A DNA stretch of 40,830 nt from a bacterium. Its GTDB lineage: Bacteria; Oederibacteriota; Muellerivitia; Muellerivitales; Muellerivitaceae. The notes below the pieces were generated by a model. That model saw only the letters and a program-made list of their open reading frames with translations. It was not told where the DNA came from and ran no database searches. The translations under genes were made by a program, and so were the position numbers. Positions 1-40,830 of the stretch are shown here, one piece after another (the stretch's first letter is position 1; every line of letters begins with the position of its first letter). The stretch lies in contig DASZRK010000050.1 of assembly GCA_035549195.1 (NCBI GenBank), positions 1 through 40,830 of the forward strand. Reading direction: 5' to 3'.

Positions 1-2343
1 GGCTGTCGTGGACGGGGCGCCCGTCTTGGCCTTGAGCAGGTTCTCCGCATCCCCCAGTTTCTTGCGGGCCTCGAGGTTGTCGGGGTCCATTTGAAGGATC
101 CGGCGGTAGATCTTGACGGCCTCTTCGTACATCTGCTGGCGCACGTAGATATCGGCCACCGCGATGGTCATGAACTCGTCCTTGTTGTCCTCCAGCGCGT
201 CCCCTTTGGAGGGCGGGGGCGTACGGGAAGTGGCCGTATCCTGGGCGGCGGAGGCCTTTTTCCGGTCCGTTTCCTCTTTGGACTTCCGTTCGGCCTCGCT
301 CCGTGCCTTTTGCTCGAACTCTTCCCGGACCTTGCGTTCGATCTCTTCCTTGGCCTTCCGCAGGACCTCTTCCTGGGATTGGCGGTCGGCGGCTTCCTTG
401 GCCTTCCGGTCGCTCTCCTCGCGGATCTTGCGTTCGGTCTCTTCGCGGATCTTTTTCTCCGTTTCCTCCCGGATGCGCTTCTCGGCTTCCTCGCGCGCTT
501 TCCGCTCGATCTCCTCGCGGGCCTTCTTCTCCGCTTCCTCCCGCGCCTTCTTTTCGATCTCGGCCCGGGCCTGCTTTTCCGCTTCCTCCCGCGCCTTTTT
601 TTCCATCTCGGCCCTCAGCCGCTTCTCTTCCTCTTCCTTGGCCTTCTTCTCCGCCTCCAGGGCGTCGATGACCCCTTCCCCTGTTTTCACGTAGGCGGTG
701 TAGGCCTGGTTCAACTTGGCCCGGATCTCCGGATGGTCCGGATGGGCTTCCGACAATTGCTGGTAGATCTCGATGGCCTCCTCGACCATTCCTTGCTTGA
801 TGTAGTTCTCGGCGATGGAAAGCTGGTCCGTCAGCTCGTCCTGCGGATCCAATTCCACCGCGGCGGCCTTCGGTTTTTCCACCGGTGGGGCCGCGGCCGG
901 GACCGGGGCCGGTTTGGTGGGGACCGGGGCCAGGGGCGGTTTGACGATCTCCTGTTCCAGGTCGATCACCCCGGCCGGCGGCTGGGGGACGGCCGGGGAC
1001 GGTTTCGCCGGGGCGGGCGCGGGGGCCGGCGCCTGGGCGACCACCGACCCGATCAGGCGTTTTTGGGCTTCCGAATTCGAGGGGTCGAGCTCCAAAACCT
1101 TGCGGACCACATCCCCCACCTGGTCCTTTTTATCCGCCTTCTCGAAATAAAGGACCAGCTTGAAGAGGGCGTCGGCGGCGGCCTTCTTGTCCCCTGTTTT
1201 CTCCAACGCTTCCGCCAATTGCCGGTAAGCGGCCGTATTGGTCTCGTCCAACGAAATGAGCGAGCGGGCCGTTTCGATGATCTTGGCCTGCTGGTCCTTG
1301 GCGATGTATCTTTCCAGGAGGGTCTTCAGGGTCGCGGCGGCTTCGGCCTTGTTCCCTTTCTTGAGGCAGACCTCGACCCAGGCCTCCTGGGCCATGGAAT
1401 TGTCCTTTTCGATCTTCAGGGCCTTCTGGATGTTCTCCGCCGCCTTGTCCGTGGAATTCTGCTCCAAAAGGATCTTGCCCAGGTGGATCAGGGCGCCGAC
1501 ATGGTTGATCTTGAAGCGCAGGAGGCTCTCGAATTCCGTTTTGGCCTCGGACAGTTGCTGCCGGCGATAAAGCACGACCCCCAGCACATAGTGGGCCTCG
1601 ATGCTTTTCAGCTCCACGGCTTTCGCCGCGTATTGGTTCGCGTTCTCCAGGTCCCCGGTGGACAGGGCCTGTTCGGCGGCGTTCAGGTATTCCTTCTTGG
1701 CGTCACCCTCGGACCCTTGTTTGACATAAAGGGAGGCCAGGTTGGCGTGGGCTTCGGTGGAGGACGGATCCAGGGCCACGACCTTGGCGAAAAGCTCCTG
1801 GGCCTTTTTATAGAGACGGTTCTTCAGGAAGGCATTCCCCAGCATCTGGTATTGCTTGACGGCCTCCTGGACCTGGCCCTTCTTTTCGAAAAGCTCGCCC
1901 AGCTTGTAGAAGGCGCCCAGGTTCTCGGAGTCGAGCTTAAGGACCTCGTTCAAGGCCTCGATGGCCGTCTCCATGTCCCCTTCTTCCATCGCCACTTCGG
2001 CCTTGAGCGTCTGCTTGATGAGGTTCTGTTTCTTTTGGGCTTCAGGGGTCAGGAGGGCCGGATCGAGGGCGGCGATCTTCTTGTTGACGATGGCGGCCTT
2101 GTCCGTCTGGCCGCGGGACGTGAAATCGGAGGAAACCTTGTTGTATTCCTCGAAGGCTTCGCGGGCGGCGCCCTTTTTCACGTAAACGTCACCCAACATG
2201 TTGTGGGTATTGATGTCCTCAGGGTCCAGGGCGATCAGTTTCTTATATTCTTCGACGGCCTTATCCCAGCGACCTTCCTGGAAATAGATATAGGCCATTT
2301 TGACTATATTTTTCTTGTCCCCACCGGCCGGAGCAGAGCTCAT
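1..2343 (-). CDS. TPR-repeat protein with long charged octad-repeat helix (3' end outside window)
   Basis: Reads from ATG at 2343 to the left edge without a stop, so the C-terminus is missing (781 codons visible). Residues about 10-430 are tandem tetratricopeptide repeats with typical signatures such as YFQEGRWDKAVEEYKKLIAL and ALDPSSTEAHANLASLYVKQ. An Ala/Pro/Val-rich linker follows (about 430-495), then another TPR pair. Residues 566-693 (bases 265-648) form sixteen consecutive 8-residue units of the type KKAREEAE, almost all Lys/Arg/Glu/Ala. A final TPR (about 715-765) follows before the edge. There is no signal peptide, so it is probably cytoplasmic. TPRs act as protein-docking scaffolds, and the charged segment would be a rigid single alpha-helix or TolA-like spacer. 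No enzymatic domain is visible. The ATG sits just after a short AT-rich stretch, and no strong ribosome-binding site is seen. Function is unknown; a scaffold role is inference. Confidence 0.85.
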   Translation of the reverse strand, partial: MSSAPAGGDKKNIVKMAYIYFQEGRWDKAVEEYKKLIALDPEDINTHNMLGDVYVKKGAAREAFEEYNKVSSDFTSRGQTDKAAIVNKKIAALDPALLTPEAQKKQNLIKQTLKAEVAMEEGDMETAIEALNEVLKLDSENLGAFYKLGELFEKKGQVQEAVKQYQMLGNAFLKNRLYKKAQELFAKVVALDPSSTEAHANLASLYVKQGSEGDAKKEYLNAAEQALSTGDLENANQYAAKAVELKSIEAHYVLGVVLYRRQQLSEAKTEFESLLRFKINHVGALIHLGKILLEQNSTDKAAENIQKALKIEKDNSMAQEAWVEVCLKKGNKAEAAATLKTLLERYIAKDQQAKIIETARSLISLDETNTAAYRQLAEALEKTGDKKAAADALFKLVLYFEKADKKDQVGDVVRKVLELDPSNSEAQKRLIGSVVAQAPAPAPAPAKPSPAVPQPPAGVIDLEQEIVKPPLAPVPTKPAPVPAAAPPVEKPKAAAVELDPQDELTDQLSIAENYIKQGMVEEAIEIYQQLSEAHPDHPEIRAKLNQAYTAYVKTGEGVIDALEAEKKAKEEEEKRLRAEMEKKAREEAEKQARAEIEKKAREEAEKKAREEIERKAREEAEKRIREETEKKIREETERKIREESDRKAKEAADRQSQEEVLRKAKEEIERKVREEFEQKARSEAERKSKEETDRKKASAAQDTATSRTPPPSKGDALEDNKDEFMTIAVADIYVRQQMYEEAVKIYRRILQMDPDNLEARKKLGDAENLLKAKTGAPSTTA

Positions 2344-2480
2344 AAAACCTCAAAATGTCATGAAAAAATGTGGTTTCACTATAACATCGGCCCCAGGCTT
2401 TCTCAAGAAATTGGCCTTTTTTAACGTTTTAGGGGAGAGGCCAAGAAGAAAAGAAGGTGGGCCCCGGAAGGAAGAGAGCG

Positions 2481-2840
2481 TTAATGTTGGGCAGGATCTT
2501 TATCCAGGAATTCCTGAAGTGCCGTCCGGTCTTCCGAAGGCATCAATAACAACTTCAGGCCAGCTCCCGTTTCGCGGACCCAAACCACCTCGGCAAAAGC
2601 GAAGAGTTGTCGGCGGGGTTTCATGGGAAGGGAAATATCGAGCCGGAGGATGTCCCCTTTTTGCGCCTTTCCCGGCGTTTTCAGGTACATCCCTTCCAGG
2701 CTGAGGTCCCGGGCCAGGCCGGTGGACCCCCGGAGCTTTTTCAATTCCTTAGGGTCGGTGACCGGGTGGAACTGGACGGGGATCTTCACCGCCACGCGGG
2801 AATGGACGCGTTTTTCAAGAAAGGATCGATGGTCGGACAT
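2481..2840 (-). CDS. PilZ domain protein (c-di-GMP binding)
   Basis: A 119-residue single-domain protein. The PilZ signature is present: an RxxxR motif in KRVHSRV near residue 11, and DLSLEG (D/N-x-S-x-x-G) near residue 46. In the family these residues bind cyclic di-GMP. The rest (VKIPVQFH, LRLDISLP, FAEVVWVRE, GAGLKLL) fits the PilZ beta-barrel. GGGAG four bases before the ATG supports the start. It lies 24 bases downstream of the xylanase gene on the same strand, so the two probably share a transcript. As a stand-alone PilZ protein it would act as an adaptor that changes a partner's activity on binding c-di-GMP; the partner cannot be read from sequence. Confidence 0.85.
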   Translation of the reverse strand: MSDHRSFLEKRVHSRVAVKIPVQFHPVTDPKELKKLRGSTGLARDLSLEGMYLKTPGKAQKGDILRLDISLPMKPRRQLFAFAEVVWVRETGAGLKLLLMPSEDRTALQEFLDKDPAQH

Positions 2841-2864
2841 GGAACTCCCGATGCGCGCGCCCTT

Positions 2865-4661
2865 TTAGGGACGCTTCAAGGTGAATTCAACGCGGGCGCC
2901 CTGTTTCACCAAGTGGACCCGTTGGGTCACTTCGGTCCTTCCGTCCAGGACCACGATCTTGTAATCGCCCAGGAAACCCCGGACCTGATAGTCCCCCTGT
3001 CCATCGGTCTTGCCCGCTTCCCGGGTCCACCACCGATGGAGGACCAGGTCCTCGTAGACCTTACCCGCCGGCTTCTCGGTCCAATCCTCCTTGAACAAGG
3101 GAGCCTTGTGGTGCCAATGGGCCCCGTCCCAGAACCCCCACATCAGGAAGGCGTTCACCGAAGGGTGGCTGAAGACCGCCGTCAAAAAGTCGCCCAGGAA
3201 CCTGGCGTCCAACTCTTCGTCCGCGATGTCCGTATCGTACTCGGTGATCTCCACCGGCAATCCGTGCGCTCCCAGTTTGTCCAAGGTGGACAAGAGGGCC
3301 GGGATGGACCAGGGCGAGGATCCCACATGTCCTTGAAGTCCCACGCCCCCCAGGGGGGCTCCCTCCTGGAGCAGGAAGGCGATCGTCTGATCGTAGGATT
3401 CCAGGTGCCCGATGGTATCCGGACCGGGATAGTCGTTCACGAAAAGGACCGCCTTGGGATCGGCCCTGCGGGCCGCCTGGTACCAAGTGACCATGGCCGA
3501 GCGTCCCAGGATGTCGGTCAATTCATGTTCCGGGACCGGTTCATTGACCACGTCCCACTCCACCAGTTGACCCTTCATGGCGCCGCCCACATCGGCGATG
3601 CGCTCCTCGATCTTCGCCTCCAAGGCCTTCTTGTCCGAAGAAAGGGCCTTGACCTCGGGGGGCAGGTAACGCCAGGTTCCCCAGACCATGTTATGGCCCC
3701 GCACGTCGAAGTCCCGCTTGGAGAGCCAGGCCATGGCCCCCTTCACGTAGTCCCGGCGCCAGTAGCCGCTGTTGGAGGCGCCGTCCTCCCAAGGCCCCCA
3801 TTTGAGGTCGTTCTCGAAGACCACCCGGTTGAAGAGCCGTTCGACCTCTTTCTGATAACGATCGTTCTCGGGGGTCGCCAGGGCCAGCTTTTGGGCCACC
3901 ACCGCGGTGCCGAAACCGAAATCATTCCGTTCCATCTCGACCCGCACCTGGGCGCCGGGGACCGGCCGGCCCTTCGCGTCCTTCACGACGACCCTCAGGT
4001 CGCCCTTGCGGATCCGCTCGATCCTTTCTTGGGCGGCCTTGCGCCAAGGGGCATCCGCCTCCATCCCGCCATAGACCAACTGGGTCTGCGGCAAGGCCGA
4101 AAGGGCGACCTTCTTCCCATAGTTGAGGAGCTTGAATCCCGCCAACTCGAAGGATTGGGGGCGATAACCCATCCGGAAACAGATGTGGGACTTCCCTTTT
4201 TCCAGGTCCTCGACCACGGTGAAGGGGATGTTGAAAAGGCGCCATTGGGGCCCGACCGAGAGGTTGAAACTGACCGACTTGGTCCAGGGATCGCCCAAGC
4301 GTTCGAACACGAATTCGCTCTGGGCCTCGCCGCTTTCCACGTGGCTCGCGTCGGATTTCATCCAGAACTGGGCCAGGACCACATCGCCCTGGTGGACCGG
4401 GAAATCCACCGGAGCGTCGACCTGGACCCCCCAGGGATCCTGCGTGGCCTCCAGGGTGGTCAGCTGGAGGGCTTCGTGGAAGGCCTGCCCGGTGACCGCG
4501 ACCCTTTCCAGTTTCCCTTTTTCCCCGTTGAGTTGGATGGCCTCCAGGGCGGGCTTGGCGAAGAGCGATTCCCCACCCGACGGGACCTCTTGGGACCGGA
4601 GCGGAACGGCCAGGACGAGGAAAAGGAACGGGACCAGGAACGGCAGGAGCTTGCTTTTCAT
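2865..4661 (-). CDS. Secreted GH10 endo-1,4-beta-xylanase with N-terminal CBM-like domain
   Basis: A 598-residue precursor. Residues 1-24 are a Sec signal peptide (MKSKLLPFLVPFLFLVLAV...RSQ). Residues about 45-180 form a beta-rich domain resembling CBM4/9-type sandwiches. Residues about 215-540 are a glycoside hydrolase family 10 barrel: NDLKW near 284, RGHNMVWG at 321-328, the acid/base Glu374 in WDVVNEP, VGLQGH near 440, the nucleophile Glu474 in EITEYD, and WGFWDG near 508. The C-terminal tail (GDYQVRGFLGDYKIVV...) is the usual short beta-rich end. It would hydrolyse internal bonds of xylan outside the cytoplasm. GAGGG before the ATG supports the start. It is followed by the PilZ gene. Catalytic residues are intact, so the enzyme should be active; substrate range cannot be read from sequence. 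Confidence 0.92.
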   Translation of the reverse strand: MKSKLLPFLVPFLFLVLAVPLRSQEVPSGGESLFAKPALEAIQLNGEKGKLERVAVTGQAFHEALQLTTLEATQDPWGVQVDAPVDFPVHQGDVVLAQFWMKSDASHVESGEAQSEFVFERLGDPWTKSVSFNLSVGPQWRLFNIPFTVVEDLEKGKSHICFRMGYRPQSFELAGFKLLNYGKKVALSALPQTQLVYGGMEADAPWRKAAQERIERIRKGDLRVVVKDAKGRPVPGAQVRVEMERNDFGFGTAVVAQKLALATPENDRYQKEVERLFNRVVFENDLKWGPWEDGASNSGYWRRDYVKGAMAWLSKRDFDVRGHNMVWGTWRYLPPEVKALSSDKKALEAKIEERIADVGGAMKGQLVEWDVVNEPVPEHELTDILGRSAMVTWYQAARRADPKAVLFVNDYPGPDTIGHLESYDQTIAFLLQEGAPLGGVGLQGHVGSSPWSIPALLSTLDKLGAHGLPVEITEYDTDIADEELDARFLGDFLTAVFSHPSVNAFLMWGFWDGAHWHHKAPLFKEDWTEKPAGKVYEDLVLHRWWTREAGKTDGQGDYQVRGFLGDYKIVVLDGRTEVTQRVHLVKQGARVEFTLKRP

Positions 4662-4802
4662 GGGATGCCCTCGATCAGGAATGGAGACTCCCTTTTATAG
4701 GGATTTTCCCCTGACAAGTCGACGTATTTTTGATGGCCACCGGCGGCCCTGTCGGTCATCCCCTCCCGGGCCAAGACCCGGACCTTTTGGAAGCGTTTTC
4801 TT

Positions 4803-5237
4803 TTACGTTCCCTTGAAAAGATCCTCGATCCGTTTGACCAGCACCACGCAGTGCTCCAGGTCCATCGGCTTCGGGATGAAATATTCGGCCTTCAAGCGGA
4901 ACACTTCCCGGATATCCCTGGCCTCCATGGAAGAGGTCAGGACCATGACGGGGATGTGGCTCCACCGGCCGTCCCCCTTGATGCGCACCAGCAATTCCCG
5001 CCCGTCCAGCTTGGGGAGGTTCAGGTCCAAGAGGATCATGTCGGGTTCCGGTTGCCCCGAGAAGATCCCTTCCCGGCCCAAGAAAGAGAGCGCGTCCAAC
5101 CCGTTCCGTACGACCTTCAAATGGATGGGACGGGCCATCATCTTCAGGATCTCCTTGAGCAAGGCCACATCCCCCAGGTTGTCCTCCACCAAGAGGACCT
5201 CGGGGGTCTTCACCCACCATCTTTCCAATACCGTCAT
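4803..5237 (-). CDS. Single-domain response regulator, Rcp1-like, last gene of the stressosome operon
   Basis: A 144-residue CheY-like receiver with no output domain. Acidic pocket VEDN (Glu18, Asp19), phospho-acceptor Asp71 in LLDLNLP, Thr/Ser switch in VLTSS, and Lys123 in PKP are all present. The long loop before the acceptor Asp (FLGREGIFSGQPEPD) is typical of Rcp1-type regulators that partner with phytochrome-class kinases. The start chosen is the ATG at 5237. It is preceded by AAAGGAG and overlaps the kinase stop codon as ATGA. An in-frame ATG 37 codons upstream lies inside the kinase and has no such support. It is presumably phosphorylated by the adjoining kinase and passes the signal by protein contact, since no DNA-binding part exists. 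Confidence 0.88.
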   Translation of the reverse strand: MTVLERWWVKTPEVLLVEDNLGDVALLKEILKMMARPIHLKVVRNGLDALSFLGREGIFSGQPEPDMILLDLNLPKLDGRELLVRIKGDGRWSHIPVMVLTSSMEARDIREVFRLKAEYFIPKPMDLEHCVVLVKRIEDLFKGT

Positions 5238-6328
5238 GACGCGCTCCTTTCCATGTCCTTCGGCAAGGTGAAGTAAAAGACCGAACCCTTTCCCGGGGAG
5301 GACCCCACCCATATCCGCCCCCCATGCTGTTCGATGACCTTCCGGCACAGGGCCAGTCCGATCCCCGTCCCCGGGTATTCATCCCGGCTATGCAGGCGTT
5401 GGAAGACCTCGAAGATCTTCTCCGAATACCGGGGATCGATCCCGATCCCGTTGTCCCGGACCGCGATCACCCATTTCCCGCCCTCCTCCCAGGAATAGAC
5501 CCGCACCCGTGGTTTTTCCGTTCCCCGGAACTTGACGGCGTTGCCGATCAGGTTCTGGAAGATCAACACCATCAGGCTCCGGTCGGCCATGACGAACGGC
5601 AGGGGATCGACCCTCACCTCCGCCCCCGTTTCCTCCAGGGACAATTTCAGGTTCAGCAAGGCCTCGCCCAGCGCCTCGCCCAGGTCCGTCCCCTTGGGGG
5701 TCAGTTGGGTCCCTCCGATGCGCGTATAAGCCAGCAGATCCTCGATCAGTTGCTGGATCCGATGGGCCCCGTCCACCGCGAAATGGATGTACTCCCGCGA
5801 GGTCTCGTCCAGTTTCTCCGGGAACCGCTTCTCCAGCAGTTGGACGAACCCGACGATCATCCGGAGCGGTTCCCGGAGGTCATGGGAAGCCACCAGGACG
5901 AACTGCTGCAATTCGCCGTTCACCCGGGCCAATTCCTTCGCCCGCCGTTCGGCCGTCCTCACGCCCTCGGCCACCCGTTCCTCCAACGACGCGTTCAATT
6001 CGTTCAACTTCCCGTTCGATTCCCGCAGTTCCTCCGCCCTGGCGCGGAGCATCTGGACCGTCTCCCGGTAACCCCGTTGGATCATCTCGAAGGGCGAGAG
6101 CGCTTCCCGGTGGAAGGCGGCCGCCGGTTGGGCCCCAGCCCCGCCGCCCCGCCCGGGGGCCAAACGGGCGGCCGCGTCGTGGTGGAAAGTGACGAGGTCC
6201 AAAAGCCCGGTCCCCTCGGAGAGGGCCCGCCGGCCGAGCTCATAGGCTTCCCGCAGCCCCCCTTCTTCCCGGGTCTCCAGGAACCGGGACAGCGCCTGGA
6301 AATACTTTTCCTGCCAAGAGAGCGCCAT
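5234..6328 (-). CDS. Histidine kinase with RsbU-type N-terminal (RsbT-binding) domain
   Basis: 364 residues from the ATG at 6328; a GTG one codon upstream is an alternative. Residues 5-90 resemble the N-terminal domain of Bacillus RsbU: KYFQALSRFLETREEGGLREAYELGRRAL can be laid over RsbU QRYHQLLSRYIAELTETSLYQAQKFSRKT. In RsbU that domain binds and is activated by RsbT. A coiled coil follows (about 93-140). Next come a HisKA domain with His149 in VASHDLREP and a HATPase domain with N-box NLIGNAVKF, DNGIGID and GTGIGLAL. All catalytic motifs are intact. There are no membrane segments. The kinase core is the phytochrome-associated type that pairs with Rcp1 receivers, matching the next gene. It starts within the rsbX-like stop (TGATG) and overlaps the receiver gene by 4 bases. 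RsbT control of this kinase is inference. Confidence 0.85.
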   Translation of the reverse strand: MALSWQEKYFQALSRFLETREEGGLREAYELGRRALSEGTGLLDLVTFHHDAAARLAPGRGGGAGAQPAAAFHREALSPFEMIQRGYRETVQMLRARAEELRESNGKLNELNASLEERVAEGVRTAERRAKELARVNGELQQFVLVASHDLREPLRMIVGFVQLLEKRFPEKLDETSREYIHFAVDGAHRIQQLIEDLLAYTRIGGTQLTPKGTDLGEALGEALLNLKLSLEETGAEVRVDPLPFVMADRSLMVLIFQNLIGNAVKFRGTEKPRVRVYSWEEGGKWVIAVRDNGIGIDPRYSEKIFEVFQRLHSRDEYPGTGIGLALCRKVIEQHGGRIWVGSSPGKGSVFYFTLPKDMERSAS

Positions 6329-6954
6329 CACGGGGGGCTCCCGCCCTTGAGGCGGGCCACAAGGACCAGGGCGTCATCGGTCCCTTTGCGGTTCAGGGCC
6401 AGGACCCTTTCGGCGATGGTCCGGGGCTTTTCATTGAAGTTCTGGAGCACCGCCAACGAGAAATTGCTCCGCAGCCCGTCGGTGGCCAGGACCAGCGTGT
6501 CCCCCGGGAAGACCGGGATGACCGTGGCCCTCAACTCGGGCAAATTGAACCCGACCCCCCCGGAACGCAACAACAGGTATTCGGCGGGGGGGCTGGCGTT
6601 CGGGTCCGCCCGGAAGAGCACCCCTTCCACGTTCCCCACGCCGGCCCAGGTCACGGTGGAATCCGATTCCCGGAAGGAGGCCAGGCTCATCACCACCCCG
6701 CGGGTCTTCTGGGCGGATTCGTGGCAGCGGCGGAAGATGGTGATGACCGAATCCTGGGAGAAATCCGACAGGGCTGCGGCGACCGTCCGTCCCGCGAGGG
6801 CCGCTTCCGATCCATGGCCCAGGCCGTCCACGACCGCCGCCAGGACCCCTCCGGGGAATCCCTTCACGACGAAGGTATCGCCCGATTCCTTCTCCCCGGG
6901 CATGGCCTGGACCGCCACCCCCCATTCCACCGACCCGCAGACGCCCTCGGTCAT
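6328..6954 (-). CDS. rsbX: RsbX-like PP2C-type serine phosphatase
   Basis: 208 residues of a small SpoIIE/PP2C-like phosphatase with no extra domain. Metal-site motifs are visible: DTFVV near 26, VVDGLGHGSEA near 41-51, and ATDGL near 155 with a downstream DDALVLVARL. In Bacillus, RsbX dephosphorylates RsbR and RsbS to reset the stressosome after RsbT has left. I chose the ATG at 6954 because it overlaps the rsbT stop as ATGA, like the other junctions in this operon. An ATG four codons upstream (6966) is also possible. Its place directly after rsbT matches the RsbX role rather than the larger RsbU, which would carry an extra N-terminal domain; here that domain is found on the next gene's kinase. 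Confidence 0.85.
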   Translation of the reverse strand: MTEGVCGSVEWGVAVQAMPGEKESGDTFVVKGFPGGVLAAVVDGLGHGSEAALAGRTVAAALSDFSQDSVITIFRRCHESAQKTRGVVMSLASFRESDSTVTWAGVGNVEGVLFRADPNASPPAEYLLLRSGGVGFNLPELRATVIPVFPGDTLVLATDGLRSNFSLAVLQNFNEKPRTIAERVLALNRKGTDDALVLVARLKGGSPP

Positions 6955-7361
6955 AGGGGAAGCCATTTGCGCATGGTCACCACCGTTCCCTTTCCCACGT
7001 TCGACTGCACCTCGAACTCGTCCATCAAACGTTTCGAGCCGGGAAGCCCCAGGCCCAACCCTTTCCCGGTGGAATACTCGTCCTGCATGGCCCGGGACAC
7101 GTCGGGGATGCCGGGCCCCTCATCGGTGGCGATGATCTGGATCCCGACCCGGGACCCGTGTTGGCAGGGGGAAAGGACCATGTTCCCCTTCTTGGCGTGT
7201 TCCACGATGTTCCGGGCGATCTCCGAGATCGCCGTGGCGATGACGGTCCGCTCGACCTGGGAAAAGCCGATCCGTTCCGCCAGGGCCCGTCCCTGTTCCC
7301 GGGCGCTGACGATGTCCACGTCCGAGGCGATGGGAACGGCAATATCCCGGACCATGGTCAC
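6951..7361 (-). CDS. rsbT: RsbT-like serine/threonine kinase (GHKL fold)
   Basis: 136 residues from GTG at 7361, or 134 from ATG at 7355. One compact HATPase domain: N-box SEIARNI with Asn51, DEGPGI (Asp80) and the lid GKGLGLGLPG. This is the RsbT branch, which phosphorylates STAS proteins RsbS and RsbR and then dissociates to switch on a partner. The GTG overlaps the rsbS stop codon as GTGA, so translation is likely coupled. All nucleotide-binding motifs are intact. No sigma-B, RsbU, RsbV or RsbW gene is present in the window, so its downstream target must be something else; the kinase two genes downstream is the best candidate. Confidence 0.9.
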   Translation of the reverse strand: MTMVRDIAVPIASDVDIVSAREQGRALAERIGFSQVERTVIATAISEIARNIVEHAKKGNMVLSPCQHGSRVGIQIIATDEGPGIPDVSRAMQDEYSTGKGLGLGLPGSKRLMDEFEVQSNVGKGTVVTMRKWLPL

Positions 7362-7720
7362 TTGCCGCCCCCGGAAAGCGACTCCAGGTAGGCCAGGCCC
7401 TCCTCCAGGTCCAGGGCGGTGGCCACGTCCTCCAGGGTCAGGCCCAACTGGACCATGGCGAAGGCCACCTCAGGCTGGATCCCCACGATCACCGTCTCCG
7501 CCCCGCGGAGCCGCAGCATGTGGGCGATGGAGCGCAGGGTCCGCACCGCGAAGGAATCCATCACGTCCAGCGCCGTGACGTCCACGATGGCCCCCCGGGA
7601 CCGGAACTGCCCCACCTTGCTGGACAGGTCGTCCTGCAGTTGGAGCAGGTCCGCGTCGGTCAGGGCCGCCTGGATGGCGGCGATCAGGTAACCCCCTTGC
7701 TTATGGATCGGGACGCGCAT
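7358..7720 (-). CDS. rsbS: RsbS-like STAS-domain stressosome scaffold
   Basis: A 120-residue single STAS domain. The segment GAIVDVTALDVMDSFAVRT carries Ser56, which aligns with Bacillus RsbS Ser59, the residue phosphorylated by RsbT. RsbS forms the stressosome core with RsbR and holds RsbT until it is phosphorylated. It begins 6 bases after the rsbR stop and overlaps rsbT by 4 bases. Length and motif are standard for the family. It is cytoplasmic, with no membrane or signal sequences. Confidence 0.9.
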   Translation of the reverse strand: MRVPIHKQGGYLIAAIQAALTDADLLQLQDDLSSKVGQFRSRGAIVDVTALDVMDSFAVRTLRSIAHMLRLRGAETVIVGIQPEVAFAMVQLGLTLEDVATALDLEEGLAYLESLSGGGK

Positions 7721-7726
7721 GAGGCC

Positions 7727-8653
7727 TCAGGCCGGCTTCTGGTCGGTGGGCGTGCTCTCGGTGATGATGACCTTGTAGCCCAGCAGGCGTTCGGCCTCCT
7801 CGATGCCGCCCTGCAGGTCCCCGACCGCGTTGATCTTGCCCAGGTCCACCCCGATGGTGACCAGGGTCTGCGCGATCTCGGAGGAAAGGCCCGTCACGAT
7901 CACGCTGGCCCCCATCAGGCGGGAAGCGTCCACCGTCTGCACCAGGTGGTTGGCCACCGTGGCGTCCACCGCCGGCACACCCGTGATGTCGATGACCACC
8001 ACCTTGGCGCGGTTGGACCGGATCCCCCGCAGCAACTGCTCGGTGACCTGGCGGGCCCTTTGGGAATCGATGACGCCGATGATCGGAAGGATGAGGAGCC
8101 TCTCGCGCACCTGGAGGACCGGGGTGGACAGCTCCCGGATGGCCTCCTGCTGCTGCCGGATGATGCGCTCCCGTTCCTGGACGAACCCCACGCCCACCGT
8201 ATTGGCGATGCGGTTGGCGGCGGGTTCGTAGGCGTCCAGGACCCGGTTCAGCAATCCCAGGTCGGCCTGGTATTTCCCGAAAAGGGACCGGGCCAGCACG
8301 TCGCGCAACAGAAGCACGATCCCCAGGACCTCCTGGGTCTCCACGCCCCGGGGAATGATGCGTTCCGAGAGGTTGCGGGCATAGGCCTGGAGGGCCTCGA
8401 CCGAACCGGACTCCAGCACCTCCACGTAGTTGTCATAGACCGAGGTGGCCTCCGCGAAGATCTCCTCCTTGGTCATGGCCATCAGGAGCTTCGCTTCGAT
8501 GATGCGGCGGACCCACTCCTCGCGGAGTTGGGTGCGGTTCTGCCGAAGGTGCGCCACCAGTTCCCTCAGCAGGACCGCGGTCGCTTCGGGCAGGGCCCCG
8601 GGCATGACCGCACCCGTCCCCTGCGCGACGCTCTTGGCTTTGTCCTTTTCCAT
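7727..8653 (-). CDS. rsbR: RsbR-like stressosome sensor protein
   Basis: 308 residues. Residues about 20-165 form an alpha-helical sensor region of the non-haem globin type found in RsbR proteins. Residues about 172-300 are a STAS domain. The linker motif RELSTPV contains Thr177, equivalent to Bacillus RsbRA Thr171. In DITGVPAVDATVA the position matching Thr205 is Ala231 with Thr232 next to it, so the second phosphosite may be shifted. The start at 8653 is supported by AAGGAGG four bases upstream; an ATG ten codons earlier (8683) has no such site. It is the first gene of the stressosome operon, followed 6 bases later by rsbS. What it senses cannot be told from sequence. Confidence 0.9.
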   Translation of the reverse strand: MEKDKAKSVAQGTGAVMPGALPEATAVLLRELVAHLRQNRTQLREEWVRRIIEAKLLMAMTKEEIFAEATSVYDNYVEVLESGSVEALQAYARNLSERIIPRGVETQEVLGIVLLLRDVLARSLFGKYQADLGLLNRVLDAYEPAANRIANTVGVGFVQERERIIRQQQEAIRELSTPVLQVRERLLILPIIGVIDSQRARQVTEQLLRGIRSNRAKVVVIDITGVPAVDATVANHLVQTVDASRLMGASVIVTGLSSEIAQTLVTIGVDLGKINAVGDLQGGIEEAERLLGYKVIITESTPTDQKPA

Positions 8654-8758
8654 AGGTCCTCCTTGCCCCTGGGGGCCGAACAAGATCCAACGGCGGCCCG
8701 CACGGATGGGCCTAGTTCGAGTCTAAGGACCTGAAAAAAATGAATGCAAGCAGGGTCC

Positions 8759-8782
8759 GGCATTTCGCCGGGGCGAAATGCC
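8759..8782. promoter_or_regulatory. Perfect inverted repeat upstream of rsbR
   Basis: GGCATTTCGCC at 8759-8769 is repeated in inverted orientation at 8772-8782, with a 2-base spacer (11-bp perfect arms). It lies about 105-130 bases upstream of the rsbR start and 128 bases past the end of the upstream receiver gene. On the minus strand a run of seven T follows about 20 bases downstream (8734-8740), too far for a standard terminator. The short spacer and position favour an operator; a hairpin ending the receiver transcript is the alternative. Confidence 0.45.
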
Positions 8783-8909
8783 TTACTTCGCGGTGGAATT
8801 CTTCAGGGGAGGAAAGGCGACAAAAAGGTAAACGGTTCCTAAAAAAGGCGGGAGGGGGCTTGCGCGGGGAAGGAAAAGGGTGTTGGGCCGGGACCGGCGG
8901 ACCCCCGGA

Positions 8910-9365
8910 TCAGGCCAGGGGTCTTTCCCGGAAGGACTTGAGCCAATATTCCCGCAGGACCTTCAGGAGCGGTCCGTAATGGTCCAGTTCCAGGGGTTTC
9001 ACCAGGAAATGGTCGGCCCGCAATCGCCCGGACCATTCCTTGTCCAGGTCGCTCTCCGAACTGGTGAAGATGATGATCGGCAGGCGGGCCCATTCCGGTT
9101 CCCGGCGTATCTCCGTCAGGACCGTCAATCCATCCTTCCTGGGCAGTTGAAGGTCCAGCAGGATGACGTTCGGCAGGGGGCTTTGGGAATAAGGGGCTTG
9201 TTGACGGAGGAAGGACATGGCCTCCTCCCCGTTCTCCACACTGCTCAAATGCACCGGGAACCCGGCGCCCTTCAGGACCTGTTTCAGAAGCGCCGTATCG
9301 GCCTTGTTATCCTCGATCTGGAGCACTTCCAGGATACGACCCGCCACCTTCGTTCTATGGATCAT
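8910..9365 (-). CDS. Single-domain response regulator, Rcp1-like
   Basis: A 151-residue receiver with no output domain. Acidic pocket IEDN, phospho-acceptor Asp71 in LLDLQLP, FTSS switch and Lys123 in VKP are present. It resembles the other Rcp1-type receiver at 4803-5237 (similar length, same loop before the acceptor). It sits directly upstream of rsbR in the same orientation, with a 256-base gap that holds the inverted repeat. AGGGGGG before the ATG at 9365 supports the start. It may share the kinase at 5234-6328; that is inference from proximity. Confidence 0.87.
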   Translation of the reverse strand: MIHRTKVAGRILEVLQIEDNKADTALLKQVLKGAGFPVHLSSVENGEEAMSFLRQQAPYSQSPLPNVILLDLQLPRKDGLTVLTEIRREPEWARLPIIIFTSSESDLDKEWSGRLRADHFLVKPLELDHYGPLLKVLREYWLKSFRERPLA

Positions 9366-9646
9366 GAGGCCCCCCTAGGGATCGGAGACTTGTCCGTCGA
9401 ACCATCGGACCTATTTTAAACCTTCCCGCCTTTTGCGGAACGTAGTTTTTTGGGCAACGGGCGATCGCCGGGTAATCGTCAACCATCCCCGGAAAAAGCC
9501 GATGATGTCGGCTTTCCAAAATCGTTTTCCATCCCGCCCCCGGTGGACTTTTCGGAAGCTCCGTCCTTAGGTTAAAGGTCCAAGAAGGTCCACTCAAGTT
9601 CAAGGAGGGATCCAAGGAACACACTTAGGCGATCAAGGAGGATGCC

Positions 9647-10312
9647 ATGAAATTGCATCTAGGGGACAAGGTCCCCGACTTCAAGCAAGAATCCACCCAA
9701 GGCCCCATCCGATTCTATGATTGGGCGGGGGACTCCTGGGTGGTCTTTTTCTCCCATCCCGCGGACTTCACCCCCGTCTGTACCACCGAACTGGGGATGG
9801 CCGCCCGGATGGAGGATGAATTCACAAAGCGGAAGACCAAGCTCCTGGCCCTTTCGGTCGATCCCCTGGTCCGGCACCGGGAATGGATCCAGGACATCGA
9901 GCAGACCCAGGGGGCCCAGGTCCGGTTCCCCATCCTGGCGGACAAGGAACGCAAGGTCGCCGAACTTTATGACATGATCCATCCCGAGGTCCTGGCCAGC
10001 GCCACGGTCCGGACCGTCTTCTTCATCGATCCCGAAAAAAGGCTCCGGGCCCACCTGACCTATCCGGCCTCCACCGGCCGGGACTTCGACGAGCTCCTTC
10101 GGGTCCTCGATTCCCTCCAATTGACGGATCAGCATCTGGTGGCCACGCCCGTCAACTGGAAGCGGGGTGAGGACGTGGTCATCCTCCCGACCCTGACGGA
10201 CGAAGAGGAGATCCGCCGAAGGTTCCCCATGGGGTATCGGAAGGTCCGGCCTTACCTGCGCCTCACTCCCCAGCCCGACATGGCCCTTTCCAGGGACGGC
10301 CCGCCGGATTAA
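9647..10312 (+). CDS. 1-Cys peroxiredoxin (Prx6-type)
   Basis: A 221-residue cytoplasmic thiol peroxidase. The active-site motif PADFTPVCTTE carries the peroxidatic Cys45, and I see no other cysteine, as in 1-Cys Prx6 enzymes. Arg121 in ATVRTVFFID and the long C-terminal arm (PVNWKRGEDVVILP, FPMGYRKVRPYLRLTPQPD) are also family features. It reduces hydrogen peroxide and organic hydroperoxides. AAGGAGG six bases before the ATG gives a strong start. It is divergent from the receiver gene across a 281-base gap and shares the four bases TTAA at its end with the convergent gene, so the two stop codons overlap. Confidence 0.93.
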   Translation: MKLHLGDKVPDFKQESTQGPIRFYDWAGDSWVVFFSHPADFTPVCTTELGMAARMEDEFTKRKTKLLALSVDPLVRHREWIQDIEQTQGAQVRFPILADKERKVAELYDMIHPEVLASATVRTVFFIDPEKRLRAHLTYPASTGRDFDELLRVLDSLQLTDQHLVATPVNWKRGEDVVILPTLTDEEEIRRRFPMGYRKVRPYLRLTPQPDMALSRDGPPD

Positions 10313-11616
10313 GGGGTTTCCGGAGATCCCTCTTCCCCGGATAAGGGGGAGGGGGGACCGGGGAGGCCCTCCCTCCCGTCGTTCGGCTCCACCTCTCCCG
10401 CATCCATTCCTATATCCCCATGCCCTTCCATGGCCGTCCCCGTTTCCGGCGGGCTTTCAAGGCTCCCCGTCGGGGCCGCGTCGGCCCCGGGCGCCGCTGG
10501 CGCGGGGGGTAACGGCATATCCCCCGTGGACATGAGGTATTCCAGGACCTTCGCCAATTTTTGGGGGTCCACCGACCGGCTGATGGAGGTCCTGGGCCGG
10601 AGGATCGGCTGGACCGAGAGGTCCAAGGGGGATGGGGGGATCACGGTTTCCACGGCCGGTTCCAGGACCGGTCCGGGATCGGTCCCCGCCGAAGTTTCGG
10701 TGCTCTCCCCGGGATCCTCCGGGACCTGTGGGGTCAAGGGTTCCTGGGCCGGTTCCCCCTGCGGGAACGGCTCCATCCCCGTCGCCGACCCCTCGAAGGA
10801 CGGGGCAGGACTCTCCCCCACGACCGGCAACCCGGTCCAAGGTGTCTCCGTCAACGCATCCAGATCGACGGACAGGGTGGACGGAGCGGGCTCCATCCCA
10901 GGGATCGCCTCCGGGATCGGGGACAGTTCTTCGGGTTGGACCGGTTCTTCCTGCCCGGCAGGGACTTCTTCCGGGAGCGGAGCCGAAAGGAGAAGATCCG
11001 GACGGTCCTCTTCCGGGACCGGCGTCGGTTCTGTCACCGGAGCCGGTCCCTCTCCGGAAAGGACCTCCGGCCCGGCCGGTCCATCCTCCTCCAGGGGCAA
11101 AGGCTCGAGAAGGTCCTTCAGATAAGCCAGGAACCTTTGATGCTGCTCCTCGACCGACCGGTTCAAGGCGTCCAGCAGACCCTGTTCGGAGCCGAGCTCC
11201 AGCGCCGAAAGGACATCCCGGACCGCCTCCGGACGCGGCTTCAAACCCTGGGCCACACGGGTCCGGCTGAAGTGGGGCGTCAACCTTTCGGCGACCTGGA
11301 GCACTTCCAGGCAAAGCTCCATCCTTTCGGCCCCGTCCTGGTCCGGGAACCATTTTTCCTGCCGAAGGATCTCCATCACGAAATCCTCCAGGATGTCCTG
11401 GCGGTCCTCCGGGTCCAGTTCCCGGTCCGCCGAACCCTCCAACATGGTCTGGGCGAGGTTGCAAACGCTCAGGCCCAGCACCTCTTTCCAGAAAGAACGG
11501 GGCGTGGCTTTGGAGGTGCTCTGCCGGCGCAGGGTCTCCCAGGTCCCATGGGTCCCCGTGACCCGGATGAGGTTCCGCGCGATCTTGAGGCTGGCGCCCG
11601 AAAAAAGAAGGTACAT
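10309..11616 (-). CDS. Protein of unknown function with acidic Pro/Glu-rich tail
   Basis: 435 residues from the ATG at 11616, which has AGGA five bases upstream. An in-frame GTG at 11685 would add 23 residues. Residues 1-180 look helical and folded (NLIRVTGTHGTWETLRRQST, SFWKEVLGLSVCNLAQTML, LEDFVMEILRQEKWFPDQ). Residues 185-435 are low-complexity, rich in Pro, Glu, Gly, Ser and Thr, strongly acidic and probably disordered, apart from a short segment SVDPQKLAKVLEYLMSTGDM. No signal peptide or membrane segment is seen, and I do not recognise the family. It is convergent with the peroxiredoxin gene, with overlapping stops. The opposite-strand frames here give Arg/Gly-rich nonsense, which supports this strand. 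Confidence 0.7.
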   Translation of the reverse strand: MYLLFSGASLKIARNLIRVTGTHGTWETLRRQSTSKATPRSFWKEVLGLSVCNLAQTMLEGSADRELDPEDRQDILEDFVMEILRQEKWFPDQDGAERMELCLEVLQVAERLTPHFSRTRVAQGLKPRPEAVRDVLSALELGSEQGLLDALNRSVEEQHQRFLAYLKDLLEPLPLEEDGPAGPEVLSGEGPAPVTEPTPVPEEDRPDLLLSAPLPEEVPAGQEEPVQPEELSPIPEAIPGMEPAPSTLSVDLDALTETPWTGLPVVGESPAPSFEGSATGMEPFPQGEPAQEPLTPQVPEDPGESTETSAGTDPGPVLEPAVETVIPPSPLDLSVQPILRPRTSISRSVDPQKLAKVLEYLMSTGDMPLPPAPAAPGADAAPTGSLESPPETGTAMEGHGDIGMDAGEVEPNDGREGLPGPPSPLSGEEGSPETP

Positions 11617-11835
11617 GGTTTCCTGGGTGGTATCCGGAACGTTCGAAAAAGGGCCGCGCTGGGGCATCCCCGCCGCCCAAATCACTATAAACCCTTAGGA
11701 AGTGCCGCCCAACGCCTTCCAAAAGGAGTGGCTTATAATGACCCGGCCGTCGATCCCGGGATAAGGGGCCGTGACAAGGTTTCACGGTAACAAAAGCCGC
11801 ATAGGCCCACTATATAGGGAGCAAGGAGAAGGCCT

Positions 11836-12396
11836 TTGGACTTCCAAAAAGACCCCTGGCCTTCCTGGACCGAGATGATGCGGCTCACCCAGAAGGGCGA
11901 CCAGGCGGCCTACGAACGCCTCCTGACCGAAATGGGCCCCTTGGTCCTGAACTTCGTCCGGAAGAGGGTCTTCGACCAGCAACACGTGGAGGATGTGGTC
12001 CAAGAGGTGCTCTTGACCTTCCATAAGGCCAAGCACACCTACCGGCCCGAGCTTCCCTTCCCGCCCTGGTTCTTCACGGTGGTGCGCAACGCCATCTGGT
12101 CGGCGCTCCAGAAGAACCGGCGGATCAAGGTGCGGGAGATCCCCATGGAGGAACTGCCCGAGGTGGCGGCCCAGGACTTCGCCGAAGGGGGCCTGGACGA
12201 CCGGCTCCAGGAGGCCCTGCAGGCGCTCCCGGAGGACAACCGGCAGGCCGTCGAATTGCTGAAGTTCCAGGGCCTGAGCGTGGAAGAGGCCGCCAGGCGC
12301 CTGGGGATCACGAAGATCGCGCTGAGGGTCCGGGCGCACCGGGGTTACGGGCTTTTAAGGAAACGTTTGATCGCCGAGGACAAAAAGAAAAAATGA
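11836..12396 (+). CDS. ECF-family RNA polymerase sigma factor
   Basis: 186 residues starting at a TTG with AAGGAG eight bases upstream. Region 2 is at residues about 22-90 (YERLLTEMGPLVLNFVRKRV, DVVQEVLLTFHKAKHTYRP, PPWFFTVVRNAIWSALQKNR). Region 4 is at about 118-178 (LQEALQALPEDNRQAVELLKFQGLSVEEAARRLGITKIALRVRAHRGYGLLRKRL), with a clear helix-turn-helix. There is no region 3, as in ECF sigmas. It overlaps the next gene by 4 bases (ATGA), and that gene is its membrane anti-sigma factor. The pair matches the SigF/NrsF arrangement known from Caulobacter. Self-regulation is usual for such pairs, but I cannot confirm a promoter motif. Confidence 0.9.
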   Translation: MDFQKDPWPSWTEMMRLTQKGDQAAYERLLTEMGPLVLNFVRKRVFDQQHVEDVVQEVLLTFHKAKHTYRPELPFPPWFFTVVRNAIWSALQKNRRIKVREIPMEELPEVAAQDFAEGGLDDRLQEALQALPEDNRQAVELLKFQGLSVEEAARRLGITKIALRVRAHRGYGLLRKRLIAEDKKKK

Positions 12397-13082
12397 CGCG
12401 TCCATCCTCCCACAACCAGGCTTCCCTCTCCCAGGCCCAAAGGCTCCTGGTGGAAAAACTCGTGGCCGGGAACCGCCCCCGGCGCCCGGTCCCTTCCCTG
12501 TGGGTCCAGTGGCTGGTCTGGCTGGTCTTCGCGGCGGGGGTCTCGGCCTTCGTCCTGAGCCTGATCGGACCCCAATTCGAGATCGTGGACCGGCTCCAGG
12601 AGCCCGCCTCCGGCGGTTTCCTCGCCCTGGCCTTCCTGCTTTCGGGGGTCTGCGCCTGGATGGGCATCGCTTCCAGCCTTCCCGGCCGGGAACCGGGGCC
12701 GATCGCCAAGACCGTCACGCTCCTGCTGGTCCTGGTCCTCTTCGCCCTTCCCTTCCTGTTCTTCGGGCAGGACAGCCTGGCCGAGGTCTGGACCACCAAC
12801 TGGTCCGACGGGTGGTTCTGCGCCCGCACGGTGGTGTTGGTCGCCATCCCTTCCTGGGTCCTGCTGGGGTTCCTGGCCTCGGGGAACGCTTCCTTTCATC
12901 CGGGTTGGACGGGGACCTGGCTGGGGGCCTCTTCTTTCCTATTAGGAACGGGGACCATCCAGATGCATTGCGCCCGCTGGCAGACCTGCCACATCCTGGT
13001 GGATCATCTCCTGCCCATGCTGGCCCTGATCTTCGTGCCTATCTGGCTGGGGAGCTATTGGTTCTCGAGGTGGCGGAAATAG
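12393..13082 (+). CDS. nrsF: NrsF-like (DUF1109) membrane anti-sigma factor
   Basis: 229 residues with about six membrane helices after a short cytoplasmic N-terminus (residues 1-35). The DUF1109/NrsF motifs are visible: DGWFCARTVVLVAIPSW with Cys143, and MHCARWQTCHILVDHLLP with Cys193. The two cysteines are 50 residues apart, as I recall for the functionally important pair in Caulobacter NrsF. The family holds its ECF sigma at the membrane and releases it on heavy-metal or oxidative stress. Its start overlaps the sigma gene's stop, so the two are co-translated. Confidence 0.85.
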   Translation: MTRPSSHNQASLSQAQRLLVEKLVAGNRPRRPVPSLWVQWLVWLVFAAGVSAFVLSLIGPQFEIVDRLQEPASGGFLALAFLLSGVCAWMGIASSLPGREPGPIAKTVTLLLVLVLFALPFLFFGQDSLAEVWTTNWSDGWFCARTVVLVAIPSWVLLGFLASGNASFHPGWTGTWLGASSFLLGTGTIQMHCARWQTCHILVDHLLPMLALIFVPIWLGSYWFSRWRK

Positions 13083-13131
13083 GCTTTTTGTCCTCAGGCC
13101 TAAGTTGTCATTGCGGGGAACGGCCCGATAC

Positions 13132-14010
13132 TCACTTCACCCCTCCGAAGACCTCTTCCCTGGTCCAAACCCCATCTTGGATGACCGTTCTTTCCAAATT
13201 CGAGGCATCCACAACCTTCGGGGTCAAAAGGACCGTCCGGACCGTCCCTTTTCCATGGGGGACTTCCACGAATTGGCAATCGAAGGTCTTGGCCTTCCGG
13301 GCGGCCTTGACCGCCAGGTAGGCCGCTTCCTCGGCCAATTTGACGGGGGATTCGTAAACGCTCACCCAGGGCCGGCCGGAGGCGATGGCGCGGCAGGTCC
13401 CCAGATCCTGGCCCACCGTCCCCAGGACGATCCGGTCCTTTTGCCCCGCTTGGGCGATCTTCCCGGCCCAATCCTGCGCATCCGCGCCCCCGAAGGTCAG
13501 GACCGCCGCCGCCTTGGAAAGGTCCCGGGACCGGGTGCTGAGACGGATATCCCCCCGGGCGACCGCCGCCTTCAGGGCCCCCCGTTGGCCTTCCCGGAAC
13601 TCCTGACGGAACCAGTCCTTTCCCGCCGTTCCGGCCAAAAGATAAAGACCTTGGGGAGCACGGGCGAGGACCCCTTTCGCTTGGGCCTCGCCCTCTTTTC
13701 GGGGATCATAGGCGATCAGGAAATCCTGGGGACCGCCGGGAAGGGGCCGGTGAAGGGACAGGACCGGGATCCCTTTTTCCATCGCGCGGACTTCCTCCCG
13801 GACCTCGCCGGCGAAGACCACCGCCTGGGCTTGCTGGGACCCCTCCGCCAAGGAAGCGTTCTGGGAACCCAGCGCGGACTTGATACGATCCAGGAGGATC
13901 GAAGGGTGTTCCCCGCCGACCACCCGGACCAAGACCCGGGGCCCCTCGTGGCCCCAAGCCAGGAGGAAGAAGAAAGGCGTTAAAAAGAGGAAACGGAAAT
14001 GACGCCGCAT
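13132..14010 (-). CDS. Periplasmic sugar-binding protein (XylF/ChvE-like, Peripl_BP_4)
   Basis: 292 residues. The start is the ATG at 14010 after GAGGTGATC, rather than a longer in-frame start. Residues 1-20 form a signal peptide (RRHFRFLFLTPFFFLLAWG). The body is the two-lobe type I periplasmic-binding fold, and the second half is close to D-xylose-type binding proteins: TFGGADAQDWAGKIAQAGQ, IVLGTVGQDLGTCRAIASGR, SVYESPVKLAEEAAYLAVKAA, and the terminal VLLTPKVVDASNLERTVI. The N-terminal lobe is shorter and more divergent than usual. No ABC permease or ATPase gene is adjacent, so it may serve a transporter elsewhere or act as a sensor partner. It is convergent with nrsF (49-base gap) and divergent from the next gene. 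Confidence 0.7.
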   Translation of the reverse strand: MRRHFRFLFLTPFFFLLAWGHEGPRVLVRVVGGEHPSILLDRIKSALGSQNASLAEGSQQAQAVVFAGEVREEVRAMEKGIPVLSLHRPLPGGPQDFLIAYDPRKEGEAQAKGVLARAPQGLYLLAGTAGKDWFRQEFREGQRGALKAAVARGDIRLSTRSRDLSKAAAVLTFGGADAQDWAGKIAQAGQKDRIVLGTVGQDLGTCRAIASGRPWVSVYESPVKLAEEAAYLAVKAARKAKTFDCQFVEVPHGKGTVRTVLLTPKVVDASNLERTVIQDGVWTREEVFGGVK

Positions 14011-14151
14011 GATCACCTCGGTCGAATGGCCTGCGCTCTCCAAGTATATCGGCTTTCCGGAACGTAAAAAGGCCCCCTCAGGTTGCCCCCGACCCCTTTC
14101 GGCGATAAAGTTTGTGGGCGGAAGGCCATCCCACATCCAAGGAAATGACGC

Positions 14152-14904
14152 TTGAGACCTTTCTCGATCCTCCCGATCGCCCTCCTGGCCGTCCTGCTGA
14201 CCTCCCTACCGTCCAGGCCCTACGCCCAGGAGAACACCCCCGGGCTCATCCGCGCCATCGGGACCGATTCCTCCTCCATCGAGAACGCTTTTTATCTCTG
14301 GACCACCTTCGATAATGACTTTTCTCCCTACCACTGGGTCTATCTTTATGGGGAAGGACTGTTCGCCTTGGACAAGGAACTGGGCTTGGAGGTGGATTTC
14401 CCCGACCTCCTGACCTACACGCCCCTGGGGAAATATCCCCTGGCCCTGGGGCCGACCGGCCTTTACCTACGCTATGAACCCTTCCACTCAGGGAGCTGGG
14501 ACAGCGAGACCGCCGGCTCCTTGGCCTTCCAGGCCGGGGGGGCCTATGCCCGTCCCCTGGGCCCTTACCGTTACCTGGGGAGCAGTTTCACCCTGAAGCT
14601 GTTGGGGGGCTATCGTTGGGGGAAATTCTTCGTGCAGGGCAATTACGCCTATCAGGGCGGGATCGACCCCCAATCCCTGTCCGTGTGGCAGGCCGATAAC
14701 GCCTGCGGCCTTTCCCTGGGCGGCCCCTTTACCATCCAGATGGAAGCCGACCTTTACGCGGTCACCGCGCCTTTCCAGGACTCGTCCTGGACCTTCACGC
14801 CCCAGGTGGCCTTCCAGGAGGGCGAGTGGCTCGTCGAGTTCGGGGAATCCTTCAACGACCATCCGGCGGGAGAGACCCAGGTCCTGGTGGCCCGGGCCTT
14901 CTGA
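14152..14904 (+). CDS. Exported protein, probable outer-membrane beta-barrel
   Basis: 250 residues from a TTG start with AAGGA about eight bases upstream. Residues 1-25 are a signal peptide ending near PYAQ. The mature part has alternating aromatic and small residues and many strand-like segments with glycine turns (WVYLYGEGLFALDKELGLEV, YRYLGSSFTLKLLGGYRWGK, FFVQGNYAYQGG). It ends in LVARAF, a terminal Phe as in many outer-membrane proteins. I do not recognise a named family. It ends 9 bases from the stop of the convergent haem-porin gene. Confidence 0.7.
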   Translation: MRPFSILPIALLAVLLTSLPSRPYAQENTPGLIRAIGTDSSSIENAFYLWTTFDNDFSPYHWVYLYGEGLFALDKELGLEVDFPDLLTYTPLGKYPLALGPTGLYLRYEPFHSGSWDSETAGSLAFQAGGAYARPLGPYRYLGSSFTLKLLGGYRWGKFFVQGNYAYQGGIDPQSLSVWQADNACGLSLGGPFTIQMEADLYAVTAPFQDSSWTFTPQVAFQEGEWLVEFGESFNDHPAGETQVLVARAF

Positions 14905-14913
14905 CCTTCCCCC

Positions 14914-16005
14914 TCAATAGAAAAAGAAAGCGTCGGCCAGGGCCATGTCCTCCACGGCCCCGTAGTTCGCGTATTGGGTGCCGGAGGGATCGGGGGCCAA
15001 GCGGGTCAGGTCCAACTGGAACTTCATGTCATGCACGGGGTAACAGCGGAAACTGACCACATGCCGGTACCCCGCCTGGGCGAAGGTGGAGGCCTTGCCA
15101 TCCAGCCATTCGGTCGCGAACCGAAGATAACAGTCGAATCCCAGGTCCCCCTCCAGGCTCACATGGTAGGCCTTGAAGTCGTCCTGGCTCCCCACGCCCG
15201 TCCCCGTATAGCCCTGGTCATATTCGGCCAGGAGCGCCAAGGGTCCCAGGCTCCCCCAACCGAAGGCGCCGTAACGCATCAGCTTCTGGGCCATGTCCAG
15301 GTCCTGACCCCAGAACGAGGCGCCCAAAGCGTAACCCCGGCCGCATAGGCCCGCCTTGCCCGAGAAGCCGTGCTCGGACTGCGCCAGGTTGTTGCCGTTG
15401 AAGACCGAGAGATTGGCGAAGCCCGGGCCGGGATAGATGCCCGCCTCGATCCCCTCGGAAGGAAGGTTGTCGAAGGTCAGGCCGATGCCCGATCGCACCA
15501 GGCTGTTGTCGTCGGCCAGTTCCAGCCCGTAAGGCGTGGTGAATTTCCCGAACTTCACGTAGCCGCCTTCGGGAAGGTTGGACAGGAGCCCGTAGAGCTC
15601 GCGGGTCTGGTTGTCGTCGAAACGATAGGCCACCACCCCGGTCAGGTCCCGGTCGGCGCGAACCCCGATCTCCAGGGCTTGGCGTCCGCTCTGGAATCCG
15701 TGCAGGTTGGTGACCGGCGAAGGATAGAAGGTCGCCTGATAACCCTCATGGATGTCGAGCCCCACGATGAGGGGGGCCGGCACCGCCTTTTGGGCGCCAT
15801 GGACGGCGTCCTCCATCCCCTCCCAATCGAAAGTGGCCAGGGAACTCCCGTAGTTCTTCCCGAAATCGTTCCGCAGCCAGCCGCCGGTCTGGTTCACGTG
15901 GCAGGCGTTGCAGTTGACCCCTTTCCAAGCGGCCAAATAAGGTTCAGCCCCGACCTTCCCCCCAACGAACAACATCGCTCCCAAGACCATGGCTTTCGAT
16001 CTCAT
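14914..16005 (-). CDS. Exported porin-like protein with one c-type haem motif
   Basis: 363 residues from the ATG at 16005, preceded by CAGGAG. A signal peptide covers about residues 1-20 (MRSKAMVLGAMLFVGGKVGA). Shortly into the mature protein, NCNACH (Cys32, Cys35, His36) is a CxxCH haem c attachment site. The remaining ~320 residues look like a porin beta-barrel: VVAYRFDDNQTRELYGLLSN, GYVKFGKFTTPYGLELADDN, LGASFWGQDL, VSFRCYPVHDMKFQLDLT, and a C-terminal AFFFY with terminal aromatic. The combination suggests a haem held at the periplasmic mouth of an outer-membrane pore. The motif context (WKGVNCNACHVNQTGGWLRN) looks like a genuine mini-cytochrome, not chance. It lies 181 bases after the regulatory operon on the same strand. 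Its electron partners are unknown. Confidence 0.8.
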   Translation of the reverse strand: MRSKAMVLGAMLFVGGKVGAEPYLAAWKGVNCNACHVNQTGGWLRNDFGKNYGSSLATFDWEGMEDAVHGAQKAVPAPLIVGLDIHEGYQATFYPSPVTNLHGFQSGRQALEIGVRADRDLTGVVAYRFDDNQTRELYGLLSNLPEGGYVKFGKFTTPYGLELADDNSLVRSGIGLTFDNLPSEGIEAGIYPGPGFANLSVFNGNNLAQSEHGFSGKAGLCGRGYALGASFWGQDLDMAQKLMRYGAFGWGSLGPLALLAEYDQGYTGTGVGSQDDFKAYHVSLEGDLGFDCYLRFATEWLDGKASTFAQAGYRHVVSFRCYPVHDMKFQLDLTRLAPDPSGTQYANYGAVEDMALADAFFFY

Positions 16006-16186
16006 GCGGGTCTCCTGAAAGGGTTTTGGGCCGCCACGGGACGTCCCTGATCTTGGGTAGCGGGAGGCAGGGGCCGATGTTACCGAACGGCCGCCTTTTA
16101 CGTGAAAAGGCCGTGGAAAAAGCACAAAGAAACCGGCAAAAGGGCGAAAGTGGCTTGGCAGGAGGATCGGCAGGCCGGAAGAACGT

Positions 16187-16771
16187 TCAGTTGGCGAGAT
16201 AACGCTGGAGGGTCCGGGAACTGACCTTCATCACGTCGGCCAGACGGTTGCGTTCCACTCCCTGGCGGTTGAGGATCTGGGAGAGGAAGGCCCGGGAAAA
16301 ATCCCTGCGGGCCCGGAAAAGGGTGGTCCGGTGGCCGACCGCGTGATCCGCCAGGGTCTCGGCCAGGTAGGTGACGGTTTGATGGGCCGTCCCGTCCTTT
16401 TTTTCGCGGGCCATGGCCTCCAGGATCGTCCGGCGGAGATCGGGGACCTCCTGGGCCGCCCAAAGGACGTCCATCATCCCCCACTTCATGGCCGCCAGGA
16501 CCTGGGGCAATTGGGGGACCTGGAAGAGGGCCAGGCGCACGGCGTCGGGTTGCAGGGTATCGATGAGCTTTTCAAAGGCGGGAAGTTCGTTCTTCATCAG
16601 CCGCCAATCCAACAGCAGGAGCCGGAAAGGTTGGACCGTCAGGGTCTCCAGGGCCGACAAGACGTCGCCCGCTTCCCAGACCTTCCCCAGTTCGCAGGCC
16701 ACCGAGCGCAACCGTTCACGGAAAGCCCCGTGCTCCGCCATGATCAGGATGGGAAAGTTCCGGCGAGACAT
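16187..16771 (-). CDS. Receiver-like protein with Fis-type HTH
   Basis: 194 residues from the ATG at 16771 (an upstream TTG at 16792 is possible). Residues 1-118 have the receiver fold order (FPILIMAEHGAF, FRLLLLDWRLMK with Asp55), but the acidic pair is reduced to Glu13 and the conserved Lys is missing, so phosphorylation is doubtful. Residues about 155-194 (LSQILNRQGVERNRLADVMKVSSRTLQRYLA) form a Fis/NtrC-like helix-turn-helix. It is 64 bases after the small kinase gene and probably the last gene of the operon that starts at 24275. It likely binds DNA; whether the receiver part senses anything is open. Confidence 0.75.
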   Translation of the reverse strand: MSRRNFPILIMAEHGAFRERLRSVACELGKVWEAGDVLSALETLTVQPFRLLLLDWRLMKNELPAFEKLIDTLQPDAVRLALFQVPQLPQVLAAMKWGMMDVLWAAQEVPDLRRTILEAMAREKKDGTAHQTVTYLAETLADHAVGHRTTLFRARRDFSRAFLSQILNRQGVERNRLADVMKVSSRTLQRYLAN

Positions 16772-16835
16772 GGTCGTGAACGACCCCCTCAAGGAGATGG
16801 GAATAAAATACCAAAAAAATGGCTACAAAGGGGCC

Positions 16836-17549
16836 TTACTTTCGGCCCTTTCCTTTGGGTTTCCGGCCCACACCCAGGGGAAGCCGGGCCCGGAAGGATG
16901 TCCCCGCGGCGGAGGATTCGACCCGCAGGTCCCCCCCGTGGTTCCGCACCACCCAGCGGCAAATGGCCAGTCCCATGCCCGTCCCATCCCGCTTGGTCGA
17001 GAAATAGGGCTTGAAGATCTCCTCCCAAAGTTCCCGGGGAATGGACGGCCCGTCGTTCCAGACCTGGAACTCCAGGGACCGTCCCTCCCGCCGGTTCGAG
17101 ATCCGGACCGTCCCGCCCCGGCCCGCCGACTCCAGGGCATTGCGCACCAGGTTGAGGGCCAGGCTCTCCAACTGACATTCCCGCCCCTTGATCCTGAGCG
17201 CCGGGAGGGGGCCCGTCTCGAGCTTCGTTCCTTTTTCCTGGAAGACCGGGGCCATCAGCCCCAGGACCCGCTCCATCAGGCATCCCCAATCCACCGGGAC
17301 CTTCGGTTCCAGTTCGGGACGGGTGCGATCCATGAAGCACCGGACCAATTCCAGCAATCGGTCCGTTTCCCGGGTCAGGAGCTTCTCGAAACTTCCCAGG
17401 AAGACCGGATCGTCCTTCTTGCGGGGGAACATCTGGGCCGAAACGCTCAAGGCCGTCAAATGATTGCGGATCTCATGCAGTCGGGCGGCGTCCTGGAAGG
17501 CCAGGGCCTCCGGGGAGGGCCTTTTCTGGGCCCGGGCCTTGGGCCTCAC
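16836..17549 (-). CDS. Small soluble histidine kinase
   Basis: 237 residues from a GTG that overlaps the NtrC-like gene's stop (GTGA). There is no sensor domain or membrane helix: the HisKA helix begins almost at once, with His25 in RLHEIRNHLTAL. The HATPase motifs are complete: N-box NLVRNALES, NDGPSIP and GTGMGLAICRW. This is the NtrB-type kinase core and is the natural partner for the NtrC-like regulator encoded directly before it. With no input domain of its own, control must come from protein partners such as the kinases encoded upstream in the operon. Confidence 0.85.
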   Translation of the reverse strand: MRPKARAQKRPSPEALAFQDAARLHEIRNHLTALSVSAQMFPRKKDDPVFLGSFEKLLTRETDRLLELVRCFMDRTRPELEPKVPVDWGCLMERVLGLMAPVFQEKGTKLETGPLPALRIKGRECQLESLALNLVRNALESAGRGGTVRISNRREGRSLEFQVWNDGPSIPRELWEEIFKPYFSTKRDGTGMGLAICRWVVRNHGGDLRVESSAAGTSFRARLPLGVGRKPKGKGRK

Positions 17550-18877
17550 GGTTGCCGGAAACCGGCGCGGGATTCACGGCGGGTCCGCACGATCCTCTGG
17601 TAGTCCGCTTCCAGTTTCAGTTCCTTGAGCTTGAGGATCAGGGTATTGCGGTGGAGCCCCAGGGTCTTGGCCGCCTGGGTCTGGTTCCCCCGGGTGCGCT
17701 CCAGGACCCGCCGGATATATTTGCGCTCGAACTGGCGGCTCACCTTCTTGAGGATGTGCCGGACCGGTCCCTTGGCCGGGTCCAGTTCCGCCTGCCTAAG
17801 CAGCATGTCCAAAGGCACGTCCTCCAGGGTCAAGGTCCCGTCGGCCGCGAAACGGACCATGGTCTCCAGGCATCCTTCCAGTTCCGTCAGGTTCCCGGGC
17901 CAGGGATAACGGGCCAGGAAATCCAGCACATCCTTCCCGGCCTCCCGGACCTTGGAACCGGACCGTTCCAGGTAACGCTGCACCATGGCGGGGACCTCGG
18001 CCGCCCTTTTCCGTAAAGGGGCCAGGGTCACCGGATCGCCGAAAAGGGCGCCGAACTCCTCGATGATCCCCCCATTTTCCGTGCGGGCCTTCGGTCCTTG
18101 GGGCCCCGAGGCGATCAGCCGGACGTCGGGCCGGCCCAGGGCCTGCGGGGACAGGGCCCGGGCCAGGCGGGTCTGCAGTTCTTCGGGCAGCTTGTCCGCG
18201 TCCACCAGGAACAAGGACCCGCCCTGGGCGAACTCCACCTTGCCGACCTGGGACGCCTTCCCCTTCTTCTCGACCCCGAACAGTTCCCTCTCCAGGGCCC
18301 CTTCCCCGATCGAACCGCATTCCAAACGGACGAAAGGCCCCCTGGCCCCGGGACCGGATCGATGGACCTCCCGGGCCGCTTCCTCGATCCCCGTCCCGGG
18401 CTCACCGACGATCCAGACCGCCTTGCCGGACCGGGCCGTCCCGGACAGGTCGGCGCCCAGGCCGCCCCTCCACTCCGCCCGCAGGAGACCCTCGGTCTGT
18501 GCGTCCCCCGTCCCCTTGCGCCGTGCCAGCACCTGGGGGATCAGTTCCAACAGGTCGTCCACCCGGAAAGGCTTGGTGATGTAATCCCGCGCCTTGCCCT
18601 TCATGGCCGTCCGGGCCGTTTCGACGCCCTGGAGCGCCGTCACCATGATGACCTCGATGTCCGGGTCCCGCCGTTTGACCTGTTCGAGCAGGTCCAACCC
18701 GGACCCGTCGGGGAGCATGATGTCCAAAAGACAGAGGTCGAAACCGCTGCGTTTCAGTTCCTTCAAGGCGGAACGGGCGTCGGCGGCGAAGGTCAGGGCA
18801 TATTGGTCCTGGAGGGCCATCCGGAAGGATTCCCGGACCCCCTCCTCATCGTCCACGATCAATAGGTGTGCGCGCAT
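17546..18877 (-). CDS. NtrC-type response regulator with degenerate AAA+ domain
   Basis: 443 residues. Receiver 1-118 is intact (Asp9/Asp10, acceptor Asp52, Lys102). The AAA+ region (about 140-335) keeps the bEBP layout (PFVRLECGSI, ELFGVEKKG, LAPLRKRAAEVPAMVQRYL, YPWPGNLTELEG) but lacks its working parts. The Walker A Lys is Ile164 (GEPGTGIEE), and the Walker B Asp-Glu is Val-Asp (SLFLVDAD). The GAFTGA sigma54-contact loop is absent, and the sensor II Arg of the usual GNVREL is Thr. The Fis-like HTH at about 385-425 (GNQTQAAKTLGLHRNTLILKLKEL) is well conserved. It should bind DNA under receiver control, yet not hydrolyse ATP or open sigma54 promoters. GAGGGCATC precedes the ATG, 7 bases after the upstream stop. 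Confidence 0.88.
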   Translation of the reverse strand: MRAHLLIVDDEEGVRESFRMALQDQYALTFAADARSALKELKRSGFDLCLLDIMLPDGSGLDLLEQVKRRDPDIEVIMVTALQGVETARTAMKGKARDYITKPFRVDDLLELIPQVLARRKGTGDAQTEGLLRAEWRGGLGADLSGTARSGKAVWIVGEPGTGIEEAAREVHRSGPGARGPFVRLECGSIGEGALERELFGVEKKGKASQVGKVEFAQGGSLFLVDADKLPEELQTRLARALSPQALGRPDVRLIASGPQGPKARTENGGIIEEFGALFGDPVTLAPLRKRAAEVPAMVQRYLERSGSKVREAGKDVLDFLARYPWPGNLTELEGCLETMVRFAADGTLTLEDVPLDMLLRQAELDPAKGPVRHILKKVSRQFERKYIRRVLERTRGNQTQAAKTLGLHRNTLILKLKELKLEADYQRIVRTRRESRAGFRQP

Positions 18878-18884
18878 GATGCCC

Positions 18885-20147
18885 TCAATTCCCCGCCAGG
18901 AGCTTTTCCCAGAGCGATTCGTTGACCAGGATCTTGGCCATCAGGTCCCTTTCCTCGTTCAAGGCGGCCGCGGTCGGCGGGGCGACCGGGAAGGCCAGGC
19001 CGAAGTGGGTCCCGCCCTCCGCCCGGTTCTTAACGGTGATCCGCCCGCCGTGGTGGTAGACGATGAAGAAACAGGACATCAGGTAGATGCCGAACTCCTG
19101 GGGGCTGCCGCTGCGGGTGAAGAAGGGGTCGAACAGGGACCGCAGCCCGTCCTCCGGGATCCCGGGTCCGTTGTCCTCCAGTTCCACCAGGACCTCGGCG
19201 GGCCCTTCCTTGGGGCCGACCACCGAGGCCTTGATCTTGACCTTGGACCCCGCGGGGAGCGACACCGCCTCGTCCTTGAGGAGCATCTCGAAGAGGCGCT
19301 GGAACTTCGCCTTGTCCACGGTCAACTCCGGGAGCCCCCCGGGGACTTGGTTCTCCACCTGCACCTTCCGGGCCGTCAGGTCCCCCTGGGCGGCCTGGAG
19401 GGCGTCCGCCAGCACCTGGTCCAGGCGGACCTTGTCGTTGTAGCTGGGCAGGGGCCGGTTGGAGGTCTCCCACAGGTCCCCCAGGAGGGAGACGACCTTG
19501 TCCATCTGGCCCTGGACCTTCTGGTAGTAATCCTTCCAGAAATCCGGATTGCGCAGGCGGTTCAGGTCGATCTGTTCCTCCTCCATGCGCTTGGGGGTCA
19601 GGTCCAGGAAGGTCTTCACCGCCACCATGGAATTACGGATATGGTGCCCCAGGCCCGCCGCCAGCACCCCCAGGCTCAGGATGCGGTCGGTCATCATGAT
19701 GGAATGAAGGGCGGAGATCTTCTCGCGCATCAGCTGGTCCCTTTCGGACTGGACCATGAAGAACTCCAGGCCGCGCCGCAAGGTCACTTCCAGTTGGGGG
19801 ATGTCCCAGGGCTTGGTCACGTACTTGTAGATGGCGCCCGTATTGACCGCGTCGATGGCGGTCTCCAGGTCCGAATAGGCCGTGACCAGCACCCGCATGA
19901 TGCGGGGATTGGATTGGCGGGCCTTTTCCAGCAGTTGGACCCCCTTCTCGCCGGGCATGCGCTGGTCGGTCATGAAGAGGCCGATCGAATCCAGGTTCTC
20001 GTTCAGGAGCTTGAGGCCCTCCTGGGGGCTGGGGGCCGTGAGGATCGTGAACTTCTCCCCGAAGATCTCCCGGAAATACTTGAGGGATTTCTCCTCGTCG
20101 TCCACGTAGAGGATCTTGTATTTCTTGTAGTCGTAGAAATTCTCCAT
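18885..20147 (-). CDS. Receiver-histidine-kinase-like protein (PhcR-like), probable pseudokinase
   Basis: 420 residues. Receiver 10-130: Asp16/Asp17, acceptor Asp61 in MTDQRMPG, Lys112 in TKPW, all intact. Residues 150-240 form a HisKA-like helix pair with GLGHHIRNSM; the acidic residue normally after the phospho-His is His169. The ATPase-like part (about 265-390) keeps DNGPGIP and DPFF. Its N-box Asn is lost (RLFEMLLKDEAVS), and the usual GxGLGL lid is replaced by FGIYL. It probably does not autophosphorylate. The arrangement receiver plus C-terminal kinase-like domain is that of PhcR in Ralstonia. It follows the PhcS-like kinase by 23 bases, with AAGGAG before the ATG. Its receiver is the likely acceptor for that kinase. 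Confidence 0.8.
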   Translation of the reverse strand: MENFYDYKKYKILYVDDEEKSLKYFREIFGEKFTILTAPSPQEGLKLLNENLDSIGLFMTDQRMPGEKGVQLLEKARQSNPRIMRVLVTAYSDLETAIDAVNTGAIYKYVTKPWDIPQLEVTLRRGLEFFMVQSERDQLMREKISALHSIMMTDRILSLGVLAAGLGHHIRNSMVAVKTFLDLTPKRMEEEQIDLNRLRNPDFWKDYYQKVQGQMDKVVSLLGDLWETSNRPLPSYNDKVRLDQVLADALQAAQGDLTARKVQVENQVPGGLPELTVDKAKFQRLFEMLLKDEAVSLPAGSKVKIKASVVGPKEGPAEVLVELEDNGPGIPEDGLRSLFDPFFTRSGSPQEFGIYLMSCFFIVYHHGGRITVKNRAEGGTHFGLAFPVAPPTAAALNEERDLMAKILVNESLWEKLLAGN

Positions 20148-20170
20148 ACCCGCTCCTTAAGTTGCCCCTC

Positions 20171-22867
20171 TCAAGATGGCTGCCGGCCGGCGAGGTCCCG
20201 GGAGGCCTCCTCGGCCCCCTTCGTGGATGGCGCCTGCGCCGGCAGGTCCAGCGTGAACTCGGTGAACTTGCCTTCTTCGCTCGCGGCCGATATTTCGCCG
20301 CCCATGTCCTTCACGATCCGGTAGCAGATGCTCAAGCCCAGCCCCATGCCCTGGCCCACGTCCTTGGTGGTGAAGAAGGGGTCGAAGATCTTGTCCAGGT
20401 GCCGGGGGGCGATGCCCGTCCCGTTGTCCCGGACCCGGATCAGGACCCGCCCGTTCTTTTCCTCGACCGTGATGGCCAGCGTCGGCTTCTCGTCCCCGTG
20501 GTCCTTGGCCTTCATCGCGTCCAGCGCATTTTGGAACAGATTCACAAAGACATGGGTTAAATTGTTCTTCTCCGCGAAAACTTGTTGATTTTTTGGCACT
20601 GTCAGGACGATCCGGGCGTTCTTTTCGGTCTCGTGGCCGAGGAACCGCAGGGCCGTGGCCAGCGCCTCCTCCAGGTCGACGGGCCCCAGGGCGCGGCCGT
20701 GGGGATGGGTGAAATCCCTTAGGTCGCTGACGATGCGCTGGACCCGGGTCATCCCCTCCTGCATGTCGGCCATCAGGTCGTCCAGCTTGGCCCTCTCCCC
20801 CTCGGGCCACTTGGCCCGCAGGCCCTTGAGCACGTTCAGGGCCGAGAGGGCGTAGTTGAGCGGGTTGTTGATCTCGTGGATCATGCCCGCGCTCATGCGC
20901 CCCAGGGAGGACATCTTCTCGCTCTGCACCAGCGAGGACTCGGTCTCCTTCAACTGCTCCAGGGCGGACTCCAGCCGCAGGTTCTGGCGCGAGAGCTCGG
21001 ATTGGGTCCGGTGGGAGGCGATCAGGTTCTTCACCCGCACGTGCAGTTCAGTGGTGGAGAAGGGCTTGGTGAGGAAATCGCTGGCGCCGGCCTGCAGGGC
21101 CGCCAGCTTGGTCTTCTCCTCCGCCCAGGCCGTCAGCAGCAGCACCGGGATGGTACGGGTCGCCGGTTCGGCCTTGATCTCCCGGCAGGCCTCGATGCCG
21201 TCCTTCTCGGGCATCATCATGTCCAGCACCACCACCTCGGGCAGGTATTGGCGGGTCTTCTCCACCGCCTCCGTCCCGTTCACCGCCTCCAGGATCTCGT
21301 AATCCCGTCCCAACTGGGACTTGACGAAGCGCAGCATGTCCGGCTCGTCGTCGGCCAGCACCAACCGGGGACGCTTGGAGGACCCCCCCTCCCAGCCCTG
21401 GGGTTTCTCGGCGGCCTCGGTCATGGCCGGGAAAAGCTCGGCCCGGCGATAGAGCTTGGCGAGCCATTGGTCCGACCCGCTCCCCGGGACGCCCGCCCCC
21501 TCGCCTTCCGAGGGCTCAGCCGGGGCCTCGGTCGTCCGCTCCAGGGGCACCCGCACCGTCATCACGGTCCCCTTCCCCACTTGGCTTTCCACCGACACCT
21601 TGCCGCCCTGGGCCTCGGTCAATTCGCGCACCAGGGCCAGGCCGATCCCCGTCCCCTGGTACTTGCGCTGGGCCGTGGCGTCGGCCTGCCAGAAGCGGTC
21701 GAAGATGAAGGGCAGGTCCTTTTCCGAGATGCCCACACCCGTGTCCCGGACCCGGATCACCAGTTCGCCTTCCTCCTCCGTGGCCTCCACGGCCACTTCC
21801 CCGCCGGCGGAGGTGAACTTGACCGAATTGAAGAGGAGGTTGAGGACGATCTTCTCCATCTTGTCGCGGTCCAGGAGGGCCACGCCCAGGCCGTCGGGCA
21901 CCGAGGCGGAGAGCCGGACCTTGCGGCCCCGGGCGGCGGGCTGGACCGACTGGGCCAGGCCCCGGATCATCTCGGGGATGGACACCGGCTCCCGTTTGAC
22001 CTCGACCCGGCCCGATTCCAGCTTCACCAGGTCCAGCAGGTCGTTGATGAGCTTGAGGAGCCGCATCCCGTTGGTGCGCATCAGGCGCAGGGTCTCCGTC
22101 ACCTGGGGGTCGGGCGGCACCTGGCGTTGCAGTTCCTCCAGGGGCGCCAGCATGAGGGTCAGGGGCGTCCGGAGCTCATGGCTGATATTGGCGAAGAACT
22201 GGCTCTTCATGCGGTCCATCTCCACCAGCTTCTCGTTGGTCTCCTTGAGCATGCGGCTGCTGCGGTCCACCTCGAAGCGCAGGGCGAACTCCCGCAGGCG
22301 CAGCTTCCCCTGGGACCAGCTGGAGGCCCCCACGATGATCTGGGTGAGGATGATGAAATAGAGGTTGTTGAACAGCACCCCGAAGCTGGGCATGGGCTCG
22401 GGGTGGAGCAGGCAGGCCAGCACGTACATGGCCATGATGACCATGCCTTCCCAGAGGTTCTCCTGGTAGGTCCAGGGGCAGACCATGCCGATGGCCAGGA
22501 TGACCAGGTTGAGGCCCGCGTAATAGGTGGAGGAGACGCCGTTGGTCTCCCAGATCATCAGCGAGATGAAGAAACAGGGCAAAAGGGGCAGGATGAACCC
22601 CAGGGCCCGGTAGTACTTGAGCCCGAAGGAGGTCTGCACCATCACCCAGAGGACCGCCACGATGGCCGAGCAGACCAGCCGCATCTTGAGGAAGGCCCAG
22701 AGGTGGTCCGGATAGACGAAATAGTCCAGGGTGAAGCCCGCCGGCATGAGGGTGAAGATCAGCCAGCAGAAGAGCTTGATGGTGTCGATGCGCACCCGGC
22801 GGTCGTAGACCTTGTAGTTCTCGAGGATCTCCGGGTCGAGCGTGAGGTCGGTGGAGGTCTCAGCCAT
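20171..22867 (-). CDS. Membrane hybrid histidine kinase with two kinase cores (PhcS/CqsS-like)
   Basis: 898 residues. About six membrane helices lie between residues 27 and 180 with no periplasmic sensor domain, as in the CqsS/LqsS/PhcS family, whose ligands are lipophilic signals. Kinase core 1 has His230 in NISHELRTPL, N-box NLLFNSVKF, DTGVGIS and GTGIGLAL. A receiver at about 500-618 has Asp549 and Lys601. Kinase core 2 has His664 in GMIHEINNPLNY, N-box NLFQNALDA, DNGTGIAP and GMGLGLSICY. All look intact. It starts inside the 3' end of the methyltransferase gene (8-base overlap, GGAGG upstream), which ties sensor and putative signal synthase together. Ligand identity is inferred from context only. 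Confidence 0.85.
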   Translation of the reverse strand: MAETSTDLTLDPEILENYKVYDRRVRIDTIKLFCWLIFTLMPAGFTLDYFVYPDHLWAFLKMRLVCSAIVAVLWVMVQTSFGLKYYRALGFILPLLPCFFISLMIWETNGVSSTYYAGLNLVILAIGMVCPWTYQENLWEGMVIMAMYVLACLLHPEPMPSFGVLFNNLYFIILTQIIVGASSWSQGKLRLREFALRFEVDRSSRMLKETNEKLVEMDRMKSQFFANISHELRTPLTLMLAPLEELQRQVPPDPQVTETLRLMRTNGMRLLKLINDLLDLVKLESGRVEVKREPVSIPEMIRGLAQSVQPAARGRKVRLSASVPDGLGVALLDRDKMEKIVLNLLFNSVKFTSAGGEVAVEATEEEGELVIRVRDTGVGISEKDLPFIFDRFWQADATAQRKYQGTGIGLALVRELTEAQGGKVSVESQVGKGTVMTVRVPLERTTEAPAEPSEGEGAGVPGSGSDQWLAKLYRRAELFPAMTEAAEKPQGWEGGSSKRPRLVLADDEPDMLRFVKSQLGRDYEILEAVNGTEAVEKTRQYLPEVVVLDMMMPEKDGIEACREIKAEPATRTIPVLLLTAWAEEKTKLAALQAGASDFLTKPFSTTELHVRVKNLIASHRTQSELSRQNLRLESALEQLKETESSLVQSEKMSSLGRMSAGMIHEINNPLNYALSALNVLKGLRAKWPEGERAKLDDLMADMQEGMTRVQRIVSDLRDFTHPHGRALGPVDLEEALATALRFLGHETEKNARIVLTVPKNQQVFAEKNNLTHVFVNLFQNALDAMKAKDHGDEKPTLAITVEEKNGRVLIRVRDNGTGIAPRHLDKIFDPFFTTKDVGQGMGLGLSICYRIVKDMGGEISAASEEGKFTEFTLDLPAQAPSTKGAEEASRDLAGRQPS

Positions 22868-24275
22868 TCTCGGGCCTCCTGACCTCGATGAAGATGTTCA
22901 CGCCGGTGGAGTCGGCCTTGACCTGGTGGTCGACCGCCTTCTCCGGGGCCAGGGCGCCCAGTTGGGCCGCGTTGCGGTAGACCAGGTGCCATTCCATGAA
23001 ATATTCCATCTGCTGCCGGGCCGGGTTGGAGGAATCCACGTTGGTGGCCACCAGCAGGCCGCCGGGCGCAAGCATCTCGTAGAACTGGTTCATGAGGCGC
23101 TTGCAGATCTTGTCGGAGAAATAATCGAAGAGCCCGGCGCAATAGATCATGTCGAAGTTGCTCCCCATGGTCCTTTCCTCGGGCCTCATGGTCTCCTTGA
23201 GGATCTGGTTCACCGACTTCTTCACCAGGTTCACCGGGGTGCGGCGGTTGAAGCGGGACCGTACGCTCTCGATGCTCTGCTGGGTGGCCGAAAGGGTCTC
23301 GTCGTTGAAGTCCAGCAGGGTCAGGTTCGCCCTTTCGCACACGTCGTCCTGGGTGAGGAAGTTCAGCACCTCCTGGGCGGGCCCGCAGCCCAGGTTGAAG
23401 ATGCGGGTGCTCCGGCCCAGGGCCGCCCCCCGCCGGGTCTCCTCCCGCAGGCGCTCGGTGAGGTACTTGATGCGGTTGCGGTGGGCCTCCGCCGGGGCGA
23501 TGTTCCAGAAATAGAAGTTGATCATCTTGGCGAAAAGGGAGGTCCCCTCCAGGGGGTCCCGCAGGATCATGCGCACCATCTCATAGTCCCCGGCGTAGCC
23601 CAGGGGCTTCTGGAAGGTGCGGTAGAGGAAGGGCGCGCAGAGGATGAGCGGGTGGATCTGGCGGCGGCCATAGGCCCGGTGGGTGGGTTGCAGGTCCTCG
23701 GGGATGGTGTTGGCGATGGCCTCGAAGCGCTCGCCCAGCTCGGCCACCCGCATGAAGAAGGGCTCCTTCAACCGCTCGACCACCTCCCGCTCCCGCTGCA
23801 GGCGGTCCCCCGTGGGCTCGGAGCGGATGCCGAACTCCACCTGTTCCAGCCAATGGCGCAGGTCCACCAGGAGGGTCTGCATGTCGGCGATGGCCACCTT
23901 GAAGTCCGGCGTGACGACCTGGACCTTCTCCCATTCCTTGAGGAACTTGCCGAACTCGCTCTCCAGGCTCTCGGCCTTCTGCACGGGCGAGAAGAGATCC
24001 ACGTCCAGCCAGGCGTCCTCCAGGCTGGCCTCGCAGACCAGGAAGATGCCGGTGTTGACCAGGTTGGAGACCACCGCCCGTCCCGAATAAACGGGCTTCT
24101 CGTTCATGAAGATGCGGAACTCGGTGAGGACCTCGGACAACTGCAGGATGCTGTAGGGGTTGTAGACCTCGAAGACCACCAGGTAACGGGTGAGGCGCAA
24201 GGAGGTGGCACGGATCTCGGTGCCTTGGCTGTTGCGGCATACGATGAAGGTGTCTTTCCCGAACACGACCGCCAT
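22860..24275 (-). CDS. SAM-dependent methyltransferase, PhcB-like (putative quorum-signal synthase)
   Basis: 471 residues from the ATG at 24275 with GGAG six bases upstream; an in-frame ATG at 24338 is poorly placed. Residues 1-100 form a beta-rich domain resembling a PilZ-like barrel without the canonical c-di-GMP motifs. A helical region (100-285) includes KPLGYAGDYEMVRMIL. A Rossmann methyltransferase domain follows: motif I IFNLGCGPAQE (294-302), acidic Asp322 in LTLLDFND, FDMIYCAGLFDYFSD near 375, and MLAPGGLLVATNV. Ralstonia PhcB, about 51 kDa, makes the 3-hydroxy fatty-acid methyl-ester signal. Size, a following 6-TM kinase and then a receiver-kinase protein all match phcBSR order. Substrate assignment is inference; another carboxyl or small-molecule methyltransferase role is possible. 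Confidence 0.72.
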   Translation of the reverse strand: MAVVFGKDTFIVCRNSQGTEIRATSLRLTRYLVVFEVYNPYSILQLSEVLTEFRIFMNEKPVYSGRAVVSNLVNTGIFLVCEASLEDAWLDVDLFSPVQKAESLESEFGKFLKEWEKVQVVTPDFKVAIADMQTLLVDLRHWLEQVEFGIRSEPTGDRLQREREVVERLKEPFFMRVAELGERFEAIANTIPEDLQPTHRAYGRRQIHPLILCAPFLYRTFQKPLGYAGDYEMVRMILRDPLEGTSLFAKMINFYFWNIAPAEAHRNRIKYLTERLREETRRGAALGRSTRIFNLGCGPAQEVLNFLTQDDVCERANLTLLDFNDETLSATQQSIESVRSRFNRRTPVNLVKKSVNQILKETMRPEERTMGSNFDMIYCAGLFDYFSDKICKRLMNQFYEMLAPGGLLVATNVDSSNPARQQMEYFMEWHLVYRNAAQLGALAPEKAVDHQVKADSTGVNIFIEVRRPENG

Positions 24276-24771
24276 GGGCTGCTCCGTAACTTTGTTCCGG
24301 CACCAAAATACCGGCCACCCGCCGGCCCGGGCCACCATTTCTCCAACAGACTAAAAAAGGGCCATTTGCCCGGAAAACGAATTCCTCTTCGGGCCCGGCG
24401 GACCCGAAGCGTTAAACCGGCCGATGGGGCCGTTCAAGAACGATACATTTGGGGATAGGGAAGATCGCGACGCCCGATCGTTCGGAGGCCATGGATGGAA
24501 GGTCTTGAAGGTTCGGAAAAGCGCTTCGAAAGGTCCTTTTGGATACCTTCCGGGCGCCAGGTCGCCGAAAGAAAGATTCAGGGCACTCCATGCGCGGCTC
24601 GAGGGTCGCCAACATCATTGCTGGCATTTTAAGCGGTCAGGAAAACGGATTAAATTGCGGATTTCGGCTTTTTTCACGATCGGCCGAAAACCGCCCTAAT
24701 TCCGTCCGGTTTTGCATTCGGCCGTTAATTCGAAGTGAAATGTGGAGCGGGACCCCGGACCCGCCCGCCCC
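24276..24771. other. Intergenic region upstream of the PhcB-like operon
   Basis: About 500 bases without a convincing gene. Short frames here have no ribosome-binding site or recognisable product. It must hold the promoter of the minus-strand operon beginning at 24275. I see one inverted repeat, CTTCGGG at 24387-24393 and CCCGAAG at 24403-24409 (9-base spacer), about 112-134 bases before the start. It could be an operator, possibly for the NtrC-like or Fis-like regulator of the same operon. No confident -35/-10 or sigma54 -24/-12 motif was found. The left end of the region (24340-24420) is locally AT-richer than the surrounding genes. Confidence 0.5.
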
Positions 24772-24806
24772 AAAAGAAAAGGCCCGCCCCCGGGAAGGGG
24801 CGGGCC
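24772..24806 (-). terminator. Rho-independent terminator after the cupredoxin gene
   Basis: On the minus strand, a 10-bp GC stem GGCCCGCCCC/GGGGCGGGCC with a 6-base loop (24781-24806) is followed by TTTTCTTTT (24772-24780). It starts 31 bases past the stop of the cupredoxin gene and closes the electron-transfer cluster. Confidence 0.9.
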
Positions 24807-24836
24807 GCAGGACCGGCCTATGGAAGGCCCGGGGGC

Positions 24837-25295
24837 TCAATTCACCTGCAAAGTCCCCTGCATCCCGGTGCAGGCGCTGGTGCAGGAGCCGTTCCCGCAA
24901 CTGGAGTGGTTCCCGCAATGGAACTTGAAGGTCCCCGTGTTGTTGAAGGTCACCGTCACGGGGAAGCTGGTGTTCCCGCTGACCATGCAGGAGGAAGCGG
25001 CGCCGTCGTCGATGTTCAAGGGATGGATGCCGGCGTTGGAACTGTCCCAGACCACCGATTGTCCCTGGGCGATCGTCAGGGGAGCGCTCAAGGGGGTCGC
25101 ACCGATGGCATATTGGTAGGAACCGCTATTGACCACCGAAAGGGTATAGGCCACGGGCCCGGGCGTGGTTCCCGGCGTCGGGGTCATGCCCCCACCCCCA
25201 CCACCGCCGTAGGGACCGGTCCCCGTCGAACCGCTACAGGACCATCCGGCCACCAGGGCCAGGAACAACATCACGACCAAGGACGCTTTCTTCAT
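24837..25295 (-). CDS. Cupredoxin-like exported (lipo)protein
   Basis: 152 residues from the ATG at 25295. The N-terminus is a signal sequence ending near WSC20, a weak lipobox, followed by a Gly/Thr/Pro linker (21-48). The rest is a cupredoxin-type sandwich with a type 1 copper ligand set in the usual order: His91 in GIHPLNID, Cys127 and His130 in FHCGNH, and Met145. Between His130 and Met145 there is an unusual Cys-rich loop (SSCGNGSCTSAC) longer than in plastocyanin or azurin; Cys103 is extra as well. Blue copper proteins carry single electrons in the periplasm. The gene lies 169 bases after the bd-like/cytochrome c gene, so it may take electrons from that complex. It is followed by a strong terminator. 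Confidence 0.75.
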   Translation of the reverse strand: MKKASLVVMLFLALVAGWSCSGSTGTGPYGGGGGGGMTPTPGTTPGPVAYTLSVVNSGSYQYAIGATPLSAPLTIAQGQSVVWDSSNAGIHPLNIDDGAASSCMVSGNTSFPVTVTFNNTGTFKFHCGNHSSCGNGSCTSACTGMQGTLQVN

Positions 25296-25464
25296 GGAGG
25301 ACCCCCTCAAAGCTTTGATGTCTTTGAGTAGGGGGCTGCGGAAGGGAATGTTACACGGGGCGGGGCATTTTTTCCGGACCATGGACCCAGCGGATCCCGT
25401 TTTTTTCCTTATCCCTCGAGGGAAGAAGGCCCTGGGAGCAGGTCAGGTCCGCTCCGTCGCTCCA

Positions 25465-26829
25465 CTATTCTTTTGGCGAGACCATGTGGAAAAGGAAGGT
25501 CCGGAGGGCCGCGATCTCCTGGGGGGTCCCGGTCAGGGGCGGCATGTATTTCACATAGGGCGAATCGGGTTTGTGGTCGTGGAGCATCTCCAGGATGTTG
25601 CCGATGGACCTCTCGTCGCGTCCGGCCAAAAGACGGGTCATTCCCCGGTAGCCGCTCACCGTGTGGCAGGGCAGGCACTGGCCCAGGAACATCCGCTGGC
25701 CCAGCTTCATCGGGTCTTCCCCGGTCCCGGGCATCCCGGCGGGCGCCCAGATCGAGCGCGTCATGAAACCTTCCTGGTTGAAACCCTCCACCTGGTATTT
25801 CCGGATGCCGTTGGAATACATGAACCTTCCCACCACATAGGGCTTGCGCAGCATCTCCCGGGCGCTCTCGGTGGAACCCATGGCCATGAAGCCCAGGAAG
25901 AAGATGGAAAGGGCGTAGCCCAGGCGGAACTCCTTGGGGTTGAGGAAGGCCAGGAAATAGACGACCCCGGCCACGGTGGCGGTGGTCAGGGTGGTGATGA
26001 GGACCATGCGGGTCACCTGGGTGAAGGCGCCCGTGCCGATGGTCGAGATGCCGAAGGAGAGCAGTTCCCTTTGGGCCTCCGGCACCCTCCAGAGGTACCA
26101 GGCGAAGAAGAAGGGCATGAGCAGGTAGGCGGGGATGATCCACTTGGCCGCCCACCGGACCATGCCGGCCTTGAGGGCCCCCTCCCGGTCGCCGTCCAGG
26201 CGGCTGAAGAAGACCAGGGCGTAGATCCCCGCCAGGGACAGGCAGACCAAGCTGCGCAGGACCAGGCTGGGCCAATAGGTGGGGTTGAAGAAGGCGTCGA
26301 AGAACTTGGACGCCTCGTTCCCCGTCCCCGCCACCGACATCCAGCCGTCGCCGGGGGTGAGCATGAAGGTCAGGATGCCGTTGATGATCACCAGGGTCAG
26401 GAAGGAGGAGATGGCGTAGGCATAGCCGATCTGGAGGTGCAGGCGCTCCGGGATGCGGTCCCAGGTGACGTAATAGACGGCGGCGAGGGTCAGTTCCACC
26501 ATGAAGACCACCCATTCCATGGCCCATCCGAAGACGAAGTTGTGGATGAGGGTGCTGGTGCCCTCGGGGGAGGCCAGGCCGATGGCGAACCAGATCCCCA
26601 CCCCGGTGAGGGCCCCGAAGACGCCCGTCATCACGAGGAAGAACTTGGAATAACCCTTCAGGGCCGTGATCCAATCGTGGCGGCCCTCCCGGAGGGCCTT
26701 ATGCTCGGTGATGGCCAGGAAGAGCCCGCCCCCCACCGCGAAGTGGGAGATATAGACGTGGGTGATGGCGATGATGCCGATGACCCAGCCGCTCCCGATC
26801 AAGGGCACGTACCAGACGGGATAGTTCAT
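25465..26829 (-). CDS. Cytochrome bd subunit I-like membrane protein fused to cytochrome c
   Basis: 454 residues. Residues 10-330 contain about eight or nine membrane helices with CydA-like sequence: ITHVYISHFAVGGGLFLAIT (His24, His29), FFLVMTGVFGALTGVGIWF, FVFGWAMEWVVFMVELTLAAVYYVTWDRI. The quinol-binding GRQPW-type loop of true CydA is not seen. Residues about 370-450 are a monohaem cytochrome c domain with CLPCH (Cys385, Cys388, His389) and a likely axial Met429 in KYMPPL. The gene lies 9 bases after cytochrome b in the same operon as the Rieske protein, so it is probably an accessory electron-exit subunit of that complex rather than a stand-alone oxidase; no CydB is present. Confidence 0.82.
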   Translation of the reverse strand: MNYPVWYVPLIGSGWVIGIIAITHVYISHFAVGGGLFLAITEHKALREGRHDWITALKGYSKFFLVMTGVFGALTGVGIWFAIGLASPEGTSTLIHNFVFGWAMEWVVFMVELTLAAVYYVTWDRIPERLHLQIGYAYAISSFLTLVIINGILTFMLTPGDGWMSVAGTGNEASKFFDAFFNPTYWPSLVLRSLVCLSLAGIYALVFFSRLDGDREGALKAGMVRWAAKWIIPAYLLMPFFFAWYLWRVPEAQRELLSFGISTIGTGAFTQVTRMVLITTLTTATVAGVVYFLAFLNPKEFRLGYALSIFFLGFMAMGSTESAREMLRKPYVVGRFMYSNGIRKYQVEGFNQEGFMTRSIWAPAGMPGTGEDPMKLGQRMFLGQCLPCHTVSGYRGMTRLLAGRDERSIGNILEMLHDHKPDSPYVKYMPPLTGTPQEIAALRTFLFHMVSPKE

Positions 26830-26838
26830 GGAAGCTCC

Positions 26839-27975
26839 TTAAAGGGTCGCCAGGGCCGCGTAGCCCCAGAGGGTGGTCACCACCAGGATGGCGAGGGCGA
26901 GGAGACCGAAATAGGTGGCGTTGCGGGCCCTCTTCCCCGCCTCCCGGCCCGTGTCATAGAGGGGCACCACCGCCCAGAGCACCAACCCCAGGGTGAAGAC
27001 GGCCAGGCCGAAGAACTCCCCGAACTCGCCGGGGAACCATTTTCCGAAGAGCTTCAGCACCTGGAAGGAGCTCATGAAATACCACTCGGGGTGGATGTCC
27101 ATCGGGGCGGGCTTCAAGGGGTCGGCCTGCTCCCCCAGGCCCCAGGGGAAGACCGCGGCCAGGAACCCCAGCACGTTCAGGGCCACCAGCCACATGCCCA
27201 GGTCCTTCATGGCGAAGTTCGGGAAGAAAGGCACGCTCTTGCGGTCCTTCTCGGGCTTGGCCTGTTCGCTCTCGGGGATGGACATGCCCTGCTTCTGCAC
27301 CAGCGCCAGGTGGAAGAGCAGGATGGGCACGAAGAGGGCGGGCAGGATCACCACGTGCAGGGCGAAGAAGCGGTTCACGGTGTAGGAGCTGATCTCCACC
27401 CCGCCCCGGATGAGGTCGGCGATCCAAGGGCCCACCCCCGGGACGACCGCCGGGATGGAAAGGCCCACCTTGGTGGCGAAAAAGGACAACAGGTCCATGG
27501 GCAGGAGGTAGCCGGAGAAGCCGAAGACCATGGCCAAAAGGAGCAGGACGAAGCCGCTCCACCAGGTCAATTCCCGGGGGGCCCGGTAGGCCTTCATGAA
27601 ATAGGCGCTGAACATGTGCACGAAGGCCGAGGCGATCATCAGGTTGGCCGCCCAGGAATGGGCGGAACGGATGAGCCAGCCGAACTTGATGTCGTAGGTG
27701 ATCTTGCGCACCGAGTCGTAGGCCTCGTCCCCCGGGCGGTAATAGATGAGCAGCAGCACCCCCGAGACGCACATGACCAGGAAGAGGAACAGGGTGATGC
27801 CGCCCCAGTAGTACCAGAAGGAATGGGCGTGCTCGGGCACCCGCTTCTTCAAGGCCAAGGCCTTGAGTTCGGTGAGGCCCAAACGCTCGTCCAACCACCC
27901 GTAAAGGCGGCCGGGGGCCTTCGCCCCTTGCGGGCCCTTGGGGGCCTTAGGCGCGGCTGACGGTGATCTTTCCAT
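26839..27975 (-). CDS. Cytochrome b of a bc/b6f-type quinol complex
   Basis: 378 residues, eight membrane helices expected. Haem ligands: His106 and His120 (RSAHSWAANLMIASAFVHMF), then His207 and His222 (RFFALHVVILPALFVPILLFH). The second spacing of 15 residues is the b6f-type spacing. The quinol-site motif PEWYF is at 296-300, so the b6 part and the subunit IV part are fused in one chain. The N-terminus has a Lys/Pro/Ala-rich extension (1-22). The start ATG lies 29 bases inside the Rieske gene with no clear ribosome-binding site, which suggests translational coupling. It oxidises quinol together with the Rieske protein. Confidence 0.93.
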   Translation of the reverse strand: MERSPSAAPKAPKGPQGAKAPGRLYGWLDERLGLTELKALALKKRVPEHAHSFWYYWGGITLFLFLVMCVSGVLLLIYYRPGDEAYDSVRKITYDIKFGWLIRSAHSWAANLMIASAFVHMFSAYFMKAYRAPRELTWWSGFVLLLLAMVFGFSGYLLPMDLLSFFATKVGLSIPAVVPGVGPWIADLIRGGVEISSYTVNRFFALHVVILPALFVPILLFHLALVQKQGMSIPESEQAKPEKDRKSVPFFPNFAMKDLGMWLVALNVLGFLAAVFPWGLGEQADPLKPAPMDIHPEWYFMSSFQVLKLFGKWFPGEFGEFFGLAVFTLGLVLWAVVPLYDTGREAGKRARNATYFGLLALAILVVTTLWGYAALATL

Positions 27976-28447
27976 TGGCGATGGCCACCTTGAACTCGGT
28001 CAGCGGCTTGGGCGGCGGACCGGAGATATTGGCGCCCGTTCGGGCGTTGTAGACACCCCCATGGCAGGGGCAGAGGATGATCTTCTGGGCGGGTTCGTAG
28101 GACGGCGTACAGCCCAGGTGGGTGCAGACGGCGCTCAAGGCCGTCCAGGTGTCGTCGTCGTGGTGGATGAGCATGGCCGGCCTGCTCCCGAACTTGAAGA
28201 ACATGGCGGCGTTCTTGGGCAGGGAGATCGCGTTGTCGAGGGTCACTTCATTGACCGCGCCCGCCATCATGGACTCCTCCACCGGCGAAGCCAGGTAGCG
28301 GTAGATGGGATAGCCCACCGCCCCGGCATAGATCACGCCCAGGGTGCCGATGGCGCCTTTCAGGAAGGTCCGCCGCTCGGTCGGCCCGAAGGCGTCGTCG
28401 ATCGGGTTCTGAGGCCCCTTGCCGTCCATTCCTTTTTTGGATGCCAT
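27947..28447 (-). CDS. Rieske iron-sulfur protein
   Basis: 166 residues. A Tat-like signal anchor with RRTFLKGAIGTLG (25-37) precedes one membrane helix. The cluster ligands are in CTHLGC (108-113) and CPCHGG (126-131), and the cap GPPPKPL follows. It is the quinol-oxidising [2Fe-2S] subunit of the complex whose cytochrome b overlaps its 3' end by 29 bases. AAGGGG lies before the ATG. Length is typical of bacterial Rieske proteins. Confidence 0.94.
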   Translation of the reverse strand: MASKKGMDGKGPQNPIDDAFGPTERRTFLKGAIGTLGVIYAGAVGYPIYRYLASPVEESMMAGAVNEVTLDNAISLPKNAAMFFKFGSRPAMLIHHDDDTWTALSAVCTHLGCTPSYEPAQKIILCPCHGGVYNARTGANISGPPPKPLTEFKVAIANGKITVSRA

Positions 28448-28493
28448 TCCCTACCCCTTATCCAAAACATGTACCAACGACCCGAACTTCCTT

Positions 28494-28713
28494 TTCACCG
28501 CGAAGACGCGAAGACCGCGAAAAAGGCCCGGGTCTTTGCCGTTCCGTCCCCCGATCCGGTCTTTCTCCGTGCTCTCCGTATCTCCGTGGTGAACCGCCGT
28601 CCGCCTTTCCCATCCGGCTGCATCCCATGCATCTGTGGCTCCATGGGCTGGGTCTTTGCCGTTCCGTCCCCCGATCCGGTCTTTCTCCGTGCTCTCCGTA
28701 TCTCCGTGGTGAA
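28494..28713. repeat. Intergenic repeat: two 64-bp direct copies plus an inverted diverged copy
   Basis: A 64-base sequence at 28530-28593 recurs without change at 28650-28713, exactly 120 bases later, with similarity running a few bases further (GTCCGCCTTT follows both). The core is a short tandem pattern of CTCCGT units (TTTCTCCGTGCTCTCCGTA...). At 28494-28529 a diverged inverted counterpart starts with TTCACCGCGAAGACGCGAAG; its partner, read on the other strand, begins TTCACCACGGAGATACGGAG. The block lies between the Rieske gene and the upstream membrane-protein gene. The open frames across it are repeat artefacts. Confidence 0.85.
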
Positions 28714-28726
28714 AAGCTGTCCGCCT

Positions 28727-29845
28727 TTACGCGTAGTGCTCTTCCCGGGGCAGGGCCCGGCGCATCACCGCCAGCACCCAGACCATGAAGCCCACGCCGA
28801 TCACCAAGAGGCCCAGGAAAAGACCCACCACCAGCCAGTTGGTGTTCACCGGGCTCGCCCAGACGTCGAAACCCGCCTGGGCCAGGGTCAGGTCCCGCAC
28901 CCCGTCGCGCAGGATCTCGAAGCTGGCGATGGAGAGGAAGGGCGGAAGGGTCACGGCCAGGATGCGGCCCCAGTTCCATCCCTTGGGCGAGACCAGCAGC
29001 CAAAGGGCGGCCAGCAGGCTCAAGGCCACGCAGGCGGGCCAGAGATAAAGGAAGGGCCCGTAGAAGGCCGAGGCCCGCAGGCCGGCCTGGACGAAATCGG
29101 GCTGGCTCCGGAAGGCCCAAGTTCCGATGACCAGAAGGACCAACAAAGCCGCCAAGGCCACCTGGGCGGCCCCTTGGCGGATATAGAGCTTCACTTCTTC
29201 GCTCAGATTGCCTTTGGCGGTATAGAGGGTGGTGCCCAGGGAGCCGAACCCCAGCGACCCCACCAGCACCATCAAGAGGCGGGGTAAAAGGGTCGGATCG
29301 TGGGGCGGCAGGTTCACGCCCGAGGGCGACGCGTCGTACATGCCCGGCCAGACCTCGGGTTTGAGCATCAAGGTGGAGGCCATCGAATAGACCCGGCCCA
29401 CGTAGGCCAGCAGTACCAAGGCCCCGATCCCCAGGAGCCACCAGGATTTCCCCGCCTCGGCCCGGGAGGCCATGCGGTAGAGGACCCAATAGGCCCCCAT
29501 CACAGCAAAGACCACGCTGATCCAGTAGACCCCAATGAGGATGGTGCTGGTGTAGATGGCCCGGCCGTAAAGGACCTGCACGAAGAGCAGGGGAGGGACG
29601 CCGAGGTTGATGACGTAGGTCGTGATGATGGGAAGGCGGTTGGCCACCAGGCCGGAGGCGAAGAGCGGGGCCTTCTTGCGGGTGGCCTGGCCGATGAGGT
29701 TCCAGAGGATGCCCAGCACCAGCCCGCCCAGGAGCATGGCCAGGAAGCTGAAGTGGAGGGAGAGGGTCAGGTGGTGGAGCGCCTTGAAAAGCCAGACGGG
29801 CGCGGGGAGCGGGATGGGATCCAGATGGGGGAATTGGTCTTGCAA
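28727..29845 (-). CDS. Multi-spanning membrane protein, distant cytochrome bd subunit I-like
   Basis: 372 residues from a TTG with GGAAAGG upstream, about nine membrane helices. LHHLTLSLHFSFLAMLLGGLVLG and the segment INLGVPPLLFVQVLYGRAIYTSTILIGVYWISVVFAVMGAYWVLYR recall the first helices of CydA-like proteins, including candidate haem-ligand histidines (residues 24, 25, 31). The GRQ loop is absent. It is upstream of the Rieske gene on the same strand, separated by the repeat block, and may supply a second b-haem membrane subunit to the complex. I am confident it is a real membrane-protein gene and less so about the family. Confidence 0.7.
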   Translation of the reverse strand: MQDQFPHLDPIPLPAPVWLFKALHHLTLSLHFSFLAMLLGGLVLGILWNLIGQATRKKAPLFASGLVANRLPIITTYVINLGVPPLLFVQVLYGRAIYTSTILIGVYWISVVFAVMGAYWVLYRMASRAEAGKSWWLLGIGALVLLAYVGRVYSMASTLMLKPEVWPGMYDASPSGVNLPPHDPTLLPRLLMVLVGSLGFGSLGTTLYTAKGNLSEEVKLYIRQGAAQVALAALLVLLVIGTWAFRSQPDFVQAGLRASAFYGPFLYLWPACVALSLLAALWLLVSPKGWNWGRILAVTLPPFLSIASFEILRDGVRDLTLAQAGFDVWASPVNTNWLVVGLFLGLLVIGVGFMVWVLAVMRRALPREEHYA

Positions 29846-29918
29846 GGACAGGCCTTTCCGTTCGATCGACCCTTCAAGGAACCGGCACGGATATTTTGGC
29901 CAAGACCGGAAAGGAGTG

Positions 29919-29949
29919 TATGACCCCGGTCATATTGGCCAGTGGTCAT
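29919..29949. promoter_or_regulatory. Candidate operator: TATGACC palindrome plus third half-site
   Basis: TATGACC (29919-29925) and GGTCATA (29928-29934) form a perfect inverted repeat with a 2-base spacer. A further GGTCAT half-site begins at 29944, one and a half helical turns along. It lies 74-104 bases upstream of the TTG start of the membrane-protein gene that leads the electron-transfer cluster. I do not recognise the cognate regulator. Confidence 0.5.
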
Positions 29950-29990
29950 GCTAAGCCCGTCTTTTTTTATTTTGCAAGGGGCGGAACGAC

Positions 29991-32648
29991 TTAGGGATAG
30001 ATATAGGACTGCGCTTCGTCGTCCGGGTTCAAGGGGTTATAGAAGCCCGATGGCGCCTTCTCGAATCCGCCTTCCAGCCACAAGGCCCCATTGAAGTAAT
30101 AAGGGACCGAACTGAACCGGGGCGGATTGGTGGCGAAGTCGGTCACTTGGTTCCAGTTCAGGCCGTCCTTGGTGAACCAGGTGTCGTTGTAGACCTTGGT
30201 TCCGTCGGTCCCGCCCGTGATCCAGATCTCGGGCGCTCCGTTCTGCACCACGAAAGCCATGGCATTGAACCGGGGTTTGAAGGCGGGGTCCAGTGCCGGC
30301 GTGATCTGCTTCCAGGTGGCCCCGTCGGTCGAATCCCACACGTCGTTGTAGAGCGTGCCGCCCGAGGGTTCCACACCCGCGATGAGGAAGATGGCCGGAG
30401 AGCCGCTTCCCGGGTCCTTGAAGGTGACCGCCGAGGCGCCGCCCCGGGCCGGGAACCCGTTGGGCGTCTCCTCGTTCCAGGTGGTGCCCGTGGTCGAGGA
30501 CCAGACGTCCGCCAGGCCCTCGGGCTTGGCGTCGATCCCGCCGATGACCCACATACGTTTCCCCTTCGCGTCGGGATCGAAGACCACACTGGAGTGCAAG
30601 AAGCGCACTGGGAAAGTTCCTCCCGTATCGACTCGGCTCCAGGCCTTGCCGTCGGTCGCCGACCAGATGTCGTTCACCAACCCCGTGGAGGTCTTGCCCG
30701 CGAAGATCCAGGCCCGGTCGGTTCCCGTATCCCCGCCCAGCAGGAAGTTCAGGCTGGTATGACCGTAACGGGCCGAGAAGTTCCCCGTACCCAGGAAGGC
30801 CCAGGCCTTCCCGTCCTGGCTGCTGTAGATGGAGTTGGACAACCCCGTCCCGCCATCCCATCCACCGATGAGGAGCATCTGCTTGGGCGTCGTGAAGATC
30901 ACGCCCGACGCGTCACCGATCTTGCCGAAGGCGTTGGCCGCCGAGGCCAGGCTGAAAAGAGGCGTCGGGGTCGGCGTCCAGGTCGGGGTCCAGGTCCGGG
31001 TAGGTGTCTGGGTGACCGTTGGCGAAGGTGTAGCCGTTGCGGTATTCGAGACCGTCGAAGTGGCGCTATTCGTCGCTGTCGAGGTGGTGGTATTTGTGGC
31101 CGTCGGCGTAGGCGTAGACGAAGCGGTAAGTGTAGCCGTCGATGTCGGGCTATTCGTGGCCGTCGAGGTGGTGGTATTCGTCGCTGTGGCTGTTGCCGTC
31201 GAGGTGGCGGTATTCGTGGCCGTGGAAGAAGCCGTATTCGTGGCTGTCGGCGTAGGCGTGGACGTAGCGGTGAGTGTAGCCGTCGATGTCGGGCTATTCG
31301 TGGCCGTCGAGGTGGTGGTATTCGTCGCTGTGGCCGTTGCCGTCGAAGTGGCGGTACTTGAGGCCGTTGAAGAAGCCGTGTTCGTCGCTGTGGCCGTTGC
31401 AGTATCCGTCGCCGACGAGGTGGTGGTATTTGTCGCGGTGGAAGTCGCCGTGTTCACGGCCGTATCCGTGGGGGTCGCGGTCCCCGTTCTCGAAGGCGTC
31501 GAAGAAGCCGTGTTCGTCGCCGTGGCCGTTGCTGTATCCGTCGCCGACGAGGTGGTGGTATTCGTCGCGGTGGAAGTCGCCGTATTCACGGCTGTCGGCG
31601 TAGGCGTGGCCGTAGCGGTGAGCGTAGGCGATGACGTAGGAGTCGCCGTAGTCGAAGCCGTCGCCGTGTTCGAAGGCGTCGAGGAAGCCGTGTTCGTCGG
31701 GGTGGCAGGGACCGTATCGGTCGCCGTCGGGGTAACCGTGAAGGTCGGGCTATCCGTGGGGCTGGAGGTGGGGGTGGCCGTCACGCCGCAAAGTCCGCCC
31801 AGGTCCACCGCCGTGCGGTCATAGGCGTAATAAGGAAGGCTCGAGTTCACCCGGAAACGGAAGGAAGGCCCTTGGGACGGGAAGGTCCCCGGATCGGTCA
31901 CCTGGAGCCAGGCATGGGCGCCCGATCGGGTGGCCAATTGAACGCAATAGATGTCCCCCAGGGTAAGGGGCGCGGAGGAGACCGAGAATGCCGAAGCGGC
32001 GGGAACATGGTCGAAGTCCACCAGGTCGCCGTTCCCCAGATAGGCGACCCGGGGTGAGGCGCCGCCGGGCGAAGCGTCCTGGAGGTGGAACCCGCCGGAA
32101 GAGGCCAAGGCGATGTCGAACCCCGTAGCGGTCGTGACCCCCAAAGCCAGGTTCCCGTCCCAGAAGCCGTAGCTATAGCCCGTTCCCAAGGCCGCGCCGT
32201 CCACCCGGGAACAGGTACGGATCAAGGACCCCAGGTCGATGACCGGGGCGGTCGACAGATGGGCCAGGTCGATCTGCGCGGCGCCCAGGGCGAGGGGTTG
32301 GTGGGTGGCGGCGTCATTGAGCTGGAGGCTCAATAAAAAAGAAGTCCGCCCCTGGAGGGTGACGGCGAAGCTCTTGGTCCCGCCGGAACCGGCGGTGGAG
32401 AAGGGCCCGAAGGTCCCCTTCACGGGTGCCCGGAGGGGGTCATCCAGGCGGTAATAGATCTCGTTGGCGGCGGCGCCCAGCAGGTTCCCCGAGACCCCGT
32501 CCTTGACGGAGGAGGAAACGGTCAAGATGGTCGGTTGGTTGGGGGCGACGGGACCGCCCGAGTTGCTCGAACAGCCCGCCAGGAGGACGAGGGCGCAGGC
32601 GCCAAGGAAAAGGGATCGGGCGATTCGGTTTGGACCGGTCAAGGGCAT
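29991..32648 (-). CDS. Lipoprotein with Thr-rich repeat stalk and kelch-type beta-propeller
   Basis: 885 residues from the ATG at 32648; an upstream in-frame ATG at 32732 gives no better signal sequence. Residues 1-25 are a lipoprotein signal with lipobox LLAGC. Residues 30-285 form a beta-rich domain with no family I recognise (VDGAALGTGYSYGFWDGNLA, FRVNSSLPYYAYDRTAVDLG). Residues about 288-560 are a low-complexity stalk of alternating Thr (TATNT, TSTATNS, TPTPT), encoded by internal DNA repeats. Residues about 565-885 hold kelch-like blades with recurrent GG and W residues: GGWDG...SNSIYSSQDGKAWAFLG, ARYGHTSL, VNDIWSATDGKAWSRV, ITGGTDGTKVYNDTWFTKDG. It is probably displayed on the cell surface. 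Ligand or enzymatic activity is unknown; a galactose-oxidase-like propeller is possible, but its Cu ligands are not evident. Confidence 0.8.
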   Translation of the reverse strand: MPLTGPNRIARSLFLGACALVLLAGCSSNSGGPVAPNQPTILTVSSSVKDGVSGNLLGAAANEIYYRLDDPLRAPVKGTFGPFSTAGSGGTKSFAVTLQGRTSFLLSLQLNDAATHQPLALGAAQIDLAHLSTAPVIDLGSLIRTCSRVDGAALGTGYSYGFWDGNLALGVTTATGFDIALASSGGFHLQDASPGGASPRVAYLGNGDLVDFDHVPAASAFSVSSAPLTLGDIYCVQLATRSGAHAWLQVTDPGTFPSQGPSFRFRVNSSLPYYAYDRTAVDLGGLCGVTATPTSSPTDSPTFTVTPTATDTVPATPTNTASSTPSNTATASTTATPTSSPTLTATATPTPTAVNTATSTATNTTTSSATDTATATATNTASSTPSRTGTATPTDTAVNTATSTATNTTTSSATDTATATATNTASSTASSTATSTATATATNTTTSTATNSPTSTATLTATSTPTPTATNTASSTATNTATSTATATATNTTTSTATNSPTSTATLTASSTPTPTATNTTTSTATNSATSTVSNTATATPSPTVTQTPTRTWTPTWTPTPTPLFSLASAANAFGKIGDASGVIFTTPKQMLLIGGWDGGTGLSNSIYSSQDGKAWAFLGTGNFSARYGHTSLNFLLGGDTGTDRAWIFAGKTSTGLVNDIWSATDGKAWSRVDTGGTFPVRFLHSSVVFDPDAKGKRMWVIGGIDAKPEGLADVWSSTTGTTWNEETPNGFPARGGASAVTFKDPGSGSPAIFLIAGVEPSGGTLYNDVWDSTDGATWKQITPALDPAFKPRFNAMAFVVQNGAPEIWITGGTDGTKVYNDTWFTKDGLNWNQVTDFATNPPRFSSVPYYFNGALWLEGGFEKAPSGFYNPLNPDDEAQSYIYP
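30970..31785 (-). repeat. Coding tandem repeats of the Thr-rich stalk
   Basis: An 816-base low-complexity block inside the lipoprotein gene, built on six-base codon pairs ending in a Thr codon. Higher-order duplications are visible. A segment starting at 31131 recurs nearly unchanged at 31275 (144 bases, 48 codons). A second starting at 31381 recurs at 31513 (132 bases, 44 codons). All periods are multiples of three, so the frame is kept. Confidence 0.8.
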
Positions 32649-32859
32649 CGGAAAAGACCATCCCGCTGGGCGGAGTCGGAAGGCGAGGGAAATATGAAGT
32701 TGGCGGGAAGTATAGTGGAACTCCCCTTCCAATCCACGGTAAAGCGCAAATTAAATGGCCGGTTCGAGGGGAGGCGAAAAACCCGGCGAGTTCCAGGTTA
32801 AAGGGTTGCCCTTCCCTCCCCGGGGCGGGACAAGAAAGGTGCTTCTTCAGGGATCGCCC

Positions 32860-33117
32860 TCAAGGCGTCAGGGGTTTGCCCTCGTGGATCGGATCGGGTT
32901 CGACCGCCACATCCGTCGGTTTCGGCACCGGCTTCGGTTTGGCCGGGGCCTTCTTCGCGGGCGCCTTCTTGGCCGCGGACTTTTTCAGGGCCGCCTCCGC
33001 CTTCTTGAACTCGGCCTCGGCCTGCTTCACCTTCTGCTGGGCCTTGGCCAGCTTCTTTTGGGCCTTCTTCAGTTTCTTCTGGGATTTCTTGTAAGCGCGC
33101 TTGATGGCTTTGGACAT
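32860..33117 (-). CDS. Small Lys/Ala-rich histone H1-like protein
   Basis: 85 residues with a good ribosome-binding site (CAGGAGG before the ATG). Residues 1-45 are a Lys/Ala/Gln-rich amphipathic helix with heptad-like spacing (KKSQKKLKKAQKKLAKAQQ). Residues 46-65 carry AAKKAPAKKAPAKPK, the repeat type of histone H1 and HU C-terminal tails. An acidic/proline end follows (VAVEPDPIHEGKPLTP). It is strongly basic, so nucleic-acid binding is likely. Low complexity means the exact function cannot be assigned. It lies 211 bases before the lipoprotein gene on the same strand and is divergent from the LiaF-like gene. Confidence 0.65.
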   Translation of the reverse strand: MSKAIKRAYKKSQKKLKKAQKKLAKAQQKVKQAEAEFKKAEAALKKSAAKKAPAKKAPAKPKPVPKPTDVAVEPDPIHEGKPLTP

Positions 33118-33305
33118 GACGGCCTCCTGGCCCGGCTTGGAAAAGGACCATCTTACTCCCCGGCCGTGGGCCCAATGTTACGGGGGCGAAGATTTAACAT
33201 GGCCATCCTGAGCGCCGTCATACCTCCCCCTTTTCCCGGGACCTATCCTTGTTCCCATAGGCTTTCCGCTGGGTCCGCCGGGCCCCGGGGCCACGGGAGG
33301 AGGAC

Positions 33306-33842
33306 ATGAAAATGGGATTCCTATCGACGGGGATGTTCTGGGGCGTGGTGCTGGTGCTTTGCGGACTGGCGGTGCTTCTTAAGGCTTTCTTCGGGATCGA
33401 CATCCCCATCATCCGGGTGCTCTTCGGGCTCTTCCTCATCTACCTGGGGGCCAAGGTGATCTGGGGGCCCTGCACCGCCCCCAAGCCGCCCTTCGGGAGC
33501 ACGGTGGTCACCGGGGGCCGGGTCGAGGCGGGCAAGGACCGGGAGTACAACGTGATCTTCGGCCAGGGGACCATCGACCTGACCGGGGTCGAGGTGAAGG
33601 ACCAGGACCTGGAACTGAAGGCCAACACGATCTTCGGGTCCTCCACCGTCAAGGTAAAGGCCGGGACCCCCGCCCTTATCAAGGCCAGCTCGGCCTTCGG
33701 CAACGCCAAGCTCCCCGGGGGCGACAGCACGGCCTTCGGGACCCTCTATTACAAGACGGCTTCCTATAAAGAAGGAAAACCCCACCTGTCGCTGGAAGTG
33801 AACGCCGTCTTCGGGGAAACGCTGCTGGTCGTGGAGGAATAG
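33306..33842 (+). CDS. LiaF-like membrane protein
   Basis: 178 residues; GGGAGGAGG ends three bases before the ATG. Two membrane helices lie at about residues 8-28 and 33-52. A soluble C-terminal domain of repeating short strands follows: YNVIFGQGTIDLTGV, LKANTIFGSSTVKVKAG, KASSAFGNAKLPGG, NAVFGETLLVVE. This FG-rich pattern is the LiaF/DUF2154 C-terminal fold. In Firmicutes LiaF restrains an envelope-stress two-component system; in other phyla the role is not set. It is convergent with the PAS hybrid kinase (7 bases between stops), and no LiaRS pair is adjacent. Confidence 0.75.
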   Translation: MKMGFLSTGMFWGVVLVLCGLAVLLKAFFGIDIPIIRVLFGLFLIYLGAKVIWGPCTAPKPPFGSTVVTGGRVEAGKDREYNVIFGQGTIDLTGVEVKDQDLELKANTIFGSSTVKVKAGTPALIKASSAFGNAKLPGGDSTAFGTLYYKTASYKEGKPHLSLEVNAVFGETLLVVEE

Positions 33843-33849
33843 GCGGGGC

Positions 33850-35748
33850 CTATTTCGGGCCTTGGACGTGGGCGATGGCCCGCAATAGGTCCTCGATCTT
33901 GAAGGGCTTCTCCAGCCGGGGGTTGGGCAGGCGGTCCAGGAAGGCCTCCATCTCCCGGTCGAAGACCCCGCCGCTGACGAAGACGATCCGCGCCGTCAGG
34001 GCCTCGTCCAGCCGTCCCACCTGCTTGTAGAACTCCACCCCGCTCATGTCGGGCATGTTCAGGTCGCTGACCACCGCGTCGAAGCGGGTCAATCCTTTGC
34101 GCAATATCCCCAGCGCCTCCAGGGCCGAGGTGGTGGAGACCACCTCATGTCGGTGGCGGCGCAACATGCGCGTGAAGAGCGCGACGTTGGCCGCCTCATC
34201 GTCCACGACCAGCACCTTCAACCCCGAAAGGTCGGGGGTCTTCTCGCCCATCGAACGGGCGTTGGGGGATCGATCGGTGGCGATGGGCAGGCGGATGGTG
34301 AAGACGGTCCCCTTCCCGGGTTCGCTCTCCACCGAGATTTCGCCGCCGTATCCCCGGATGATGTCGCGGGAGATGGAAAGGCCCAGCCCCGTGCCCTGGC
34401 CCACCGGTTTGGTGGTGAAGAAGGGATCGAAGATGCGGGGCAGGACCTCCGGCGGGATGCCCTTGCCGCTGTCGGCGACGCGGACGGCCACTTGGTCCCC
34501 TTCCCGCGCCAAGGAGACCTGGATGCGGTTCCCCTCCACGTTCCCCGGGGCGATGGCGTGGGCGGAGTTGAGGAGCAGGTTCACGAAGACCTGCTGGAGC
34601 CGGGTGACGTTGGCCACCAGCGGCGGAAGCCCCGGCTCGTAGTGCCGTTCGACCTTCGCCTTGTAGCGGATCTCATGGAGGGTCATGCTGATGGCCGAAT
34701 CCAGCAGTTCGGCCAGTTGGACCTCGCTCATCTCCTCCCCGCCGCTCCGGGAGAAGCTCTTCAGGCCCCGCACGATGTCGCGGATCCTCTGGCTGCCCTT
34801 GAGGCAGTCCCGCACCAGGCCCCGGGCGTCCGAGAGGTCCTTCCAGCTCATGAGGGCCGCGTCCGGCGCCTCCAAAAGGTCCCGGACCGTCTCCAGGTTC
34901 CCCAGGATATAGGCCAGGGGGTTGTTGATCTCATGGGCCACGCCCGCGGCCAGGGTGCCCACGGTCACCAGTTTGTCGTTGAGGGCGGCCTGCTTCTGCA
35001 GTTGGGCCCTTTCGGTCACGTCCCGCAGTACCACCAGGCTCTGGCCCTCCAGGATCTGGCCCTTCACGTCGATCTCCACCTCCGGGGTCCTTCCCCCCGT
35101 CCCCCTCAGGCGGGCCAGGCCCCGGAAGGAACCCTTCTCCCAGACCTTCCTGCGCACTTCCGGCAGGTCAAAGGTGGCCTCGTAGAAATCCTGCAGCTTG
35201 CGGCCCAGGAAACCTTCCCGATCCAGGCCCAACAGGACGCCGAAGGCCGGGTTCCCCTCCAGGATGGTCCCGTCGTCCTCGATCACCACAACCGCGTCCG
35301 GCCCCTTCTCGAAAACGGCCTCGAACCGGGCCTGGGCGTCCACCAGGTGCTCGCTCAGGACCTTCTGATCGGTCGTGTCCCGCACCAACTTCACGAACCC
35401 CAGGGTCTTGCCCTGGCCGTTCGTCAGGGGGCTCAGGAAGGACTGCACCCAGCAACGGGACCCGTCCCGCCTCAGGTGCCAACCGTTGAACTCGGAGCGG
35501 CCGTTGCGGCGGGCCTCCTCCAGCATCCGGGCCACGACCCCCGCTGTTACGTCCTCGGGGATGAAAAAAAGCGATAGGGGTTTCCCCATGACCTCCGGGG
35601 CCATGTAGCCGAGGAACTGCTGGGCGGTCTCGTTCCAGGTGGCGACCTTCCCTTCCGGGTCCAGGAGGAAAAGGGCGAAGTCCTTGATGTGGTCGGCGAT
35701 GAGGTGGAAAACGCTGTCGGCGCCCAATATTTGATCGAGGGATTCCAA
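33850..35748 (-). CDS. Soluble PAS-PAS hybrid histidine kinase
   Basis: 632 residues from a TTG start (GAAAGG upstream). PAS 1 is at about 12-128 (FALFLLDPEGKVATWNETAQ, FVKLVRDTTDQ) and PAS 2 at about 138-250 (DAVVVIEDDGTILEGNPAFG). HisKA has His272 in GVAHEINNPL. The HATPase has N-box NLLLNSAHA, DSGKGIPP and GTGLGLSIS. The C-terminal receiver (510-630) has Asp562 in VSDLNMPD and Lys614 in EKPF. All motifs are intact. There is no membrane segment, so the signal is intracellular, perhaps redox or a small ligand at PAS. No separate output regulator is adjacent. Confidence 0.9.
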   Translation of the reverse strand: MESLDQILGADSVFHLIADHIKDFALFLLDPEGKVATWNETAQQFLGYMAPEVMGKPLSLFFIPEDVTAGVVARMLEEARRNGRSEFNGWHLRRDGSRCWVQSFLSPLTNGQGKTLGFVKLVRDTTDQKVLSEHLVDAQARFEAVFEKGPDAVVVIEDDGTILEGNPAFGVLLGLDREGFLGRKLQDFYEATFDLPEVRRKVWEKGSFRGLARLRGTGGRTPEVEIDVKGQILEGQSLVVLRDVTERAQLQKQAALNDKLVTVGTLAAGVAHEINNPLAYILGNLETVRDLLEAPDAALMSWKDLSDARGLVRDCLKGSQRIRDIVRGLKSFSRSGGEEMSEVQLAELLDSAISMTLHEIRYKAKVERHYEPGLPPLVANVTRLQQVFVNLLLNSAHAIAPGNVEGNRIQVSLAREGDQVAVRVADSGKGIPPEVLPRIFDPFFTTKPVGQGTGLGLSISRDIIRGYGGEISVESEPGKGTVFTIRLPIATDRSPNARSMGEKTPDLSGLKVLVVDDEAANVALFTRMLRRHRHEVVSTTSALEALGILRKGLTRFDAVVSDLNMPDMSGVEFYKQVGRLDEALTARIVFVSGGVFDREMEAFLDRLPNPRLEKPFKIEDLLRAIAHVQGPK

Positions 35749-35950
35749 CGGGGCCTTTCGGAGGACAGGATCTTGTCCCTGGGAAAGGCCGCTGGCAGGG
35801 GGCCTGTCGGGGGTTCACGAATGTGAATCCCTTTCAGTATATCGCGGCGGCGCGGGGCGGGACCCGCGAAGATCAAGGAACGGGCTCGAACGGAAAAGAA
35901 GCGGGGCTTTTACGGTATTTCTGCCCTTCTTCTGTCCGGTCGAGGGGCCC

Positions 35951-36538
35951 TCAGGCCTTGGGACGGGGCGGCGCGGGAGGCTCGGGGAGGTTCTGGAAGA
36001 GCACCTTGGCCCCGGTCATCTTGCGGTAGAAGCGAAGGTCCGGTGTGCTCTCCCGGGACCGGAACACGATGAAGTCCAGCCCCTCCCAGAAGGTGAACCA
36101 ACCCGCCGGCTCCAACAACACCACGATGAAGCTCGTGAGGAAATTCTTCGGGGTATAGAAGAGGATGGCGGTGGCCAGGAACATGATCGCCACCCCGGCC
36201 AGGAGCATCCAGGTCCCCGTCCGGCGGTCGCGCTTGAGCTTGTCCTCCAGCCGGCGCCGGTGGCGGCGGAAGTGGGCCTTCATGCGCTCTTTGATGGTCT
36301 TTTCCAGGTTGGCGTTGCGCCGGTCCTTGGGGATCGTGAAAAGGACCTCCAGGCCCTCCTCCAGCCGGTCCAAGCTGGCGCGCTTGAGCTCGAAAAGAAG
36401 GTCGTCGGAGAGCAGGCGTTCGGCGTAGGGGCGGTTGTCGAAGTCCGAGAAGAGGTCCTCGTAATCGTCCAGGGCCAGGCTGATGGGCGAGAGCTTGGTC
36501 TCGCCCAGGGTTTCGGTGGTCGTCGGTTCCATCGGCAT
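35951..36538 (-). CDS. Conserved two-TM membrane protein of unknown function
   Basis: 195 residues from the ATG at 36538 (GGAG directly upstream); a longer start at 36562 and a shorter one at 36532 are possible. The N-terminal soluble part contains LDDYEDLFSDFDNRPYAERLLSDDLLFELKRAS and a basic stretch KERMKAHFRRHRRRLEDKLKRDRR. Two helices follow (about 110-130 and 132-155), then a short cytoplasmic tail. I have seen the DYxDLFSDFDxRPY...LSDDFL pattern in conserved hypothetical proteins from many phyla, but no function is attached to it. It is upstream of the hybrid kinase on the same strand (202-base gap) and divergent from the OMP gene. Confidence 0.75.
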   Translation of the reverse strand: MPMEPTTTETLGETKLSPISLALDDYEDLFSDFDNRPYAERLLSDDLLFELKRASLDRLEEGLEVLFTIPKDRRNANLEKTIKERMKAHFRRHRRRLEDKLKRDRRTGTWMLLAGVAIMFLATAILFYTPKNFLTSFIVVLLEPAGWFTFWEGLDFIVFRSRESTPDLRFYRKMTGAKVLFQNLPEPPAPPRPKA

Positions 36539-36705
36539 CGCTCCATCGGGATTGGGGCCCATTCTAGCCGGGCCGGGGGCGGGCGGAGGTCCGGCGCGGC
36601 CGTTCCAAGAAGGCCCTTTCGACAGGCCTCGCCGGTTCAGGTTGTGGGCAGGAGGCCGGGGTGATAGATTCCTAGGGCCGTAACCTATTTTTCCAAGGAG
36701 GATTT

Positions 36706-37326
36706 ATGAGAATGACGAAATGGATGCAAGGTATTCTTTTCCTGGGAGGTCTATTTTTGGCCGCGTCCGGTCCCATCCAGGCCCAGGACATCCCGTCCCT
36801 GCGGTTCGGCCTTGAGGTCGGCGGCAGCCTGTCGGACCTTCGGTACGACCCCAGCAAGGTCAATGTCAATTTCAACGACCTTCACCCCGGCGTGATCGGC
36901 GGAGCGTTCCTGCAGGTGAACCTGAGCTCCAGCTTCGCCCTCCAACCCGAATTGCTCTACGTCCAGGAGGGTACCCACGACGGGACCTTCACCGCGGAGT
37001 TCGATTATCTGGAGGTCCCCCTCCTGCTCAAATATTACTTCCCCGGGATCGCGGTCAAGCCGAACCTGTTCGTCGGCGGATCGGTCGGCTTCAACCTGCT
37101 GGCCCAGAACAATCCCGACGACGGCGGCGCCCCGTCCAAATGGGCCTCGAACTACGTCAGCGGCACCGAGGAAAGCCTCATCGTGGGCGCGGGGATCGAC
37201 TTCGACAAATTCTCCGTGAGCGGCCGTTACCAAATGGGCCTCAGCCCCGTGACCACCGCCGACTATGACCCCAACAGTTTCCAGAACGAGAGCTTCAGCT
37301 TGATGGTGGGTTACTCCTTCATCTAA
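36706..37326 (+). CDS. PorT-type outer-membrane beta-barrel protein
   Basis: 206 residues with a strong ribosome-binding site (AAGGAGG, 36695-36701). The signal peptide ends near residue 26 (PIQAQD). The mature part matches the OMP_b-brl_2/PorT-like pattern: FGLEVGGSLSDLRY, GGAFLQVNLSSSFALQPELLYVQEG, DYLEVPLLLKYYFPG, KPNLFVGGSVGFNL, and the last strand FSLMVGYSFI. It is an eight-strand-size barrel in the outer membrane. The family is commonest in Bacteroidetes and related phyla. It stands alone, with its own terminator 24 bases downstream. Confidence 0.87.
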   Translation: MRMTKWMQGILFLGGLFLAASGPIQAQDIPSLRFGLEVGGSLSDLRYDPSKVNVNFNDLHPGVIGGAFLQVNLSSSFALQPELLYVQEGTHDGTFTAEFDYLEVPLLLKYYFPGIAVKPNLFVGGSVGFNLLAQNNPDDGGAPSKWASNYVSGTEESLIVGAGIDFDKFSVSGRYQMGLSPVTTADYDPNSFQNESFSLMVGYSFI

Positions 37327-37350
37327 GCCCCCTCCCGGTCGACGTTCCAG

Positions 37351-37383
37351 ACCCCCGCGGGACCCTTCCCCGGGGGTTTTTTT
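37351..37383 (+). terminator. Rho-independent terminator after the PorT-like gene
   Basis: ACCCCCG pairs with CGGGGGT, with further inner pairing (GGGA/TCCC), and is followed by seven T at 37377-37383. It starts 24 bases past the stop. Confidence 0.88.
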
Positions 37384-37734
37384 ATGCCCCCATGGGCCCC
37401 CTTTCCGCGGCCGATCCGGATGCTGAAGAGGGGGAAGCGGCCGGCCGAATGACCGTCCGAGGCCGCTCTTTCGAAAGTGAGGCGTCGATCCCGTCGGCAC
37501 CCGTCAGGCAAAAGCCCTTTTTCACCCGGGTGTCGCTCCCCAAGCCGGCCCCGATCCCAGATCAGCCTCGGAATGGTCGGCTCGGGCCCCGGGACCTCCC
37601 CCTTCCACCCGCATCCGGCGGCCCCTTCCGGGCTTTCGTTCCGTGAAACCCATCCGTTCGGACGGCCCCCGACACTTTCCAGGATCCCGGCGTCCAATCA
37701 GGGCCAGACCGCCATTCCAGCAAGGAGGGCTTCC
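37384..37734. other. Non-coding leader upstream of the GH51-like gene
   Basis: About 350 bases between the terminator and the GTG start. A frame in phase with the gene is open through most of it (from 37477), but it reads Arg/Pro-rich sequence with no signal peptide, while the GTG at 37735 has AAGGAGGG upstream. The region should hold the promoter. I found no convincing -35/-10 pair or riboswitch. Confidence 0.5.
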
Positions 37735-40125
37735 GTGGGCCTATTCCGGGGCCGCCTCATCGCCGCGATCTTCCTCCTGGCCGCGGGCCTCCGGGCCCAG
37801 GTCCCGGCCACCCTCACGGTCAACGCGGGCGCCACCCTCACGTCCTTCGTTCCCGTGAGCGTCTTCGGGATCAACGTGGCCTCCTGGCGGACGAAGGCGG
37901 AAAACACCGGCGCCCAGGCCAAGGTCCAGGCGGCGGGGAACTTCCTCCTGCGCTGGCCCGGCGGTTCGGCGGACGACACCCATTGGAACGGGAAAGGAAG
38001 CTTCAACGCCAACGGCTATTGGGTGCCGGACGACACCGCCTACCTGCCCGGGTTCCAATCCTCCTTCCCCCACGTGGGGACGACCAACGCCTTCAGCGTC
38101 GCCTCCCACCTGACCGACGGGAACGGCTCCACGACCTGGCTGTCCAACGTGGACACCGACCTGCCCAATGCCCAGTGGTTCTACCTGGACCTTGGGGCGA
38201 GCCGGACCATGGACGCCGTCACCATCCTCTGGGGCGATCCCTACGCCGCCCAATTCACCGTCCAATATTGGGACCCCACCGCGGGCGATCAATGGGCGCC
38301 CTACTTGGACACGGCCAGCCACTGGCTGGACACCACGGCCGCGGGCGTCGCGGGCACGGGCGGCACCCAGGGGGTCGCTTTTACCGCCGTGACGAGCCAG
38401 TACCTGCGGGTCCTATTGACCGCCGCTTCGGGGACGGTCACCGCCGACCTGGGGAGCGTGACCGTGACCGGCCCGGCCTACGCCGTCGCCGAGGTCCGTG
38501 TTTACCAGGGTCCCACCCAGGTGAGCGTGAACAACGCCGGCAACTCGGTCCAAACCAAGGGTTACGTTTCCAGCATGGACCCGGCCTCCGGTTATGGCTG
38601 GGCCGGGGATCTCGATTTCGAGTCCTTCATGGCCTTCGCCCGGTCCTTTTCCCCTTATGTGCCGCCGGTGCTTTCCGTCAACCTGGGCACCGGAACGCCC
38701 CAGGAGGCCGCCGCCTGGGTGCATTACGCCAACATCGTCCAGGGTTACGGCATCAAGTACTGGCAGGTCGGCAACGAGATCGAGGGCGAATGGGAATGGG
38801 GCGGGCCCCTCAATACGAGGGATTACGCCAGGCGCTACGCCGAATATTACGAGGCCATGAAGGCCGTGGATCCTTCCATCGTCCTGACGGGGCCGGTGGC
38901 CGGCAACCCTTACAGTTCCTCGGACCTTTACGACGGGAAGACCGCGGTGCAGGATTTCATTTCCATCCTCAACGCCCAAGGCAAGGCCTCCTACGTGGAC
39001 GCGCTGGATTTCCATTGGTACCCCACGTTCCAATCCGAGCCCGCGGCTTCGGTGCTGTCCCTTCCCGCCCAGATCCAGGGCATCGCCTCGACCTACGCCG
39101 GCTATTTCGCGGGAACGGCGGTCGATCCCCAGGTCCCGGTCCTCATGAGCGAGTACAACAGCGGGACCGGGGGCATTCCCTTCCTCGACCAATGGGCCAA
39201 CGGCCTCTTCCTGGCCGACAGCCTGGGCCAGTTCACCCTTTCCTTCGGGCCCCGGGGATTGTCCAACTTTTTCGGGATCATCGCGGGGGACAACGACACC
39301 ACCGACAGCACCCGGGGCGACCTGGGCTATTTGCAGGTGGAAAGCGGTCCCTACCAGTACCAGGAAAGGGGGACCTACTGGGCTTACCGAATGGCGGCCA
39401 CCGGCTGGGCCCGGAGCGCCGACACCGTCCCCAATCCCCTGGTGATGGTCAATAGCTCCCGGCCCCTGCTCACCGCCTACGCCGCCGACCGCCCCGACCA
39501 CGTGCTGTCGCTGATGGTCGTCAATAAGGACCCTTCCAACGCCTACAGCACCGCCCTTTCCATCACGGGCTTCACGCCCGACCCTTCGGTCCAGGGCCTG
39601 ACCTATGACCCTTCCCATTACGCCTGGGATACCTCCGGCGTCCCCTACCACGCCAACCCCGATCTTCCCCCCAGCCCCGTCACCCTGACCGCCTCCGGCG
39701 GTTCCCTGGCCGTGACCTTCGCGCCCTATTCCCTCACGGTCCTCCACTTCACCGAGGCGGGCTACCCGACCCCCACACCCACGGCGCTCCCCGCGACCGC
39801 CACCCCGACCTCCACCCCCACCGCTTCCCCCGCCGACACCCATCCGCCCAACGGTCCCGTCATCCTCTACCCCAACCCCGTCACCCTGTCCGTCCCCGCC
39901 ACGGTCCACCTGGGGCTCGACGCCCCCGCCGATGTCCGGGTGCGGGTCTACACGACCAGCTTGCGCAAGGTGCTGGACCTGGCCTACGCCTCCGTCCCCG
40001 CCGGTCAGGACGTCCCCTTGCCCGTCAAGAACGGCCAGGGGGTCCCTTTGGCCAACGGGCTCTATTACGTGACGGTCGAAACGTCCCGCGGCCTCTCCAC
40101 GTTGAAATGGCTGGTCTTGCGCTAG
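37735..40125 (+). CDS. Secreted GH51-like glycosidase with inserted F5/8-type CBM and C-terminal sorting-like domain
   Basis: 796 residues from GTG at 37735 (AAGGAGGG upstream), starting with a signal peptide (LIAAIFLLAAGLRAQ). The clan A barrel begins with FGINVASW and LLRWPGGSADDTHWN (about 50-87). A discoidin/CBM32-like module is inserted at about 110-258 (LTDGNGSTTWLS, WFYLDLGASRTMDAVTILWG, VAEVRVYQG). The barrel resumes (DLDFESFMAFARSF, NLGTGTPQEAAAWVHYANI), with putative acid/base Glu348 in VGNEIEGEW, FHWYPT near 427 and nucleophile Glu473 in LMSEYNSG. A beta-sandwich follows, then a PT linker (about 682-705), then a FlgD/T9SS-like domain (YPNPV...VRVRVYTTSLRKV). It most resembles alpha-L-arabinofuranosidases, which would complement the xylanase; GH39 or GH30-like activities are alternatives. 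Confidence 0.8.
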   Translation: MGLFRGRLIAAIFLLAAGLRAQVPATLTVNAGATLTSFVPVSVFGINVASWRTKAENTGAQAKVQAAGNFLLRWPGGSADDTHWNGKGSFNANGYWVPDDTAYLPGFQSSFPHVGTTNAFSVASHLTDGNGSTTWLSNVDTDLPNAQWFYLDLGASRTMDAVTILWGDPYAAQFTVQYWDPTAGDQWAPYLDTASHWLDTTAAGVAGTGGTQGVAFTAVTSQYLRVLLTAASGTVTADLGSVTVTGPAYAVAEVRVYQGPTQVSVNNAGNSVQTKGYVSSMDPASGYGWAGDLDFESFMAFARSFSPYVPPVLSVNLGTGTPQEAAAWVHYANIVQGYGIKYWQVGNEIEGEWEWGGPLNTRDYARRYAEYYEAMKAVDPSIVLTGPVAGNPYSSSDLYDGKTAVQDFISILNAQGKASYVDALDFHWYPTFQSEPAASVLSLPAQIQGIASTYAGYFAGTAVDPQVPVLMSEYNSGTGGIPFLDQWANGLFLADSLGQFTLSFGPRGLSNFFGIIAGDNDTTDSTRGDLGYLQVESGPYQYQERGTYWAYRMAATGWARSADTVPNPLVMVNSSRPLLTAYAADRPDHVLSLMVVNKDPSNAYSTALSITGFTPDPSVQGLTYDPSHYAWDTSGVPYHANPDLPPSPVTLTASGGSLAVTFAPYSLTVLHFTEAGYPTPTPTALPATATPTSTPTASPADTHPPNGPVILYPNPVTLSVPATVHLGLDAPADVRVRVYTTSLRKVLDLAYASVPAGQDVPLPVKNGQGVPLANGLYYVTVETSRGLSTLKWLVLR

Positions 40126-40189
40126 GGGCTCGCCATGGGCCTTCCGGTCGGATGGGATGCCCGCCTCCCTCCAAAGGCCGCCGCCAGGC

Positions 40190-40222
40190 AAAAAAAAGCC
40201 GGACCCTATCCAAGGGTCCGGC
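40190..40222 (-). terminator. Rho-independent terminator for the minus-strand surface-protein gene
   Basis: A 10-bp perfect stem GCCGGACCCT/AGGGTCCGGC (40198-40222) with 5-base loop is followed on the minus strand by eight T (40190-40197). It lies 52 bases past the stop at 40275. Two further small GC hairpins (40225-40257) lie between the gene and this stem. On the plus strand it has no T tract, so the GH51-like gene gets no clear terminator from it. Confidence 0.88.
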
Positions 40223-40274
40223 TCCCCCCATTCGGGGGTCCCCTTCCACGAAGGGGTGGCCTATCAGGCCGCGA

Positions 40275-40830
40275 TCAGAGCCCCAAACCTCCCAGGATGG
40301 ACCCCAGGACCTGGATCCCCACCGAACCCGAGGCCGATCCCGCCATGTTGTCGCAGGTCATGACCGCCGTGTTCGTGAGGGTCGAGCCCACCAGGCCCAG
40401 GACGTTGTCCACCTTGGCCACGTAGGTCATCGTGCAATCGCAGGGCCCCACCGAATCGGCCGCCCAGGTCAGGGTCTTCCCCGTGCAGGTGAAGGTCCCG
40501 CCGGCGAGCGTGGTCGCCGTGCCCTGGACGTAGCTCAAGCCCGCCGGGAGCACGTCCTGGACCTTGGCGTTGGCGCCCGCGCAAGCCGACACCGCGACAT
40601 GGACGGTGAAGGTGACCGCCCCGTTCAAGGCGCAGGTCAGGGACGACGCCGTCTGCGAGATGCTGACCGTCGGGATCGGGATGGGCGTGAAGCTCATGGT
40701 CGGGGTGGCCGTCGGGGGCACCGGTGTATGGGTCCTCGTCGGCGTGAAGGTATCGGTCACGGTGAAGGTGTTCGTGGCCGTGAAGGTGTCCGTCGGCGTG
40801 GAGGTGCGGGTGGGCGTGGCCGTCGGCGGC
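40275..40830 (-). CDS. Surface protein C-terminus: Thr/Pro linker plus DUF11-type domain (5' end outside window)
   Basis: The reading frame is open to the right edge, so the N-terminus is missing. The visible part starts with a Thr/Pro-rich linker (PPTATPTRTSTPTDTFTATN). A DUF11/conserved-repeat domain follows: CALNGAVTFTVHVAVSACAG, DVLPAGLSYVQGTATTLAGG, TLTWAADSVGPCDCTMTYVAKV, LTNTAVMTCDN. Six cysteines in the domain may form disulfides. It ends in a short hydrophobic tail (VGIQVLGSILGGLGL). The linker is of the same kind as the stalk of the kelch lipoprotein and the linker of the GH51-like enzyme. It is probably secreted or cell-surface. Confidence 0.8.
   Translation of the reverse strand, partial: PPTATPTRTSTPTDTFTATNTFTVTDTFTPTRTHTPVPPTATPTMSFTPIPIPTVSISQTASSLTCALNGAVTFTVHVAVSACAGANAKVQDVLPAGLSYVQGTATTLAGGTFTCTGKTLTWAADSVGPCDCTMTYVAKVDNVLGLVGSTLTNTAVMTCDNMAGSASGSVGIQVLGSILGGLGL

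Follow-up and report, generated by a model that had tools for sequence, protein, structure and literature searches.

The first three genes of a six-gene operon in the window, which encode a methyltransferase (MT), a hybrid kinase with a six-transmembrane (6-TM) sensor and a protein joining a receiver to a degenerate kinase, probably form a Phc-type cell-to-cell signalling circuit, with a tail extension in the lineage of the window. A Phc-type synthase-receptor architecture is here placed in a region of the tree that is new for it; its kinase is modified, its tail is specific to the lineage, and sister genomes hold an acyl supply of their own. The window, the whole stretch of DNA that was analysed (40,830 nucleotides), is an entire 40.8-kb contig from a 3.2-Mb genome that is 98% complete. 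The bacterium is uncultured, and the nearest relatives of its genome are labelled candidate division (candidate phylum) FCPU426.

The six open reading frames lie on the minus strand at 16187‒24338, with the spacing described in the first-pass annotation. The MT and hybrid kinase genes share 8 bases (22860‒22867), followed in gene order by gaps of 23 and 7 bases, an overlap of 4 bases and a final gap whose size depends on the start codon of the last gene: 64 bases from the ATG near 16771, or 43 bases from the TTG at 16792. In a promoter and terminator scan, signals were no commoner than expected by chance. Next to the operon, at 24837‒29845 on the minus strand, cupredoxin-like, Rieske and cytochrome b proteins were recognized by eye together with other large membrane proteins, one of which has a C-terminal haem-c motif; by eye, this cluster is a respiratory chain. 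An intergenic 84-bp direct repeat with inverted arms (28491‒28728, 94% identical) recurs as pieces of 31‒48 bp at about 15 other sites in the genome and represents a dispersed palindromic repeat family. A 913-residue lipoprotein-like reading frame at 29991‒32732 combines Kelch-like repeats with a long repetitive stretch rich in Thr, Ser and Pro.

The first gene (22860..24275, minus strand) encodes a SAM methyltransferase of 471 residues, a PhcB-like putative signal synthase assigned from Pfam MT families, an AF2 model and orthologs. The frame is readable from 24338 (492 residues), and a GGAG precedes the internal ATG at 24275, the position at which the MTs of relatives begin. The protein consists of an N-terminal β-barrel (approximately residues 9‒85), a helical linker and a C-terminal class I MT domain with GCGPA as motif I, and the barrel is six-stranded in the AF2 model (pLDDT 88). 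Orthologs with 54‒63% identity were present in all eight same-family or same-order genomes searched; beyond the order of the window, the search of the phylum gave no good match. The layout of the barrel in the AF2 model is reminiscent of PilZ, and the PilZ profile is matched by three distant MT relatives (E 2e-7 to 5e-10). In the window MT, PilZ gave no Pfam match and the hhalign profile comparison was negative, so that its PilZ homology remains a structural hint only.

The SAM domain weakly matches CheR (PF01739, E 7e-7). This match, together with the strict pairing of MT and kinase, could indicate that the MT is a CheR-like enzyme methylating the adjacent kinase protein for adaptation, with no diffusible signal and with a sensor that reads a cue in the membrane or outside the cell. 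However, we consider this improbable, since the Pfam domain scan found no MCP-type methylation domain in the hybrid kinase, the PDB folds closest to the MT model are small-molecule methyltransferases and not rRNA methyltransferases, a fatty-acid cassette adjoins the MT in sister genomes, and the gene order is that of phcBSRQ, whose MT makes the signal (PMC8578825).

The second gene (20171..22867, minus strand) encodes a hybrid sensor kinase of 898 residues, a putative signal receptor with a PhcS-like sensor, as judged from a domain scan, a sensor HMM and an AF2 model. Its Pfam domains are HisKA/HATPase, a receiver and a second HisKA/HATPase. Six hydrophobic segments are located at the N-terminus, where the 6-TM sensor occupies residues 1‒205 (AF2 pLDDT 95) and carries the conserved motif SxYYAGLN and the invariant residues G44, D48, R63, M104, S113, Y115, Y116, A117, G118, Y148, and F171, of which D48, R63, Y115 and Y116 are candidate pocket residues. 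Searched with the sensor, NCBIfam returned no meaningful match and Pfam only a weak one to MASE8 (E 0.057). The best match in the PDB, ImcA (E 2e-3, TM 0.67), is too weak to assign a function to the sensor.

The third gene (18885..20147, minus strand) encodes a protein of 420 residues with the PhcR architecture, a receiver followed by a degenerate histidine kinase (receiver and HATPase in Pfam) with no DNA-binding domain. The residues D16, D17, D61 and R155 are at least 95% conserved, and Arg155 is invariant in 59 of 59 third proteins. The phospho-His of the kinase half is retained in 32 of the 59, and the Asn of the ATP N-box is lost. Judged from these residues, the third protein has an intact receiver and a decaying kinase half.

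A scan with one genome per species yielded at least 555 MT relatives, and the neighbourhoods of the best 80 were surveyed. Nearly all of these 80 are Verrucomicrobiota or FCPU426; a few are labelled Acidobacteriota, Omnitrophota or Binatota and may be mis-binned. The hybrid kinase directly follows the MT at 75 of the 76 loci with enough DNA, the sole exception being G003, where a 1.7-kb insertion separates the two genes. The receiver-kinase protein is in third place at every one of the 61 loci that extend far enough. The overlap between the MT and kinase genes in relatives is mostly 8 or 4 bases, usually ranging from 4 to 8 or slightly more. The FCPU426 sequences cluster as a single group in the MT tree (SH-aLRT 91), amid Verrucomicrobiota lineages. 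After the third gene, 45 of the 61 loci lack any homolog of the six window proteins. The conserved system is the first three genes alone; of the six-gene order proposed earlier, this part is upheld, and the six genes as a unit are not, the tail being lineage-specific. The presence of two kinase cores in one protein, put forward as part of a relay apparently unmatched in described systems, is instead the norm, seen in over 60 relatives. The insertion in G003 (L128:12751-14368) contains two similar small lipoprotein-like reading frames on opposite strands.

Two-component clusters are common, and the last three genes of the operon resemble a generic NtrBC-type set. The operon might be an ordinary cluster of two-component genes that by coincidence includes a housekeeping methyltransferase. 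This explanation is very improbable, as it is contradicted by the neighbourhood survey, with its uniform order over two phyla, and by a sensor that occurs once per FCPU426 genome and adjoins the MT. Since the first three genes keep their order across phyla, a chance grouping is ruled out.

The pairing of sensor and MT was surveyed in 384 genomes sampled across many phyla, a wider set that apparently holds one or two genomes per phylum. The sensor profile matched 22 of the 384, nine from the FCPU426 order and 13 others. In all nine FCPU426 genomes, the single sensor copy adjoins the MT. Distant MT relatives occur in 15 genomes outside FCPU426; the adjacent gene carries the same 6-TM domain in six (G065, G187, G212, G259, G311 and G324), and the MTs of the other nine are without the sensor. 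The sensor is joined to a histidine kinase-receiver in G324 and, judging from similarity, in G187, to a PAS-kinase in G065 and G212, and to a class III cyclase in G311 and G259. At L125:7266-10151 and L144:5926-8738, a distant MT is directly followed by a gene that fuses the 6-TM sensor with a nucleotide cyclase of class III, and such fusions are putatively the same receptor with a cyclase output. A different type of membrane kinase (HisKA_7TM) adjoins the distant MT in G303 and G381. Seven further sensor-bearing genomes have no recognized MT of this family adjoining the sensor, which leads us to reject the idea that the sensor is always paired with the MT; among these seven, G079 has a PilZ-methyltransferase protein next to the sensor, and in G219 about 33 kb separates the sensor gene from the distant MT. 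Since the pairing holds in nine of nine FCPU426 genomes versus six of 15 distant MTs, with seven sensors unpaired, we judge it tight among near relatives and incomplete at greater distance. Two loci were noted in passing. At L176:4006-9869, a protein of 1074 residues with PilZ and methyltransferase regions, missed by the MT profile, is encoded directly upstream of a 6-TM-sensor hybrid kinase. In G101, a fragment at a contig end (L178:7260-7676), which to the eye resembles the C-terminal end of a class I methyltransferase, lies upstream of a sensor-domain kinase.

In the sister genomes G002, G003, G005 and G006, a cassette resembling a type II fatty-acid synthase is located directly upstream of the MT and codirectional with it (at the loci, listed in a different order, L133:58-3592, L131:2273-7382, L128:6297-10926 and L126:3-3602; all four genomes belong to the FCPU426 family). 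It comprises a β-ketoacyl synthase (KS) that has the Cys, a shorter Cys-less partner resembling a KS, an ACP, a FabZ-like dehydratase, a FabG-like reductase and a PPTase, supplemented by a thioesterase in G003 and a second SDR in G002. G003 gave no KR match, and the PPTases of G005 and G006 were matched only as homologs of the G002 protein. Since the cassette lies directly upstream of the MT in four sisters, an acyl product is likely, and the gene content points to a putative acyl substrate for the MT. Weak similarity of the cassette to the cispentacin AmcE/F/G models makes cyclic acids possible, and a linear 3-hydroxy acid is not proven. The cassette is absent beside the window operon and from the rest of the window genome, whose best KS reaches 37%; without the cassette, the acyl chains would come from primary fatty-acid synthesis.

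The combination of a KS, a Cys-less KS-like partner and a PPTase or thioesterase resembles specialized biosynthesis, and the cispentacin similarity agrees with this. The MT and the cassette could accordingly make a secondary metabolite or a membrane lipid whose presence the kinase senses in its own membrane, which would be self-regulation of a pathway and not communication. We regard this as unlikely, since MT and sensor stay paired where the cassette is missing: in the window, in G001, G004 and G008, and at every Verrucomicrobiota locus examined. At the Verrucomicrobiota loci, the search for the cassette gave no more than a scattering of short-chain dehydrogenases and a single dehydratase-like match.

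The tail begins with an NtrC-like regulator of 443 residues (17546..18877, minus strand), in which Pfam recognizes an intact receiver, a sigma-54 AAA domain and a Fis HTH. The first-pass annotation called this regulator degenerate, and its motifs agree: GEPGTGIEE replaces the Walker A motif (GxxGxGK) and has no Lys, GGSLFLVDAD at Walker B has no DE, and GVEKKGKASQVGK stands in place of GAFTGA. The sole NtrC-like ortholog found (L016, 48%) shows similar losses. Lacking the Walker A Lys, Walker B and GAFTGA, the protein cannot be a normal sigma-54 activator. Since rpoN (sigma-54) is present in the window genome, the motif loss is specific to this protein, which is most likely a phosphorylation-switched DNA-binding protein working without sigma-54 remodelling. 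The next gene (16836..17549, minus strand) encodes a small soluble NtrB-like histidine kinase of 237 residues with intact His and ATP boxes, assigned by Pfam to the HATPase kinases and without a sensor domain. The last gene (16187..16792, minus strand) encodes a receiver-like protein with a C-terminal Fis-like HTH (201 residues, or 194 from the ATG near 16771). It matches no family above the cut-off, giving weak receiver (E 0.011) and weak HTH signals, and its orthologs in L016 and L126 (41‒42%) share a conserved Asp and the C-terminal HTH. Among the best 80 relatives surveyed, the complete three-gene tail occurs only in the window and G004; G006 has the small kinase and the 201-residue protein and lacks the NtrC-like gene. 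The NtrC-like/NtrB-like/Fis-like tail is a lineage-specific add-on.

For the Phc-type circuit, we infer substrate, product, ligand, phosphate flow and quorum function as follows. The MT would make a diffusible methylated acyl signal from acyl chains, most likely the methyl ester of a hydroxy or related fatty acid. The co-translated hybrid kinase would sense this signal in the membrane through its 6-TM domain and autophosphorylate, and the phosphate may then pass to its own receiver and on to that of the third protein; in the latter, the kinase half, now in decay, may serve as a protein-binding output. In the window lineage, the relay would be extended by the NtrC-like protein, the NtrB-like kinase and the small receiver/HTH protein; since the NtrC-like protein can no longer drive sigma-54, it is presumably a phosphorylation-controlled DNA-binding factor. 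We give equal weight to both sides on whether the Ralstonia Phc system is one offshoot of an old cross-phylum module, composed of an MT synthase (often with a PilZ or PilZ-like N-terminus) and a dedicated 6-TM receptor, with outputs swapped among histidine kinases, hybrid kinases, PAS kinases and class III cyclases, and with a private type II fatty-acid synthase supplying the acyl chain of the signal in some FCPU426.

If the circuit operates as proposed, signalling of the fatty-acid methyl-ester type would be widespread in Verrucomicrobiota, an abundant phylum of soil and water, and in a phylum without cultured members. The spread of the three-gene set through Verrucomicrobiota, and its place beside fatty-acid genes in some close relatives, hint at cell-to-cell signalling far wider in range than published. 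The synthase-sensor pairing would serve as a mark by which signals and their matching receptors could be located in genomes, the adjoining fatty-acid cassette would predict the chemistry of the signal, and cultured carriers (Pelagicoccus, L047 and L054, the latter P. mobilis) make the circuit directly testable.

In Ralstonia, the phc genes are ordered phcB (MT), phcS (kinase), phcR (receiver and kinase domain, no DNA-binding domain) and phcQ (receiver) (PMC8578825). Paraburkholderia carry phcBSRQ (PMC3639386), and a survey of Proteobacteria found the cluster restricted within Betaproteobacteria (PMC10653808); our literature search found no paper tying phc to Verrucomicrobia. We compared the window with Phc through a plasmid operon of Paraburkholderia graminis, and homology to PhcB is therefore indirect. 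This operon, which ranks first among plasmid hits for the window MT and is the closest Burkholderiaceae match, has the phcBSRQ layout (MT, 6-TM kinase, receiver, receiver) in a record not annotated as phc; nothing was found in the viral contigs searched. Its identity to the window is 38‒39%, with 39% over 457 residues for the MT and 37% over 204 residues between the third window protein and the second P. graminis receiver (PgRR2). The sensor profile, built from FCPU426 and Verrucomicrobiota only, matches the N-terminus of the P. graminis kinase (PgHK) with an E-value of 3e-40, and the phospho-His of this kinase is at 233, versus H230 in published PhcS (PMC11960443). Experimental evolution selected PhcB R22 and PhcQ R154 (PMC6989110). 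As positional matches only, 71 of 81 MT family members and the P. graminis MT have Arg at the position of R22, and PhcQ R154 is one residue off the invariant Arg155 of the third protein.

The proposal of a PhcBSR-like core in B-S-R order beyond Proteobacteria stands, the sensor being homologous to that of a kinase from an operon of phcBSRQ layout. The MT is first, the membrane kinase second and the receiver(-kinase) protein third, and the latter, like PhcR, combines a receiver with a histidine-kinase region, here degenerate. A receiver-only PhcQ is absent from fourth place, which is taken by the NtrC-like gene. Since a separate PhcQ is missing and the Phc link runs via P. graminis, we do not class the operon as full phcBSRQ. 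The suggestion that the tail replaces the PhcA branch is weak, because Burkholderia phytofirmans has phcBSRQ without phcA (PMC3639386); phcA lies outside the operon.

The tail resembles NtrC/NtrB systems in its receiver, AAA and Fis HTH domains and its soluble NtrB-like kinase, but differs in the loss of the Walker A Lys, Walker B and GAFTGA in both known copies and in a kinase without a sensor domain. The core shares with the CqsS/LqsS-type autoinducer kinases what we take to be their arrangement, a 6-TM sensor and kinase adjoining the synthase gene. CqsA and LqsA are PLP enzymes, a class other than methyltransferases. With Phc of Ralstonia, Cupriavidus and Paraburkholderia, the core shares the order of synthase MT, membrane kinase and receiver-kinase protein, the receiver protein without a DNA-binding domain and, as seen in P. 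graminis, the long N-terminal region of the MT with Arg at residue 22 and the homologous 6-TM sensor. In contrast to Phc, the window has a hybrid kinase that unites a receiver and two kinase cores, whereas PgHK has one core; the third protein has a kinase half, unlike PgRR2; a separate PhcQ is absent; extra NtrC/NtrB/Fis-like genes are present; sister genomes add a fatty-acid cassette; and the hosts are FCPU426 and Verrucomicrobiota instead of Betaproteobacteria.
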